DNA of 64,000 nucleotides from Alphaproteobacteria bacterium (GTDB lineage Bacteria > Pseudomonadota > Alphaproteobacteria > JAVJVX01). A program made the position numbers and the translations under genes. The notes beneath the pieces are model-generated. The model made no database searches. It was not told where the DNA came from and saw only the letters and a program-made list of their open reading frames with translations. The DNA lies in the NCBI GenBank assembly GCA_040220875.1, contig JAVJVX010000009.1:62001-126000 (forward strand), written 5' to 3'. Positions 1-64,000 of the stretch are shown here, in pieces. Position 1 is the stretch's first letter. Every line of letters starts with the position of its first letter.

Positions 1-1
1 G

Positions 2-844
2 GTGGACATGCTGGTGATGACGGCAACGCCCATTCCGCGCACGCTGACATTGACAGCTTACGGGGACATGGATGTCTCGCGCCTCCTGGAAAAGCCCGCC
101 AACCGCCGGCCCATCGATACCAGGACCGTGATGCTGGACCGGCTCGACGAGGTGATCGACGGGCTCAGGCGCGCCGTGGAGGCCGGATCGCGCGCCTACT
201 GGGTCTGCCCACTCGTTGCCGAGTCCGAATCCCTCGATCTCGCGGCCGCCGAGGACAGGTTCGCGCAGCTCAAGGAAATCTTCGGCGAACGTGTGGGTCT
301 CGTCCACGGGCGTATGAAAGGTCCGGAAAAAGACTCGATGATGGCAGCCTTTGCTGCCGGGGAGATCCGCGTTCTCGTGGCAACGACCGTGATCGAAGTC
401 GGTGTCGATGTGCCGGAAGCAACACTGATCGTTATCGAACACGCCGAGCGTTTCGGCCTCTCCCAGCTTCACCAGCTTCGCGGTCGCGTCGGGCGCAGCG
501 ACCGACCGTCGACCTGTCTGCTGCTCTATCACAAAACGGCCGGGGAGACGGCGCGCCAGCGCCTGAAGGTAATCCGTGAGACCGACGACGGTTTTCGGAT
601 TGCGGAAGAAGACCTGCGGTTGCGCGGGGCGGGCGAGGTTCTGGGGACGCGCCAAAGCGGCCTGCCGGAATTCCGTCTGGCGGATTTGGCCCAGCATGAC
701 GATCTGCTGCAAATCGCCAGCGACGATGCGAGGCTGATTCTGGAAAAGGACGCTGACTTATCCTCGCCGCGCGGTGCCGCGCTCCGGATACTCCTTTACC
801 TGTTCGAGCGGGATTCGGTCGTCAAATACGCCCGCATCGGCTGA
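2..844 (+). CDS. recG: ATP-dependent DNA helicase RecG, C-terminal part (5' end outside window)
   Basis: This is the last 280 residues of RecG, the branched-DNA helicase that remodels stalled forks and Holliday junctions. Superfamily 2 helicase motifs are visible: TATPIPRT (motif III), LVHGRMK, ATTVIEVGVDVPEA (motif V) and QLRGRVGRS (motif VI), followed by the RecG tail with DLRLRGAGEVLGTRQSG. Mfd shares this translocase core, but the short C-terminus without an Mfd TRCF domain favours RecG. The true start lies upstream of the window, so the GTG at position 2 should not be read as an initiator. It converges on the DUF502 gene with only 17 bases between stop codons. Confidence 0.93.
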   Translation: MDMLVMTATPIPRTLTLTAYGDMDVSRLLEKPANRRPIDTRTVMLDRLDEVIDGLRRAVEAGSRAYWVCPLVAESESLDLAAAEDRFAQLKEIFGERVGLVHGRMKGPEKDSMMAAFAAGEIRVLVATTVIEVGVDVPEATLIVIEHAERFGLSQLHQLRGRVGRSDRPSTCLLLYHKTAGETARQRLKVIRETDDGFRIAEEDLRLRGAGEVLGTRQSGLPEFRLADLAQHDDLLQIASDDARLILEKDADLSSPRGAALRILLYLFERDSVVKYARIG

Positions 845-861
845 CAGCCGGTCACGGCGCC

Positions 862-1602
862 CTAGCGCCCCTTTTTCTTGGCCAGCGCGGCGGCTCGTGC
901 CACCTTCTCCGCCTTGGTCGGCGGCGTGATTATCCCGGCCGAGACCACCAGCTTGATGCCTTCTTCCACGGTCATCTCGAGGGTGATGACGTCTTCGCGT
1001 GGCACGAACAGGAGATAGCCAGACGTGGGATTCGGTGTGGTGGGCAGAAAGACGTTGACCATGTCCTTGTCGGTTTTTTCACCCACTTCTCCCTTGGTGC
1101 CGCTCGTGAGGAAGCCAACCGCCCAGATGTCGCGTCGTGGGTATTCCAGGAGGACGACTTCCCGGAACGCTTTAGATTGATCGGCCAGCACCGTTTCAAA
1201 GAGCTGCTTGAAGACGCTGTAGATGTTCCGGATTACAGGCATGCGGGCGAGAATCCGCTCGCTTGCGCGGATCAGGGCCCGGCCAAAAAAACCGGCGGTG
1301 ACGGCGCCGATGATGGTCAGGCCGATGATTGCAACCAGAAGCCCGATGCCAGGTATGGCAAATGGCAGATAGTTCTCGGGATTGTATTTGTCGGGAAAAA
1401 GCGGCGTGATCTGGTTGTCGACGAAATCGATGAATATCCATGCCAGATAGATCGTCAGGCCGAGCGGCGCGGTCACAAGAACGCCGGTCAGGAAATAGGC
1501 CCTGAGCTTTTGCAGCAGCCGGACCCGGGCCGACGGCAGCTTGGGTGGCGGCCCGGCGAGGCCGTCATTCTGACCGTCTGGTGTTTGCGATGTCTCGCTC
1601 AC
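862..1602 (-). CDS. DUF502 family inner-membrane protein
   Basis: A 246-residue protein of the DUF502 family, function unknown. Two hydrophobic segments near residues 35-60 and 80-105 are followed by a soluble C-terminal half ending in a basic tail (KKKGR). I chose the GTG at 1602 because AAGGA lies a good distance upstream and the family's N-terminus (a short polar stretch before the first membrane helix) starts there. An ATG 41 codons further upstream would add a Cys/Gly-rich stretch with no family resemblance. DUF502 next to recG is a common alphaproteobacterial arrangement. Family assignment is fairly sure; the start is less so. Confidence 0.82.
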   Translation of the reverse strand: MSETSQTPDGQNDGLAGPPPKLPSARVRLLQKLRAYFLTGVLVTAPLGLTIYLAWIFIDFVDNQITPLFPDKYNPENYLPFAIPGIGLLVAIIGLTIIGAVTAGFFGRALIRASERILARMPVIRNIYSVFKQLFETVLADQSKAFREVVLLEYPRRDIWAVGFLTSGTKGEVGEKTDKDMVNVFLPTTPNPTSGYLLFVPREDVITLEMTVEEGIKLVVSAGIITPPTKAEKVARAAALAKKKGR

Positions 1603-1811
1603 TCGGCTTCCTTTCCGCCCCTCTCCGGGATTACCGGGCGCCTGGCATGATGCGCCTGAGGCGTTTTGAGCACAATAATCAAAGCAATTCCAGCGGCTTC
1701 CCGAGGCCCCTGCAGCATGGAACATGCGTTAGACCTGGCCCGGCCGTCCTGCTAGGCTTTTCCGAGCGGCCGACACCCGATCCCGTCCGCCGCCAACGAA
1801 GGGGGGCCGGT

Positions 1812-2492
1812 ATGACTGCTTCAAACGACAGGCCGGCGCCGGACCGCTCCGCCGCCGGCAGTTCTTCGCCGGCGAAACTGGTAAAGGACGCCGGACCCCT
1901 GCGCGAGCACTACGGCGAGCCTCTGGAGATGGCCCTCGCACTTCACAAGCCGGCCCTGGACGCGCTGCACCGAAGATTTATCGCACATTCGCCCTTTATT
2001 TGTCTTGCTACCGCCGATGCGTCGGGCCAGCCGAGTGTTTCGCCCAAGGGCGACGCCCCCGGTTTTGTGCGGGTGCTGGACGACCGCACGCTGCTTATTC
2101 CGGATCGACCGGGCAACCGCAAAATCCGCGGTTTGGAGAACATGGTCCAGAATGACAGGATTGCCCTGATCTTCATGATCCCCGGCGTCTCGGAAACCCT
2201 GCGGGTCGAGGGACGAGCCCGGATCACACTCGATGACAAGCTTCTCGAATCGGGCAGGGTTGACGGCAAGAACCCGCCGGCCGCCATCGTTATCGAAATC
2301 GACCTGGTTTACATTCACTGTGGCAAGGCCATGGTCCGCTCCCGCCTCTGGGATGAGGACAGCCGGGTCGCCCCGGGCACGGTACCGAGCCTGGCAGAAT
2401 TCATCGTCACCCAGGACGGAGCATCGACGGATACGGGACTCGAAAAGATCGAGGCCCTTGTCGATCACGTCTACAAGGACGAGTTGTACTGA
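1812..2492 (+). CDS. Pyridoxamine 5'-phosphate oxidase-like FMN-binding protein
   Basis: A 226-residue split-barrel flavin-binding protein of the PNPOx-like group (the kind often annotated as MSMEG_1061 family). The core runs from FICLATADASGQPSVSPKGD through VLDDRTLLIPDRPGNRK to DRIALIFMIPG, the usual order of strands that hold FMN. The ATG at 1812 has a strong AAGGGGGG Shine-Dalgarno; an earlier in-frame ATG would run through the promoter and overlap the divergent DUF502 start. Such proteins reduce or oxidise small molecules with FMN or F420, or act as flavin chaperones; the substrate cannot be told. The next gene is an AhpD-fold protein 39 bases downstream, probably cotranscribed. Confidence 0.82.
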   Translation: MTASNDRPAPDRSAAGSSSPAKLVKDAGPLREHYGEPLEMALALHKPALDALHRRFIAHSPFICLATADASGQPSVSPKGDAPGFVRVLDDRTLLIPDRPGNRKIRGLENMVQNDRIALIFMIPGVSETLRVEGRARITLDDKLLESGRVDGKNPPAAIVIEIDLVYIHCGKAMVRSRLWDEDSRVAPGTVPSLAEFIVTQDGASTDTGLEKIEALVDHVYKDELY

Positions 2493-2531
2493 ACCTTCAA
2501 ATCAAGAACCGAAACAAAGGGAGACCGGATA

Positions 2532-3083
2532 ATGAGCTATCTTCCGTCGAAACCGAAACATTCCCTTGTTCACATCCTGTTGGATCACCCCGCCCTCACC
2601 CGGGCGCAAATCGCTTATGTCGAAGAGGTTATGCGCGGCGACTCGCCCTTCTCCGCCCTGGACCGGGAAACCGTTTTCGCCTTCTGTTCGGGCCTGAACA
2701 ACTGCGGGTTCTGCGAGACGTCCCACACCATCACGGTTGAGATACTCGGCGGCGAGAAAGGGCTCGTCCGGGATCTGGTGGACGATCCAAACCTGATCAA
2801 CGCCCCGGAAAACCTGCGTCCGGTTCTTGCCTATGCGCGTAAACTGACGTTGCGGCCGAGCAGTGTCGGCCAGACGGATATCGACGCCATCCTGGAGGCC
2901 GGATGGAGCGAGACCGCGCTCGTTCATCTGGCCAATGTCGTCGGACTGGCCAATCTCTTCAACCGGATCGTGGAAGGCCTCGGCGTGCCGAATGATCCGG
3001 ATATGGTCGCGATGGGCGGCAAGATGATGGCAGAGGACGGCTACATGCCGATCATCGAAAGATTGAAAGAACCGGCCGAGTAA
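2532..3083 (+). CDS. AhpD-like / carboxymuconolactone decarboxylase-fold peroxidase-related protein
   Basis: A 183-residue AhpD-fold protein. The redox centre CGFCETSH (C58, C61, H65) has the CxxC...H spacing of AhpD-type alkylhydroperoxidases, with an extra Cys at 52. Proteins of this family use the cysteine pair to reduce peroxides or disulfides, though many members have no proven substrate. GGGAGACC sits just before the ATG. It follows the FMN-binding split-barrel gene and ends at a strong bidirectional terminator. A small oxidative-stress unit with the upstream gene is plausible but inferred. Confidence 0.85.
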   Translation: MSYLPSKPKHSLVHILLDHPALTRAQIAYVEEVMRGDSPFSALDRETVFAFCSGLNNCGFCETSHTITVEILGGEKGLVRDLVDDPNLINAPENLRPVLAYARKLTLRPSSVGQTDIDAILEAGWSETALVHLANVVGLANLFNRIVEGLGVPNDPDMVAMGGKMMAEDGYMPIIERLKEPAE

Positions 3084-3111
3084 CTCGCGGCACCGGGTTG
3101 TCGCTTTAAGG

Positions 3112-3139
3112 AAAGGGCGGGTCCAAGGACCCGCCCTTT
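3112..3139. terminator. Bidirectional intrinsic terminator
   Basis: AAAGGGCGGGTCC pairs perfectly with GGACCCGCCCTTT around a tiny loop. The arms give a run of A on one side and T on the other, so it can stop transcription from both the rightward AhpD-like gene and the leftward DUF1329 gene that converge here. Confidence 0.85.
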
Positions 3140-3173
3140 CTCGTCGCGTTTTTCGGTTTGTGCGTTGAATGCC

Positions 3174-4451
3174 TTAGCGGCCGCCCGCTTCCAGCTGGTT
3201 CAGCGTCACTTCCTGTGCCGTCACGTCAGGCGGATTGACCCGCCAGGAGTCGTGCGACTGGAAGATCGTCGCGTGGCGACGCTGGAAATCGGCTGTCTGT
3301 CCCCAGGCCGACAGAACCGCCGAACCGCCGTCCTCGGTCTTGAGGGGCCATGACGCAAAGTTCTGGAACTTCCAGAATTCACCTTTCTTGTCATACATCT
3401 CGCCGAATATCGGGCGCCAGTTGCCGGCATCCACGTAGAAGATTTTCTTGCTGTACGGATGCTCCGCCGGCGGGATCGACTCGACCACGTAGACTTCGCG
3501 CGGTTCCCAGTTGTCTACCGGGTTCCAATAGGGCGGGTTTTCCAGATCGACACGCGGATGTTGCTGGATCGGGTCCGCGGCGTCTTCCACCCAGGTCGGC
3601 TTCAGAGAGTTGGCGACATAGAGGATCGGACGCTTTTCCAGAATCTTGTAGCTCTGGTACCAGCTTGGATGAGCGTTGAAGATCTCGATGTCGTCCTGAA
3701 GCTGATCGGTGCCGCCGATAGGATCCATCCAGGCGCCGCCCGACAGCCGCCGCACGCGACGCACGGTCCGGACATAAGCCCATACGTCGGGGAGCTTGCC
3801 CGTATCGTAGCGCAGCGTGAACGTGCCGAGTCCCCGAATATCCTGCGGATACCAGGCCCATAAGAGCAGCTTGTCGAGGATCGTGCCGTCGCCCTCGACC
3901 GGATTGTTGGTATCCCGGACGAGGCCCTTCATGTAGTAGCGCAGATATCCCCAGAACTGGCGGCGTTCGAGGCCGGTTTCGCCGTCGATCAGAAGGAAAG
4001 CGAATTTGCTGAGATCCTGCACGTCGGCCCGGGGCTGTGAATAGGTAAAGTTCCAGACGACCTTGGCCCCGCTATGCGGGTCGTTCATGTCGATGTTCGG
4101 GAACGGAACCCCGGCCTTGTAGCCCGTGACCATCTTTGTCGCCGGGTCATACTGGACACTGGCCGAGTAGCGCTCGGTAGCCTCCAACAACCGCGGATCG
4201 CGCGGGATAGGCTTCGGTGCAACCAGTGGAAGTGTCAGGTTCCACTCCCGTACCTGCCATTCAATTTTTTCCGACAGCAGGTCGGCGACGGGATATCCCT
4301 GAAAGGTTCCCTTCTTCAATTCGTCGATGTTGGAACTGGTAATCACGGTGCCGGGTGCGACTTCTGTTGTATCCTGCGCCGCTACTCCCGACGACATGCC
4401 GGCAAAAACCACCGCCAGGGTTACGGCGGCGCTGCTTTTAAGCAATTTCAT
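3174..4451 (-). CDS. DUF1329 exported protein, paralogue 1
   Basis: A 425-residue secreted protein of the DUF1329 family, related in fold to the LolA/LolB lipoprotein carriers. A clear signal peptide (KLLKSSAAVTLAVVFAG, cut after VAAQ) sends it to the periplasm or outer membrane. Family blocks such as DGETGLERRQFWGYLRYY, KLLLWAWYPQDIRGLGTF, SGGAWMDPIGGTDQL and ADFQRRHATIF are all present, so it looks intact. DUF1329 genes often sit with hydrophobic-compound catabolism or RND-type export genes; the molecular role is unknown. It stands alone here behind its own promoter and has a close paralogue at 19343-20629. Confidence 0.88.
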   Translation of the reverse strand: MKLLKSSAAVTLAVVFAGMSSGVAAQDTTEVAPGTVITSSNIDELKKGTFQGYPVADLLSEKIEWQVREWNLTLPLVAPKPIPRDPRLLEATERYSASVQYDPATKMVTGYKAGVPFPNIDMNDPHSGAKVVWNFTYSQPRADVQDLSKFAFLLIDGETGLERRQFWGYLRYYMKGLVRDTNNPVEGDGTILDKLLLWAWYPQDIRGLGTFTLRYDTGKLPDVWAYVRTVRRVRRLSGGAWMDPIGGTDQLQDDIEIFNAHPSWYQSYKILEKRPILYVANSLKPTWVEDAADPIQQHPRVDLENPPYWNPVDNWEPREVYVVESIPPAEHPYSKKIFYVDAGNWRPIFGEMYDKKGEFWKFQNFASWPLKTEDGGSAVLSAWGQTADFQRRHATIFQSHDSWRVNPPDVTAQEVTLNQLEAGGR

Positions 4452-4563
4452 TTATGAGGCTCCCCATCTGAGGTTGGGACCGCGCGGTTCGTCGCGAGAC
4501 GTCCCGCCGTTACACGCTTCTCAGGACTTCGAACGCTTCCAAACTGAAACATCCCACCATTCC

Positions 4564-4592
4564 TGTATACGTATTTTCCGAAGTGTAAACAA
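4564..4592 (-). promoter_or_regulatory. Sigma70-type promoter for DUF1329 paralogue 1
   Basis: On the minus strand TTGTTT and TATACA are separated by 17 bases, about 115 bases upstream of the DUF1329 start. The 278-base stretch 4452-4729 that contains it shows no credible gene. The -10 match is good and the -35 is partial, so this is a prediction only. Confidence 0.5.
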
Positions 4593-4729
4593 GCGCCTTG
4601 CCCCTACCCGGCTTCCCGGGCCCGCATAGCGCGCCGGAAATATCGGGGATTTCCTTGTCCTCTCGCAGTGTGCGCGACCGAAACACGGGTCTTCAATACA
4701 TCGTGAGCGTCTGGATCCTGCGGCGTCAC

Positions 4730-5179
4730 TCAGTCCACCCAAAGGTCGCGTTTGCGATGCCAGTCTTCAATGGAAGCGTCGGGGTATTCCTCGAAATGCG
4801 CGTTAGAGGCATCTGCCGGCGGCAGCTTCACCCAGGATGCGCGGTAGTTCAGCATGATGTGAGTCTGATCCGGCGCCGCCGGCAGGTCTGTATCTATGGC
4901 AGAGGCGAAGGGATGGACGAGTTCGGGCCATCTTTCATCCCAGACCCAGAGAGCGCTGCCGCACCGCGCACAAAAATGTCGCCGCCCCATATAGACCGAA
5001 ATGTGATCGCGTCCCGTAATCTCAAGACTGCCCATGTCGCCCATCAGGTTGATCGCATATCCCCCGCCCCCGGCGGTTTTCCGGCAGATCGAACAATAGC
5101 AGCGCATATACGGATAGGGTGTGTGGGATATCACCGAGAAACGGACGGCGCCACAATGGCAAGAGCCTTCGAGTTTCAT
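4730..5179 (-). CDS. GFA / CENP-V domain zinc protein
   Basis: A 149-residue protein of the GFA (glutathione-dependent formaldehyde-activating enzyme-like) family. Zinc-binding cysteines are in the expected places: SCHCGAV near the N-terminus, CYCSICRKT near residue 30, and CARCGSALW near residue 70. The family binds zinc through these and was named for a glutathione-formaldehyde adduct reaction that few members have been shown to perform. It lies 39 bases downstream of the halohydrin dehalogenase-like gene on the same strand, so the two may be cotranscribed. Function in this setting is open. Confidence 0.88.
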   Translation of the reverse strand: MKLEGSCHCGAVRFSVISHTPYPYMRCYCSICRKTAGGGGYAINLMGDMGSLEITGRDHISVYMGRRHFCARCGSALWVWDERWPELVHPFASAIDTDLPAAPDQTHIMLNYRASWVKLPPADASNAHFEEYPDASIEDWHRKRDLWVD

Positions 5180-5218
5180 CTCAGATAACCCTCCTAAATA
5201 CTTTATAAAATATGATAT

Positions 5219-5893
5219 TTACTGCACCCATCCTCCAGCGAATGGAATGGCCTGGCCAATCAGGAAATTACATTCGTCGCTGGCCAGAAAGACGGCCAGC
5301 ATGGCGTCTTCCTCGGGCGTGCCAAGGCGCCGGGCCGGGACGTCCTTCAGCCGCGCCTTGAAGGCGTCGGTCTCCTGGTAGTCCTTCGGAAAATAGACCG
5401 GATTATCGACGAAATTCTGTGCGATGGCGTTGATCTGCACGTTATGGCGCGCGACCTCGACCGCGACCGACTTCACATAGCCGAGTTGCGCACCCCGTGC
5501 CGCAGCATAGGCCGCCGCGCGGGGTTGGCCACGCATCGGAGAGGCGCTGCCCATGACCACGATCTTGCCCGTCTGGCGCTCGGTCATCTGCGGCAGCACC
5601 GCCCGAACCAGCCCGTGCAAGGGCATTACCATGGCGCGGAACAGGCCCTCGAAAGTGGCGTCATCCACGTCAACCGTGGGAACGCGCGGGTTGACGGCGG
5701 CGAGATTGGCGATCAACACGTCGATTTCGCCAGCCTGCTCGACCAGTGCATCGGCCGCGCCCTCGCCGGTCAGATCGCCGTCATCAGCCAGAACAGAGGC
5801 CCCCTCCTTCGCAAAGGCGGCCGTCAGGGCCGGGCCCATAAATGTCTCCGACTGGGTAATGAGCACCTTCTTGCCATTTAGACGTCCGCTCAT
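5219..5893 (-). CDS. Halohydrin dehalogenase-like SDR-fold protein
   Basis: A 224-residue protein with the short-chain dehydrogenase fold but not the SDR active site. In place of the glycine-rich NAD loop it has T13-x4-F18-x-G20 (TQSETFMG), and in place of Ser-Tyr-Lys it has S116-x12-Y129-x3-R133. Those are exactly the two signatures used to define halohydrin dehalogenases (HheA-HheG type), which convert vicinal haloalcohols to epoxides and halide without a cofactor. The segment after strand six (AIAQNFVDNPVYFP) resembles the halide-binding loop of that family. I start at the ATG at 5893, which has GGGAGC upstream; longer reading frames overlap the divergent reductase. An ordinary SDR is the alternative but lacks the catalytic Lys. 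Confidence 0.82.
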   Translation of the reverse strand: MSGRLNGKKVLITQSETFMGPALTAAFAKEGASVLADDGDLTGEGAADALVEQAGEIDVLIANLAAVNPRVPTVDVDDATFEGLFRAMVMPLHGLVRAVLPQMTERQTGKIVVMGSASPMRGQPRAAAYAAARGAQLGYVKSVAVEVARHNVQINAIAQNFVDNPVYFPKDYQETDAFKARLKDVPARRLGTPEEDAMLAVFLASDECNFLIGQAIPFAGGWVQ

Positions 5894-5994
5894 TTCCGGT
5901 AAGCTCCCTTTTTCAATGCCCTCGCCACCAGTGAGGATCATGCGCTCCTGTTCCCGTTCGGGGCAAGAGCAGCAGGAAGGACGGAGAACTTGCC

Positions 5995-6975
5995 ATGAAA
6001 TACCGTGAGCTTGGCCAAAACGGCCCGCAGGTTTCAGCCATCGGTCTCGGATGCATGGGCATGGTCGGCTGGTACGGGACCCGTGACGACAAGGAGGCCC
6101 GCGCGACCCTCGATCTGGCAATCGACCGGGGCGTCAATTTTCTCGATACCGCCGATATCTACCAGGGGGGCGAAAATGAAAAATTCGTCGCGGCCAGCAT
6201 AGCGGGCAAGCGCGACAAGGTGTTCATCGCGACCAAGTTCGGCTTTCAGCGGTCGGAAGATGGCACGCTTACGTTCAACGGTCGGCCGGATTATCTCCGG
6301 GCTGCCTGCGAAGCCAGCCTCAAGCGGCTCGGGATCGACACGATCGACCTTTACTACGCTCATCGCGTGGATCCTGACGTGGCGATAGAGGAAACGGTCG
6401 GCGAGATGTCCCGCCTGAAGGAAGAGGGCAAGATTCGCCATCTCGGCCTGTCCGAGGCAAGCGCGACCTCGATTCGCAGGGCCCAGGCGACCCATCCCAT
6501 CGCGGCGCTGCAAAGCGAATATTCCTTGTGGACCCGCGACCCCGAGGGCGAGATCCTGGACACCTGCCGCGAACTGGGAATCGCCTTCGTCCCCTACAGC
6601 CCGCTGGGTCGCGGCTTCCTTACGGGAAAGCTGGCGATCGAGGATCTGCCGGAAGATGATAACCGGCGCCAGAACCCTCGTTTTGAGGCCGAGAACGCAG
6701 CGCGGAACATGGAATTGGTGCGCCGGATTCGCGCCCTGGCCGAGCAGAAGAACTGCACGGCGCCGCAACTGGCGCTCGCCTGGCTTCTGGCGCAGGGAGA
6801 CGACATCATCTCCATTCCGGGAACCAAGAAGCGGAAATATCTCGAGGAAAACCTGGCGGCACTCGATGTCACGCTGACCGCGGAGGATCTCGCCCGGATC
6901 GATCGGGACCTGCCGCCCGGCAGTGCGGCGGGCGAGCGTTATCCGCCCGCCATGATGGAAAAGGTTGGCCACTAA
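5995..6975 (+). CDS. Aldo/keto reductase
   Basis: A 326-residue NADPH-dependent aldo/keto reductase of the YajO/AKR13-like group. The catalytic tetrad is visible: Asp and Tyr in [11 protein letters not shown], Lys in IATKFGF and His in DLYYAHRVD. The C-terminal cofactor pocket [14 protein letters not shown] is present. GGACGGAGAA precedes the ATG. It is divergent from the halohydrin dehalogenase-like gene, with about 100 bases between them. Substrate is probably a small aldehyde or ketone; the pairing with a possible epoxide-forming enzyme is suggestive but not proof of a pathway. Confidence 0.92.
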
Positions 6976-6979
6976 TGGA

Positions 6980-7011
6980 AAGGCGTCTACCGCCGGACCG
7001 GCCGGCGCCTT
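6980..7011. terminator. Possible weak bidirectional terminator
   Basis: AAGGCG and CGCCTT enclose a GC-rich interior (including CCGG/CCGG pairs) in the short gap between the converging aldo/keto reductase and LOG-family genes. There is no long T run, so termination is uncertain. Confidence 0.35.
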
Positions 7012-7012
7012 A

Positions 7013-7864
7013 TCAGAGCTGGCCGCCCGGCTTGTCGAGTGCGTATCCCAAGAGCTCGCGCGTGAGGTAGTCATACGCCTCGTCCACCGAATCGGTGGAC
7101 AGGAAAAGTTCGAGGTCTTCCGGGCTGATGGTGCCGAGGCGCGCCAGTGCTCCCAAATCCATGATCTCGTCCCAGAACCGCTTTCCGAACAGAACAATCG
7201 GCATATGCTTCCGGACCTTCTGGGTCTGCACCAACGTCAGCACCTCGAAAAACTCGTCCAATGTGCCAAAGCCGCCGGGGAAGAACACCATCGCCTTGGC
7301 GAGATAGACAAACCAGAATTTGCGCATGAAGAAGTAATGGAATTCGAAGGCGAGGTTGCGGGTTATGTAGGGGTTCTCCTCCTGTTCGAAAGGAAGTGAG
7401 ACGTTCAGCCCGATGTTGAGTCCCCGCGCTTCGGAGGCCCCCCTGTTGGCGGCCTCCATGATCCCCGGCCCGCCACCCGAGCAGATCACAAACCGCCTGA
7501 GTGATTCCGGACCAAGGTCCTTGGACCAGCGGGTCAGCCGGTCGGCCAGGCTGCGGGCGGCCTCGTAATATTCGGACATGGCGAGGTTGCGCTCGGCGGT
7601 CGCCAGGTCGCCCTCGCCCGCCCGCGCGGCGTCCAAATTCTTTTTCGCGACATCTTCAGGCTGCAGCCGTGCGGAGCCGAAAAAGACGATCGTGTCCGAT
7701 ACGTCCGCGTCCCGGAACCGCTTTTCCGGCTCCAGATATTCGGAGAGGATCCGTATCTCGCGCGCATCCGGGCTCTTGAGAAAGGCCGTATTGTCATACG
7801 CCTTGAGCGGCCCCTGCCATCCCCCGTCCTCGGCCAGCGGAGTCTTTTTTCTCGGATCGTCCAT
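7013..7864 (-). CDS. LOG family (TIGR00730-type) nucleotide phosphoribohydrolase-like protein
   Basis: A 283-residue Rossmann-fold protein of the lysine decarboxylase-like/LOG family. The diagnostic motifs are CSGGGPGIMEAANRGA and FPGGFGTLDEFFE (PGGxGTxxE). LOG enzymes release the base from cytokinin-type or ordinary nucleoside 5'-monophosphates. The long N-terminal extension (about 90 residues before the Rossmann core) resembles the larger bacterial class, whose natural substrate is likely AMP or related nucleotides. No strong Shine-Dalgarno precedes the ATG. It is the last gene of the leftward run that starts with the FkbM gene. Confidence 0.88.
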   Translation of the reverse strand: MDDPRKKTPLAEDGGWQGPLKAYDNTAFLKSPDAREIRILSEYLEPEKRFRDADVSDTIVFFGSARLQPEDVAKKNLDAARAGEGDLATAERNLAMSEYYEAARSLADRLTRWSKDLGPESLRRFVICSGGGPGIMEAANRGASEARGLNIGLNVSLPFEQEENPYITRNLAFEFHYFFMRKFWFVYLAKAMVFFPGGFGTLDEFFEVLTLVQTQKVRKHMPIVLFGKRFWDEIMDLGALARLGTISPEDLELFLSTDSVDEAYDYLTRELLGYALDKPGGQL

Positions 7865-7890
7865 TCAGCGGGCCGGTCGATGGGAGGCGG

Positions 7891-8322
7891 TCACGCGCGC
7901 GGGCTCCCGACATCGGGGCCGCGGGCGTCCTCTGGTTCCTCTGACGAATTGAAGTTCATTTCGAGACGCACTCCGTTCGGGTCGTCGACAAATAGCTGCC
8001 AGAGCGGTGGGCTGGTGATGATGCTTTCACTGACCTTCAGGCCGTGCGCCAACAGCCGCGCCTTCATTTCGTCGTATCCCTTTGCCAGCATGGCAATGTG
8101 ATCGACCGCTGCGCCACCCTCCTCGAAGCGGCCCTGATCATCTACCGCCATGTAGCCGCCCATAAGGTGAAACATCGTGCGGCCCATTTGAAGCCATGCG
8201 CCCGGGAAATCGAATTCTGGCCGCGCCACCTTTTCCATGCCGAGAATTTCCACATAAAACCGTTCGGTCTCTTCAAGGTCGCGGGCCTTGATCGTGACGT
8301 GATGGAGGTCAAGCAGGGCCAT
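7891..8322 (-). CDS. VOC / glyoxalase-fold protein
   Basis: A 143-residue single-unit vicinal oxygen chelate protein with two beta-alpha-beta-beta-beta modules. Candidate metal ligands are the His in LHHVTIKA, the His in VDHIAML and the Glu in VRLEMNFN. The ATG at 8322 is preceded by GAGGGAGAG; an upstream ATG is worse placed. Members include glyoxalase I, dioxygenases and resistance proteins, and the sequence does not settle which. It lies 26 bases upstream of the LOG gene and 35 downstream of the M20 peptidase gene. Confidence 0.85.
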   Translation of the reverse strand: MALLDLHHVTIKARDLEETERFYVEILGMEKVARPEFDFPGAWLQMGRTMFHLMGGYMAVDDQGRFEEGGAAVDHIAMLAKGYDEMKARLLAHGLKVSESIITSPPLWQLFVDDPNGVRLEMNFNSSEEPEDARGPDVGSPRA

Positions 8323-8357
8323 CTTTCTCTCCCTCGACTTTGGGGCCCGACTCTTGC

Positions 8358-9857
8358 CTATCGGGCGCCGAGAGTCCAATCCCCGTTGAGATTCATGATC
8401 AGGCGCCGGTAAAACCGGATGATTTCCTTGTAGTTTTCTGCAGCCAGGCGTTCGTTCGTGCCGTGGTAGCGTCCGAAATCGGCCGGCGTGATCGACATCG
8501 GCATAAACCGGAAAGAAGCCTCGCTGACCGCCGCATAATGGCGGCTGTCCGTGGCTCCCGTCACCAGCTTGGGCACGACGACCACATCGGGGAATACCTC
8601 CCTGATCGAGCGGTGCAGGACCTGGTAGCCACGGCTCTCCATCGGCACGGTGGCACTGGGTTCGCTGGCAATCACTGTTTTTATGGCGATTTCGGGATCG
8701 TCGATGATCCCGGCCAGCACCTCGATTGCCTCATGCGAAGTCTGCCCCGGCCGCAGGCGGATGTTTACCGTGGCGCGAGCTTCGCTGGGCAGAACATTGT
8801 CCTTGACGCCGCCCTGGATCATCGTCGCGGCCCGTGTGGTCCGATAAGGGGCGGCCGCCCCCTCTCTCGCCTCCCACCACAGGAGAAAGGGCTCGGTCAG
8901 CCAGAGATTGGCGTAAACGGCCCGTCGCCAGAACGGCAATTGGGACGCCAACGCGGTCAGCCGGGCCCGCTCGGCCGCCGGCAGATGGAGGGGAGCAGGA
9001 TTGTCCTCGATCCGGGTGATGGCCCTGGCGATGCGCCCGACAGCGGTATGGGCCGGCGGGCGGGACGCGTGGCCGGTCTCGCCCCGGGCGACGAGTTCGA
9101 CCGTCAGATAGCCTTTCTCGGAAATCCCGATCTGCGCCAGCGGCGCCCCGATATCCGGCTCCGTCCCGGCCAGAAGTCCCGGTCCCTCATCCAGAAGAAA
9201 GCCAAGCCGGACGCCTCTGCCCTGAAGGATTCGCGCGATCTCTACGGCGCCCCGGGCGCCACCCACCTCCTCGTCATGGCCGAAGGCGAGATAGAACGTG
9301 CGGGCGGGCCGGAACCCCTCGACGAGGAGAGCCTCGACTGCCTCCATCACGCCCAGCACCGTCACCTTATCGTCCATGCTGCCCCGGCCCCAGATATGGG
9401 TGCCATCGAAGACGCCCGCGAAGGGCGGATGAACCCAATCATTTTCGGTGCCGGCGGCAACCGGGACGACATCCAGATGTCCCATCAGCAAAGCCGGGGG
9501 AAGGTCATCATTGGTGCCGATCCAGCTGTAAAGCAGGCTACCGTTGACGACTTCGCGCTTGAGCGTCACATGCGCACGCGGAAAGGCGCGCACCAGATAG
9601 GCCCGTAACCCCTCAAAGGCAACTTCGTCCGTGAGGGCCGGATCGGCGTTCGAAATGGTCGGAAAACGAATCGCGCCGGCCAGGCGGTCAACAACGCTGG
9701 CCGGCGGGTCATAGGCCGGCGCCGGCTCCACCTTGATCTGGCTCGAGGGTATCAGCCAGGCCCGCCCCAGGCAGACTCCCGCGATCCCCGCCACGCCCAG
9801 GAGCGCCAGCAAACCCAGAGTTTTTCCGGCGCCCGATCGCCGTCCCCGTCGCCGCAT
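8358..9857 (-). CDS. M20 family metallopeptidase with N-terminal membrane anchor
   Basis: A 499-residue M20 peptidase/deacylase resembling the PM20D1 and carboxypeptidase S group. One hydrophobic segment (LGLLALLGVAGIAGVCLG) lies near the N-terminus, so the catalytic part is probably periplasmic or membrane-tethered. Zinc-site motifs are in order: MGHLDVVP, GRGSMDDK, FGHDEEVGG and the late ATDSRHYA. Relatives cleave or condense N-acyl amino acids and dipeptides. I chose the ATG four codons inside the longest frame because GAGGG is well spaced to it; it follows the methyltransferase stop almost directly (TGAAATG), indicating translational coupling. Confidence 0.88.
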   Translation of the reverse strand: MRRRGRRSGAGKTLGLLALLGVAGIAGVCLGRAWLIPSSQIKVEPAPAYDPPASVVDRLAGAIRFPTISNADPALTDEVAFEGLRAYLVRAFPRAHVTLKREVVNGSLLYSWIGTNDDLPPALLMGHLDVVPVAAGTENDWVHPPFAGVFDGTHIWGRGSMDDKVTVLGVMEAVEALLVEGFRPARTFYLAFGHDEEVGGARGAVEIARILQGRGVRLGFLLDEGPGLLAGTEPDIGAPLAQIGISEKGYLTVELVARGETGHASRPPAHTAVGRIARAITRIEDNPAPLHLPAAERARLTALASQLPFWRRAVYANLWLTEPFLLWWEAREGAAAPYRTTRAATMIQGGVKDNVLPSEARATVNIRLRPGQTSHEAIEVLAGIIDDPEIAIKTVIASEPSATVPMESRGYQVLHRSIREVFPDVVVVPKLVTGATDSRHYAAVSEASFRFMPMSITPADFGRYHGTNERLAAENYKEIIRFYRRLIMNLNGDWTLGAR

Positions 9858-9858
9858 T

Positions 9859-10731
9859 TCAACCCTCATCCGACTTAGCGTAAGCCGGTTTACGCGCGAT
9901 CATCCACATATTGTCCGAGGTTGGCTGACGAAAGGAGAGAGGGTCGAATTTCTCGATCGTCAATCCGGCTGCGCTGACGAAATCGCGCAAGTGACCGGGC
10001 GTGAAATAGTTGACGTGGTCCGGGAGCCGGATGCCGCACCAGCGGCCGCCCATGAGTTTGGCATTAAGGCTGGCAAAATTTGGCAGTTTCAAAATCAGCA
10101 CGCCGTTCGGCTTGAGGACGCGCCGGGTCTCGGCCAGAACCTCGCGCGGGCGGAGCTCATGCTCGAGATAGGAGCGCTGAATCACGGCCGAAAACTTGTC
10201 TCCGTCCAGCCGTTTCAGGCCTTCGAGCGCCGGCGCCTGCACGACCCGGCCACCCCGGCTGCGCAGGTTCTCGTTACCGCGCCGGGCAAGATCGGCGGAG
10301 ATTTCAATGCCCCAGGGCTCGAATCCGTCAGGCAGAGTGGTCAGGTGAAACGCGTCTGCGCAGCCCAGATCAAGCACCGGTCCGGGGGCTGCGAAGCGGT
10401 CCAGCAAATCCGGAATTTTCTTGCGCGGGAACAGCCCCATGCGAAACCGCGTGGCCTTGCTCAGCCGCTGTTGCGCCGGCTGGTGAGCTGTCCGGCGGCG
10501 GGCCTCGTCGCCGATCGTCCGTTCCCAGGCGAAATCCGCGACAAAGCTTTCGTAGTGCGGCGCATTCTCGAGATAGACGAACCCGCAGCCCGAGCAGCGC
10601 TTGACCTGCCAGGGCGCCCGCGAGATCGCCAGCGCCGGATGATCGGTATTGTCGCGCCCGCAGCCGGGGCAGGGTCGCGGAGACTGTTGCGCCGCGGCCT
10701 CATCCGCCGGGCTAACAGGCTTATCGTCCAT
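9859..10731 (-). CDS. Class I SAM-dependent methyltransferase with N-terminal zinc ribbon
   Basis: A 290-residue methyltransferase. A CPGCG...CSGCGF pair near residues 22-50 looks like a zinc ribbon, followed by the SAM motif VLDLGCADAFHL and a Methyltransf_11/23-type core (LEHELRPREVLAETRRVLKPNG). Such two-part proteins modify sugars, lipids or small metabolites; the acceptor is unknown. The ATG at 10731 has GAGG nine bases upstream, better than the two ATGs just before it. It overlaps the end of the FkbM gene by 11 bases, so the two are probably translated together. Confidence 0.85.
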   Translation of the reverse strand: MDDKPVSPADEAAAQQSPRPCPGCGRDNTDHPALAISRAPWQVKRCSGCGFVYLENAPHYESFVADFAWERTIGDEARRRTAHQPAQQRLSKATRFRMGLFPRKKIPDLLDRFAAPGPVLDLGCADAFHLTTLPDGFEPWGIEISADLARRGNENLRSRGGRVVQAPALEGLKRLDGDKFSAVIQRSYLEHELRPREVLAETRRVLKPNGVLILKLPNFASLNAKLMGGRWCGIRLPDHVNYFTPGHLRDFVSAAGLTIEKFDPLSFRQPTSDNMWMIARKPAYAKSDEG

Positions 10732-11872
10732 CCGGATCTGCCTCATCATCCTTCAACAAAGCTTCGAGCTCGGCCAGTCGCCTTTCCGGCCACGCCAGAA
10801 TGTTCAAATCGCGCGCGGTTGCCAACCTTTCTTCGACCGTCTCGAAGCGATGCAGGGACAGTGTCCCGCGCGTGAGGCGTCCCTTTTCCGGCGGTCGCCC
10901 GGTACACTGCCAGTCGAGCTGAAACAGGCAATATCCTGCCCCGCTCAAAGCTTCGAGCGGCGGCAGGACGATTTCGGGTTGGCCATCGCGATAGCCTGAT
11001 TCGAGAACGATAATAGGTGTGCGGCTCGCAAGTGTGCGCGTGGCGCCGGCCAGGACCTGTTTCTCATGGCCCTCGACGTCGATCTTGATGAGGTCGGGTG
11101 GCTCGAGCGCCGCTTCGCCTTCGCTGCCGTCCAGCAGGGAATCCAGCCGCCGCGTATGGGCGATCGGGGTCTCTGCTTCGTCCGCACTCGCTTCTGCTCG
11201 ATCGGCAAGCTGGGTCAATGTGCTGTGCCGGCTGCGCTGAAGCGCCAGGGTTCCGTCCCGGTCCGACAGGGCGAAGTGAAAGCTCGAGATCACGTCACCG
11301 AGCCCGCTTTGAGCGATGATATGGGCCTGCTGGGCGGCCGTGTCGGGATCCGCCTCGAAGCACGCCACCCTGCCCCGGAACCCGGGATGAAGAGCGAAAA
11401 ACAGCCCGTAATAGCCCCAATTGGCACCGACATCGAAAACCTGCCGCAAATGCGGCGCAAGGAGCTGGAAAATCGCTGCAACTTCAGGCTCATAGCCGCC
11501 GATGTTCTCATGCTGGCGGAGGCTCAGGAAAACCGTGTTGCGACCGTCGCCCTCGACCCGCTGCGCCTTTTCCTCCCTCCAAAGTGCGAGAATCACGCGG
11601 CCCGGCCGGCGAAAGCGGAGGTGCCAGTAACGGAAGGCGGCCCGCCAGAACCGCTGGACAAGCCGGGGAAGCCCCCGCTGGCGTCCCGGCCCGGCTTTGG
11701 CCATCGGACGGGCCATCCAGGGCAGTTGTTCGACCAAAACGGGCCAGCGGATCTCCAATGTCCTACGCAATTCGGTCACGCGATTGTTCCTGCCGGAGTA
11801 TGCGATGTCACCATGTCGTAACTCCTCTGCCACAATTACGAAAGGGCTCGTTAAAGATAGTCTTTTAAACAT
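10721..11872 (-). CDS. FkbM family methyltransferase
   Basis: Up to 383 residues; the C-terminal two thirds is an FkbM-type SAM methyltransferase (FDVGANWGYYGLFFALHPG as the SAM-binding loop, then PDLIKIDVEGHEKQVLAGA, the family hallmark). FkbM proteins O-methylate sugars or polyketides, and many bacterial copies sit in surface-polysaccharide loci. The start is uncertain: the ATG at 11872 has a weak ribosome site, whereas an in-frame GTG at 11779 follows CAGGA at good spacing and would leave room for promoters between this gene and the divergent kinase. It heads a five-gene leftward run. Confidence 0.84.
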   Translation of the reverse strand: MFKRLSLTSPFVIVAEELRHGDIAYSGRNNRVTELRRTLEIRWPVLVEQLPWMARPMAKAGPGRQRGLPRLVQRFWRAAFRYWHLRFRRPGRVILALWREEKAQRVEGDGRNTVFLSLRQHENIGGYEPEVAAIFQLLAPHLRQVFDVGANWGYYGLFFALHPGFRGRVACFEADPDTAAQQAHIIAQSGLGDVISSFHFALSDRDGTLALQRSRHSTLTQLADRAEASADEAETPIAHTRRLDSLLDGSEGEAALEPPDLIKIDVEGHEKQVLAGATRTLASRTPIIVLESGYRDGQPEIVLPPLEALSGAGYCLFQLDWQCTGRPPEKGRLTRGTLSLHRFETVEERLATARDLNILAWPERRLAELEALLKDDEADPDGR

Positions 11873-11922
11873 CTTTTCAGCATGAGCGTCCGCCGGCGCT
11901 CGATCATCCCGGGTCAGTCCAT

Positions 11923-13122
11923 ATGACAGTCTGTATCAGCAATCTGGCCGAACGTGTCGATCCTACCTCCCCCAGCGTCAGTTGCGGGGAAATCTACTCC
12001 TATTTTCAGGCCAATCCCGACCTTCTATGCGTTCCCGTGGTCGTGCGCGAACGCCCCATCGGGCTGATCCATCGCCATGAGCTTCTGGTCAGACTGGCAG
12101 ATCAGTTTGGCCGGGCCCTCTATGAAAAGAAACCGATTGTCCAACTGATGGATGATCGCCCCCTTTTGGTGGAGAGAAGCTTTACGCTGGAAAAGCTGAA
12201 CGATCTGATCATCGCGACCAACCCGAACGCCCTTCTCAAGGGCTTCATCATTGTCGATAACGGAATTTATTTCGGCATGGGGACGGCACTGAATCTCCTC
12301 AGAATGACAAACGAGTCCGTCTCGGCACGAGCCGAAGAACTCGAAGCGGCGCGGGCGGCCGAGGCACAGGCGAGCCGCGCCAAGTCACACTTTCTGGCAA
12401 ATATGAGCCACGAGCTCAGAACTCCGCTCAACGCGATCATCGGGTTTTCCGAAATGATGGCGAAGGAAACCCTGGGGCCGATCGGAAACGGAAAATACGG
12501 CGAGTATACCCGGGACATTCTGGGCAGCGCTCGCCATCTTCTTGCCGTTATCAACGACATTCTTGACCTGGCGCGGATCGAGGCCGGGCGTATTGACCTG
12601 AACGAGGTGCCCTTCCGGATCGATCGCGTGATCGAGGAGGCCATGCAGGTGTCCAGGGTTCTCGCCATAAACAATGAAATAGTTTTGACCCTTGATACGA
12701 TCAAAGCTCTTCCGCCGGTGACAGGGGATGAGCGAAAAATAACCCAGGTGCTCTTAAATCTTCTGTCGAACGCAATTAAGTTCACTCCGCCAGGAGGACA
12801 GGTCCGGCTTGGCACCGAAATCGATCCGCACGGCAATCTGAAGCTGTATGTCACGGATACAGGCATAGGGATTGCCCCGGACCAGCTCGAAGACGTGATG
12901 AAGCCGTTCGGCCAGGCTGACACCGACCTCAACCGCCGTTTCGAAGGTACCGGTCTCGGACTGCCCCTGAGCCGCGCTCTGGTCCGTATCCATGGCGGCG
13001 AGCTTTGGCTCGAGAGCACGCTCGGCCGGGGCACGACTGCCCAATTCATAATCCCGGGCTGGCGGCTGAACTGGGTCGAGTCGGGTGCATCCGCCACGGT
13101 GACCCAGCAAATCGCCCTCTGA
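11923..13122 (+). CDS. Soluble sensor histidine kinase with CBS-like input region
   Basis: A 399-residue histidine kinase without membrane segments. Residues 1-125 resemble a CBS-pair-like input module of the kind found in some GGDEF/EAL proteins (VPVVVRERPIGLIHRHELL). A short coiled coil leads to the HisKA box HFLANMSHELRTPLNAIIGF with phospho-acceptor H163. The HATPase domain has N box NLLSNAIKF, G1 DTGIGIAP and G2 GTGLGLPLS. No receiver domain or adjacent response regulator is present, so its partner is elsewhere. The start has no clear Shine-Dalgarno, and no other in-frame start is close. It is divergent from the FkbM gene. Confidence 0.9.
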   Translation: MTVCISNLAERVDPTSPSVSCGEIYSYFQANPDLLCVPVVVRERPIGLIHRHELLVRLADQFGRALYEKKPIVQLMDDRPLLVERSFTLEKLNDLIIATNPNALLKGFIIVDNGIYFGMGTALNLLRMTNESVSARAEELEAARAAEAQASRAKSHFLANMSHELRTPLNAIIGFSEMMAKETLGPIGNGKYGEYTRDILGSARHLLAVINDILDLARIEAGRIDLNEVPFRIDRVIEEAMQVSRVLAINNEIVLTLDTIKALPPVTGDERKITQVLLNLLSNAIKFTPPGGQVRLGTEIDPHGNLKLYVTDTGIGIAPDQLEDVMKPFGQADTDLNRRFEGTGLGLPLSRALVRIHGGELWLESTLGRGTTAQFIIPGWRLNWVESGASATVTQQIAL

Positions 13123-13198
13123 ACGCCGATCCAAGCCGTCGCGGCATTTTCCTGCTAGATTGCGCCCACCTTGATAACGGAGGGGAGCAAGACAGGGG

Positions 13199-13894
13199 AT
13201 GCCGGGACCAGACCAACAGATAGAAGCCAGGCTTCGCCAGGCGGCGCGCGCGCTGGGGCGTCACGGCCTGGCTCATGCCTATGGCCATTGCAGTATCCGG
13301 CTGGACGCGGAGAGCTTCCTCGTGTGCGCGCCCCGGCCCATGGGCCTGATCAGGCCGGGGGAAAATGGCACGGTCGTTTCCTTATCGGGCCCGCTCCCCG
13401 AGGGCGTTCTGGGCGAAGTCCGGGTGCACCGTGAAATCTACCGCCGACGCCCCGGGATCGGCGGCATCTGCCGCAGTATGCCCCCCCATGTGATGAGCCT
13501 TTCCGTGCTGCAGCGCACACCCCGGCCGCGCCATGGGTTCGGGACTTACTTCGCTCCCGCCCCGGCCCTTTGGGACGATCCGCAACTCCTTCGTGATGAC
13601 GCCGCGGCGGAACGGCTGGCCAAAACCCTTGGCGAGGGTGCGGCGGTCATGATGCGCGGTAACGGATGCGTTGTGGCGGGGGAAACGCTGGAGGAAGCGG
13701 TTGTCCTTACCTGGTATCTCGAAGATGCCGCCCGGGTGGAGCTCGACGTCCTCAAGGCGGGGATGAGCGAAAGCGCGCCCGTGCTTTCTGCCGAGGACGC
13801 CCTGAAGCGGGCAACGCGGGACGGCCGAATCATCGAACGGATGTGGGACTATCTCGTTGCGGGCGACCCGGAGACCCGGGATGAGACGCTTTAG
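13199..13894 (+). CDS. Class II aldolase/adducin-fold protein lacking the zinc histidines
   Basis: A 231-residue protein with the class II aldolase fold (AHAYGHCSIRLD; EVRVHREIYRRRPGIGGI; VVAGETLEEAV). The residues that hold zinc in fuculose-phosphate aldolase are replaced: the HxH pair reads R92-S-M94, and the third His in the usual NHG segment reads N155 (RGNGCVVAG). The acidic residue of the active site is kept as E73, but the GN phosphate-loop motif reads GH. So it is either a metal-free enzyme with another chemistry or a binding protein. GGAGGGG precedes the ATG. Its 3' end overlaps that of the facing dioxygenase gene by four bases. Confidence 0.8.
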   Translation: MPGPDQQIEARLRQAARALGRHGLAHAYGHCSIRLDAESFLVCAPRPMGLIRPGENGTVVSLSGPLPEGVLGEVRVHREIYRRRPGIGGICRSMPPHVMSLSVLQRTPRPRHGFGTYFAPAPALWDDPQLLRDDAAAERLAKTLGEGAAVMMRGNGCVVAGETLEEAVVLTWYLEDAARVELDVLKAGMSESAPVLSAEDALKRATRDGRIIERMWDYLVAGDPETRDETL

Positions 13895-14742
13895 GAAAAT
13901 TCCTTGATATTGGGGGTCGCCCCCCACATGCAGAAGGACGAGCCTGCCAAAGGAAACTGGCGGGGGACATAATTCTCATCGGTGATCAAACGAACACCGT
14001 GTGAATATTCCCAGATCAACTCGTCAGGACCATAGAAATAAAGGAACATCGCCGTCGAGGTGGGATGCCGGCCCGGCCCGAATGCGATCGGCACCTGGTG
14101 CGATTGCAGGAAATACCAGGACCGCATGATGTCGTCGATGGACCCGACCTGGAAGTTCACGTGCTGGATGCCCGGACGGTCTGTCGGGAACAGCGCCACC
14201 TTGTGGTGCACCTCATCGATACGAAGGAGCGCTGCCTCCCCGATCCGGTCGCTGACCCGCGCGTTGAAAAGCCCTGTCCAAAAGGCTTCGTCACGCCGGG
14301 CATCGGTGGTATTCAGCCCGACATGGCCAAACTGTGTAATACCGCTATCCCGGCTCGGGAAAAAACGACGGCCTGAATGATATGGGCGAACCACAAGATC
14401 GATCGAGTTACCGGTCGGGTCGCGGAAGTTCAGGAAGACGTCCACGCGGCGCTTTTGGGCTTCGGCGTCGCTGCCCATTGTGTATGGGATATGGTTGAGC
14501 TTCAGTTGCTCGGCCGCGGACTGAAGCGCGCGCTCATTAACCAGTTCGAAGCCGACAGTATGGTCCCGCGGATCGCCCTCGAAGATACAGACGTTGTGAT
14601 CCCGATCATCGCCCCTGAGATAGGCGCCGTCCTCCCCATCATCCACCAACTCCAGTCCGACGATTTCGGTCAGAAACCGAACGCTTTCCGACCGGCTGGA
14701 AGTGCCGATTCGGACATACCGGATGTCATGAAGCTCGATCAT
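13891..14742 (-). CDS. Two-domain VOC extradiol-type ring-cleavage dioxygenase
   Basis: A 283-residue type I extradiol dioxygenase-like protein made of two VOC repeats. The Fe(II) triad of the C-terminal catalytic domain is complete: H140 (FGHVGLN), H194 (IQHVNFQV) and E245 (LIWEYSHG). The N-terminal repeat has lost metal ligands, as usual. Enzymes of this family cleave catechol-like or biphenyl-diol rings next to a hydroxyl. The ATG at 14742 is taken from alignment of the first VOC strand (HDIRYVRIGTS). It is the most downstream of a leftward oxygenase group, 115 bases after the PhyH gene. Confidence 0.87.
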   Translation of the reverse strand: MIELHDIRYVRIGTSSRSESVRFLTEIVGLELVDDGEDGAYLRGDDRDHNVCIFEGDPRDHTVGFELVNERALQSAAEQLKLNHIPYTMGSDAEAQKRRVDVFLNFRDPTGNSIDLVVRPYHSGRRFFPSRDSGITQFGHVGLNTTDARRDEAFWTGLFNARVSDRIGEAALLRIDEVHHKVALFPTDRPGIQHVNFQVGSIDDIMRSWYFLQSHQVPIAFGPGRHPTSTAMFLYFYGPDELIWEYSHGVRLITDENYVPRQFPLAGSSFCMWGATPNIKEFS

Positions 14743-14857
14743 CGGCTGTACTCCGCTCCGAAGGCCTGATCGTCCCGGCGGGAGCCGGGCCGCACACACT
14801 TGGATACCAAATTCTGGTCAGGAGAAAGGCGCTCCCCGGTCGCCACCCCGGACGTTA

Positions 14858-15823
14858 TCACGGATAGACGGGCGGAAAAATATCCGGATCTCCGGCGACC
14901 GAGGCCCCCTTTTTGATTTTCGGGGGCGTGTTGACCGGCGGGGCCAGCGGGCGCGGGTAATAGACAGCATCATCGCCACAGTACCGGATGGTGATCGCGC
15001 GACGTTGCTGGGAGGGTGAGGCGTTGCCGCCGGCGCCGTGCACGGTTCCGATATGATGAACCACCAGGTCCCCCGGCTCGACATCAAAATGTACCAGATC
15101 GAACTCGGCCTCGTGTCCATCGATATCGGGCAGCGCCGCCGCCGGATCGTCCGGGCTGGTCATGTTGCTGATGAAATAATTGACCTTGTATTCCGTGCCG
15201 TCCCGGTGGGAGCCGCGCAGGTAGCGAACGGTCCCGGTTTCCAGGGTCTCGGGATCGCAGGGCACGCGAATCGCTATTCGCTGGCTTCCGGCCAGATGGT
15301 CGTAACCCAGATCCTGATGCCAGGCGGTCTTTTCACGGGTCAGCGGCGGCTTGACCAGGATCTGGTCGCCATCCCCGCACAGGAAAACCCGTCTCGATTC
15401 CATCAGATGGGCGGCAATCTCCGGCAGCGGGGATCGGGTCGCCAGTTCGCGGACCCGCTCATCCTGTCGCCAGGAACCCGTGATTGACCAGAAATGGCCT
15501 CGCTTTTCCTTGTCGATTTCGGCAACGCGTTCGTCCAGAAGCACCGTGCCCCGCATATAGCCCTCGTTGCCCCATTCCTCGGTCGAATTCCGCCACAAAT
15601 CCCCCGCGACGAAACCCGATATGTCTTCGGGCCGGTCGGCAAGCAGCCCAAGGTTGGTGAGACTGACGGCGGACGCTGGTGGCGTTGCCATCAGATCGGC
15701 AATCGCGGCCGCAAGTTCCCGAACACAGGAAAGGTCCAGAATTCCACGAAGGCACACGACTCCGTCGCGCTTGTAGGTCTCGATTTCCTCACCAGTGATC
15801 GGACGCAAGAGCTGCCTTTTCAC
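14858..15823 (-). CDS. Phytanoyl-CoA dioxygenase (PhyH) family Fe(II)/2-oxoglutarate oxygenase
   Basis: A 321-residue PhyH-family protein. The iron facial triad is present as H169-x-D171 (TAWHQDLGY) and H262 (GTVHGAGGN), with Arg residues in RRAITIRY available for 2-oxoglutarate. Family members hydroxylate CoA esters, ectoine and many natural products, coupling oxidation of 2-oxoglutarate to hydroxylation. It follows the Rieske oxygenase gene by 15 bases, so the two are almost certainly cotranscribed. The substrate is unknown, and a role in the same pathway as the Rieske enzyme is inferred from the operon only. Confidence 0.9.
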   Translation of the reverse strand: MKRQLLRPITGEEIETYKRDGVVCLRGILDLSCVRELAAAIADLMATPPASAVSLTNLGLLADRPEDISGFVAGDLWRNSTEEWGNEGYMRGTVLLDERVAEIDKEKRGHFWSITGSWRQDERVRELATRSPLPEIAAHLMESRRVFLCGDGDQILVKPPLTREKTAWHQDLGYDHLAGSQRIAIRVPCDPETLETGTVRYLRGSHRDGTEYKVNYFISNMTSPDDPAAALPDIDGHEAEFDLVHFDVEPGDLVVHHIGTVHGAGGNASPSQQRRAITIRYCGDDAVYYPRPLAPPVNTPPKIKKGASVAGDPDIFPPVYP

Positions 15824-15838
15824 GCCAATTCCTCCACC

Positions 15839-17065
15839 TTATCCAGAGATGAAGTGCTCGACCATCTTGTGAGAATGGCGAATGAGAACTTCCTCATCAT
15901 GTAGCCAGAAGACGTCCTTCGCGCCGGAGCGCAACGCTTCTTGCGTAATTTCCATTGTCGCCGAGTCTTCGAGCCAGTTGTTAAGCTGCATTTTTTCGGC
16001 CCAGACTTCGGCGAACATTTCACGGTTGGTTCGCGACTGGTGGATATAGCTGGTGCCTTCCCACATGATTGTGTTCACGTCGATGGGATAGAAATTATGG
16101 GTGAAGCACGTCCCCTCCCCGATATGCACCATGAAATTGGGGAAGAAAGCTGAAAGCTCGAAGGCGAAGTCCGCCCGGGCCTCCGGATTGACCTGTGGCG
16201 GCAGCATGACCTTGACCGGACGTGACTGACCCAGGGAATTTTCCGTAACCGCGTTGGCGATCTTGCCGACATCGGTCACCTTCATGGAGGCCGGATCGAG
16301 AAAGACCTCGGATGTGCGGTGCGGCCCGAAGAACTTTATGCCCTCCAGCGTCGTACCGAAAGCCTCGGGCCAAAGATACCGATGAAGATAGGGCACGTGG
16401 TAGGATTCGGAAAAGGCGTCGAGGGCCACCTTCCAGTTACAGCGAACGACCTGCTGGTAGCGGTAGACATTCGTCAGCTCGCCATAAGGATAGCCCGACA
16501 GATGCTCACCTAGCCCGCCGAGGAAGGTCTTCAGATCCTGGTCCGGTTTTGGGTCCAGATTGATGAAGATAAAGCCTTCCCAGACGTCACAAGCAATGGG
16601 CGTAAGCCCGTTCTCGGCGCGTGAAAAGCATGGCGGGAAATGATCTTCCTCCGGGACGTGAACCAGCGTGCCCGCGGTGTCATACACCCAGCCGTGGAAG
16701 CGGCATTCGAACTTGCCGCCCCGCACATTACCGAAGGTATCGAATCCGGTTTCCGATATGGGTTTGTTCCCGCGATGGGAACAGATGTTGTGAAAGGCCT
16801 TCAGGCTGCCGTCCTTGTTCCGCATGATCACAGCGGAAGCTTCGGCAAAATCCAGACGCCGGATCTTGAAGTCGTGGGCGTTCGGAATCTCCTCGACCCG
16901 GCCGACCTGCAGCCATGTCTTCTTGAATATTTTTTCGACTTCGTCGCGAAAGTGGTCTTCCGAGGTAAACACCGAGGTCGGTAGCGGATCGGTGCCCAGC
17001 TCGGGATACCTCTCGGCCCAGCGCAGACGGCGCGCCTCTTTTGCCGGCGACATGACGTCAGACAT
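15839..17065 (-). CDS. Rieske non-heme iron oxygenase, alpha subunit
   Basis: A 408-residue catalytic subunit of a Rieske oxygenase. The [2Fe-2S] ligands are C95/H97 (CSHRG) and C121/H124 (CRFHGW), with a spacing about six residues longer than in classic ring dioxygenases. The mononuclear iron site is in NWKVALDAFSESYHVPYLH: H223 and H228, with E220 where naphthalene-type enzymes have the bridging Asp. A bridging Glu is known from carnitine/betaine-type oxygenases. No ferredoxin, reductase or beta subunit gene is in the window, so electron partners lie elsewhere. GGGAGGAA precedes the ATG. Confidence 0.92.
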   Translation of the reverse strand: MSDVMSPAKEARRLRWAERYPELGTDPLPTSVFTSEDHFRDEVEKIFKKTWLQVGRVEEIPNAHDFKIRRLDFAEASAVIMRNKDGSLKAFHNICSHRGNKPISETGFDTFGNVRGGKFECRFHGWVYDTAGTLVHVPEEDHFPPCFSRAENGLTPIACDVWEGFIFINLDPKPDQDLKTFLGGLGEHLSGYPYGELTNVYRYQQVVRCNWKVALDAFSESYHVPYLHRYLWPEAFGTTLEGIKFFGPHRTSEVFLDPASMKVTDVGKIANAVTENSLGQSRPVKVMLPPQVNPEARADFAFELSAFFPNFMVHIGEGTCFTHNFYPIDVNTIMWEGTSYIHQSRTNREMFAEVWAEKMQLNNWLEDSATMEITQEALRSGAKDVFWLHDEEVLIRHSHKMVEHFISG

Positions 17066-17154
17066 GCGAGTTCCTCCCTTATGAAGACGGCCGTTGACCG
17101 GTTCTTGCGGCCAAGTCTAGCCGCCGGAAGGGGGGCGGAAAAGGCCCCGGGGCC

Positions 17155-17769
17155 CTATTTCGAGGACAATGCGGCTGCGCCAGGCGACTGGGGGGCCCGC
17201 GATCGGGCCTCTCCGCCGGTTTCCGGACCACCCGAAAGACGCTGAAAAGCAAGGGTTACCTCGCCCAATTCGATGCCCCATTTGCTGACCCTCGCGCGGT
17301 TGAGGAGCACACCATCCGGCTGAAGGAACATCCAATCATCAAATTGCACCCGCCAGGTTCCCTCCCCCACCTTGAGATCGAGGGTGTAGCGCCAGTTGAG
17401 CGCATTGCCGAAGATTTCTCCCTTTGCGGTCCCGACGATGTCGCTCGCCTGGCCCTCATACCGGCCCCCGCCGAGATTCCGGATATGCCAGACCCGGCGA
17501 TCCAGCTCGCCGTCGGCATAGCGGAAATTTTCGTCGAGAGTGAGCAAATCGCCCCCTACAGTGCCCGTGATATCCACCACGAATTGTCGGCGGACCTTCC
17601 CGAACCTGTCTTCAAACAGTCCGTAAGCGCGTGTCTGGCCCTCGAAATATTCCTCGAGCCGGAATTCGATATCCGTTCTGGCCACGTCGGCCGGTTTCCT
17701 GCTCATGCATCCACCCAAGGCTAGTCCCAGCATTGACCCCATCAGGACGAAAATTGTCAGACCCCGCAT
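17155..17769 (-). CDS. DUF3833 family lipoprotein
   Basis: A 204-residue predicted lipoprotein. The signal sequence ends in a lipobox with the Cys at about residue 21 (LGLALGGC). The body (EYFEGQTRAYGLFEDRFGK, then a beta-rich middle with WRVQFDDWMFLQPDG) matches DUF3833, function unknown. It is first in the leftward oxygenase group, 89 bases ahead of the Rieske gene; whether they share a transcript is unclear. The extreme C-terminus is low-complexity (Gly/Ala/Ser). Confidence 0.85.
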   Translation of the reverse strand: MRGLTIFVLMGSMLGLALGGCMSRKPADVARTDIEFRLEEYFEGQTRAYGLFEDRFGKVRRQFVVDITGTVGGDLLTLDENFRYADGELDRRVWHIRNLGGGRYEGQASDIVGTAKGEIFGNALNWRYTLDLKVGEGTWRVQFDDWMFLQPDGVLLNRARVSKWGIELGEVTLAFQRLSGGPETGGEARSRAPQSPGAAALSSK

Positions 17770-17934
17770 GCTGCCTCCTTTTCCCGGTATACGTAGGCGT
17801 GACGCCGGCGGTTCAGTCAGAGCCCAGGCAGGCTAATCCGGGGGCGCACTCCGACCGAATCCACGCTAGACTGCGCGCCGGGCGTCGCCGGCGAGGGCAC
17901 GGCCCAAAGGAAGAGACGGGCAAGGAGATCATCG

Positions 17935-18582
17935 ATGCCACTTCAGATAGACCGGATCAGCCCCCGCAAGACCGCGGTCATTGTGGTCGATATGCAACAC
18001 GACTTCGTGGCACCGGGAGCCCCGCTGGAAACTCCGATGGGCAGGGACCTGCTGCCCAACCTCACGCGACTCCTCGATCACGCCCGACAGCGTGGCATGA
18101 CGGTGATCTATACTGCCCACGTCCACCGCGAGGACGGGAGCGATATGGGGCTTTACGGGGAGATCTGGGAGCCGATCGGCAAGCACAAGGCTCTCGTGGA
18201 CGAGAAACCTGGCGTCGAAATCTACGACCCGGTAGCACCCCAGCCTGGCGAACTCACGGTCAAGAAACACCGCTACAGCGCCTTTTACGGCACGGACCTC
18301 GATATGATCCTGCGGGAGAAAAAAATCGAAAACGTTGCCATCACCGGTGTTACGACGGAAAACTGCTGCATGTCGACGGCGCGCGATGCAATGTTCCACA
18401 ATTATCGCGTTGCCTTCATCTCGGACGCCACCGGCACATTCGATTACCCCGATGTTGGTTTCGGGGCCATTCCCGCAACGGAGGTGCACCGGGTGTGCCT
18501 CGGAATTCTCGGCGTTTCCACTGCCCATGTGATGACGACCGAAGATTTCATCCACAAAAGCCTGGCCAATGAACCGGCCTGA
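17935..18582 (+). CDS. Cysteine hydrolase, isochorismatase family
   Basis: A 215-residue isochorismatase-like hydrolase. The Asp-Lys-Cys catalytic residues are recognisable: D19 (VIVVDMQHDF), K111 (VKKHRYSAF) and C144 (TTENCCMSTARDA), with the usual cis-peptide stretch before the Cys. Family members hydrolyse C-N bonds in nicotinamide, N-carbamoyl compounds, biuret or peroxyureidoacrylate. The next gene, DUF1989, is 31 bases downstream; this pair recurs around urea/carbamoyl-type nitrogen metabolism, so an amide or ureido substrate is the best guess, not a demonstrated one. Confidence 0.9.
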   Translation: MPLQIDRISPRKTAVIVVDMQHDFVAPGAPLETPMGRDLLPNLTRLLDHARQRGMTVIYTAHVHREDGSDMGLYGEIWEPIGKHKALVDEKPGVEIYDPVAPQPGELTVKKHRYSAFYGTDLDMILREKKIENVAITGVTTENCCMSTARDAMFHNYRVAFISDATGTFDYPDVGFGAIPATEVHRVCLGILGVSTAHVMTTEDFIHKSLANEPA

Positions 18583-18613
18583 CGACATCGACCAAGAAAA
18601 GGAAGGAGAAACA

Positions 18614-19231
18614 ATGGGGAACACACCGGGAGAGCTTCTCAAAAGCGAGACGATCCAGCCGCATCACTTTGGTACAGGCATCGTCCGGAAGGGTGAAACG
18701 CTGCGGATCGTTGACGTCGAGGGACAGCAGGTCGCCGATTTCGTCACCATCAAGTTGAACGACCCCAGCGAATACCTCGACTGTATCTATACCAATTGGC
18801 GGTTGGGGCGGTGGAAGTGGAATGAAGGCGATGCCATCTACACCAACCATATGAATCCGCTCTGGACCATTACCGACGACCGTCTCGGGAATCACTATAC
18901 TGGTGGGGGCTTCTGCTCGCGCGATGCGCGGCGTCTTTATTACAAGGATGACCAGAAAGGGTGCCGGGACACCCTTGAGGATGCCTTCAAGGCGGAGGGT
19001 ATCGATCCGCGCCTGTTGCAATCGGTCTCCTGCTTTAACGTGTTCATGACGGTCGATTACACGCCGGAGGGAGAATGGGTGATTCGGGAGCCCATTACGG
19101 AAGCGGGGGATTATATCGACCTGCGGGCGGAGATGGACCTGATGTGGATGGTTTCCGTGTGCTACTGGCCTGAGGTTGTCAATGGCAGCCGCCATACGCC
19201 GTTGCGTTTCGAGACCTATGCGGCCGGCTGA
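18614..19231 (+). CDS. DUF1989 (urea carboxylase-associated) family protein
   Basis: A 205-residue DUF1989 protein. Family landmarks include LRIVDVEGQQVADFVT, the Cys-rich GGGFCSRDARR segment and FNVFMTVDYTPEGEW. Two DUF1989 proteins together form carboxyguanidine deaminase in guanidine degraders, and others accompany urea carboxylase; here there is only one copy and no carboxylase. I chose the ATG at 18614 because GGAAGGAG lies just before it; an ATG 15 codons earlier overlaps the cysteine hydrolase gene. It ends at a strong terminator. Confidence 0.87.
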   Translation: MGNTPGELLKSETIQPHHFGTGIVRKGETLRIVDVEGQQVADFVTIKLNDPSEYLDCIYTNWRLGRWKWNEGDAIYTNHMNPLWTITDDRLGNHYTGGGFCSRDARRLYYKDDQKGCRDTLEDAFKAEGIDPRLLQSVSCFNVFMTVDYTPEGEWVIREPITEAGDYIDLRAEMDLMWMVSVCYWPEVVNGSRHTPLRFETYAAG

Positions 19232-19265
19232 GCCCCGCCCCACCCGGCAAAGAGGATAAAAAAAG

Positions 19266-19295
19266 AAGCCCGGCCGGGAGCGCGGCCGGGCTTTT
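19266..19295. terminator. Bidirectional intrinsic terminator
   Basis: AAGCCCGGCCG and CGGCCGGGCTT form a perfect 11-pair stem around a six-base loop, flanked by an A run on the left and TTTT on the right. It separates the rightward DUF1989 gene from the leftward DUF1329 operon and can serve both. Confidence 0.9.
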
Positions 19296-19342
19296 AATGG
19301 CGGGTCCGGCGCGGTGCCGGACCCCCTGGGAGCTACCGTGGC

Positions 19343-20629
19343 CTAGTTGGCCTGGTCTTCAAGCTGTTGCAGCGTCACATCCGTCTCGGTCACATCGGAC
19401 GGGTTGGTCCGGATGCTGTCGTGAAGATTCCATATCGTCGCATGGCGACGCTGGAAATCCACGACCTGACCCCAGGCCGATGCCATGGCCGGATAACCGT
19501 CCTCCGCCTCGAACTCGAAGGCTGCGGCGTGGCAGTGCTTCCAGTACGCGCCGGCCTTGTCATACATATCGGCATAGACGGGGCGCCAGTTGATGGCATC
19601 CACGTAGAATTCTTTCTTGCTGTAGGGATGTTCCTGCGGCGGGATGGATTCGACGACCCAGACGTCGCGCGGCTCCCAGCGGTCCTTGACATTCCAGAAT
19701 GGTGCCTCGGTCAGATCCACCCGCGGGAATTGCGCGTCCTCCGATGAAGCGTCGGGTTTCCAGGTCGGGCGGCGGCTGTTGAATACGGCAAGGACCTTGC
19801 GCTTGCCCATCAATTTGAAGTCCTGATACCAGTTGGGATGGGCGTTAAAGCATTCGATGTCGTCATTGAGCTGATCCGTGCCGCCAATCGGATCGAACCA
19901 TGCGCCGCCCGAGAGGCGCCGGATACGGCGAACGGTTCGGATATAGGCCCAGGTGTCAGGCAGCTTGCCTGTGTTATAGCGCAGCGTGAATGTTCCGAGG
20001 CCGCGGATGTCCTGCGGATACCAGGCCCACAAGAGAAGCTTGTCGATAACTGTCCCGTCGCCGCGTGTCGGATTGTCGATATCGGCGATCTGCCCGGTCA
20101 TCCAGTAGCGGACATAGCCCCAGTACTGCTTGCGCTCGAGCCCTGTATCACCATCAATCAGGAGATAGGCGAACTTGTTGAAATCCTGCACGTCCGAGTG
20201 CGGATGGCCGTAAATGTAATTCCAGATTATCTTCAGCGCCAGGTGCTCGCTGTTCTCATCGACATCCGGAAACGGTACACCCGTCTTGTAATTGACAAGA
20301 TTGCGGGTCATCGGGTCGAGCTTGATCGTATCCTTATAGCGCTCGGTCGCTTCCATGAGGCGCGCGTCGCGATTGGGCGCGATCGGGTCCTGAACCTCGA
20401 CCTCGAGGCCCCATTCGCGAATTTGCCAATCGACCTTGTCGGTCAGCATGTCACCTATCTTTGCGCCGTGAAAAGTCATCTGGCGGGCGCAATCGAGATT
20501 CTGGCTGTTGATGAGCGTGCCGGGCTTCATGACCTGGCCTTCGCAATTTTCCTGTGCCTGGGCACTGCCGCCGCCGGCCCACAGTGCGACGGCAACCAGA
20601 GCCGCCAGGCTTATCCGTACAGGTTTCAT
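19343..20629 (-). CDS. DUF1329 exported protein, paralogue 2
   Basis: A 428-residue secreted DUF1329 protein with a signal peptide (PVRISLAALVAVALWAGG, cut near AQAQ). It is clearly paralogous to the copy at 3174-4451: stretches such as KLLLWAWYPQDIRGLGTF, DPIGGTDQL and ESIPPxEHPYSKK are shared almost unchanged. The fold is related to LolA/LolB, pointing to handling of a hydrophobic ligand at the outer membrane; this is inference. It is the third gene of a leftward unit after the FAH and cyclase genes, though 156 bases separate it from the cyclase gene, and a candidate regulatory half-site lies in that gap. Confidence 0.88.
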   Translation of the reverse strand: MKPVRISLAALVAVALWAGGGSAQAQENCEGQVMKPGTLINSQNLDCARQMTFHGAKIGDMLTDKVDWQIREWGLEVEVQDPIAPNRDARLMEATERYKDTIKLDPMTRNLVNYKTGVPFPDVDENSEHLALKIIWNYIYGHPHSDVQDFNKFAYLLIDGDTGLERKQYWGYVRYWMTGQIADIDNPTRGDGTVIDKLLLWAWYPQDIRGLGTFTLRYNTGKLPDTWAYIRTVRRIRRLSGGAWFDPIGGTDQLNDDIECFNAHPNWYQDFKLMGKRKVLAVFNSRRPTWKPDASSEDAQFPRVDLTEAPFWNVKDRWEPRDVWVVESIPPQEHPYSKKEFYVDAINWRPVYADMYDKAGAYWKHCHAAAFEFEAEDGYPAMASAWGQVVDFQRRHATIWNLHDSIRTNPSDVTETDVTLQQLEDQAN

Positions 20630-20785
20630 GTTGACCCCTCCTCCAAGTTGATAAGTTTTTTTCCCTCATTTGCGCCAGGTCTCGGCAGGGCTGTGCCTGA
20701 CGCCATGTAAACTCGAATATTATTTGGTCGTTCATTCAAAACATAGGGCCCGAATTCGGGTTTGGGCAGCCTCACAAGGAAATGA

Positions 20786-21562
20786 TTACTCGTCGAAAAT
20801 TGCCACGGCCCGGGTCCACCCGGCCGAAGCCCCTTTGATTTTGCAGGGAAAACAAGCAACCGTGTATCCGGTCCCCGGCAAATCATCGAGGTTGCCGAGC
20901 TTCTCGAGGTGGCAGTACCCGATGTCCCGGCCGACCCGGTGCCCTTCCCAGATAATGCTGGGATCCTGGGTTTCCTCCCAGCGCTTCTTGGTGTGCAGAA
21001 ACGGGGCATCCCAGCTCCACGCATCGATCCCGGTCACGCGGACCCCGCGCTCGAGCAGATAGAGCGTGGCTTCGCGGCCCATACCGCAACCGGCATGAAT
21101 GTAGTCGTCGTCGCCATAGGCCGAGCTCGCCCGAGTGTTAATGAGGACGATGTCGTAGGGTTCCAGCGTATGTCCGATCCGGGCGAGTTCTTTCTCGACG
21201 TCTTCCGCCGTCACGACGTAGCCGTCCGGGAAATTCCGGAAGTCCAGTTTCACGCCACGATTGAAGCACCATTCCAGCGGCACCTCATCGATCGTCATGG
21301 CCTTTTTGCCCTTATCCATCGTCGAGGCGTAATGGTACGGCGCATCCAGATGGGTCCCGTTATGGGTCATGAGGCGAATCCATTCGAGCGCCCACCCTTC
21401 TCCATCGGGCAGATCGCTCTCCTTTACCCCGGGGAAGAAACCCGCGACATCCTTGGCCGTGTCCTTGTGGGTCACGTATTCGATTTTCGGCCCGTATCCG
21501 GGGGGGTCCGAAACGATGTCGTCTTCAAGGCGAACGGAGATGTCTACGAAACGTCGGGCCAT
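20786..21562 (-). CDS. Cyclase family protein (kynurenine formamidase-like metal hydrolase)
   Basis: A 258-residue protein of the putative cyclase/KynB superfamily. The metal site HxGTHxDxPxH is complete as THNGTHLDAPYHY around residues 66-78, and the later His/Glu region is present. Members hydrolyse arylformamides, isatin and cyclic or lactone-type substrates. It lies 53 bases downstream of the FAH gene on the same strand. With a ring oxygenase next door, hydrolysis of a ring-opened or cyclic intermediate is a reasonable inference. Confidence 0.9.
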   Translation of the reverse strand: MARRFVDISVRLEDDIVSDPPGYGPKIEYVTHKDTAKDVAGFFPGVKESDLPDGEGWALEWIRLMTHNGTHLDAPYHYASTMDKGKKAMTIDEVPLEWCFNRGVKLDFRNFPDGYVVTAEDVEKELARIGHTLEPYDIVLINTRASSAYGDDDYIHAGCGMGREATLYLLERGVRVTGIDAWSWDAPFLHTKKRWEETQDPSIIWEGHRVGRDIGYCHLEKLGNLDDLPGTGYTVACFPCKIKGASAGWTRAVAIFDE

Positions 21563-21615
21563 GGCTTTCTGTCCCCTGTCAAATTTAAATTACCCAACCG
21601 GTTGATCGCGCCGCC

Positions 21616-22623
21616 CTAGCTGTCTAGGCGGACGATCCTATTTCTGAGAATGCCGATTCCTTCGACTTCCAGCTCGATAACGTCGCCCGGGCTGAGCGAA
21701 CGCTCCATCTCAAGTCCGCAGCCGCCGCCCACGGTGCCGGAGCCAATGAATTCTCCAGGATAGAGCGTTTCGGACCGCGACATGATTTCGATCGCGTCCT
21801 CGAAGCGCCAGTAGGCCGAACCACTATTGCCGCGCGACCATTCCTCGCCATTCACCCGGGCGATCATGGTCAGATTATAGGGATCCCCGATCTCATCGGC
21901 TGTCACAACACACGGGCCGATTATATTGCCTGTATCAAAATCCTTTGATTTGGTCGGCCCAAGCTGCCCTGGCATCTCTTCCGACTGGACATCGCGGGCA
22001 CTGATGTCATTGAAAATGCTGTAGCCGAAAATATGGCTGGCCGCGTCCTTCCTGCTTACATCTCGGACTCGCTTGCCGATAAAGCAGCCGAATTCCAACT
22101 CATAATCGAGATTTTCGGCGTAGTACGGCCAGATGATGTCGGTATCCGAACCGATCACAGAAAACCGGTTGGCCTTGTAATAGATCGGTCGCTTGTACCA
22201 GACCTCGGGAATGCCAAAGAGCCCGGCTTTCTCGAAGCGGCGCAACGCCTCTTCCGGATCGGGTTCGGCCCGGGCTCGAGTGCGTCGCAGGACGGCGAAG
22301 GCCTGTTTCAGGTGATCCTCGAAAAACAGCCCGTCCCGGATCTGGGCCGGCACCGGCACGGGCGACATCAGCGAAAAGCCGTTATTCGCACTTACCACGA
22401 GATCCTCGTCTCCGGTATTTGCGGCCCAGTCGGAAGTCTTGCGGGCAAGGTCGAGCCCTGCTTCGCCGGCATCCATGAGCGCCTGCATGGAGGTGAGCAC
22501 CGGAGTAGCGTCGCCATCGCGCGCAAGTGCGGCCCTGGCCAGGTCCACCGCCCGGACCCCGTCTTCCAGCCAGGCGCCGAGCCGAGGCACGCCGTCGGTC
22601 AGACGAAAGGTGATCAATTTCAT
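21616..22623 (-). CDS. Fumarylacetoacetate hydrolase family protein
   Basis: A 335-residue FAH-superfamily enzyme. The C-terminal catalytic half has the acidic metal-binding set in LDYELEFGCFIG and FNDISARDVQ, followed by GPTKSKDFDTGNIIGP. FAH enzymes hydrolyse C-C bonds in diketo acids, or hydrate and decarboxylate meta-cleavage products. The N-terminal 110 residues form the variable cap domain. It is the first gene of the leftward catabolic unit, transcribed from a promoter in the intergenic region shared with the flavin monooxygenase. Confidence 0.92.
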   Translation of the reverse strand: MKLITFRLTDGVPRLGAWLEDGVRAVDLARAALARDGDATPVLTSMQALMDAGEAGLDLARKTSDWAANTGDEDLVVSANNGFSLMSPVPVPAQIRDGLFFEDHLKQAFAVLRRTRARAEPDPEEALRRFEKAGLFGIPEVWYKRPIYYKANRFSVIGSDTDIIWPYYAENLDYELEFGCFIGKRVRDVSRKDAASHIFGYSIFNDISARDVQSEEMPGQLGPTKSKDFDTGNIIGPCVVTADEIGDPYNLTMIARVNGEEWSRGNSGSAYWRFEDAIEIMSRSETLYPGEFIGSGTVGGGCGLEMERSLSPGDVIELEVEGIGILRNRIVRLDS

Positions 22624-22757
22624 TTCTGGCGGTGTCTCCCCTCATCGGCTGGCCGGCTGGCCCGGGCCTTGTCCCGACGCGATAACGCGCCCCGGTATCG
22701 TGACTGTCCGGCCTCGCTGATTCTGACAATGCGGGCGGGTGCGACGCGACAGGCCGT

Positions 22758-22786
22758 ATTCTAACGGTGAGAATAAATTGTTTAAA
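22758..22786 (-). promoter_or_regulatory. Predicted promoter of the FAH-cyclase-DUF1329 unit
   Basis: On the minus strand TTTAAA and TAGAAT are 17 bases apart, about 135 bases upstream of the FAH start. This lies in the 388-base divergent region 22624-23011, the most AT-rich stretch nearby. That region contains no credible gene. Confidence 0.5.
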
Positions 22787-22820
22787 GAGCTAAATCGGTT
22801 ATAGTTTACAGGATTTTATG

Positions 22821-22849
22821 TTGAAACAGTCGCGCAAGATATATACGAT
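22821..22849 (+). promoter_or_regulatory. Predicted promoter of the LLM monooxygenase gene
   Basis: TTGAAA and TACGAT are 17 bases apart on the plus strand, leaving a leader of about 155 bases before the monooxygenase ATG. The -10 overlaps a palindrome that could be a repressor site. Confidence 0.5.
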
Positions 22850-22855
22850 CGTTCA
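22842..22855. promoter_or_regulatory. Candidate TetR-type operator
   Basis: TATACGATCGTTCA is an imperfect palindrome with perfect core ACGATCGT, similar in shape to TGAACGnnCGTTCA sites bound by many TetR regulators. It covers the predicted -10 of the monooxygenase promoter. A TGAACGA half-site recurs on the minus strand near 20728-20737 before DUF1329 paralogue 2. A TetR gene lies 1.3 kb away. Binding is untested. Confidence 0.4.
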
Positions 22856-23011
22856 AATTATTTCGGGGGTGTCCTCACGGGGGTCGTTCCCGGGCGGGAG
22901 TAAAACCAAGGGGCAGGAACTTTTCAGGCACTGCTGAACTTCAAGGGCCGGGTGCACGTCGCTGCGGCCAATGCGAAGTCCCCAAAAATCATTGCGGAGG
23001 GATAAACCGAA

Positions 23012-24121
23012 ATGCCTTTGGATCAAGCGACGTTCAACTTCTCGGCCAGCGCCTACGATACTCTCGGCAAAACCGATGACGAACGCTACCAGACCTTCAT
23101 CGACGTGACGGAAGCCGGGTACAGGCTGGGGTTCGAAACCGTATGGATGGCCGAGCACAACTTTACCGACTACTACCCCATCCCAAGTCCACTTCTCGCT
23201 TACGCCTACGTCGCCTCGCGTTTCCCGGGCCTGGGCCTCGGCACCTGCGTCCTGGTCACGCCCTGGTACGACCCGATCCGGTTGGCGTCGGAAATCTCGA
23301 TGCTCACGGTGCTCACGGGCGCGCCGCTTCATCTCGGCGTCGGGCGGGGCACGGCACCGATCGAGTACGAGATCTATCGTGCTGACATGCGGAAATCGGT
23401 CACCCTGTTCCGCGAAGGCATGGAAGTGATCCAGCTTGCCCTGAAGGGTGAGCCCTTCACGTATGACGGCGAGGAATACAAGGTCTCCAAGCCGATCCAG
23501 ATCAGACCCCACCCTCACCCGGAGCTCGTTAATTTCTACGGCGCGGTCATCGACCCCAAGAGCACCGAGAAAGTCGCCAATCTCGGCTTCAACATGCTGG
23601 GATCGTCATGGTTTCCCTTCGAGGTGGGCCAGTCGAACACTGCGAATTTCGACAACAAGGTGGCCGAACTTGGTGGCAGTCCGCGCCAGAAGGCGGTCTG
23701 GGTCAACACGTTGATCCGCGACAGCGACGAGGAGGCCGTAGAGGCCGGCCGCCATCATGTCTCGGAATTCTTCAAGAACAGCGTCGCTCATTACGAGCAC
23801 GGCGGCTGGGATACCAGCGACTATCTCCAGGACGATCCCAATTTTGCCGCTACCGGAAAGATTTTCTCGGGCCTCAAGGGATTCGCCGACATCAATTCCG
23901 AGGCCAACGAGAAATTCATCCAGCGCCAGTTCATCGGCTCGCCCCAGACGGTCCGTGAGAGGGTGCAAAAATATATCGACATCGGCTATGACCGGATCAT
24001 CGTGCAGGTCGACCTGCATAGCGTCTCGCGAGAGGATCAGATCCGCAGCCTCACCCGGTTCGCTGAGGAAGTGGCGCCCGAGTTCAGCACCACCTTCCAG
24101 CGGCGCATGGCGGCGGTCTAG
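23012..24121 (+). CDS. LLM class flavin-dependent oxidoreductase (luciferase-like monooxygenase)
   Basis: A 369-residue protein of the bacterial luciferase-like superfamily. The TIM barrel begins with a typical strand, and characteristic segments include GFETVWMAEHNF, LGTCVLVTPWYDPIRLASE and HLGVGRGTAPIEYE. Such enzymes use reduced FMN (or F420) to monooxygenate small molecules, including Baeyer-Villiger reactions. A flavin reductase is not adjacent. GGAGGG precedes the ATG. It is divergent from the FAH unit and convergent with the TetR gene, so it is most likely the oxygenase of that module. Confidence 0.93.
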   Translation: MPLDQATFNFSASAYDTLGKTDDERYQTFIDVTEAGYRLGFETVWMAEHNFTDYYPIPSPLLAYAYVASRFPGLGLGTCVLVTPWYDPIRLASEISMLTVLTGAPLHLGVGRGTAPIEYEIYRADMRKSVTLFREGMEVIQLALKGEPFTYDGEEYKVSKPIQIRPHPHPELVNFYGAVIDPKSTEKVANLGFNMLGSSWFPFEVGQSNTANFDNKVAELGGSPRQKAVWVNTLIRDSDEEAVEAGRHHVSEFFKNSVAHYEHGGWDTSDYLQDDPNFAATGKIFSGLKGFADINSEANEKFIQRQFIGSPQTVRERVQKYIDIGYDRIIVQVDLHSVSREDQIRSLTRFAEEVAPEFSTTFQRRMAAV

Positions 24122-24157
24122 GGACCGCCCTCGCCTCTCAGGGGGAAGGCGCGGCGT

Positions 24158-24895
24158 CTACTCGGCCGCGTCTTCTCTTACCCTGCCGGCCGGCGATCCG
24201 GGATCATTTTTTGAATCGGAATCTGCTGTCCCCGTCGTCTCCGCATCCGCGGACTCCGGCTGACACAGGGCCTTAAATCCGCCGGTGACAAACGGCACCA
24301 TGGCCTTGTGAATTGCCTCCAGATCGGCCGATTCGCAGAGGCCCTTCGACAACGCCTCGATCCGCCCTGTCTCGGCCGCGCTGAGGATCATGGCGCCCAG
24401 CAGGAAATGAAACCCCCAGTATACATTCCGCGGATCGCAGTCCGGCAGCGTCCGCCGGATTTCATCGATGAACTCTTCCGCGACCTCGTCGAACTGCGGG
24501 CTGATAATGTTGGCCTGCCAGCTTGGCGAATTCGCGACCTGGGCGATCAGGCGGGCGTAGTTTTTCCAGCCCCGTCCACCGGTCCGGCTTCGGGTCAGGA
24601 ACGGGCCGACGAACGCGTCGATGATGTTTTCGATCGGGATCGGCCCGCCACCGGCCCTGGCGCGGGAACCTGCCAACGCCGCGCGGCGCTCTTCGCGCAT
24701 GATGCTGACCCGGCGCTCGATCGTGGCCTGAAAAAGGTTCTGCTTGCGCCCGAAATAGTAATTGGGCAGCGCCAGCTCGACTTTGGCCTTGGAGGTGATC
24801 TCCCGGATCGAGACGCCGTAATACCCCCGCTCGGCGAAGAGGGCCTCGGCCGCATCCAGGATTTTCTCGCGCGTGGTTTTGCTTGCTCGCCCCAT
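24158..24895 (-). CDS. TetR/AcrR family transcriptional regulator
   Basis: A 245-residue TetR regulator. The N-terminal helix-turn-helix spans about residues 8-55 (ILDAAEALFAERGYYGVSIREI ending in LPNYYFGRKQNLF). The large C-terminal ligand-binding domain resembles the TetR_C_30/CerR-like group, and the tail is acidic and low-complexity. It converges on the monooxygenase gene with 36 bases between stops, and is the only dedicated regulator in the catabolic block. It is the natural candidate to bind the palindrome in 22624-23011; its own upstream region shows no such site. Confidence 0.92.
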   Translation of the reverse strand: MGRASKTTREKILDAAEALFAERGYYGVSIREITSKAKVELALPNYYFGRKQNLFQATIERRVSIMREERRAALAGSRARAGGGPIPIENIIDAFVGPFLTRSRTGGRGWKNYARLIAQVANSPSWQANIISPQFDEVAEEFIDEIRRTLPDCDPRNVYWGFHFLLGAMILSAAETGRIEALSKGLCESADLEAIHKAMVPFVTGGFKALCQPESADAETTGTADSDSKNDPGSPAGRVREDAAE

Positions 24896-25082
24896 CCCGT
24901 GCGAAACTCCTCCTCGCGGCCGGCTTGCGGCCGCACCTGCGAACTAGGAATTGACCATTCCGGCGGGTTCGATGCAACGCCGGAATGTCCCCAGTGAGAC
25001 TGGGGTTTGCGCCGAATTGCCAGTTCTTCGCGGCGCCCTGGACGTATCCGTGATATTTCCACGGCCGGGATCTTCGGTCGGA

Positions 25083-25158
25083 TGGTGAGCGCGGCAGGAA
25101 TCGAACCTGCGACCCAGTGATTAAAAGTCACTTGCTCTACCGACTGAGCTACGCGCCC
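25083..25158 (-). tRNA. tRNA-Lys (anticodon TTT)
   Basis: A 76-base tRNA with encoded CCA. The acceptor arms GGGCGCG and CGCGCTC pair (one G-T), the D arm contains AGCTCAGTCGGTAGAGC, the anticodon loop reads CTTTTAA, and the T arm contains GGTTCGATTCC. The anticodon TTT gives lysine. It lies between the TetR gene and the SIMPL gene, on the opposite strand from the latter. Confidence 0.97.
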
Positions 25159-25353
25159 GTCCGGGCCGAAATCCGCCCGGAACCTAAGCGACCCGCCGGC
25201 CGCTTGCAAGTTTTTGGGTCTTTCGCCAACCGAATTTTTAGCCCGTTCCCCTTGGTTCGCCGGATTTCCCGCCTGCCTAAAATCAGCCCCAAACCGTCGC
25301 TTAGAGTTCTGAACCTGGTTCCCCTTCCCCAAAACATCAAGAAAGGCCTCGAT

Positions 25354-26139
25354 ATGTCCTCCAGCCAGCCCCCGAGAACACTCCCCTTTTTGGGGAACTT
25401 GCGCCAGCGCCCTTGCCGGGTCGTCGGTCTTGCACTCTTCGCAGGGCTTGTGGCCTGCCTTTCGGGACTGGCCGCCTCGGCCGGCGCGCTGGCCGAGGAC
25501 CAGGGGCCGGTCGCGCCGCGTACGGTCGCCGTGGAGGGGACCGGACGGGTGCAGGCCGTCCCCGATATGGTCGAGGTCGATCTCGGGGTCGTGACGCGTG
25601 ACAAGAGTGCCGAGGTGGCGCTCCAGGCCAATACGGCGGCTGCCAATCGGGTCCGCGAGGTCCTGCGGGAGGCCGGGCTCGACCCGCAAATGATTCAGAC
25701 CCGCGACTTCGCCATTACGCCGGTCTATTCCGAGATGCCGGCGGATCGCCGCGGCGCACGCTCGATCGAGGCTTACGAGGTTCGCAACAAAGTCACCTTG
25801 CGGACGAGAAAAATGGACGCCCTGGGCGGTCTGCTCACGCGGCTCGTCGCGGCGGGTTCAAATACGGTGCACGGCATTCGCTTCGGCTTCTCCGAGCCGG
25901 AGAAACTCCTCGCCCGGGCACAGGAAAAAGCCGTGCTCGACGCGCGGGCAAAGGCAAAGCGTTACCTTAATTCTATCGGGGAAGATATTGGAAAAATACG
26001 GGAAATTTCAGAATGTGGGACCGCGATACCGATGGAAACGCGCCGGCTTGGCGCATCCGTGATGAACGCCGACGTTCCGATCGAAGCCGGTGAGAACGAG
26101 GTTTCGGTGACCATTTGGACCGTCTGGGACATCAACTGA
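25354..26139 (+). CDS. SIMPL (DUF541) domain exported protein
   Basis: A 261-residue SIMPL/DUF541 protein. A long signal or anchor segment (VVGLALFAGLVACLSGLA) precedes TVAVEGTGRVQAVPDMVEVD, the family's start block; ISECGTAIPM and the final EVSVTIWTVWDIN close the domain. SIMPL proteins are periplasmic or outer-membrane oligomers of unclear function, linked to stress resistance in some species. GAAAGG precedes the chosen ATG; the longer open frame would run into the tRNA. The preceding 195 bases hold no gene that I can see. Confidence 0.88.
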   Translation: MSSSQPPRTLPFLGNLRQRPCRVVGLALFAGLVACLSGLAASAGALAEDQGPVAPRTVAVEGTGRVQAVPDMVEVDLGVVTRDKSAEVALQANTAAANRVREVLREAGLDPQMIQTRDFAITPVYSEMPADRRGARSIEAYEVRNKVTLRTRKMDALGGLLTRLVAAGSNTVHGIRFGFSEPEKLLARAQEKAVLDARAKAKRYLNSIGEDIGKIREISECGTAIPMETRRLGASVMNADVPIEAGENEVSVTIWTVWDIN

Positions 26140-26142
26140 GGC

Positions 26143-27270
26143 TCAGTCGAGAAACAGATCGAGCTGGTCCTCCATCTCGCGGTCGCTCAGGGGAAAGGCG
26201 ACACCCTCGCGAGCATACAGAATAGCGGCCGGATGCACCTTCGCTGCCTTGATTTGCAGGTCGACGGCAAACCGCATGGAACAGCCGGCCTTCCAGGCGA
26301 GGGCCGTGACCCGGCGCGGGCTGCGGGAGCCCAGGATCCGGCGGACCGCGTCCAGCGGCAGACCGGCCCGGATTGCCAGCCCGGCTTCTAGGAAATCCCG
26401 CTCGCCGCTGGCCAGCGCCTCCGACAGGTGCCCGGTCGAGAGCAGTCCGGTCCGTGCGAGTTCAAGTGCCTTTTCCCGCGCATTTTCGGCACTGGCAGCG
26501 AGTTCTGAAGGGGTCGGCCTCGGATCGGCTTGAGGACTTGTGTCGCCACCCTGTTGTCCGGCCGCGGGACGGGTTTGCCCGCCGGGACTGGTGTCCGGCC
26601 CGGACCACCCGTCGCGCGGCCTTTCCGTTGCCTTTTGCGCTGCCCCCGCCCCCGGATTATTAGCCAGTATCGCCATCGTGCGCGCGTCGCCCTGCGCGCG
26701 GATGGTCCGGGCGACCTGGTCACTGACCGTCTTGCGTCCGGCAATCGCCGAACCGACCCAAACCGGCGCCCCCTCGCCGGTCATGATTTCAACAAGGTCT
26801 TCATCCTCCAGCACGGGAGAGTGGCGGAGGACCGGACTGGCGACCGCTTCGGCGGGGTCCCGGGCGAGGGCCATGACGATAAGACGGGGCACATCGGCCA
26901 GGATACAGAGCGATTCGGCGAGGAGCTGGCGGACCCGCAGGAGGCGGTCATGGGCGAGGGTCTCGAAGGCGGTACTGCTGAGCCGCCAGAGGCGCGTGCG
27001 CTCGGCCGGGCTGAGACCGGTCGCGGCAAATTTGCGTGCGAGCCGGACCCGGACGCCGTAATCGGGGTCCTGGGACAGGTGCTGGTCAGCCTGGGGCGGG
27101 GTCGCGATATTGCCGGCAACTTCAGCCCGGACCCTGGGCGAGGGATCGTTGACCAGAAAATAAAGGATCTCCGGCAGGGCCCGCGGGTTTGCCGCGACTG
27201 CCAGCCGCGCGTCAAGCTCGGGACTGCGCGCAGCGCGCTTCAGTTCCTCATAGTATGCGGGCGCCGCCAT
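26143..27270 (-). CDS. DUF2336 domain protein
   Basis: A 375-residue DUF2336 protein, a family found mainly in alphaproteobacteria. Helical HEAT-like repeats occupy the N-terminal 200 residues (RLAVAANPRALPEILYFLVND; VRAEVAGNIATPP; DYGVRVRLARKFA). A Gly/Pro/Gln-rich linker near residues 205-245 joins them to the C-terminal helical part. Function is unknown; a scaffolding or signalling role has been suggested for such repeats. The start could equally be the GTG one codon upstream. A 15-base palindrome lies just upstream of the start. Confidence 0.85.
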   Translation of the reverse strand: MAAPAYYEELKRAARSPELDARLAVAANPRALPEILYFLVNDPSPRVRAEVAGNIATPPQADQHLSQDPDYGVRVRLARKFAATGLSPAERTRLWRLSSTAFETLAHDRLLRVRQLLAESLCILADVPRLIVMALARDPAEAVASPVLRHSPVLEDEDLVEIMTGEGAPVWVGSAIAGRKTVSDQVARTIRAQGDARTMAILANNPGAGAAQKATERPRDGWSGPDTSPGGQTRPAAGQQGGDTSPQADPRPTPSELAASAENAREKALELARTGLLSTGHLSEALASGERDFLEAGLAIRAGLPLDAVRRILGSRSPRRVTALAWKAGCSMRFAVDLQIKAAKVHPAAILYAREGVAFPLSDREMEDQLDLFLD

Positions 27271-27285
27271 CACCGTAATCCAACT

Positions 27286-27300
27286 GTCTCAGGCTGAGAC
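27286..27300. repeat. Perfect 15-base palindrome upstream of DUF2336
   Basis: GTCTCAG-G-CTGAGAC lies about 15 bases upstream of the DUF2336 start, where it could act as an operator or a short leader hairpin. No matching copy was noticed elsewhere in the window. Confidence 0.45.
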
Positions 27301-27363
27301 GGGTGAGGCTAATACCGTCACGTTAAGGAAACTTTGCCGGGCAGAAATTTATAAAACTTTGAT

Positions 27364-28131
27364 TTAATTGCCGAATATGCCTTTTATCGCGCCGCCGACC
27401 CCGTCTTCAAGGTCCTTCTTGCCTTGCTCCAGGACTCCCTTGCCTTCATCCATCGCGCCGCCCACGAGCCGGTCGACGCCGAGATCGGCCACCGCCTTGG
27501 AGATCGCGGGCCCAAGGGCCGCCAGCACCTGGCGCGTCACCTCGGCCGCCTGCACCCCGTTGCTCTTGCGTCCGATATCCGTAAGCGTGATATCCGGCAG
27601 ATCGGCCGCAAGATTTTTGCCACCCAGGTCGCTCGAGGCCACGGAAAGCACCGCATTCCGGATTTCGAGCCGTTCGATGATGAGCTTCTTGCCGGGTTTT
27701 TCGGCGCCCGTACGCGCGCCGCCGCCCGACGATGCGGCGGCGACGTTGCGCTGAATGGCGGCGATATTGCTGCCCGAGCGGGCCGAGAGCTCGTAGGTGA
27801 TCTGCGGGGCCACAATGCTGATCTCGCGAACGACGATGACATCGTCGAGGAGCGTGCTCGTGTCGAGGGCGATCCGGACCTGATCGAGCGAGAAGGTCCG
27901 GGGCGCATCGAAGCCTTCCGGACTGCCGACGACGAGACCGTTCAGAGTGCCGCTCCCTTCCTGTGCGGAGATATCGACCGAGGCGACCTCAATCCCGGTG
28001 CCGGTGATGGGCGGACCGTATTTCTCGATCGCGGCCTCGACAAGGCTGTCCAGCTCGGAGGCGGTGAACAGGACAATCGCGCCGACAATGACGAGGATGG
28101 CCAGGAGGCCCCCGATTATGATCTTTTTCAT
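27364..28131 (-). CDS. AsmA-like membrane-anchored protein
   Basis: A 255-residue protein with an N-terminal membrane helix (KKIIIGGLLAILVIVGAIVLF) and a periplasmic body built of short beta stretches (IEVASVDISAQEGSGTLNGLVVGSP; LIIERLEIRNAVLS). This pattern is AsmA/DUF748-like, a family of lipid-transport or envelope-integrity proteins, but the protein is far shorter than classic AsmA. The C-terminus is charged and helical. It follows the DUF2336 gene's promoter region head to tail and precedes, in transcription terms, nothing obvious. Family call is moderate. Confidence 0.65.
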   Translation of the reverse strand: MKKIIIGGLLAILVIVGAIVLFTASELDSLVEAAIEKYGPPITGTGIEVASVDISAQEGSGTLNGLVVGSPEGFDAPRTFSLDQVRIALDTSTLLDDVIVVREISIVAPQITYELSARSGSNIAAIQRNVAAASSGGGARTGAEKPGKKLIIERLEIRNAVLSVASSDLGGKNLAADLPDITLTDIGRKSNGVQAAEVTRQVLAALGPAISKAVADLGVDRLVGGAMDEGKGVLEQGKKDLEDGVGGAIKGIFGN

Positions 28132-28167
28132 AATTCTTCCATTTCCCCGGTTCTGATACGTGCGGGC

Positions 28168-30147
28168 CTAGTGGGCTAGAGATTCATTCAACTGATGATA
28201 ACGGTGATTATAGAACATGTGATGAGCGACCTGGAAAACCGCCTCTGTACGCCTCAGCAAATCCGGGTCCGGAGCGGGTACCGGCGCCAATCTGTTCGGT
28301 CCGAGGGACATCTTGTAGCCCCGAGGCTCCTGGTTCGGCACCAGAACGGCAACATGTTCCGGGTCCGCCATGCCGATTGAATAATTATGCTCGAAAAACG
28401 CCCGTCCTTTTCCTGGCGGCAGCCGTCTCAGATCCTGGCCAAAAAAAGGCGACTCGTAATCCAAATTCAAAAGCCCGAGGAGCGTTGGCCCCACGTCCGT
28501 ACTAGAGCCCAGTGTTTCAATTTCTTCGGCCTCGATATTGGCCGGCGAATAAAACAAAAGCGGCACCCTGTAGGAGGCGACCGGGATCATCGCCCGGCCA
28601 TTGGCTCTAGGTCCATGATCTCCCACAAAAACAAAAATTGTGCTGTCAAACCAATCATGACTTTTGGCCCGGTTCAAGAAATCCGCAAAAGCCCAATCAG
28701 CATAGGCCGCTGAATTCTCTTTTACCTTTTCCTCTGGATCACGATCGATCCTCCCCGCGGGATAAACATATGGCCGATGGTTCGAAACTGTCAGCAATGT
28801 CAGAAAATAAGGCTTCTCCTGCTTGGCCGCCTCATCCATTCGTCTGATGGCTTCGGTAAAGAGGTACTCGTCAGCACTTCCCCAAATAGTTGTGAATCCG
28901 GGCTCCTCAATATCTGCAACATCGAAGATGTCCTCAAAGCCGATTCCTTCCCAAAAAGTGCCCATGTTGTCAAAAAGGGCGCGCCCTCCGTACAGCATGG
29001 CGGTTTGGTATCCTTGTTGACGAAGGAAAAACGGCAACGAATTCATCCCGGCCGACCCGTTGCGACGAGCGGTTGAGATTCCAGGAATCGGAGGAAAGGA
29101 AGTGAGGACGGCCTCGAGAGCGCGAACGGTCCGGTTGCCCGTTGCATAAATATTCTTGAAGTAGAGTCCTCCCTTGATCAGCTCTCTCAGGTTTGGCGCG
29201 ACGACACCGTGGTCGTCCTTGGCCCGAAAGCCATCCATGTACGTCATGCCAAAAGATTCTTCCAGGACCAGAACCACATTCAGGCGTTTGGCGGTGTTCT
29301 CTGGAGAAGATCCGTTCGAATGGGCCGGGACGTGCCGTTCGGTCGGGATGTTCCAGATATTTCGGGATAGCAGTGAGCCGTCCGCCCGCACTTCGCTTTT
29401 TACCATTTCCTCGGCAGCGTCTTCCGGCAGTTCTGAATATATACCAGTATATTCCATGTCGTTTGTAACGGCCGCCCGGATAAAGGTAGACACGCCATTC
29501 TTGGCTATTTCCTCTACCTCTCGCGAATTACTCTCTAGCGACATATGTCCGAGATTAACTCCCAGCGCAGCCATCACCAGGCCAGCTAAAGGAAGGCGAA
29601 GGTCGAAATCCGGCCGCTGTCCGCTGATCGCCCTGTCCAGGCGATTTCGAAAGACTTTCAAATACAACACCAGAGTGACAATAAGAATTGGCGGCAGAAT
29701 GTATTGGAGATCGAACGATTCCTTGATGTTCCCGAGAACTTCTCTGGGAAACATCAGGTAAAAAACCGCGATGCTGTTCATTCTGGAGTCGAACTCGTTC
29801 CAGAAGACGTATTCCGCGACCTCATACATCAGTAACGAAAAAAGAGAGCTGAAAAATATTACGTGAAGAAGGTAACGGACCCACCTGAATTTCACGAAAT
29901 TGCCAAGGAGTATGAAGCCCACCAGGAATGGGATGCCTACCAGGATCCCGGTCGAGAGATCGTTCAGAAGGCCGACGGGAAGAGAGTCGAGGAGAGCGGG
30001 CAGGTCCTCGGGTTGCAGGAATCCGACCCATATCGCGAGCCCGGCCCTCTCCATCGTTTCAATCGAAACGAAGGCCAGGATGGTAAAGAGCCAGAAATTT
30101 GTCCTCGGCTGGAAACCCTGTCGCAAGGAGTGCGCGTACTTCAACAT
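28168..30147 (-). CDS. LtaS/OpgB-like membrane phosphoglycerol transferase (sulfatase fold)
   Basis: A 659-residue protein with about five N-terminal membrane helices (residues 15-180) and a periplasmic sulfatase-fold domain. Active-site landmarks are VLVLEESFG (metal Glu), ATGNRTVRALEAVLTSFPP (catalytic Thr region), and VFVGDHGPRA (metal Asp/His). Related enzymes polymerise lipoteichoic acid or add phosphoglycerol to periplasmic glucans; the second role fits a Gram-negative host. Its base composition is visibly lower in GC (my counts of sample lines give 45-52%) than flanking genes, suggesting acquisition by transfer. Confidence 0.85.
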   Translation of the reverse strand: MLKYAHSLRQGFQPRTNFWLFTILAFVSIETMERAGLAIWVGFLQPEDLPALLDSLPVGLLNDLSTGILVGIPFLVGFILLGNFVKFRWVRYLLHVIFFSSLFSLLMYEVAEYVFWNEFDSRMNSIAVFYLMFPREVLGNIKESFDLQYILPPILIVTLVLYLKVFRNRLDRAISGQRPDFDLRLPLAGLVMAALGVNLGHMSLESNSREVEEIAKNGVSTFIRAAVTNDMEYTGIYSELPEDAAEEMVKSEVRADGSLLSRNIWNIPTERHVPAHSNGSSPENTAKRLNVVLVLEESFGMTYMDGFRAKDDHGVVAPNLRELIKGGLYFKNIYATGNRTVRALEAVLTSFPPIPGISTARRNGSAGMNSLPFFLRQQGYQTAMLYGGRALFDNMGTFWEGIGFEDIFDVADIEEPGFTTIWGSADEYLFTEAIRRMDEAAKQEKPYFLTLLTVSNHRPYVYPAGRIDRDPEEKVKENSAAYADWAFADFLNRAKSHDWFDSTIFVFVGDHGPRANGRAMIPVASYRVPLLFYSPANIEAEEIETLGSSTDVGPTLLGLLNLDYESPFFGQDLRRLPPGKGRAFFEHNYSIGMADPEHVAVLVPNQEPRGYKMSLGPNRLAPVPAPDPDLLRRTEAVFQVAHHMFYNHRYHQLNESLAH

Positions 30148-30202
30148 TTTTTCCGGGCTTCTTGCCTCTTTTAGACCGCTAGAGCCAGCGTCTGATCATG
30201 CC

Positions 30203-30784
30203 TTATCCGGCCTCGGCGACGTCAGCCGCGACACGCATACGGAGAATTTTGTCCGGCTGGCTGACCGCACCGTTATTGGCGCTCGACCCCTTCTTGATCT
30301 GGTCGACGTATTCCATGCCGCTGACCACCTCGCCCCAAACGGTGTATTGGGTGTCAAGGAAGGGTGCTGGCGCGAAGACGATGAAGAACTGACTGTCCGC
30401 ACTGTTGACGCTGCGCGCGCGGGCCATCGAGACCGTGCCTCGAACATGCGGCTCGGCCGAGAATTCGGCATTGAGTTTGCGTCCCGATCCGCCCGTGCCA
30501 TCCCCTTTGGGGTCACCCGTTTGGGCCATGAACCCCTCGATCACGCGGTGAAATTTCAGTCCGTCGTAAAAGCCCCGTCGCACCAGGTGCTTGATACGCT
30601 CGACGTGATTAGGGGCCAGGTCCGGCCGCATCCGGATCACCACGCGACCGTAGTCCAGGTCCAGGTACAACGTGTTTTCCGGGTCAATGCCCTCAGGCTG
30701 TTCGGCATGCGTGGGCGTTGACAAAAGACCCGCGGCGACGGCGAACGCGGCGCTCAGGGCGATGAAGGTACGACGTAAAAGCAT
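30203..30784 (-). CDS. Periplasmic cyclophilin-type peptidyl-prolyl isomerase
   Basis: A 193-residue cyclophilin with a signal peptide (LRRTFIALSAAFAVAAGLLS, cut near THA). Catalytic-core motifs are LKFHRVIEGFMAQTGDPKGD and SMARARSVNSADSQFFI. It should assist proline isomerisation of exported proteins. It lies 47 bases downstream of a second, cytoplasmic cyclophilin gene, from which it likely arose by duplication. Confidence 0.93.
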   Translation of the reverse strand: MLLRRTFIALSAAFAVAAGLLSTPTHAEQPEGIDPENTLYLDLDYGRVVIRMRPDLAPNHVERIKHLVRRGFYDGLKFHRVIEGFMAQTGDPKGDGTGGSGRKLNAEFSAEPHVRGTVSMARARSVNSADSQFFIVFAPAPFLDTQYTVWGEVVSGMEYVDQIKKGSSANNGAVSQPDKILRMRVAADVAEAG

Positions 30785-30831
30785 CTTCGCAGGACTCCCC
30801 TCTCTTCATGTCAGGTTGATTTCAAACCCGG

Positions 30832-31311
30832 TCAGTCTTCTGCAACCGCGCAACTGAGGATTTCATCCGGGTCTTCGACCATCCCGTTCGACCGAGGAGA
30901 CCCCTTTTTTATGGCGTCAATGTGATCCATGCCTTCGACCACCTCCCCCCATACGGTGTACTGTCCATCGAGGTGCGAGGCTTTGTCGAGGCAGATGAAG
31001 AACTGGCAGTCCCCGCTGTCCGGGTCCGCGGCCCGCGCCATGGATGCCGTTCCCCTGACATGGGGCGCATCAGAGAATTCAGCGGCGAGCTTTTGCCCGG
31101 TCCCGCCGGTGCCGTCCCCCTTGGGGCAGCCGCCCTGGGCCATGAATCCCTCGATCACGCGGTGAAATTTGAGGCCATCGTAGAACCCGTCCCTGGCCAG
31201 TTCCTTGATCCGGGCGACGTGATTGGGGGCAAGATCGGGGCGTAGCCGGATGACCGTCCGGCCGTGGCGGGTATCAAGATAAAGCGCGTCGTTTTCAGGG
31301 GTGTCAGCCAT
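30832..31311 (-). CDS. Cytoplasmic cyclophilin-type peptidyl-prolyl isomerase
   Basis: A 159-residue cyclophilin without a signal peptide. The core LKFHRVIEGFMAQGGCPKGD and SMARAADPDSGDCQFFI carry the Arg, Phe and Gln used in catalysis. The ATG at 31311 is preceded by GAGAGG; a longer frame adds ten residues with no support. It sits between coaD and the exported cyclophilin gene and probably shares their transcript. Confidence 0.93.
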   Translation of the reverse strand: MADTPENDALYLDTRHGRTVIRLRPDLAPNHVARIKELARDGFYDGLKFHRVIEGFMAQGGCPKGDGTGGTGQKLAAEFSDAPHVRGTASMARAADPDSGDCQFFICLDKASHLDGQYTVWGEVVEGMDHIDAIKKGSPRSNGMVEDPDEILSCAVAED

Positions 31312-31372
31312 GATCTGGACCTCTCGGATATGGAAAAACAATGCCGCCCGCCGATGAGACTGCAGACCGCGA

Positions 31373-31882
31373 TTAACCTAATTTCTGGCGAATATTCCGG
31401 GCGACCGCCTCGGGGACGAAGCTTGTGATGTCGCCTCCCAGCCGCGCGATCTCCTTCACGAACCGGCTCGAGATGAATTGCTGGGTTTCGGACGCCATGA
31501 GAAAGACAGTCTCGATCATGGGATCGAGCCGCGCGTTCATGCCCGCCATCTGAAACTCATAGTCGAAATCGGTCACTGCGCGCAATCCGCGGATAATGAC
31601 ACTGGCGCCGATTTCCTGCGCAAAATGCATCAGCAGGGAATCGAATGGTCTGACTTCGATTCTGGTTTCCCCGCTGCCGCCGCTCTTGCGCTGGCCGTCG
31701 ACCTCATTGACGACCATGTCGACCCGCTCGTCCAGGGTAAATAACGGCCCCTTCCCGTCGTTGACAGCGATGCCGATGATCAGATGATCGACCAGCCGTG
31801 CGGCCCTGAGGATGATGTCGACGTGCCCATTGGTGATGGGATCGAACGTGCCGGGGTAAACGCCGATCCTGGGCCTAGGCAT
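31373..31882 (-). CDS. coaD: Phosphopantetheine adenylyltransferase
   Basis: A 169-residue nucleotidyltransferase that joins ATP and 4'-phosphopantetheine to give dephospho-CoA, the penultimate step of CoA synthesis. [14 protein letters not shown] holds the T/HxGH nucleotide motif, and [10 protein letters not shown] is the second signature. Length is standard. The ATG overlaps the last codons of gyrA by eight bases, indicating coupled translation; longer frames run inside gyrA. Confidence 0.96.
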
Positions 31883-34607
31883 TGTCGTCTCCGGGCTCCT
31901 CGTCATCCGTGTCCGACTCTTCGACCAGATCCGAAACCCGTGTGACCGACACCACTTTTTCGTCGTCCGCAACCCGGAAAACGGTAACCCCCTGGGTCCG
32001 GCGACCGGCAATGCGAATATCGTCGATGGGCAGCCGTATCAGCTTGCCGCGATCGGTGACGATTACCAGCTGGTCGCCGTCCTCGACCGGGAATGAGGCG
32101 ATGACGGGGCCGTTCTTGGCCGTGACATCTATATTGGCGATGCCTTTTCCGCCGCGCCCCGTAACCCGGTATTCATAAGCTGAACTGCGTTTGCCGAAAC
32201 CGCGTTCGGTGACGGTCAAAATAAACTCCTCGCGAGCCGAAAGGTCGACGAACCGTTCTTCGGAAATATGGCTTTCCGACTCTTCTCCCGTACTGTCTCC
32301 TGGCAGGTCATCAGGCGATTCGTCGCCCATGGCCCGACGCAATTGCGAGGCGCGGCGGAGATATTCCTCACGTTCGTTGGTATCCACGTCGACGTGACGC
32401 AGGATAGTCATCGAAATCACGCCATCATCCTTGCCCAGGCGAATACCCCGGACCCCCATGGATGTCCGCCCGCTGAAGACGCGCACGGCGGCAACCGGGA
32501 ATCGAATGCACATCCCCTTATAGGTGGACAGCAGAATATCCTGGCTCTCGTTGCAGGTCCGCACGGCGATCAGCTTATCGCCCTCGTCCAGCTTCATCGC
32601 GATTTTGCCGTTGGCCTTGATATTGAGGAAATCGGAAAGCGCGTTGCGGCGCACGTAACCACTCTGCGTCGCGAACACGATGTTAAGGTTTTCCCAGCTC
32701 GACTCATCCTCGGGCAGCGGCATGACAGTGGAGATGGTTTCGCCCGGCTGGAGCGGCAGCAGGTTGACCATCGCCTTGCCCCGTGCCTGTGGCGTGCCTT
32801 CGGGCAGGCGGAAGACCTTTAACTGGTATGCGATACCGCGGGAGGAGAAGAAGACCAGCGGGGTGTGGGTGTTGGCCACGAAAACCTGGCTGACGACATC
32901 CTCGTCCCGCGTCGTCATACCGGCGCGGCCCTTCCCGCCCCGGCGCTGGGCCCGGTAGGTGGCCAGCGGCACCCGCTTGATGTAGCCGGCATTGGACACG
33001 GTTACCACCATGTCCTCTTTCTGGATCAGGTCTTCAATTTCGGTATCCGCCTCGGCTTCGACGATGTCTGTCCGCCGCGGGTCGGCGAATTGCTCGCGGA
33101 CCCCCGTCAGTTCGTCGCGCACGATCTGCATCAGCTTTTCCCGGGATCCCAGGATGGCCAGATATTCCTTGATCTGCTCGGCAATTGCCGAGAGTTCTTC
33201 GGCCACTTTATCCCGTTCCAGACCGGTCAGGCGATGAAGACGCAGGTCCAGGATCGCCCGCGCCTGGGTTTCGGACATCTGATAGTGCCCATCCACCACC
33301 GTCCGGCCCGGCTCGTCGATCAATTCGATCAGCGGCGCAACCTCGTCCGCCGGCCAGGCGCGGGCCATCAGCTCACGCCTGGCCGCCTCCGGGTCCTTGG
33401 CCTTGCGGATAATGGCGATGGCGTTGTCCAGATCGGCCACAGCCAGCGCCAGCCCCACGAGGACATGCGCCCGGTCGCGGGCCTTTCCGAGATCGAAGAT
33501 CGTGCGGCGGGTAACCACCTCCTCGCGGAATCTCACGAAGGCGACAATGACGTCCTTCAGGGTCATCATTTCAGGCCGGCCGTTGTTCAACGCCAGCGTG
33601 TTGACCCCGAAACTCGTCTGGAGGGGTGTGAATTTGTAGAGCTGGTTAAGAACCACGTTGGCATCGGCGTCGCGCTTGATCTCGATCACGACGCGGACGC
33701 CTTCGCGGTCAGACTCGTCGCGGATATCGGAAATCCCCTCGACGATCTTGTCGCGCACGACCTCGGCGATGCGCTCGATCATTCGGGCCTTGTTCACCGC
33801 ATAGGGAATTTCGGTGACGATGATGGCTTCGCGGTCCTTCCGTATTTCCTCGACGGATGTCCGGCTGCGGATAAGGACCGAGCCCCGACCGGTATGGAAG
33901 GCCTGACGCAATCCGGACCGGCCGAGGATAATGCCCCCGGTCGGAAAGTCCGGCCCCTGGACGAACTCCATCAGCCCGTCCACCGTAACGCCCGGATTGT
34001 CGATATAGGCACAGCACGCGTCGATCACTTCCCCCAGATTATGCGGTGGGATATTCGTCGCCATGCCTACCGCGATCCCGCCGGCGCCATTGACCAGCAG
34101 GTTGGGGACCCTGGCGGGCAGCACGGTGGGCTCGCTCGTGCTTTCATCGTAGTTGGGCTGGAAGTCGACCGTGTCCTTGTCGATATCGTCGAGCATGGCC
34201 GAAGCCGCGCGGGCAAGCCGCACTTCCGTGTAGCGCATCGCGGCCGGCGGGTCGCCGTCCATGGAGCCGAAATTCCCCTGTCCGTCCACCAGCGGCAGGC
34301 GCAGCGAAAAAGGCTGCGCCATGCGGACCATCGCGTCATAGATCGCCTGATCGCCGTGGGGGTGATAACGGCCCATCACGTCGCCCACGATCCTGGCTGA
34401 CTTATGGTACTGCTTGGTGTGATCGTAGCCCGATTCCTTCATGGAATAGAGGATACGGCGGTGGACCGGTTTGAGGCCGTCGCGCACATCGGGGAGCGCC
34501 CGCGACACGATCACGCTCATGGCGTAATCGAGGTAGGAGCGTTTCATCTCCTCTTCGATGGTGACCGTGCTGACGCCGAATTCGCCGGGAGGCGGGGATG
34601 TGCTCAA
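31875..34607 (-). CDS. gyrA: DNA gyrase subunit A
   Basis: A 910-residue GyrA. The N-terminal half has [20 protein letters not shown] and the catalytic Tyr region ([14 protein letters not shown]); the C-terminal beta-pinwheel carries repeats and the GyrA box (QRRGGKGR). The quinolone-determining region reads [17 protein letters not shown], so the positions equivalent to Ser83 and Asp87 need a proper alignment before any statement about resistance. Initiation appears to be at TTG, since no ATG or GTG fits the expected N-terminus; an acidic tail closes the protein. Followed directly by coaD. Confidence 0.97.
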
Positions 34608-34713
34608 GGATGCTGCCTAGATGGATGGGTCGGACCGGGGGTTCCGTCAGGCCGGGGGCCGGTCGGAACGGCGCTCTGGAACGGGGTTCGAAACCGTCCC
34701 GGAAGCCTCCGGG

Positions 34714-34742
34714 AGGCTAGCAAATTTTGCCCCCCTGCACAA
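34714..34742 (-). promoter_or_regulatory. Predicted gyrA promoter
   Basis: On the minus strand TTGTGC and TAGCCT are 17 bases apart, about 107 bases upstream of the gyrA start, in the gap after ssb. The -35 TTG is typical for alphaproteobacteria; the -10 is weak. Confidence 0.4.
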
Positions 34743-34780
34743 CGGAAATGGCGCCGCAAAACCGTTCATAAGCTCCTGAT

Positions 34781-35239
34781 TTAGAATGGTATTTCGTCAT
34801 CCAAATCGTCTCGTCCACCGTTCGTACGGGCCGGCGCCGGTTCGCTCGTATCATCCGGTCCCGACTCGCTGAAACCGGCTCCGCCCGACCGCGAATCGAG
34901 CATCTGCAACTCGCCCCGAAACTGTCCCAGGACCACCTCGGTCGTGTATTTTTCCACGCCCGACTGGTCAGTCCATTTCCGGGTCTGGAGCTGGCCCTCG
35001 AGGTAGACCTTCGAGCCTTTGGACAGAAATTTCTCGGCCACCTCGGCCAGCCGGTCATTGAAAATCACGACCCGATGCCATTCGGTCCGTTCGCGTTTCT
35101 CGCCGGTATTGCGATCTTTCCAGTTTTCGGACGTGGCAACCGACAGGTTGACGACTTTCTGTCCCGACTGGGTGTTTCTGACTTCGGGATCGCGCCCCAG
35201 ATTGCCCACCAGGATTACCTTGTTCACGCTGCCTGCCAT
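34781..35239 (-). CDS. ssb: Single-stranded DNA-binding protein
   Basis: A 152-residue SSB. The OB fold begins with [16 protein letters not shown], and [15 protein letters not shown] and [14 protein letters not shown] follow. A disordered linker leads to the acidic tip DDLDDEIPF that recruits repair and replication partners. It protects single strands during replication and repair. It is divergent from uvrA with a LexA-type site between them, as in other bacteria where this pair is SOS-controlled. Confidence 0.97.
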
Positions 35240-35345
35240 GCGGCCGCCCCCTTCATCTCATCTGTTTTGCGTCTGTTTCGTGTATAACCCACAGGGCCTC
35301 ACGCCTCTCGGGCACTCTAGGGCAAGCCAGACGCAGAGGCCAGAA

Positions 35346-35360
35346 GTTCTTGTAATGTTC
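35346..35360. promoter_or_regulatory. LexA (SOS) box, alphaproteobacterial direct-repeat type
   Basis: GTTCTTGTAATGTTC matches GTTC-N7-GTTC exactly, the LexA recognition sequence of alphaproteobacteria. It lies in the 199-base region between ssb and uvrA, 78 bases before the uvrA ATG and 107 before ssb, where one site could repress both genes until DNA damage. Confidence 0.8.
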
Positions 35361-35438
35361 CAGCGTCTGTTTTACCCGTGCGCTGGGGAGCCGCCGGCGG
35401 CTTTCCCGTCCCGGCCGCAATAGCAAAGAGTTGGGTTG

Positions 35439-38400
35439 ATGCAGTCTGACATAGAGGTCCGCGGCGCCCGCGAACACAATCTGAAGAATATCGATGTCGT
35501 TCTCCCGCGAGACCGGCTCGTGGTCATCACCGGTCTCTCGGGATCGGGCAAGTCCTCCCTCGCCTTCGACACGATCTATGCCGAGGGCCAGCGCCGATAT
35601 GTGGAAAGCCTCTCCGCTTATGCCCGCCAGTTTCTGGAGCTGATGCAAAAGCCGGACGTGGATTCGATCGAGGGGCTGTCTCCGGCGATTTCGATCGAGC
35701 AGAAAACGACCTCGCGCAATCCCCGCTCGACCATCGGGACGGTGACGGAGATTTACGATTACATGCGCCTTCTCTGGGCGCGGGTCGGCATTCCGTATTC
35801 ACCCGTGACGGGGCTCCCGATCGAAAGCCAGACGGTGAGCCAGATGGTCGACCGGGTCATGGCGATGGAGGAAGGTACCCGCCTCTATCTCATGGCCCCC
35901 ATCGTGCGCGGCCGAAAGGGCGAATATCGCAAGGAACTCGAAACCCTCCAGAAACGGGGCTTCCAGCGTGTGAAGGTCGATGGTGAAGTCTACGAGATCG
36001 ACCAGAGTCCTACTTTGAACAAGAAGCTGAAACACGACATTTTCGTTATCGTGGATCGCGTCGCCGTGCGCGCGGGGCTCGAGACCCGGCTCGCCGACAG
36101 TCTGGAAACCGCCCTGCAGCTCGGTGACGGGCTGGTCTTCGCGGAAAACGCCGATAGCGGCCAGACAACGACCTTTTCGGCCCGGTTTGCCTGTCCGGTC
36201 TCCGGCTTTACCATCGACGAGATCGAGCCCAGGCTTTTCTCGTTCAACAATCCGTTCGGCGCCTGCCCTGCCTGTGATGGACTGGGCACGCAGATGTATT
36301 TCGATCCGGAACTGGTAGTCCCTGACCGCTCGCGCAGTCTGCGTGGCGGTGCGATCGCGCCCTGGGCCAGCGCCACGGCGCAGTATTACGCCCAGACGCT
36401 GGACAGCATCGCCCGCCATTACAAGGTCTCGGTCCACGAGGCTTTCGGCGATCTCCCGCAAAAGGTTCAGAATGCGATCCTGCACGGTTCGGGCGATGAG
36501 GAGATCACCATCCGGTACGATGACGGAACCCGGAAATACCAGGTCACCAAGCCTTTCGAGGGTGTGTTACCCAACCTTGACCGGCGCTGGCGGGAAACGG
36601 ATTCGGCCTGGGTTCGCGAGGAGCTGTCGCGGTTCCAGACGGTTAACCGGTGCGAGGCCTGTGGCGGTGCGCGCCTCAAGCCGGAAGCTCTGGCGGTCAA
36701 GATCGATGGCCAGCACATTTCCGAGGTGACGGAGTTTTCCGTCGCGAGGGCGGCCGAATGGTTCGGCACGGTGGAGGCCGGGCTCTCACGACAGAGCCGC
36801 GAAATTGCCCGGCGCATCCTCAAGGAAATCAATGAGCGCCTCGGCTTTCTCGTCAATGTCGGGCTCGATTACCTGACTCTCTCGCGCGCGTCAGGCACGC
36901 TGTCGGGTGGTGAAAGCCAGCGCATCCGGCTCGCCTCCCAGATCGGTTCGGGCCTGACGGGCGTCCTCTATGTGCTGGATGAACCGTCGATCGGTCTGCA
37001 TCAGCGGGACAACCGACGCCTGCTGGAGACTCTCGAGCGCCTGCGGGACATTGGGAATACCGTCATTGTCGTGGAGCACGACGAAGAAGCGATTCGGGCG
37101 GCGGACCATGTTGTCGACATGGGGCCGGCGGCGGGCGTTCATGGCGGGCAGATCGTCGCGGAAGGCTCGCCGGAGGACATCATGGCCGCGCCGGCCAGTC
37201 TGACCGGCCAGTACCTGAGGGGCGCCCGCCAGATTGATATTCCGGAAGAACGCCGTTCGGGAAATGGCAATGCGATCACCATTCGTGGCGCGCGTGCCCA
37301 TAACCTGCAAAATGTGTCGACCACCGTGCCGCTGGGCACCTTCAGTTGTGTTACCGGAGTCTCGGGTGGTGGCAAATCGACCCTGATTGTCGAGACTCTC
37401 TACAAGGCGGCGGCAAAGCGCCTGCATAACGCGCGCGAGCATCCGGGCGAACATGATGACATTCTCGGCCTCGAATATATCGATAAGATCGTGGATATAG
37501 ACCAGTCTCCAATCGGCCGCACGCCACGGTCCAATCCGGCGACCTACACGGGCGCTTTCACCCCCATCCGGGACTGGTTCGCGGGCCTGCCAGAAGCCAA
37601 GACACGCGGTTACAAGGCGGGGCGGTTCTCCTTCAACGTGAAGGGCGGGCGCTGCGAAGCGTGCCAGGGGGACGGCGTCATCAAGATCGAGATGCATTTC
37701 CTGCCGGATGTCTATGTGACCTGCGACGAGTGCCAGGGCCGGCGCTATAACCGGGAAACCCTGGAAGTCACCTATCGCGGCAAATCGATCGCCGATGTCC
37801 TCGACATGACGGTGGATGAGGGTGTCGATTTCTTCCGCGCTGTGCCAGCGATCCGCGACAAGCTTGAAATGCTCCGTCGTGTGGGCCTTGGCTACATCCA
37901 TATCGGGCAGCCGGCGACGACCCTGTCGGGCGGCGAAGCCCAGCGCGTCAAGCTGGCCAAGGAACTTTCCCGTCGTGCGACCGGCCGGACATTGTACATC
38001 CTTGATGAGCCCACCACGGGCCTCCACTTCGAGGATGTCAGAAAACTTCTCGAGGTGCTGCACACGCTCGTCGAAACCGGGAACACCGTCCTCGTGATTG
38101 AGCACAATCTTGAAGTGATAAAGACCGCGGACTGGGTCATCGATCTGGGCCCCGAGGGCGGTGACAAGGGCGGACGGATCGTGGCCGAAGGGACACCCGA
38201 GGACGTGGCGGCCACGTCCGGCAGCTTCACGGGCGATTATCTGCGGCCCCTCTTGAGCAACGGCACGCGGGCTCGGCCCGGGCCGCATCTTCTGGCTGAC
38301 CGGCACAAACCGCTGGCGCCGCGGAAATCGCCAAAAAATGCGGCCAAGAAATCCCGGAAACGCGCCTCTTCCACAGGCAAGATTGTGAAAAAGGCAAAGA

Positions 38401-38498
38401 CGTCAGCACGGCAGAAACCTGCCCCGAAACGGAAGACCACCCCCAAACGGCGGCAGGGAAGGACGAATGCCGGGAAAGTGACAGGACGGCAGCGATGA
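35439..38498 (+). CDS. uvrA: Excinuclease ABC subunit A
   Basis: A 1019-residue UvrA, the damage-recognition ATPase of nucleotide excision repair. Two ABC modules are seen: Walker [13 protein letters not shown] and [12 protein letters not shown], signature [12 protein letters not shown] and [12 protein letters not shown]. Zinc sites are [11 protein letters not shown]...CEACGG and CEACQGDG...CDECQG. The last ~65 residues are a lysine-rich tail ([14 protein letters not shown]...[10 protein letters not shown]) beyond the normal end. ATG at 35439 is preferred over the TTG just before it. Its last four bases overlap trmFO. Confidence 0.97.
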
Positions 38499-39874
38499 CG
38501 AAACCGGTGCATGTGATCGGCGGCGGGCTCGCGGGCTCGGAAGCGGCCTGGCAGCTGGCGCAGGCGGGCCAGGAGGTGGTGATCCACGAAATGCGCCCCG
38601 CGCGGCCGACGGCGGCCCATCAGACCGGGCATCTGGCGGAGCTCGTCTGTTCCAACTCCTTTCGTTCGGACGACCCGGAATTCAATGCCGTCGGCGTTCT
38701 GCATGAGGAAATGCGGCGGGCGAACTCGCTTATCCTTGCCATGGCTGACCGGCACAAGGTCCCGGCGGGTGGCGCGCTGGCAGTGGACCGCGAGGGCTTC
38801 GCCCGGGCCGTGACCGAAACGCTTTCGGCGCATCCGCGGGTCAGGATCGAAACGGACGAAATCACGGACTTGCCGCCGGCAGACTGGGACAGCGTGATCG
38901 TCGCCACGGGACCATTGACCTCCGAGCCGCTGGCCAAGGCGATCAGCGAGTTGACGGGCGAGGACAGTCTCGCCTTCTTCGATGCTATCGCGCCGATCGT
39001 GCACACCGAATCCATCGATATGAGCCGGGCCTGGCGGCAGTCGCGTTATGACAAGATCGGCCCCGGTGCCGATCTCGGCGGCGACGGGGCGGATTACATC
39101 AACTGCCCTCTCGATGCGTCGGCATATGAAGCTTTCGTTCAAGCCTTGCTCGACGGCGAGAAAACGACCTTCAAGGACTGGGAAAAAACGACCCCTTATT
39201 TCGAGGGCTGCCTGCCGATCGAGGTGCTGGCCGCGCGAGGCCGCGATACACTCCGTTTCGGTCCGATGAAACCCGTAGGACTGACGGATCCCGCGACCGG
39301 CCGACGCCCTTATGCCGTTGTCCAGTTGCGGCAGGATAACTCGCTCGGCACGCTTTATAACCTGGTTGGATTCCAGACAAAACTGAAGCATGGCGAGCAG
39401 GTCCGCATCCTGCGCACCATTCCGGGACTGGAACAGGCGCGGTTCGCTCGCCTGGGCGGTATCCACCGCAATACCTTCCTGAACAGCCCAAAGCTTCTGG
39501 ACGGCACCCTCCGCCTCAGGGCGGAGCCCAGGCTTCGGTTCGCCGGTCAGATGACAGGCGTCGAAGGATATGTGGAAAGTGCCGCGATGGGACTTCTCGC
39601 CGGGCGTTTCACGGCGGCTGAGCAGGGTGGCGGTCAGCCCGCGCCACCGCCCGTGACGACCGCACTGGGCGCGCTGCTGGCGCATCTGACCTGCCACGGG
39701 GATGCCGCGAGTTTTCAACCGATGAATGTGAATTTCGGCCTGTTCCCCGATCTGGAGTCCCCAGCGGGCGATGGCAAGCGCCGGATGAAGGGCCGGGCAC
39801 GCAAGCAGGCGCTGGCCCGGCGCGCGCTCCAGGACGTCGACCGCTGGCTGACGGATAGCCGCCTGGCGGCTTAG
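38495..39874 (+). CDS. trmFO: Methylenetetrahydrofolate--tRNA-(uracil-5-)-methyltransferase
   Basis: A 459-residue FAD-dependent enzyme that makes T54 in the tRNA T loop using methylenetetrahydrofolate. The N-terminal dinucleotide loop [16 protein letters not shown] and the catalytic-Cys segment [15 protein letters not shown] are present, with the folate-binding [16 protein letters not shown] further on. A start/stop ATGA overlap with uvrA implies cotranslation. Length is standard. It meets the leftward squalene/phytoene-synthase-fold gene 18 bases on. Confidence 0.95.
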
Positions 39875-39892
39875 GTCGGCGCAACCGCTCCG

Positions 39893-40786
39893 TCAGCCCA
39901 GGAATCGCCGCGGCGAAAGTCCCGCCCCGATGAGGGCGAGGAGCCGCCCGGTGCCCGTTTTGGCGAGGCGGGGGTCATAGGGGTCAAAGCCGCTCTTGCG
40001 GAGCCGCGCGAGATCATACCCCGCCAGCCGGCCCCAGAGAAAAACAGGAGCTCCCACCCTTCTCCCGTCGGTCCCTCTTTTCGGATCAGAAGCCGCCTGT
40101 TCGAGATGAAGGACGGCCCGTTCGGCCAGGTGACGCGCCGCGTCTCCTAACCCGGGCACCGGCCGGCCGGTGAAAAGGTCGTCCGGCCGGATGCCGGCGG
40201 CTGCCAGCGAGGCTTTGGGAATCATGGTTCGGCGCTGTGCCGCGAGGAACGGGGTCGCCCGGACGATCCCGCTCAGCCCGAAAGCCAGCGACACGTGGCG
40301 CGCGGCGGCGCGTGTGGATTTATCCTCCGCCCCTATGCCCAGAATGGTGAGGGCCAGGTCGGCGAGCTCTGCGGCCGAGGCATCGAGATAATGCTCGAGC
40401 GCTGCCAGATCGTCGGGCGCTTCGTCCAAAAGGTCGAACTCGCGCGCGTTTATGAGCCGACCCATCTTCTCCCGGTCGAGGGTGAACTGCCGGACGGTAT
40501 GGGACAGTGCCCGCGCAATCTCGTTGGATGGCGGAGAGCCCGCGAAAATGGCCTCCATGACATCGCGCCACCATTGGAGGCGCATCTGTCCCAGCACAGG
40601 CTCGGCCACTACCTCCCGGACCTTGGAAATCTCGATATTGAAGGCATAAAGCGCCAGAAGCGCATTGCGCCGGTCGGCCGGAGCGAATTGTGCGGTAAGA
40701 AACCGGTCATGGTCGTACCGCCGGACGTGCTCGACGCAATAGTCGAAAGCCGGATCGAGGTCCTGTCTGGATCGGCGTCTGGCCAT
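39893..40786 (-). CDS. Squalene/phytoene synthase-fold protein, NDUFAF6-like
   Basis: A 297-residue all-helical protein of the squalene/phytoene synthase family. The first Asp-rich motif that binds the diphosphate in true synthases (DxxxD) is not there: the aligned segment reads YAFNIEISKVREVV, followed by GQMRLQWWRDVMEAIFAG. That pattern is typical of the alphaproteobacterial/mitochondrial NDUFAF6 group, which assists respiratory complex I assembly rather than making a terpene. The ATG at 40786 starts the basic MARRRSRQD N-terminus; longer frames lack support. A NDUFAF3-like gene lies 0.85 kb away. Confidence 0.8.
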   Translation of the reverse strand: MARRRSRQDLDPAFDYCVEHVRRYDHDRFLTAQFAPADRRNALLALYAFNIEISKVREVVAEPVLGQMRLQWWRDVMEAIFAGSPPSNEIARALSHTVRQFTLDREKMGRLINAREFDLLDEAPDDLAALEHYLDASAAELADLALTILGIGAEDKSTRAAARHVSLAFGLSGIVRATPFLAAQRRTMIPKASLAAAGIRPDDLFTGRPVPGLGDAARHLAERAVLHLEQAASDPKRGTDGRRVGAPVFLWGRLAGYDLARLRKSGFDPYDPRLAKTGTGRLLALIGAGLSPRRFLG

Positions 40787-40869
40787 GGTTCCGTCTTTAA
40801 CCGTTCGTGAGTTATGACCCCGCGAAGACACGAGCTTGATCTGCGAAACCCTTGAAAAATCTGGCATCT

Positions 40870-40897
40870 TTTATTGATTGGTGTTTTCGCCTATAGT
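40870..40897 (+). promoter_or_regulatory. Predicted promoter before the small membrane ORF
   Basis: TTTATT and TATAGT are 16 bases apart on the plus strand, about 45 bases before the ATG of the 30-residue ORF. The -10 is a good match, the -35 is weak. Confidence 0.4.
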
Positions 40898-40943
40898 CTG
40901 TGGTCGCAAGGGGATTTCAGATCATTACGGGAGTGCATAGCCA

Positions 40944-41036
40944 ATGAAAAACCCGCTCGAGTCACTTGGCATGACGATTACGATCGGCGTCGTCCTGACG
41001 ATCATCGTCGCCATTATCATCCAGCAAATGGCATAG
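40944..41036 (+). CDS. Small hydrophobic membrane protein (30 residues)
   Basis: A 30-residue ORF, MKNPLESLGMT followed by a helix of about 18 hydrophobic residues (ITIGVVLTIIVAIII) and a short QQMA tail. ACGGGAG stands nine to ten bases before the ATG, and a promoter-like -10 lies upstream. The ORF ends 19 bases before the PuuD-like membrane protein gene, so the two are probably cotranscribed. Small single-helix proteins of this kind often stabilise larger membrane complexes. I do not recognise a named family, and translation is unproven. Confidence 0.6.
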   Translation: MKNPLESLGMTITIGVVLTIIVAIIIQQMA

Positions 41037-41055
41037 CGGAAACGGGGGTAGTCCA

Positions 41056-41559
41056 ATGGAACTTGATTATATCTGGTGGACCTTTCTAGTCCGCTTTCTG
41101 CACGTTCTAAGCGGTATCATGTGGATCGGTCTGCTGTATTACTTCAATTTCGTGCAGATTCCCAACATGCCCAACATCCCCGATGACCAGAAGCCCGCGA
41201 TCGGCAAGGTGATCGCGCCGGCGGCACTTTTCTGGTTCCGCTGGTCGGCCGCGAGCACAGTTCTGTTCGGCCTGATTCTGGCGCATATGAACGGCTACCT
41301 TATGCAGGGCCTCGCGCTCGGCAGCGACGGTGTCGTCAAGCATCTGACAATCGGCATCGGTATGTGGCTGGGCCTCATCATGGCGTTCAATGTCTGGTTC
41401 GTCATCTGGCCGAATCAGAAAAAGGCGCTCGGCATGGTGGAAGTCGAGGCCGACGCGAAGAAGGCAGCGGCCCGCACGGCCATGCTTTTTTCGCGGACGA
41501 ATACGGCGCTGTCCCTCCCCATGCTCTATTGCATGATCGCGGCGCAGAATATCGTCTAG
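41056..41559 (+). CDS. PuuD/DUF989-like membrane protein
   Basis: A 167-residue membrane protein with about four helices, resembling the membrane portion of urate hydroxylase PuuD: FLHVLSGIMWIGLLYYFNFVQ, LFWFRWSAASTVLFGL, MWLGLIMAFNVWFVIWPNQKK. The C-terminal cytochrome c domain of genuine PuuD is missing, and no purine genes are near, so urate oxidation is doubtful. Conserved His residues (FLHVLSG; AHMNGYL) could bind heme. It likely forms a unit with the preceding 30-residue ORF and ends at a strong terminator. Confidence 0.78.
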   Translation: MELDYIWWTFLVRFLHVLSGIMWIGLLYYFNFVQIPNMPNIPDDQKPAIGKVIAPAALFWFRWSAASTVLFGLILAHMNGYLMQGLALGSDGVVKHLTIGIGMWLGLIMAFNVWFVIWPNQKKALGMVEVEADAKKAAARTAMLFSRTNTALSLPMLYCMIAAQNIV

Positions 41560-41583
41560 GCACGGGTTCATCCCGAAAACGGA

Positions 41584-41617
41584 ACGGGCGGCGCCGGTCG
41601 GTGCCGCCCGTCTTTTT
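41584..41617. terminator. Intrinsic terminator
   Basis: ACGGGCGGCGCC and GGTGCCGCCCGT pair (one G-U) around GGTC, followed by CTTTTT. It stops the rightward PuuD-like transcript and lies at the convergence with the Mth938-like gene. Confidence 0.85.
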
Positions 41618-41635
41618 ATCACCGGAAAAACGCCG

Positions 41636-42016
41636 TCAGTCGACAGCGATAAGGGCAGCGGCCACCTGCCTGCCTTCGGCCAAAAGTACGTTGAACGTGC
41701 GGCAGGCCGCCCCTGTATCCATGACTTCGGCCGCGATCCCGCGGTCCGCCAGGCCGGCTCGCAATGCTTCCGGCAGAGGCCGAAGCGCCATTCCGGTCCC
41801 GAAGAGGAGGAGCTCGACCCCGCCCTCTTCTGCGAGGATGTCGAGGAGAGCCTCGCCATCCACCTCTTCAAACCGGACAACGGGCCAGGCCAGCACTTTG
41901 CCGGGCGTGATGATCCGGGATCCCTTGTATCGCTCGCCCGAGACGCGAAACCCGCCATCGCCATAGGCCTGGATGAGCTTCGCGCCAACCGGGACGCGGG
42001 GGGTGATATCGCTCAA
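41636..42016 (-). CDS. Mth938-like domain protein (NDUFAF3-type)
   Basis: A 126-residue DUF498/Mth938-fold protein. Landmarks are VSGERYKGSRIITPG, LLLFGTGMALRPLP and MDTGAACRTFNVLLAEGRQVAAALI, the pattern of mitochondrial complex I assembly factor NDUFAF3 and its bacterial relatives. It lies 38 bases downstream of secF on the same strand, a placement widely conserved in alphaproteobacteria, which suggests a link to membrane insertion of complex I subunits. Biochemical function in bacteria is unproven. Confidence 0.88.
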   Translation of the reverse strand: MSDITPRVPVGAKLIQAYGDGGFRVSGERYKGSRIITPGKVLAWPVVRFEEVDGEALLDILAEEGGVELLLFGTGMALRPLPEALRAGLADRGIAAEVMDTGAACRTFNVLLAEGRQVAAALIAVD

Positions 42017-42054
42017 GGAGCCTCCCAGTCAAATTCGATCGGAGGCGAAACCGA

Positions 42055-42978
42055 TCAGGGCCTGGAATCGGTTGTCGTCTCGGCGAGGTCCGAGCCAGGC
42101 ATGAAATTGAGCAGCGGCGCGGCCACGAAAATCGAAGAATAGGTGCCCACAACGACACCGACGATCATGGCCAGCGTGAAGTCCCGAATGACCTGACCGC
42201 CGAACAGAAACAGTCCCCCCAGTGCAAGCAGTGTCGTCAGACTGGTGAGGACTGTCCGGCTCAGCATATCGTTGATCGACAGGTTTACGAGATCGGTGAA
42301 CTCCAATTTGCGAAATTTTCGCATGTTCTCGCGAACACGATCGTAAACCACCACCGTGTCGTTGATGGAATACCCCGCAATGAGCAGGATGGCGGCGACG
42401 GAGGCCAAATTGAATTCGAGCCGGAACAGCGAGAAAAGGCCCACAATGGCAACGACATCGTGGGCCAGCGCAGCAAGCGCGCCGATCCCGAACTGCCATT
42501 CGAAGCGAAACCAGACGTAGATCATGATACCCAGGAGCGAGAGGACGATCGCCAGGATTCCGGCCTGGATGAGCTCGTCTCCCACCTGCGGTCCCACGAA
42601 TTCGGTTCGCCGGTAGGTAAGCCCCTCTTCTCCCAAGGTGTCCTTGACTTTCTGGATGGCGGCAATCTGCTCGCGCTCGGCGCCCGGTTGTTTCTCGATC
42701 CGGATCAGGACGTCCGTCGGGTCGCCAAACTCCTGCAGGGCCACTTCACCCAACTCAAGGGCGCCCAGCTCGCCCCGAAGGTCGGCCAGCGAGGGCGGCG
42801 TATCGAAACGGATCTCAATCAGTGTGCCGCCGACGAAATCAATGCCGAAGTTCATTTTTTGAACCGCGACGGAGCCGACGGAAAGCAGCAGGACACCGAT
42901 CGATATCACAAACGCGAACCGGCGAAAGGTCATGAAATCGATATTTGTCTTCGCGCGCAGAGCATTCAGATTGAACAT
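42055..42978 (-). CDS. secF: Protein translocase subunit SecF
   Basis: A 307-residue SecF with six membrane helices, an RND-like partner of SecD that uses the proton gradient to pull proteins through SecYEG. The family motif FGIDFVGGTLIEIRF follows the first helix, and SINDTVVVYDRVREN is the helix 4-5 signature. It follows secD by 33 bases. Confidence 0.97.
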   Translation of the reverse strand: MFNLNALRAKTNIDFMTFRRFAFVISIGVLLLSVGSVAVQKMNFGIDFVGGTLIEIRFDTPPSLADLRGELGALELGEVALQEFGDPTDVLIRIEKQPGAEREQIAAIQKVKDTLGEEGLTYRRTEFVGPQVGDELIQAGILAIVLSLLGIMIYVWFRFEWQFGIGALAALAHDVVAIVGLFSLFRLEFNLASVAAILLIAGYSINDTVVVYDRVRENMRKFRKLEFTDLVNLSINDMLSRTVLTSLTTLLALGGLFLFGGQVIRDFTLAMIVGVVVGTYSSIFVAAPLLNFMPGSDLAETTTDSRP

Positions 42979-43011
42979 GGTCCGATCCCGCGGGCCGGTG
43001 GCCCGATACCT

Positions 43012-44589
43012 CTATATTTTCAGTGCTACCGGACGCGTCCGTCGGAGCCACGTCACCACCATGAACCGCGTCACCATGATGGCCGAGAACATCGTTGTGG
43101 CGATGCCGATAGAAAGGGTGACCGCGAAACCCTTGACCGGCCCGGAGCCGAAGAAAAACAGGAACATGGCCGCGATGAGTGTCGTCAGGTTTGAATCGAT
43201 GATTGTCGTCAGGGCGCGACCGTAGCCCGCATCCACGGCCGACATCGGCGTTCGGCCACCTGCGAATTCTTCGCGGATACGCTCGAAAATAAGAACGTTG
43301 GCGTCCACCGCCATGCCGACCGTCAGAACGATGCCCGCGAGCCCCGGCAGTGTCAGTGTCGCCTGAAGCAGTGACAGGGCCCCGATGATGATGATCATGT
43401 TCAGGACAAGAGCGGTCGCCGCCATCACCCCGAAAAGACGGTAGATAACGATCATGAAGATGGTGACCGCGACGAAGGCGATGATCCCCGCGATCTCGCC
43501 GGCGCGCACGGAATCCGCCCCGAGGCTTGGACCGACCGACCGTTCCTCGAGAATGGTCATCGGCGCGGGCAAGGCGCCCGCCCGCAACAAGAGCGCCAGA
43601 TCGTTCACTTCTTCGGTCGTAAAGCGGCCGGTGATAATACCGCTCCCCCCGAGGATGGGCGAGCGAATGACAGGGGCACTGATGACCTTGCCGTCGAGCA
43701 GGATAGCGAGACGGTTATTGACGTTTTCCGAGGTCAGGTCGCCAAATTTCTTGCCGCCCAGCGTATCGAAACGGAACGAGACGACCGGCTGGTTCTGCTG
43801 AAAACTGGGCTGCGCGTCCACCAGGCGGTCACCTGAAATCGAGACCCGTTTGCGGACCACGTACAGCACCGGATTGCCTTGCGGATCGACATCGTCGGCG
43901 CTGGGCACCAGCATGGATCCGGGCGGCATCCGTCCCCGCCGGGCATCCGCCACCGGAGTCTTCTCGTCCACGAGATGAAACGTCATCTTCGCCGTGCGGC
44001 CCAGCAAGGCCTTGATACGCTCAGGATCCTTGAGGCCCGGCAGTTGGACCAGGACCCGATCCTGCCCCTGGCGCTGAATCACGGGCTCGCGCGTGCCGGT
44101 CTCATCGACCCGCCGCCGGATGATTTCAATGGATTGATTGACGGCGTTGATCCGTAATTGCCGGAGGGCTTCTTCTCCGAAAGTGGCATGGACCCGCTCC
44201 TCGCCCACGCGCGCGACGGTCACCTCCGGCTCCAGTTCCTCGATCGCTTCGCGCACCGCCTCGAAATCACCGGGATTTCTGAGACCCAGCGTGACGGCGT
44301 TGTTCGACACTCCCAGTCCCGTATATCCCACCTTGGCCCGGCGCAATTCGAGGCGAAGCGCCTCGACCACGGCCTCGAGGCGCTCGCGCAGCACGGCATC
44401 GACCTCGATTTCGAGCAAGAGATGGGACCCGCCCTGCAGATCCAGCCCGAGATTGATCTGGTTGCTTGGCATCCAATCGGGGAATTCCGCCACTGTCTTC
44501 GCTGAAAACAGGTTGGGCAGCGCGAACACCACGCCCATCAGACAAACGGCGGCGACAAGAAGAATTTTCCAGGTAGGAAAGTGAAGCAT
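43012..44589 (-). CDS. secD: Protein translocase subunit SecD
   Basis: A 525-residue SecD. The N-terminal helix LLVAAVCLMGVVFALPNLF is followed by NLGLDLQGGSHLLLEI, a long periplasmic domain (VETKTRV-like DETGTREPVIQRQG), and six C-terminal helices with VGMAVDANVLIFERIREE. The ATG at 44589 begins MLHFPTWK, the usual alphaproteobacterial N-terminus. It lies 57 bases downstream of yajC and is transcribed together with secF. Confidence 0.97.
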   Translation of the reverse strand: MLHFPTWKILLVAAVCLMGVVFALPNLFSAKTVAEFPDWMPSNQINLGLDLQGGSHLLLEIEVDAVLRERLEAVVEALRLELRRAKVGYTGLGVSNNAVTLGLRNPGDFEAVREAIEELEPEVTVARVGEERVHATFGEEALRQLRINAVNQSIEIIRRRVDETGTREPVIQRQGQDRVLVQLPGLKDPERIKALLGRTAKMTFHLVDEKTPVADARRGRMPPGSMLVPSADDVDPQGNPVLYVVRKRVSISGDRLVDAQPSFQQNQPVVSFRFDTLGGKKFGDLTSENVNNRLAILLDGKVISAPVIRSPILGGSGIITGRFTTEEVNDLALLLRAGALPAPMTILEERSVGPSLGADSVRAGEIAGIIAFVAVTIFMIVIYRLFGVMAATALVLNMIIIIGALSLLQATLTLPGLAGIVLTVGMAVDANVLIFERIREEFAGGRTPMSAVDAGYGRALTTIIDSNLTTLIAAMFLFFFGSGPVKGFAVTLSIGIATTMFSAIMVTRFMVVTWLRRTRPVALKI

Positions 44590-44646
44590 GTGAGGCGTGG
44601 CCCGTGGCGTCTCGCGGGCCATGCCGGCCCGCCGCGTCACCTTGTG

Positions 44647-44994
44647 TTATTTTTCGGCAGATTTCTCGTCACTGTCCGCCGGCTCTGGCTTGCTCATGAC
44701 CTGCTGGATAGTGGAGCGTACCACTCTGACCGTCGTCCCCCGCGAGACCTCGACCTCCACCTCGTCGCCCTCGGGCACTTTCGAAATGGTCCCGATGATG
44801 CCGCCGGCCGTGACGATCTTGTCCCCGCGGCGCAGCGCCTTGACCATTTCGCGGTGCTCTTTCATCTTTTTCTGCTGCGGCCGGATGAGCAGGAAGTAGA
44901 ACACGACGAAGATAAGGATAAGCGGCACGAAAGTGGCGAAACCCATCCCGTCGCCAGAGGCACCGGTCTGAGCGAAAGCGGGCGAAATAAGCAT
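44647..44994 (-). CDS. yajC: Preprotein translocase subunit YajC
   Basis: A 115-residue YajC: one membrane helix (FVPLILIFVVFYFLLIRPQQKKMKEH, read here in part) followed by a small cytoplasmic SH3-like domain (ALRRGDKIVTAGGIIG). YajC accompanies SecDF in the holotranslocon. It leads the leftward yajC-secD-secF-Mth938 operon. The upstream 241 bases before the divergent DUF815 gene show no further gene. Confidence 0.95.
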   Translation of the reverse strand: MLISPAFAQTGASGDGMGFATFVPLILIFVVFYFLLIRPQQKKMKEHREMVKALRRGDKIVTAGGIIGTISKVPEGDEVEVEVSRGTTVRVVRSTIQQVMSKPEPADSDEKSAEK

Positions 44995-45235
44995 CTTCTG
45001 TCCAATCCTCGGGTGGTGGCGAGTCTCGGTCCCGCCGGGGAACCGCCGGAACGGGCGGGACTATACCCGTCGACGCGCCGGATGCAAACGGCCACGGGTC
45101 TCATATTTTCATTTTATCGTCATGACTTAGAGCGGGTTTGACGGCAATTCGACCGGGCAGTACCGTCGGCCGGCTGAAAATCCCGATTTACGCGCGCGCG
45201 GCGCCTGTTTCCGGCGCTAAACGTCAGGAAATACC

Positions 45236-46132
45236 ATGTCTCAAGGCCGGCTGGTCACGTTGCTCGCTCGGATGGCGGATGCCCTGGATCGCCTCGCCCC
45301 GAAGCGCGAAAATCACGTTCTGCCTGAATCGGGCGAAACCACGGGGCAACCGGCGGACGACGCCTATATCTGGACTCCGGAAACCGGTCGTCTCGCGGCG
45401 GTTTCCAGTGTCAACCGGATCGATCTGGCGCTGATCAAGGGGGTCAACCGCCAGCGCGAGACCCTGCTCGAAAATACCCGCCGCTTCGCCCTGGGCTATC
45501 CCGCCAATAACGCGCTTCTATGGGGCGCGCGCGGCATGGGCAAGAGTTCCCTTGTCAAGGCCGTGCACGCGGCCGTCAACGACGAGTCGCAGGCGGGGGC
45601 AGGCCGGATCGCGCTGGTCGAGATCCACCGCGAGGATATTGCCACCCTGCCCGACCTGCTGAAAGCATTGCGAAACAGCCGGCGGCGCTGCCTTCTTTTT
45701 TGCGATGATCTTTCCTTTGATCTTGCCGACACCGGGTACAAATCCCTGAAGGCCGTGCTCGAGGGCGGGATCGAGGGCCGGCCCCACAACGTGCTCTTCT
45801 ATGCGACCTCCAATCGCCGGCACCTGATGCCTCGCGACATGATCGAGAACGAACGCTCCACGGCGATAAGCCCCTCCGAATCGGTCGAGGAGAAGGTTTC
45901 ACTCTCGGACCGGTTCGGCCTCTGGCTCGGCTTCCACCCGTGCGATCAGGATATCTATCTCGAGATCGTCCGTGCCTATGCCGCGTATTTCGATCTTGGA
46001 GATGACGGCGGGCTGGAAGACCGGTCGCTCGAATGGGCGATGACGCGGGGGGCCCGATCGGGCCGCGTCGCCTGGCAGTTCATCCAGGACGAGGCCGGAC
46101 GGCAGGGGCGCATCCTCTCACCCACAGGCTAG
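45236..46132 (+). CDS. DUF815 family AAA-type ATPase
   Basis: A 298-residue DUF815 protein, an AAA-like ATPase. Walker A is GARGMGKSSLVKA near residue 100, Walker B is CLLFCDDLSFD near residue 155, and an arginine-rich sensor area follows (ATSNRRHLMPRDMIEN). The family is common next to yajC or recombination genes in proteobacteria and its role is unknown. Start ATG at 45236 fits the family N-terminus. Its 3' end overlaps that of the facing metallopeptidase gene by four bases. Confidence 0.88.
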   Translation: MSQGRLVTLLARMADALDRLAPKRENHVLPESGETTGQPADDAYIWTPETGRLAAVSSVNRIDLALIKGVNRQRETLLENTRRFALGYPANNALLWGARGMGKSSLVKAVHAAVNDESQAGAGRIALVEIHREDIATLPDLLKALRNSRRRCLLFCDDLSFDLADTGYKSLKAVLEGGIEGRPHNVLFYATSNRRHLMPRDMIENERSTAISPSESVEEKVSLSDRFGLWLGFHPCDQDIYLEIVRAYAAYFDLGDDGGLEDRSLEWAMTRGARSGRVAWQFIQDEAGRQGRILSPTG

Positions 46133-47025
46133 GGCAAGGCCGCGAGCTGCCCATCCAGATGCGGCAACGGGTCGAGGGCCCGGCTGCCCCGCCGCAATTC
46201 GAAATGAAGCTGCGGCCGGTCGACACTGCCGGTGCTGCCAACCTTGGCGATAACCTGTCCCCGCGTCACCCTGTCTCCACGCCTGACCAGCATCTTGTCG
46301 GTATGGGCATAGGCCGAAACCCAGCCGTCGCTGTGCTTGATCAGCAGCAGATTCCCGAATCCGCTCAGCCCGCTATCTGCATAGGCGACCACGCCGTTTT
46401 GCGCCGCCCTGACGTCGCTGCCACGCGGCGCCGCGATATTGATCCCGTCATTGTGCAATCCGCCCTCCTTGGGCCCGAAACGGCTGATGATCCGCCCTTT
46501 GACCGGAGTGGCGAATCCCTTGCCCGTACGGGCGGGCGGCGCCGGCAACGCTGCCGCCCGACGCGAGACCGTGCGTTTGGCGGTGCCGGCCTCGGTGGCC
46601 GCAAGCTGAAGCTTCTGGCCGGCATAAATTGTGTAGGGCGCGCCCAGCCCGTTGGCCCGGGCGAGGCTGTTCATGCTGACCCCGTAGGCGCGTGAGATGC
46701 TGTAGAGCGTATCCCCTTTTCGCACGACATGAATCTGCGGCCGGGGCAGGTGCAGGCGCTGGCCGACCTCAATAAGGTAGGGCGGACGGAGGCTGTTGGC
46801 GGCAATCAGATCGCGCAACGGGACATTATTGCGTTTCGCGATCCGATAGACGGTATCACCCTTCTCGACGGTAACCGTGCCGGAGGACGATGCCGGAGCC
46901 CGTCCTGAAAGGCCCGACAGGTCGAGTGATATGCTGCAGGCGGCGAGCGCCATCGGCCCTGACAGAATCAGGGCCAGCCGCAGGAGATGGGCGCAGCGTT
47001 GCCGGAACGCCGAAGGCTTGTCCAT
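46129..47025 (-). CDS. LysM/M23 peptidoglycan DD-metallopeptidase lipoprotein (NlpD-like)
   Basis: A 298-residue lipoprotein: signal peptide with lipobox near residue 30 (PMALAAC), two LysM domains (VEKGDTVYRIAKRNNVP; VRKGDTLYSISRAYGVS), and a C-terminal M23 domain. The zinc site is intact: HNDGINIAAP and LHFELRRG. Classic NlpD is catalytically dead and only activates amidases, whereas this copy may cut glycan peptides itself. It is last in the surE-pcm-nlpD arrangement known from many proteobacteria. Confidence 0.9.
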   Translation of the reverse strand: MDKPSAFRQRCAHLLRLALILSGPMALAACSISLDLSGLSGRAPASSSGTVTVEKGDTVYRIAKRNNVPLRDLIAANSLRPPYLIEVGQRLHLPRPQIHVVRKGDTLYSISRAYGVSMNSLARANGLGAPYTIYAGQKLQLAATEAGTAKRTVSRRAAALPAPPARTGKGFATPVKGRIISRFGPKEGGLHNDGINIAAPRGSDVRAAQNGVVAYADSGLSGFGNLLLIKHSDGWVSAYAHTDKMLVRRGDRVTRGQVIAKVGSTGSVDRPQLHFELRRGSRALDPLPHLDGQLAALP

Positions 47026-47057
47026 GGCACACAGCCTAATCGCCGCTGATCCCGGCA

Positions 47058-47714
47058 TCAATTGCGGGGAATCTCGTCCTCGTCCGGCATGCCCGCGACG
47101 AGCGGCACGAAGCGGACAGCCCAGAGCTTTTCGGTCTCGAATCCGGTCTCCGTCCGCGTGACCCGAAGGATGTGCTGTTCCTCCCCCTCTCCGCCCACCG
47201 GGACGACCATATGCCCGCCGACCGCGAGCTGGTCCGCCAGCACGGGCGGAATATCGGGGGCTGCGGCGGTGACGAGTATCCGTTCCCACGGCGCCAGTTC
47301 CGGCCAGCCCTTGCTGCCGTCGCCGACCCGGGTCGTGATATTGCGCAGCTTAAGCGCATCAAATCGCGCTTCCGCTTCGCTCATCAACTCTCTGTGCCGT
47401 TCGATCGTGTAAACGCGGCGCGCGAGCTTCGCCAGAATTGCGGCCTGATACCCCGATCCCGTGCCGATTTCGAGAACCCGCAAGCGATCGTTCAGCGCGA
47501 GCGCCACCGTCATTTCGGCGACGATCAGCGGCTGGCTGATCGTCTGTCCACCGCCGATCGGCAGCGCGGTGTTCCGGTACGCTTGATCCCGAAAGTTGTC
47601 GGGCACGAAAATCTCGCGCGGTACCTGCTCGATGGCGGAGAGAACCCGGGTATCCGAGATACCTTCGCGGCGAAGCTCCATGATCAGCCGTATCTTATGG
47701 GCGTCGGTGCTCAT
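47058..47714 (-). CDS. pcm: Protein-L-isoaspartate O-methyltransferase
   Basis: A 218-residue SAM methyltransferase that starts repair of isoaspartyl damage in aged proteins. Motifs: VPREIFVPDNFRDQAYRNTA, GGGQTISQP, LEIGTGSGYQAAILA (SAM loop). Length and layout are standard. It lies 25 bases after surE, the classic survival-gene partner. Confidence 0.95.
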   Translation of the reverse strand: MSTDAHKIRLIMELRREGISDTRVLSAIEQVPREIFVPDNFRDQAYRNTALPIGGGQTISQPLIVAEMTVALALNDRLRVLEIGTGSGYQAAILAKLARRVYTIERHRELMSEAEARFDALKLRNITTRVGDGSKGWPELAPWERILVTAAAPDIPPVLADQLAVGGHMVVPVGGEGEEQHILRVTRTETGFETEKLWAVRFVPLVAGMPDEDEIPRN

Positions 47715-47739
47715 TCTATCCCGCCTCGGCCCAAACCGG

Positions 47740-48519
47740 TCAGTTCAGAACGGTCCGAAGAGTTTTCAGAAAAGAGCGATGGGTCAGATCGAGGTGAATG
47801 GGCGTCACCGAGATCATCCCGGCCTCCACGGCGGCCAGGTCACTGCCCTTCATCGTCGGCTCCTCTGTCCGCATACTGCCGATCCAGTAATAGGGTTCGC
47901 CCCTTGGATCATGGCCCACCATAAGCTCGTCGCCCAGCTTGCGCCGGCCTTGCTGCGTGGCCATGACACCTTTGACCCGATCGGCCGTGACGTCGGGAAA
48001 ATTCACGTTCATCAGCACGTTATCCGGCCAATCGGTGCGTGTGATCTTGTCCAGCACGAGGGGCAGATATTTTTCCGCCGTGGGCCAGTGAGCCTTCTTT
48101 CCATTGATGACCAGCGACAGGGCAATGGACGGCACCCCCAGGAGCGTGCCTTCCATGGCGGCGGCGATCGTGCCGGAATAGGTCACGTCCTCGCCCAGAT
48201 TGCCGCCTCTGTTGATTCCGGACAGTACCAGGTCCGGCGGGGAGTCTCTGAGGATGTGGTTGATCGCGAGCATCATCGCGTCGGTCGGCGTGCCGTCGAT
48301 GGCGAATTTCTGCCGGCCCTTGCGGATGATTCTGAGCGGCCGGCGCAGCGTGAGGGAATGGCCCGTGCCGCTTTGCTCGTCCCTCGGCGCCGCGATCCAC
48401 AAATCCTTGACCAGCGGGCGCAATATCTTCTCCAGCAGCTTCAGGCCGGGCGCGTCGATCCCGTCGTCGTTGGCGAGAAGCACCCGGCTTTTGGCAAGAT
48501 TGAGCGGGCCCTTAAGCAT
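47740..48519 (-). CDS. surE: 5'/3'-nucleotidase SurE
   Basis: A 259-residue SurE phosphatase acting on nucleoside monophosphates and polyphosphates in stationary phase. The metal motif [13 protein letters not shown] is near the N-terminus, and [22 protein letters not shown] is the second signature. Its start overlaps the end of serS by eight bases. Confidence 0.96.
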
Positions 48520-49789
48520 CCCGGCGGATCACCTCGAGCCCGCCCATATAGGGTACCAGCACCTCCGGCACCCGGACGCTGCCATCCGCGGTCTGGAAAT
48601 TTTCGAGGATCGCGATCAGCGCCCGCCCGACCGCCACGCCCGATCCGTTCAGCGTATGCACGAAGTGCGTCCCCTTCTCTCCTTCAGCCCGGAAACGCGC
48701 CTTCATCCGCCGGGCCTGGAAGTCGCGGCAATTGGAACAGCTCGAAATTTCCCGGTAGCGCCCCTGTCCAGGCAGCCAGACCTCGAGGTCGTAGGTCTTC
48801 GCGGCCGAGAACCCCATATCGCCCGTGCAGAGAACCAGCACGCGATACGCCAGCCCGAGACGCTTCAGGATGTCTTCGGCCGCGCTCGTCAGCCGCTCGT
48901 GTTCCTCGTCTGACTTGTCAGGATGGGCGATCGAGACCAGTTCCACCTTGCCGAACTGATGCTGGCGGATCATGCCGCGCGTGTCGCTGCCGGCGGCGCC
49001 CGCCTCGCTCCGAAAGCAGGGCGTATAGGCGGTAAAGCGCCGGGGCAGACTGTCTTCGGCGAGTATTTCATCGGCGACCAGGTTGGTCAGGGAGACTTCC
49101 GCCGTTGGAATGAGCCAGCCATCCTGCGACACCGAAAACAGATCCTCCGAGAACTTCGGCAGCTGGCCGGTCCCGAACACGGCCTCGTCCCGCACGATCA
49201 GGGGCGGATATACCTCGGTATAGCCGTATTCCCCAGTGTGAACGTCCAGCATGAACGCGCCAAGCGCCCGCTCGAGCCGGGCCAGGGCCCCCGAGAGAAC
49301 CACATAGCGCGATCCCGAGAGTTTGGCCGCCGCCTCGAAATCCATCATGCCCAGCGCTTGTCCGATATCCACGTGGTCACGCGGCGCGAAGGTGAATTCG
49401 GGCGGCGTACCGATCCGCCGGATTTCAAGATTGGCTTCCTCGTCCGCCCCGACCGGGACATCATCATCGGGGATGTTCGGGATGCCGGCCAGCAGGTCCG
49501 CGAGGTCGGCCGCCAACCGACGCGCTTCCTCTTCCGCTGCCTGGATGCCGGATTTCAGGCCGGCCATCTCATTCATCCGGTCGTCCGTGTCCTCGCCCGC
49601 GCGTTTTTTTGCGCCGATTTCCTTGGAGATATCGTTGCGCCGTGTCTGCATTTCCTGCAGCCGCGTGACGATCTCGCGATTCTTGCTGTCGAGTTCAAGC
49701 ACATGGGCGGCAAGCGGCTCCGCCCTGCGACGCGCCAGTGCCGCATCGAGCCGTTCCGGATTGTCTCGAATTTTTTTCAGGTCCAGCAT
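48512..49789 (-). CDS. serS: Seryl-tRNA synthetase
   Basis: A 425-residue class II synthetase. An N-terminal antiparallel coiled coil (residues 25-105) grips the tRNA long arm; the catalytic domain has motif 2 around [17 protein letters not shown] and motif 3 in [17 protein letters not shown]. The length is standard and ATG begins [12 protein letters not shown], typical of the family. A 115-base gap separates it from tatC upstream, where a promoter may lie. Confidence 0.97.
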
Positions 49790-49904
49790 CGGCGGTCAGC
49801 TTCCCCCACTCGCGGCGTCCGGCCTGCCGGGCCCCGTCGATCGCCACTGCCGGGGGTTATAGGGGCCGGTTTTTGCGCCGTCCAGCCTTGGCCTTTTCGG
49901 CCCG

Positions 49905-50768
49905 TCATCCGCCCGCATCGGACCCGGTGTCGGCGTTTTCCGCCTCATCGGCCTGGCGTCGGCGTTTTTCCACCGCGCGCGCCATCCAGATCGAGAGCTC
50001 AAACAGCAGAATGATCGGTATTGCCAGCCCGATCTGGCTAATGACATCGGGCGGCGTCAGGATGGCCGCGACCAGAAAAATGATCAGGATTGCGTATTTG
50101 CGTGACCGGGCCAGGCTTGCAGCCGAAACAAGCCCCGCCCGCACCAGCAGAGTGAGCAGGACCGGCAATTGAAAGGCCAGGCCAAAGGCCAGAACCAGTT
50201 TCATGACCAGCGACAGGTATTCGTTGACCTTGGGCTCGACGACGATTGGCAGGTTCGTGGCGCCCGAAACAGTCTCGAAGCTGATGAAGAACTTCCAGGC
50301 CAAAGGAAACACGCCGTAATAGGCCAGCGCCGCACCGGCCAGGAACAGCACCGGCGTCGCCACAAGGAATGGCAGGAAGGCGCGGCGCTCGTTCTTGTAG
50401 AGACCGGGGGCCACGAACATCCAGATCTGACTTGCGATGACGGGAAAGGAAATGAAGGCGGCGGCGAAAAAGGCGATCCGGAGATAGGTAAAAAACGCCT
50501 CGGTCAGAGCCGTGTAGATCAGCCGGCGCTGCCCCTGCCCGTCGAGCGCCTCGGCGAGCGGCTGAACCAGAAAGCCAAAAATTTCCTCAGCGAAATAATA
50601 GCTTGCCGCAAAGGCCACCAGCATCACGGCAAAGGAAATCATCAGCCGGTTGCGTAATTCGATGAGATGGTCAAGCAAGGGCATCCGCGCGCCGTCGGGA
50701 CCATCGTCGTCCTCGCCCGGCCCCTCGGGCGAAAACGGCTTGCCGCCGCCGGGATCGTAATCGCTCAC
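49905..50768 (-). CDS. tatC: Sec-independent protein translocase TatC
   Basis: A 287-residue TatC with six membrane helices, the twin-arginine signal receptor. MPLLDHLIELRNRLM and the periplasmic FVAPGLYKNERR segment are diagnostic. The C-terminus carries extra charged residues. Start overlaps tatB by four bases. Confidence 0.97.
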   Translation of the reverse strand: MSDYDPGGGKPFSPEGPGEDDDGPDGARMPLLDHLIELRNRLMISFAVMLVAFAASYYFAEEIFGFLVQPLAEALDGQGQRRLIYTALTEAFFTYLRIAFFAAAFISFPVIASQIWMFVAPGLYKNERRAFLPFLVATPVLFLAGAALAYYGVFPLAWKFFISFETVSGATNLPIVVEPKVNEYLSLVMKLVLAFGLAFQLPVLLTLLVRAGLVSAASLARSRKYAILIIFLVAAILTPPDVISQIGLAIPIILLFELSIWMARAVEKRRRQADEAENADTGSDAGG

Positions 50769-51169
50769 GCGCCGTCCCCCGATCCGGGGGTCTGGCCGGT
50801 GCGGTGTTTCTTGCCCGGCTCGTCGGACCCCTGCTCCCGCTCCCGCTCCCCGTCCGGGCCTTTTTCCTCCGGTTTTGCGGGGGCCGCCTTGGGCGCCGGG
50901 CCGGTCGGATCGCGGTAGGGATCGAAATCGAGCCGGGGCGGCAAGCCTGTATCGACCCGCATGGACCGGTCGAGGTCCTTGCGCAAGTCGTCGAGATCGG
51001 CCTCTCGCGCCAGTTCATCCATCCCGGCCTGGAACTCGCGGGCCATCTCGCGCGCCTTGCGCGCCAGGCGCGAGAGCTGGCGCAGGACCTTCGGCAGGTC
51101 CTTCGGGCCGACCACGAGGATGGTCACGACCACGATGATCAGGAGTTCCGACCAGCCGATATCGAACAT
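50765..51169 (-). CDS. tatB: Sec-independent protein translocase TatB
   Basis: A 134-residue TatB: short N-terminal membrane helix (FDIGWSELLIIVVVTILVVG), an amphipathic helix (PKDLPKVLRQLSRLARKAR) and a disordered charged tail. The Glu in the membrane helix (WSELL) separates it from TatA. Forms the receptor complex with TatC. Confidence 0.94.
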   Translation of the reverse strand: MFDIGWSELLIIVVVTILVVGPKDLPKVLRQLSRLARKAREMAREFQAGMDELAREADLDDLRKDLDRSMRVDTGLPPRLDFDPYRDPTGPAPKAAPAKPEEKGPDGEREREQGSDEPGKKHRTGQTPGSGDGA

Positions 51170-51266
51170 GCTGGGTCTATCCCCGCCCCGGTTACTGTCT
51201 CACGTCCTGGCCATGGGCCGGTGACCGGCGCGAGAGCCCGGGACGGCGGCAGGAAGGCGGACGCTG

Positions 51267-51503
51267 TCAGCCGCCGCTGGCGTCCTTTCGGGGTTCAGGC
51301 CCCGTTGCGGTTTGTGTCTCACCCTTGCCGGCGGTGGAGGTGTCGCTTTCGGCGGCGGTGGTGTCGTCATCCTCCTTCAGGCCCGCGCGGAAGGTCTTGA
51401 CCCCCTTGGCCATATCGCCCATGACCCGGGGGAGTTTCCCCGCGCCGAAGATGATCAGCACGATCACCAGAATGATCAGGATTTCAGGAAGGCCCAAGCT
51501 CAT
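51267..51503 (-). CDS. tatA: Sec-independent protein translocase TatA
   Basis: A 78-residue TatA, the pore-forming component: membrane helix LPEILIILVIVLIIFGAGKL, amphipathic helix with RVMGDMAKGVKTFRAGL, and an acidic/Thr-rich tail. The ATG at 51503 gives the usual MSLGLPE start; a longer frame adds 18 unlikely residues. A 97-base gap separates it from tatB. Confidence 0.94.
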   Translation of the reverse strand: MSLGLPEILIILVIVLIIFGAGKLPRVMGDMAKGVKTFRAGLKEDDDTTAAESDTSTAGKGETQTATGPEPRKDASGG

Positions 51504-51641
51504 GGTCGTCCTCTCAGGTTGGTCTCGCGCCGGGTTGGTCCCGCGCCGGGCGCGCATGTCCGGGGGGCTCCCTCGCGCCGATCGATCATGACAGTTTCCG
51601 TCTGCTGCCGCAACGCAGCGCGTGGTTCGTCAAACCCTTTG

Positions 51642-52487
51642 TCAATGTGGTGCGCGGGCGGCCAGACCGTGACCCCGCTCGGACGCATCGTCCGGGTCCT
51701 CCTCCCGGTCATCGCCGAAGCGCGAGACCCTGTGCGCCGCCTCGTCCTCCGGATCGTCCGCGCCGTCAGCCGCGGCACCGGGCTCCTCATCCTCCTCCTC
51801 GGCCGTTGGCCACGCCGCCGGCCCGTCGCCATTGTCGCCGGCGCTGAGAGGTTCGCCCATCAGGCTCTCGCCCTCGCCATCCCCCTCTCCGTCGCTGTCG
51901 TCGCTCAGCAGGGTCTCCTGGGCCGGCGCAAGGTTGCCCTTGGTTACGAGCGTCGCCGCGCGCGTATCGAGGAGGCCCGCCGCCTTGAGTTCCTCGATGC
52001 CGGGCAGGTCTTCGAGCGACGCAAGCTGGAAATGGCGCAGGAACTCTTCGGTCGTGCCCCAGGTGGTCGGGCGTCCGGGAGTCCGCCGACGGCCCTTCGG
52101 CTGTATCCAGCCATTCTCGAGAAGAATTTCAAGCGTGCCCGGCGACAGGCTGCGGCCGCGGATTTCCTCGATTTCGGCGCGCGTGACCGGTTGGTGATAG
52201 GCCACCACGGAGAGCGTTTCCACGGCGGCCCGGGACAGGCGTCGCTTGACGGTCTTTTCGACCGTCAGCAGGTCCGCCAGGTCAGGCGCCGTGCGGAAGG
52301 TCCATTTCCGGGCAACCACCACAAGCTCGACGCCGCGGCCGTCATAAAGGGTGCCCAGCTCTGTCAGCAGCGCCTCGACATCGGCTCCGTCCGGCATCTG
52401 GGTCCGGATTGCCTCGATGCTCATCGGTTCGCTCGATGCGAAAAGAAGCGCCTCCAACTGGCGCAAATCAGGAGAAATTTGGCTCAT
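51642..52487 (-). CDS. scpB: Segregation and condensation protein B
   Basis: A 281-residue ScpB of the Smc-ScpAB condensin. Two winged-helix domains occupy residues 1-175 (LEALLFASSEPMSIEAI; SVVAYHQPVTRAEIEEIRG; GRPTTWGTTEEFLRHF). The remaining ~95 residues are an acidic, low-complexity tail much longer than in most relatives. The ATG at 52487 matches the family start; it overlaps scpA by four bases. Confidence 0.93.
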   Translation of the reverse strand: MSQISPDLRQLEALLFASSEPMSIEAIRTQMPDGADVEALLTELGTLYDGRGVELVVVARKWTFRTAPDLADLLTVEKTVKRRLSRAAVETLSVVAYHQPVTRAEIEEIRGRSLSPGTLEILLENGWIQPKGRRRTPGRPTTWGTTEEFLRHFQLASLEDLPGIEELKAAGLLDTRAATLVTKGNLAPAQETLLSDDSDGEGDGEGESLMGEPLSAGDNGDGPAAWPTAEEEDEEPGAAADGADDPEDEAAHRVSRFGDDREEDPDDASERGHGLAARAPH

Positions 52488-53341
52488 GGGTTTCCTGCAG
52501 GAGTCCGATAGAAAATTGGTCCGAAAGCGGAAGATTGCCGGATTTGCACGCGGCCCTGGCGCGCCATTTCGAGCCCTGCCGCGAAGGTGGCCGCCACGGC
52601 GGAGCGGCGAACCAGCGGATCTCTCAACCCGTCCGGCAGAAAGGTTTCGAGCGCCCGCCATTCGAAAGAGGTGCCAAGCAACGAATTCAGTCGCTGGATC
52701 GCGTCATCCATGGTGAACAGGTCCGGCGCCTCGATGGTGAAGCTTGAGGTTTCGATCTTGCGCCGCTGGTCGCCATAGGTCTTGAGGAGGTCGAACAGCG
52801 AAACTTCGTAGACGACGTTATGCCGGACCCGGATCCCGTCGGGCGCTCCCCGGGTAAAAACATCCCGCCCAAGCTGGGGGCGCGCCAACAGTTTTTCACC
52901 CGCCTCCTGCATGGCTTCAAAGCGGCGCAGCTGAAACGCGAGCGCTGCGGCCAGCTCGGGGCCGGTCGGCTCCTCTGTCTCCTCTTCCTCCCGGGGCAGG
53001 AGCAAGCGCGACTTGAGGTAGGCGAGCCAGGCCGCCATCACCAGGTACTCGGCCGCGATCTCGAGGCGCAATTGCCGGGCCCGCTCGATGAAGGCGATAT
53101 ACTGCTCGGCCAGTTGCAGGATCGAGATTTGGGTCAGATCCACCTTCTGGTCCCGCGCCAGGCTCAGCAGGACGTCGAGAGGCCCCTCGTAACCGTCGAG
53201 GTCGAGAACGAGATCCGCCGTCTCCGCCGGCCCGTCCAAAGGCCGGGGCCCGCCGGTGTCTTCCTCGAATATCCGGGCACCCGGCGGAGTTCCGGGCCCG
53301 GCCTCAGGACCCGTCTCTTCCGGGCGGTCCTCGTCAGTCAT
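52484..53341 (-). CDS. scpA: Segregation and condensation protein A (kleisin)
   Basis: A 285-residue kleisin that bridges the Smc heads. The core begins DLDGYEGPLDVLLSLARDQKVDLTQISI, and the C-terminal winged helix has VRRSAVAATFAAGLEMARQG. The first ~45 residues are acidic and Pro/Gly-rich, beyond the usual start. Translation is coupled to scpB through an ATGA overlap. Confidence 0.94.
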   Translation of the reverse strand: MTDEDRPEETGPEAGPGTPPGARIFEEDTGGPRPLDGPAETADLVLDLDGYEGPLDVLLSLARDQKVDLTQISILQLAEQYIAFIERARQLRLEIAAEYLVMAAWLAYLKSRLLLPREEEETEEPTGPELAAALAFQLRRFEAMQEAGEKLLARPQLGRDVFTRGAPDGIRVRHNVVYEVSLFDLLKTYGDQRRKIETSSFTIEAPDLFTMDDAIQRLNSLLGTSFEWRALETFLPDGLRDPLVRRSAVAATFAAGLEMARQGRVQIRQSSAFGPIFYRTPAGNP

Positions 53342-53389
53342 CTCGTTCTGCCTTCTCGCATGATCGACCCTGAACGAAGGTCCCTCATC

Positions 53390-54085
53390 TCAACCGCCGT
53401 CGCCGCTCAGCCCGGCCACGGACAGGATCATGTTTATCAGGAACCGGCTGGGCTCTGCCACAAGCCAATCGAAGATATTGAGGTCAATCCCCAGCCGAGA
53501 CCCCACAAATGGTAGCACAAAAATCAGCGCCACGAGAATGAAAAGCCCGAAAGGCTCGATTCTGGCAAGCGCACGGGCCGGTTTCCGGGGCAGAAGTCCC
53601 ACCGCCACCCGTCCGCCATCGAGGGGCAGCAAAGGCAACATATTAAATACTGCTAGTAGAACATTGATAAAAATAGAATTTATAAGGTTTTGCGACCCCC
53701 ATTGTGCGATTCCGGCGGGCAGGAAGACCGTGAGGTGGAGCAGCAGGGCGGAAGCCGTGGCGAGGCAGAGATTTATCCCGGGACCGGCCAGCGCGACCCA
53801 GACCATGTCGCGCCGAGGATTCCGCAGATTTCGGGAATCCACCGGGACCGGGCGGGCATAGCCGAACAGGATTCCGGCCCGGCTGAGAAGCAGAAGTGCC
53901 GGGATCAGGACGGTTCCCACAAGATCCACATGGCGAAACGGATTGAGGGTCAGCCGTCCGGCGCGCTTGGCCGTGTCATCGCCAAGCCGGAAGGCCATGA
54001 AGCCGTGCGCGGCTTCGTGCAGGGTCACGGCGAGGAGCACCGGCAGGCCCCAGACCGAGAGGAAGCCGAGAATCTCGCCGATCAT
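53390..54085 (-). CDS. Site-2 protease family membrane metallopeptidase (M50)
   Basis: A 231-residue rhomboid-sized M50 intramembrane protease. The zinc motif HExxH is LHEAAHGF near residue 23, and the third ligand is in NMLPLLPLDGGRV. Four to six membrane helices. It cuts membrane proteins within the bilayer; the substrate is unknown. It sits between nagZ and scpA, where many alphaproteobacteria have no such gene. A longer frame overlapping nagZ was rejected because M50 homology begins at MIGEILGF. Confidence 0.9.
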   Translation of the reverse strand: MIGEILGFLSVWGLPVLLAVTLHEAAHGFMAFRLGDDTAKRAGRLTLNPFRHVDLVGTVLIPALLLLSRAGILFGYARPVPVDSRNLRNPRRDMVWVALAGPGINLCLATASALLLHLTVFLPAGIAQWGSQNLINSIFINVLLAVFNMLPLLPLDGGRVAVGLLPRKPARALARIEPFGLFILVALIFVLPFVGSRLGIDLNIFDWLVAEPSRFLINMILSVAGLSGDGG

Positions 54086-54095
54086 GCCACCCCGA

Positions 54096-55109
54096 TCATA
54101 TCGCCAAGGCTTCGCGGAACGCGGCCAGGACTGCGCCAATGTCCGTTCCGCCGACGGGACGGCGATCCCGCCGCCGGGCCTCCCCCGCCAGGAGACGCGC
54201 CCGGCCATGGGCGGAAACCGGCGAGGTCCCGTGTGCGACAGCCCGCATTTCGGCCATGTCGCCGTTGCAGTGCAGTACCAGATCACAACCCGCCGCGAGC
54301 GCACGGCGGGCGCGCGAGGCCAGATCGCCCGACAGGGCAGCCATGGACAGATCATCCGAGACAAGCACGCCCTGGAACCCGATCCTGCCTCGGATGATGG
54401 TCTCGATCACCTCTCGCGACAGGGTGGCCGGCGCAGCACGGTCGAGGGCGAGATAGGTGACATGCGCGGTCATCGCCCAGGGCAGGTCATGCAACCGGAA
54501 AAAAGGCTGAAAATCCGTGTGCAGCAGGGAATCCAGGCTTGCCCGCACGACCGGCAGTTCGTGGTGGCTGTCAACCCGGGCCCGGCCATGCCCCGGCAGA
54601 TGCTTGACGACCGGGATCACGCCTTCGGCCAGCAGTCCGTCCGCGACGGCGGCCGCGAGTTCCCCGACCACCGCCGGATCACGGGCAAAGGCCCGATCGC
54701 CGATGATGTCGTGCGAACCAGGTGCGGGTACGTCGGCAACGGGAGTGCAATTGACCGTGATCCCTAGGGGCGCCAGTTGCCCGCCCAACACGCGGCCCAG
54801 CAGGCGCGCCGCGCGCAGGCCGCGCGCAGGGTCCAGAGCATGGATCCCCCCGATGGTGCGGGCGGCAGGCAGCGCCGGCCAGTGCGGCGGGCCAAGACGG
54901 GCGACCCGTCCGCCTTCCTGGTCGATGAGGATGGGCAAATCGCTCCGTCCGGTCAGATCGCGAAGTCCGTCGGTCAGGCGGCGGACCTGGTCCGGCGTCT
55001 CGATATTGCGCTTGAACAGGATGAAGCCGGCCGGGCGGCAGGCGCCAAAGAAAGCCCGCTCCGCGGCTGTGATACCCGGCCCGGCGAGGCCGAAAATCGC
55101 CGCCATCAT
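54096..55109 (-). CDS. nagZ: Beta-N-acetylhexosaminidase
   Basis: A 337-residue family 3 glycosidase that removes GlcNAc from recycled muropeptides in the cytoplasm. Motifs: LPILIDQEGGRVARLGPP, VVKHLPGHGRARVDSHHELP (containing the His-Asp region) and VLVSDDLSMAAL with the nucleophile Asp. Two adjacent ATGs at 55109 and 55106 are possible starts; a longer frame enters the SPOR gene. Part of the conserved argS-SPOR-nagZ locus. Confidence 0.94.
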   Translation of the reverse strand: MMAAIFGLAGPGITAAERAFFGACRPAGFILFKRNIETPDQVRRLTDGLRDLTGRSDLPILIDQEGGRVARLGPPHWPALPAARTIGGIHALDPARGLRAARLLGRVLGGQLAPLGITVNCTPVADVPAPGSHDIIGDRAFARDPAVVGELAAAVADGLLAEGVIPVVKHLPGHGRARVDSHHELPVVRASLDSLLHTDFQPFFRLHDLPWAMTAHVTYLALDRAAPATLSREVIETIIRGRIGFQGVLVSDDLSMAALSGDLASRARRALAAGCDLVLHCNGDMAEMRAVAHGTSPVSAHGRARLLAGEARRRDRRPVGGTDIGAVLAAFREALAI

Positions 55110-55137
55110 ATCAGGCTGTCCCACCTCGCCGCCGGGC

Positions 55138-55938
55138 TCAGCCGCCGCCCACCGCCAGGCAGCCCTGGTCGCGGGCGTTGAGTTCCCGACAGAGCCGCTC
55201 GGCCGCCGCCTTGTCCGGAAGCGGCCCCGCCTGCAGGCGATAAAAGACCCCCTTGCCGGCGATTTCAGCGCGTTCGACATGGGGGCTGAGGTTGCCCAGC
55301 AGGTCCTCCTGCGAGGCCAGCACCCGGGTCCAGGCTTCGAGTGCGGCGGACCGCGAGCGGACCGAAAGCAATTGCACTCGGGCAGATGTGGCGAGATTTG
55401 CCGCTTGCGCGCTCTCCCAGGCTGGAGCTTCCGGCGCCGCCGGTGCCGGTTCGGGAGGACGCGCGGCGATCTCCGGGGCCGCGGGCGGCACATTTTCGCG
55501 GAGCGACGGCGCCCGAGCACTATCGGTTTGCGCGGGCGTGATCCTGCTGGGCGCAACTTCTTCAGCCGGCTCGGGCGCGGCATCAGCATTTGCCGGCGCA
55601 TTTTCCGCCGGACTTTCCTCGCTCGGCGCAGGCAGCAGCGCTTCGGGCGGCGGCAGAAGGTTTTCCACCGTTTCGTCGTCGCCCGCCGCCGGATCGAGGC
55701 GGTTGTAGATCAGCTTGTCGCGATGCGGCACATCCATGCCGCCCGGGTCATCGGGCCGGGTTTTAACAGGCGCCTGATCGGCCGCGATGATGGGAGTCGT
55801 CTCGATCGAGCCACTTCCCTGCCCCACATCATAGGCGTGCCAGACGATGCTGGCGAAGCCGGCCAGAACCACCCCGGCTGCCGCGGCCCCTGCGAGACGT
55901 CTTCCCCTGAAAAGTCGCTGATCCGATTCCGTCGCCAT
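55138..55938 (-). CDS. SPOR domain protein
   Basis: A 266-residue protein: one N-terminal membrane helix (AGAAAAGVVLAGFASIVWHAY), a long Pro/Ala/Glu-rich spacer (residues 60-185) and a C-terminal SPOR domain (ARVQLLSVRSRSAALEAW; GVFYRLQAGPLPDKAAAERLC). SPOR domains bind denuded glycan strands at the division septum. It lies between argS and nagZ, as is usual in this class. Confidence 0.92.
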   Translation of the reverse strand: MATESDQRLFRGRRLAGAAAAGVVLAGFASIVWHAYDVGQGSGSIETTPIIAADQAPVKTRPDDPGGMDVPHRDKLIYNRLDPAAGDDETVENLLPPPEALLPAPSEESPAENAPANADAAPEPAEEVAPSRITPAQTDSARAPSLRENVPPAAPEIAARPPEPAPAAPEAPAWESAQAANLATSARVQLLSVRSRSAALEAWTRVLASQEDLLGNLSPHVERAEIAGKGVFYRLQAGPLPDKAAAERLCRELNARDQGCLAVGGG

Positions 55939-55990
55939 CAGTTTTCGCCTTTCGCTATCCGTCCGGCCGGCGCAGGGCCAAGGTCGGAAA

Positions 55991-57745
55991 TCACATTTCC
56001 TCGACCGGGGTTACCCCAAGCACATCGAGGCCCGAAGCAACCACCAGTCGTGTTGCTGACAGGAGAGCCAGACGCGCGTGCGTCAGCGCCCCGTCATCGG
56101 TATTGAGAAAGCGCAAGGTGGCATCCGTCTTGCCCATATTCCAGAGGCCATGAAAGGCCGCCGCCACTTCCTGCAGATAATACGCGATACGGTGAGGCTC
56201 GTGCGATTCGGCTGCCCCCTCCACGAGCCGGGGCCAGGCCGCGAGAAGGCGGACCAGATCCACTTCCGCCGGAGCGGTCAGACGCTCCAGCGCAGCGGCT
56301 GTCAGGCCGGGCGCCGACAGGTCCAGATCCGGCGTTTCTCCTGCCGCCAGGCGCAGAACCGAACAGATTCGCGCATGCGCATATTGCACGTAGAAAACCG
56401 GGTTTTCCCGTGACTGTTCTGTGACTTTTTTGAGATCGAAATCGAGCGCCTGGTCATTACGCCGGGTCAGCATGATAAACCGCACGACATCCTTGCCTAC
56501 GGCATCGACCACGTCGCGCAGCAGGACGAAATTGCCCGCCCGTTTCGACATCTTCACCGGCTCGCCACCTTCAAGGATCTTGACCAGCTGGCAGAGCTTG
56601 ACGTCGAGCCGCGCATTCCCGCCTGCCAGCGCCTTCATGGCCGCGGCCACCCGTTTGACATAGCCACCGTGATCCGCGCCCCAGACATCGATGATCTCGG
56701 AAAAGCCGCGCTCGATCTTGTCGTGATGATAGGCAATGTCGCCGGCGAAATAGGTCCAGCTTCCGTCCGACTTGCGAATGGGCCGATCCACGTCGTCGCC
56801 GAAATCCGTCGCCCGGAAAAGCGTCTGCGGGCGTTCCTCCCAATCGTCCGGCAGTTTACCCTTCGGCGGTTCCAGGACGCCCGTATAGAGAAGCCCCTTC
56901 TCGTCGAGCCGTGCCATGGCCCGGTCCACCGCCCCGCCCTCGACGAGGGCGCGCTCGGAGGAAAACAGATCGAAATGGATGCCCAGCCCCGCCAGATCCT
57001 CGCGGATCAGGGCCAGCATCGATTCCACGGCATACTGCCGGAAGACAGGCAGCCAGTCGGCTTCGGGTGCCTCCAGCCATTTCCGGCCGTCCAGATCGGC
57101 CAGATCGCGCCCGACGGGACGAAGGTAGTCGCCCGGATAGAGCCCTTCCGGGATTTCACCAATCTCTTCGCCCAGCGCCTCGCGATACCGCAGGAAAGCC
57201 GACCGGGCGAGTTGGTCCACCTGCGCGCCGGCGTCGTTGACGTAGTATTCCCGCGTGACCTCGAACCCGGCCTTGGCCAGGAGCCGGGCGAGCACGTCAC
57301 CGAATACGGCGCCGCGCCCGTGACCGACATGCATCGGCCCGGTCGGGTTGGCGGAGACGAATTCGACGTTTACCCTGGTGCCCCGGCCCAGTTCGCTCTC
57401 TCCATAGGCGATGCCCAGTGCCAGGATATCGCGCAACCTGTCGCCCCAGAATTCAGGCGAGAGGCGCAGATTGATAAACCCGGGCCCCGCCACCTCGGCG
57501 TTCAGCACATCGCCCGTTCGGGCCAGCTCGTCCGCGATGAGCGCCGCAAGCTCGCGGGGCTTCTGTCCCGCCTGACGCGCCAATACCAGCGCGGCGTTGG
57601 TTGCCACATCGCCATGAGCCGGGTCTTTCGGGGGCTCGACCGTGACGCTCACCCCCTCGAGCGCGGCCGGCAATACCCCGCGCCCTTGAAGGATTTTGAT
57701 CGCCGACTCAATGTCGGCCTCTACCCATTTGAAATAATTAGTCAT
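55991..57745 (-). CDS. argS: Arginyl-tRNA synthetase
   Basis: A 584-residue class I synthetase. The HIGH-type motif is [12 protein letters not shown] within [14 protein letters not shown], and the second signature is [12 protein letters not shown]. The N-terminal additional domain starts [16 protein letters not shown] and the anticodon-binding domain ends VTPVEEM. It overlaps the end of dgt by eight bases. Confidence 0.97.
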
Positions 57746-58922
57746 ATATCTTTTCTGGTTCTATCCCCGAAAGCCGTAGCGCATAGCGGTCCGTCATGCC
57801 GGCAAGGTAGTCGGCGACGACCCGCGCAGTCTCGGCCGACCCGGCCGGCCCGGCGGCCTGCCGCCATTCGGGCGGCAGCTCCTGCGGCCGGACCATCAGT
57901 CGATCAAACAATTGCTCCACGGCCCGGGCGGCCATTTCCGCCATCTCCCTGACCTTCTCGTGCCGGTACATACGCTCGAAGAGGAAGGTCTTGAGCGCCC
58001 GATCGTTTTCCCGCATTTCGCGCGAAAAATCGACAACAGGATGGCCCAGATGCCGGACCTCCTCGACGCTTTCGGGCGCCGCCTCGGCCAGCCGCCGTTC
58101 GGTTTCGGCCAGCAGGTCCGAAACCATGCGGTCGATCAGACGCCGGATGGCCTCGTGCTTCAGGCGGCGCTGGTCGATACCGGGGTAGCGCCGCCTGACT
58201 TCGGCGAAGACCGGGCCCACCAGCGGAACATCCATGAGGTCGTCGACGGCAAAAAGACCGGCCCGGAGGCCGTCGTCGATATCGTGGTTGTTGTAGGCGA
58301 TGTCATCGGCCAGGGCCGCGACCTGGGCCTCGGGCCCGGCATGGGTCGCGAGCTCGAGATCGTGCCGCCGGCAATATGCGGCGATATAGGGGGGGATACG
58401 TCCGCCGCTGGCGCCCCCGAGGGGACCGTTATGCTTGACCAGCCCTTCGAGGGTCTCCCAGGTCAAATTCAACCCGTCGAATTCTGCGTATCGCTGCTCG
58501 AGCCGGGTGACCAGGCGCAGGCCCTGTTCGTTGTGATCAAAACCGCCGAACGGCGCCATCCGGCTGTTCAACGCGCTCTCGCCGGCATGCCCGAACGGCG
58601 TATGACCGAGATCGTGGGCAAGCGAGACCGCCTCGGCGAGATCCTCGTCCAAACCAAGCGCCCGGCTGACGGTCCGGGCAATCTGGGCCACTTCGAGACT
58701 ATGGGTCAATCGGGTCCGATAATGGTCCCCCACGTGGTAGACGAAGACTTGGGTCTTGTGCTTCAGGCGCCGGAAACCGGCCGAATGAATGATCCGGTCC
58801 CGGTCGCGCTGAAAATGCGAGCGCATGCGGCTCTCATCCTCGGCGTGGAGGCGGCCGCGGGACCGACTCGCGTCGGTCGCAAAGGGCTGGAGGGCCAGTC
58901 CTGGCCGGAACTTGTTGGACAT
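57738..58922 (-). CDS. dgt: Deoxyguanosinetriphosphate triphosphohydrolase-like protein
   Basis: A 394-residue HD-domain hydrolase that splits dNTPs into nucleoside and triphosphate, affecting dNTP pools. HD motifs are [33 protein letters not shown] and the later [12 protein letters not shown]. The ATG at 58922 matches the family start ([13 protein letters not shown]). It leads the dgt-argS-SPOR-nagZ locus. Confidence 0.94.
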
Positions 58923-59057
58923 GGCGCGGAACCTAGACCCGGCCCGGGTCACGCGCAATCACCATGGCGGCACGGGGCTGGAAAAACCCTTGCCGACAAA
59001 GGGCAAAGCGCCCCGCCAACAGACGTTTGCGAGAGGATTGAAATTCCGACAAAATCG

Positions 59058-59095
59058 CTTACCTATAGGGCCCTGGCTTACCTATGGGCCACTGG
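59058..59095. repeat. Tandem 19-base direct repeat in the dgt-erpA intergenic region
   Basis: CTTACCTATAGGGCCCTGG is followed immediately by CTTACCTATGGGCCACTGG, two near-identical units about two helical turns apart. The pair lies in the 228-base divergent region, 55 bases before the erpA ATG, where it could be an iron- or redox-regulator site. Nothing else is coded there. Confidence 0.7.
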
Positions 59096-59150
59096 AGTGT
59101 TCCCCAAGGGCGCGGCGTGACCCTGACGCCCCTGAAAGGAGACGGACAAG

Positions 59151-59510
59151 ATGACGGCGGTTCTCGAAAGGTCGGGTGGACAGCAATTCCGAGTGAGCGA
59201 CCGGGCCCTCGCGCGAATATCCGAAATTCTGGCAGCGGAGGAAAACCGCGGGCTGATGCTTCGCGTATCCGTCGATGGCGGCGGCTGCCAGGGCTTTCAG
59301 TACGGGTTTACCCTGGATGAAAACCGGACCGAGGATGATCTGGTGCTGGAACAGGGGGCGGCCGTGATCATTGTGGATACCATCTCGCTCGACATGCTCA
59401 ACGGCTCCGAACTGGACTTCAAGGACGAGCTCGGCGGCGCCTTTTTTACGGTCGATAACCCCAACGCCGCCTCGAGCTGTGGCTGCGGCACATCGTTCTC
59501 GATGGCCTGA
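59151..59510 (+). CDS. erpA: Iron-sulfur cluster insertion protein, A-type carrier
   Basis: A 119-residue A-type carrier. The three cluster-binding cysteines are C46 (GGGCQGFQYGF) and C110/C112 (SSCGCGTSFS). ErpA hands Fe-S clusters to apo-enzymes; IscA is the alternative name, but isolated placement outside an isc/suf operon favours ErpA. GAAAGGAG precedes the ATG. Divergent from dgt. Confidence 0.92.
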   Translation: MTAVLERSGGQQFRVSDRALARISEILAAEENRGLMLRVSVDGGGCQGFQYGFTLDENRTEDDLVLEQGAAVIIVDTISLDMLNGSELDFKDELGGAFFTVDNPNAASSCGCGTSFSMA

Positions 59511-59643
59511 CAGGCCGGCGCCCCGGTTGGCCGGTTTTTGGCCTGCCGCCAGCCAAATGTGCTAGAAGACCCCCGCCGTGGCGGGGGTTCTGTCTTCATC
59601 CCTGCCCTTTTCTGTTCGCAACCGCCCCGGAAGTGCTGGCGTC

Positions 59644-60429
59644 GTGAAAATCGCCTCCTGGAACGTCAATTCGATCAAGGCCCGTCTTCCCGCTGTCATG
59701 GACTGGCTCAAGGAGTCCGAGACCGACGTCCTGCTTCTTCAGGAAATCAAATGCGTTGACGAGAATTTCCCGGCGCTCGAGTTTTCCGACGCCGGTTACC
59801 AGACGGCGGTGCACGGGCAAAAGACCTATAACGGCGTCGCGATCGTCTCCAAATACGGGTTAAGCGATATCCGGAGCGGCCTGCCCGGCGACGAGACCGA
59901 CACCGAGGCACGTTATATCGATGCCGTCGTGGATGGCTGGCTGCGCGTCGCCTCGATCTACCTGCCCAACGGCAATCCCGTCGATGGCCCCCGTCTCCCT
60001 TACAAGCTGGCCTGGATGGATCGCCTGCTGGCCCATGCCGGCGACCTTCTGGGGTCAGAGGAAAGTTTTGTCCTGGGCGGGGATTACAACGTGATCCCAC
60101 AGGATTCCGACGCTCACGACCCGTCGAAATGGGCCGGCGACGCCCTGGCCCTGCCGGAAAGCCGGTCGCGCTTCCGCGCCCTCCTCAACCTTGGGCTCAC
60201 GGAAGCCTTTCGCGCGCTTCATCCCGAGCGCGTCGCCTTTACCTTCTGGGACTATCAGGGAGGTGCCTGGCAGAAGGATGACGGGATCCGCATCGACCAC
60301 CTGCTTCTCTCGCCCCAGGCGGCGGACCGGCTGGCCGCCTGCGATGTCGACAAGAAGCCACGGGGCAGGCCTAAGGCCTCCGATCACACGCCGATCTGGT
60401 GCGAGATCGAGGGGGCTGCCGCTCCCTAG
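59644..60429 (+). CDS. xth: Exodeoxyribonuclease III
   Basis: A 261-residue AP endonuclease/3' exonuclease. Motifs: KIASWNVNSIKARLP, LLQEIKCVDENFP (metal Glu), NGNPVDGPRLPYK, GGDYNVIPQDSDAHDP and KASDHTPIW. The GTG at 59644 gives the standard N-terminus MKIASWNVN with GGAAG upstream; an ATG 22 codons earlier was rejected. It meets ilvD tail to tail. Confidence 0.94.
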   Translation: MKIASWNVNSIKARLPAVMDWLKESETDVLLLQEIKCVDENFPALEFSDAGYQTAVHGQKTYNGVAIVSKYGLSDIRSGLPGDETDTEARYIDAVVDGWLRVASIYLPNGNPVDGPRLPYKLAWMDRLLAHAGDLLGSEESFVLGGDYNVIPQDSDAHDPSKWAGDALALPESRSRFRALLNLGLTEAFRALHPERVAFTFWDYQGGAWQKDDGIRIDHLLLSPQAADRLAACDVDKKPRGRPKASDHTPIWCEIEGAAAP

Positions 60430-60463
60430 CGCGGCAAGCCGGCCCCTTCAGGCGTCGCTGCCG

Positions 60464-62188
60464 TCAGATGTCGGCGTAGCAATGGGTCTCCGCCCTGGCG
60501 CCCGGATGGGTGACCGCGCCGTCCGACGCACTGCCGACAATCTGTGCGTAGCGCCAGAGCGCGCCCGACTGGTAGTTGTTCTCACGCGGGCGCCAGGCGT
60601 CGCGGCGCTTGGCCAGCTCTTCGTCGCTGAGTGCGACGTTGAGCGTACCGGCCTCGGCATCGATCTCGATCCTGTCACCGTCCCGGAGCAGGCCGATAGG
60701 CCCCCCGACTGCGGCCTCGGGACCGACATGGCCGATGCAGAACCCGCGCGTCGCGCCGGAAAACCGCCCATCGGTGATGAGCGCCACATCCTGGCCGAGC
60801 CCTTCGCCATAAAGCGCGGCAGTGGTGGACAGCATCTCGCGCATGCCCGGCCCGCCCCTCGGGCCCTCATAACGGATCACGATCACATCCCCCGGCTTGA
60901 TCCGGCCTTTCACAACCGCCTCGAACGCTTCTTCCTCGCGATCGAAACATTTAGCCGTTCCGGCAAACTGAAGCATCTTCATTCCCGCCACTTTGACGAT
61001 AGCGCCGTCGGGCGCGAGATTGCCCCACAACCCCACGACCCCGCCCGTCGTGCTAAGGGGCCTGGCGGCCCGGACGACAACATCCTGATCCTCGGGAAAG
61101 ACGATATCCTTGTGGTTCTCGGCCAGAGTCTTTCCGGTCACCGTCAGACAATCGCCGTGCAGGAGGCCGGCATCGAGCAGTTCCTTTATGACGACCGGCA
61201 CGCCGCCAATTTCCCAGAGATCCTTTGCCACATAGCGCCCGCCTGGCTTGAGGTCAGCGATATAGGGGGTCTTGCGGAAGATCTCGGCCACTTCCTTCAG
61301 CGAAAAACTGAGCCCGGCCTCGTGCGCGATTGCCGGCAGGTGCAACGCCGCGTTGGTCGATCCGCCCGTGGCCGCAACGACGATGGCGGCGTTTTCAAGC
61401 GCCTTGCGAGTCACGATGTCTCGCGGCCTGAGGTTTCGCGCCACCAGTTCCATAACCGTCTTGCCGCTCGCTTCGGCGTATTCATCCCGGGTCTGGTAGG
61501 GTGCCGGCGCGCCGGCCGAGCCCGGCAAGGCAAGTCCGATCGCCTCGCTCACGCAGGCCATCGTGTTGGCCGTAAACTGGCCACCGCAGGAACCGGCCGA
61601 CGGGCAGGCCACGCATTCGAGCTCATGCAGGTCTTCGTCCGTCATTTTTCCGGCCGCATTCAGCCCGACGCCTTCGAACACGTCGAGAACCGTGACATCT
61701 TTTCCGCGGAACCGGCCGGGCAGGATCGTCCCGCCATACATGAAGACCGAAGGCACATTGAGACGCAGCATCGCCATCATCATGCCAGGCAGGGACTTGT
61801 CGCACCCTGCGAGCCCGACCAGCGCGTCATAACAATGCCCGCGAACCGTGAGCTCTACCGAATCGGCAATGACTTCCCGGCTGACCAGGGAAGAGCGCAT
61901 GCCCTCGTGACCCATCGCGATCCCGTCGGTAACGGTGATTGTCGTGAATTCGCGCGGCGTTCCGCTTTCCGCTATCACGCCCTTCTTCACGGCCTGCGCC
62001 TGGCGATTCAAGGTGATATTGCAGGGCGCCGCCTCGTTCCAGCAGGTCGCGACGCCGACGAAGGGCTGATTGATCTCTTCTTCCGTGAGGCCCATCGCAT
62101 AGTAATACGAGCGATGCGGCGCGCGGGAAGGTCCAACCGTCACGTGGCGGGATGGCAGTTTCATTTTGTCGTATTTTCGGTCGCCCAT
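60464..62188 (-). CDS. ilvD: Dihydroxy-acid dehydratase
   Basis: A 574-residue IlvD, the Fe-S dehydratase of valine, leucine and isoleucine synthesis. Cluster ligands lie in [13 protein letters not shown] and [19 protein letters not shown], with a further Cys early ([13 protein letters not shown]). The N-terminus [20 protein letters not shown] matches one IlvD subgroup. It could alternatively start eight codons later at MKLPSR. Nearby erpA may supply its cluster, which is inference. Confidence 0.95.
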
Positions 62189-62234
62189 ATTCTGCTATTC
62201 CGTTCCTGACAATCTGCCCGTCCGGGCAGGCGTC

Positions 62235-62459
62235 TTATTTCCAGTCACTACAATTCAACTCCGGCGCGGAAGAATCCGCCAGCTCGGAAGTGGCGCAAAC
62301 TCGGGCCCGACCCGTCCAGTAATCCTGCTGCATCACCATCGAGTCCGTCAGGGAAATTACCCCATAGCGGTCATGGAGCAACCATGCTGCCGCCATGGTG
62401 ACTGCCAGTGCTACCACGCCCCCGGCAATCGTGCGGGCCGCTCTCAGTCCTTTGGACAT
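62235..62459 (-). CDS. Small hypothetical membrane protein
   Basis: A 74-residue ORF with one hydrophobic helix (TIAGGVVALAVTMAAAWLL) near the N-terminus and a short polar, Cys-containing C-terminus. AGGGAGGGGG directly before the ATG is a strong ribosome site. I do not recognise a family. It lies between valS and ilvD on the same strand, 22 bases after valS, and may be cotranscribed with it. Confidence 0.6.
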   Translation of the reverse strand: MSKGLRAARTIAGGVVALAVTMAAAWLLHDRYGVISLTDSMVMQQDYWTGRARVCATSELADSSAPELNCSDWK

Positions 62460-62481
62460 GCCCCCTCCCTTTTCGCTTTTT

Positions 62482-64000
62482 CTACAGCCTGTCAAACCGG
62501 GCCAGCGCCGCGCCCAGCTTATCACATATGTCGGCCGCCTCATCACGCCGCTGGCGCTGCTCGGCGACCACCTCCGCCGGAGCCTTTTCGAGAAAGCCGG
62601 CATTGGAGAGCTTCTTGTCAAGGCGGGTGATATCGGCTTCCAGCTTTGACATTTCCTTCTTCAGTCGTGCTTTCTCCTGATCAACGTCAATGACATCCAT
62701 AAGCGGCAGCATCAGCGTCGCCTCGTCGACCACCGTCTGCACCGCCCCCTTTGGCACTGCGTCCTGAAAGTCAATCGACGAGATGCGCGCCAGCCGCTGC
62801 ACGATTTCGCCGTGCCGGACCAGCCGGGCACGGGTGTCGTCGCCCGCCCCCTTGAGGAAAAGCGGCACCTGGGCGCCCGGGGGTACATTCATTTCGCCAC
62901 GCACCGTGCGGATTGAGCTGACGAACCGGATCACCCACTCCAGATCCTTGCACGCATCGGTGACCGCCTGATCCCTGTCCTCCACCACCGCCCCGTCGGG
63001 CCATGCTTGTGACATCAGGAAGGCCTCGTCGCCAAACCCCAACTTCGACCACAGCTCTTCCGCGACAAAGGGCGTGAATGGCTGAATCAAATGCAGCAGA
63101 CGGTCAAGCACCCAGGCGGTGGTGGCGCGCACCTCGGCCTTCTCTGCCGCGTCGTCACTCTGAAGAACCGATTTGGTAATCTCGAGATACCAGTCGCAGA
63201 AGGTGCCCCAGATGAAATGATAAAGCGTCTGCGCCGCTTCGTTGAAGCGAAACGCCTCGAGCGCGTCCGTCACACGCCCGACGGTGCGATGAAGTTCGCT
63301 CGAAATCCACAGGTTGGCCGGCAGGCGAAGTTGCGCCGGGTCAAAATCGGGCGCGAGACGGCAATCGTTCATCTCGGCGTAACGGGCCGCGTTCCAGAGT
63401 TTCGTGATAAAGTTGCGCGATCCTTCGACCCGGCCTTCCGACATTTTCACGTCCCGCCCGGGTGCGGCGAGCGAGGCCAGCGTAAATCGGAGGGCGTCGC
63501 CGCCATAGGTATCGATCAACTCGAGAGGATCGATGATATTGCCCTTCGACTTCGACATTTTCTGCCCCTGCGCATCGCGCACGAGCGCATGGATGTAGAC
63601 AGTGTGAAACGGCACGTCCTCCATGAAATGGAGGCCCATCATCATCATCCGGGCGACCCAGAAGAAGATGATGTCGAATCCCGTGAGCAGCACATCCGTC
63701 GGGTAATAGGTCTCGAGGGCTTCGGTCTGGTCCGGCCATCCAAGAGTTGAGAACGGCCAGAGGGCCGATGAGAACCAGGTGTCAAGCACGTCCTCGTCCT
63801 GAACGAGGACGGCTTTTTCTCCGTACCGGGCTTCGGCCAGCCGGTGCGCATCCTCTTCCGTCTCGGCGACAAAGATTTCTCCGTCAGGGCCATACCAGGC
63901 CGGAATTTGATGGCCCCACCAGAGCTGACGCGACACGCACCAGGGCTGGATGTTCCGCATCCATTCGAAATAGGTATTCGCCCAGTGTTCGGGCACGAAG
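62482..64000 (-). CDS. valS: Valyl-tRNA synthetase, C-terminal part (5' end outside window)
   Basis: The last ~506 residues of a class I valyl-tRNA synthetase. The second catalytic signature KMSKSKGNIIDPLEL is visible, preceded by DEDVLDTWFSSALWPFSTLGWP and the WGHQIPAWYGPDG segment. The anticodon domain and the C-terminal coiled coil (KARLKKEMSKLEADITRLDKKL) complete the protein. The start and HIGH motif lie beyond position 64000. It is followed by the small membrane ORF and ilvD. Confidence 0.96.
   Translation of the reverse strand, partial: FVPEHWANTYFEWMRNIQPWCVSRQLWWGHQIPAWYGPDGEIFVAETEEDAHRLAEARYGEKAVLVQDEDVLDTWFSSALWPFSTLGWPDQTEALETYYPTDVLLTGFDIIFFWVARMMMMGLHFMEDVPFHTVYIHALVRDAQGQKMSKSKGNIIDPLELIDTYGGDALRFTLASLAAPGRDVKMSEGRVEGSRNFITKLWNAARYAEMNDCRLAPDFDPAQLRLPANLWISSELHRTVGRVTDALEAFRFNEAAQTLYHFIWGTFCDWYLEITKSVLQSDDAAEKAEVRATTAWVLDRLLHLIQPFTPFVAEELWSKLGFGDEAFLMSQAWPDGAVVEDRDQAVTDACKDLEWVIRFVSSIRTVRGEMNVPPGAQVPLFLKGAGDDTRARLVRHGEIVQRLARISSIDFQDAVPKGAVQTVVDEATLMLPLMDVIDVDQEKARLKKEMSKLEADITRLDKKLSNAGFLEKAPAEVVAEQRQRRDEAADICDKLGAALARFDRL

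Follow-up and report, generated by a model that had tools for sequence, protein, structure and literature searches.

The predicted HHDH locus

The window analysed here, meaning the whole 64,000-nucleotide stretch, carries on its minus strand a gene predicted to encode a halohydrin dehalogenase (HHDH), whose product we refer to as P0001. The reading frame is complete, running from an ATG at 5893 to a TAA at 5221-5219, and translation of the plus strand of 5219-5893 gives no sensible protein. A mechanically called version of the same frame is longer and begins at a TTG at 6121; this start was rejected, as it would run into the divergent aldo/keto reductase gene. Judged from the sequence, we prefer the ATG at 5893, which matches the point where homology to relatives begins and has a ribosome-binding-like GGGAG upstream. 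In base composition the gene does not stand out from the rest of the window, and a promoter scan found nothing. The features of the locus are collected in Table 1.

Table 1 Features of the predicted HHDH gene and its immediate neighbours, in window coordinates.
Feature	Position	Strand	Basis
Predicted halohydrin dehalogenase gene, 224 aa (P0001), B/D branch	5219..5893	-	Motifs, PDB matches, ML trees, AlphaFold model, Foldseek
Motif 1, T-Q-S-E-T-F-M-G, codons 13-20	5834..5857	-	Translation; definition from PMC4989007, PMC11976700
Motif 2, S-x12-Y-x3-R, predicted catalytic triad, codons 116-133	5495..5548	-	Translation; invariant in 17-sequence alignment
AQNFVDNP loop, codons 158-165, at the site of the SDR PG nicotinamide loop; letters as in HheD2	5399..5422	-	Alignment columns
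GFA-family (glutathione-dependent formaldehyde-activating-like) gene	4730..5179	-	Pfam PF04828; intergenic sequence
Aldo/keto reductase, divergently transcribed neighbour	5995..6975	+	Pfam PF00248

Pfam assigns P0001 to adh_short_C2, and none of the NCBIfam models listed for it reaches its curated cut-off. Routine annotation would therefore label the protein a plain SDR, as the preliminary description of this DNA had anticipated. HHDH genes such as this one escape routine annotation.

Diagnostic motifs

HHDHs are recognised by the motif pair T-x4-F/Y-x-G and S-x12-Y-x3-R, at positions where ordinary SDRs carry T-G/A-x3-G/A-x-G and S-x10-14-Y-x3-K (PMC4989007, PMC11976700). A search with this pair earlier brought to light 37 new HHDHs, from which a chosen set of 19 proved active (PMC4989007). 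P0001 contains both motifs, the first as T13QSETFMG20 and the second as S116, Y129 and R133. The classical NAD(P) SDR signatures TGxxxGxG and YxxxK are both broken, with Q14, F18 and R133 standing in for Gly, Gly and Lys. The preliminary description had placed T13, F18, G20, S116, Y129 and R133 exactly where we find them, leaving unstated that the gene lies on the minus strand, and had taken the motif pair as the mark that separates HHDHs from cofactor-dependent SDRs, which agrees with both the published definitions (PMC4989007, PMC11976700) and our own alignment of 44 rows. In that alignment Arg occupies column 133 in all HHDH-clade rows but two degenerate paralogues, and Lys at column 133 together with Gly at column 14 is found in 12 of the 12 NAD-type SDR rows. 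G20, S116, Y129 and R133 are invariant in a narrower alignment of 17 sequences. The pattern across the 44 rows indicates that the HHDH motifs in P0001 are no chance matches, and both motifs occur together in no other SDR locus among those taken from the source genome.

Relatives and position within the family

The best solved relatives of P0001 over its full length are 8xxb (53% identity), 7b73 (52%) and 4zd6 (49%). Going by their structure titles, 8xxb is a mutant of HheD8 and 4zd6 is HheB; 7b73 is HheD2 (PMC9629495). HheD2, from a gammaproteobacterium, shares with P0001 both motifs, an identical AQNFVDNP segment and a similar length and predicted fold, and HheD8, seen in 8xxb as an engineered triple mutant, has the same motifs and the same fold. 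HheB of Corynebacterium sp. N-1074 likewise has both motifs and a shortened cofactor region; however, it carries Tyr where P0001 has Phe in motif 1, and its halide loop reads AQHWTQNK rather than AQNFVDNP. The likeness to HheC (1pwx) and other A/C-type HHDHs extends to the motifs and the Ser-Tyr-Arg triad, but HheC is just 27-31% identical, and the A/C types carry about 20 extra residues after strand 2.

A maximum-likelihood (ML) tree of 44 sequences, comprising HHDHs and NAD-type SDRs, splits the two groups with support of 100/99 and places P0001 within the HHDH clade, in a B+D branch with HheB and HheD2 (99/96). The position inside this branch is less sharply drawn. A focused tree built from 20 sequences, none of them of type E, puts P0001 outside both the D cluster of HheD2 and HheD8 (94/97) and the B-side cluster (88/94), and its placement outside both has support of 59/20 in the best focused tree. 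Grouping P0001 with B (p 0.43) or with D (p 0.20) is rejected in neither case by the AU test, and we assign the protein to no subtype.

Predicted structure and enzyme identity

The AlphaFold model of P0001, built as a monomer only, is confident (pLDDT 92.3, pTM 0.90). When the model is searched with Foldseek, the first nine places all go to HheD2, HheD8 or HheB (E 1e-25 to 1e-27), and the best NAD-dependent SDR match, at E 5e-19, stands six to eight orders of magnitude behind the HHDHs. The segment NAIAQNFVDNP is identical in P0001 and HheD2, at a place where dehydrogenases carry a P-G pair. In addition, P0001 is missing about 20 residues after strand 2, as are HheB and HheD2, and these residues are present in SDRs and A/C-type HHDHs. 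By analogy with known HHDH structures (PMC4989007), the replacement of the PG loop and the shortening of the strand-2 region would accompany a lost NAD site, and they lend indirect support to a putative halide pocket in its stead.

Taken with the motifs, these data make it very probable that the gene encodes a cofactor-independent HHDH of the branch holding HheB and HheD, and nothing at the sequence level speaks against this call. The competing reading, that P0001 belongs to the NAD(P)-dependent SDR dehydrogenases and merely looks like an HHDH, draws on the placement of the protein in the generic SDR superfamily by Pfam and NCBIfam, but we consider it exceedingly improbable, as P0001 lacks the glycine-rich loop, the Lys and the PG motif, its cofactor region is shortened, and both the tree and the predicted structure group it with HHDHs. 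On motifs, tree and structure together we reject a plain NAD-dependent SDR. The enzyme class proposed in the preliminary description is thus backed by sequence (motifs and PDB matches), tree and predicted structure, with P0001 lying apart from the NAD-type SDRs in the tree and its predicted fold nearer to HheD2, HheD8 and HheB than to any NAD-dependent SDR.

P0001 is an ordinary, fairly divergent addition to a characterised family, being about 50% identical to characterised members, and it leaves the picture of that family unchanged. HHDHs are valued biocatalysts, and each member at this distance enlarges the usable set.

Proposed mechanism

In HHDH chemistry the Ser binds the substrate hydroxyl, the Tyr acts as base, the Arg tunes the Tyr, and the resulting alkoxide displaces the halide (PMC4989007). 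In known HHDHs motif 1, which takes over the position of the NAD glycine loop, lines the nucleophile/halide pocket. If P0001 works as the characterised enzymes do, Ser116 would position the substrate hydroxyl, and Tyr129, its pKa brought down by Arg133, would take the hydroxyl proton. The alkoxide would then displace the vicinal halide to give an epoxide, and the Thr13/Phe18/Gly20 motif and the AQNFVDNP loop would together line the predicted pocket that holds the halide. In the reverse direction, epoxides would be opened by halide or other small anions.

Genomic context and physiological role

The GFA-family gene lies 39 nt downstream of the HHDH gene on the same strand, with an AGGAGG ahead of its start. 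Given the short gap and the good ribosome-binding site, co-transcription of the two genes is probable, and the GFA gene is probably an operon partner of the HHDH gene. No GFA gene is found in the neighbourhoods of HHDH relatives at 12 loci of the B/D branch, and across these loci little is held in common beyond the HHDH gene itself, except between closely related genomes. One could picture P0001 as a separate subtype beside B and D that is co-transcribed with the GFA gene and whose role is the glutathione-dependent processing of epoxides or haloalcohols, not haloalkane use; we think this combined proposal quite improbable.

At two of the related loci, a P450-like gene with a small SnoaL-like gene adjoining it (L055:6590-8232 and L059:15149-16829, in two genomes, named by a look at the sequence only) lies no more than about 6 kb from the HHDH gene. 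The window itself contains two DUF1329 proteins, one at 3174-4451 that adjoins the HHDH-GFA pair and one at 19343-20629 within a catabolic stretch. This stretch, at 13199-24895, encodes a Rieske oxygenase, a PhyH protein, an extradiol-type VOC protein, a class II aldolase, a cyclase, an FAA hydrolase, a luciferase-like monooxygenase and a TetR protein, a compact gene set of the ring-cleavage type, and nothing links it to the HHDH gene.

The preliminary description had also suggested possible haloalkane use, and this part of it is not supported. A role for the enzyme as one step in breaking down haloalkanes or haloalcohols accords with the chemistry of the family, and a limonene-1,2-epoxide-hydrolase-like protein encoded on another contig of the source genome (G000:C5; L065:1477-1869, minus strand), which aligns to solved enzymes of that type over nearly its whole length, could hydrolyse the epoxide. 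However, no epoxide hydrolase was found adjacent to the HHDH gene, the source genome has no member of PF06441, the N-terminal family of epoxide hydrolases, and none of the eight alpha/beta hydrolases scanned, six of which belong to the genome's ten best, reaches the cut-off for a haloalkane dehalogenase; the best match is in each case meta-cleavage/HsaD-like or enol-lactonase-like, and all fall well short of cut-offs. Read by eye, the nucleophile elbow of the readable hydrolases (L068 left out) holds Ser, Cys or another residue and in no case Asp. With no pathway partner beside the gene, a single HHDH in the genome, PF06441 absent and the limonene-epoxide-hydrolase-like protein encoded elsewhere, a haloalkane pathway is therefore conjecture, made no firmer by an HHDH neighbourhood that is not conserved, and we regard such a role as rather unlikely.

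A natural job other than haloalkane catabolism, acting on epoxides or haloalcohols of other origin or using another small anion, strikes us as an evenly balanced prospect. The detoxification of endogenous or environmental epoxides would be one example. HHDHs take many anions, and the genes of a dehalogenation pathway are absent beside this one, but nothing specific points to any alternative substrate. In the literature we found one caveat on the physiological role of HHDHs, in a 2016 review, which allows that other functions are possible because only two of the known HHDH genes have an epoxide hydrolase as operon partner (PMC4989007).

Distribution and motif variants

Of 385 genomes sampled evenly across the class, 20 (the source genome included) have a match at E <= 1e-35. 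B/D-branch proteins occur in nine of these 20, again counting the source genome, and the others that were placed in the tree group with A/C-type HHDHs. The family is thus scattered in this class, not rare.

Two related genomes carry tandem pairs of HHDH-like genes (L043:532-2055, plus strand; L044:1498-3042, minus strand). One copy in each pair has Ser-Tyr-Arg, and its neighbour has Gln for Arg and a motif 1 without the aromatic residue; the Gln-bearing copy is perhaps a degenerate partner subunit. Motif 1 varies in further HHDH-clade proteins as well. Trp stands at the aromatic position in L048:1396-2139 (plus strand), L052:1234-2094 (plus strand) likewise has no standard motif 1, and Ile replaces Thr in L043:1294-2055 (plus strand). 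The published motif search would, going by these sequences, overlook all three variants.
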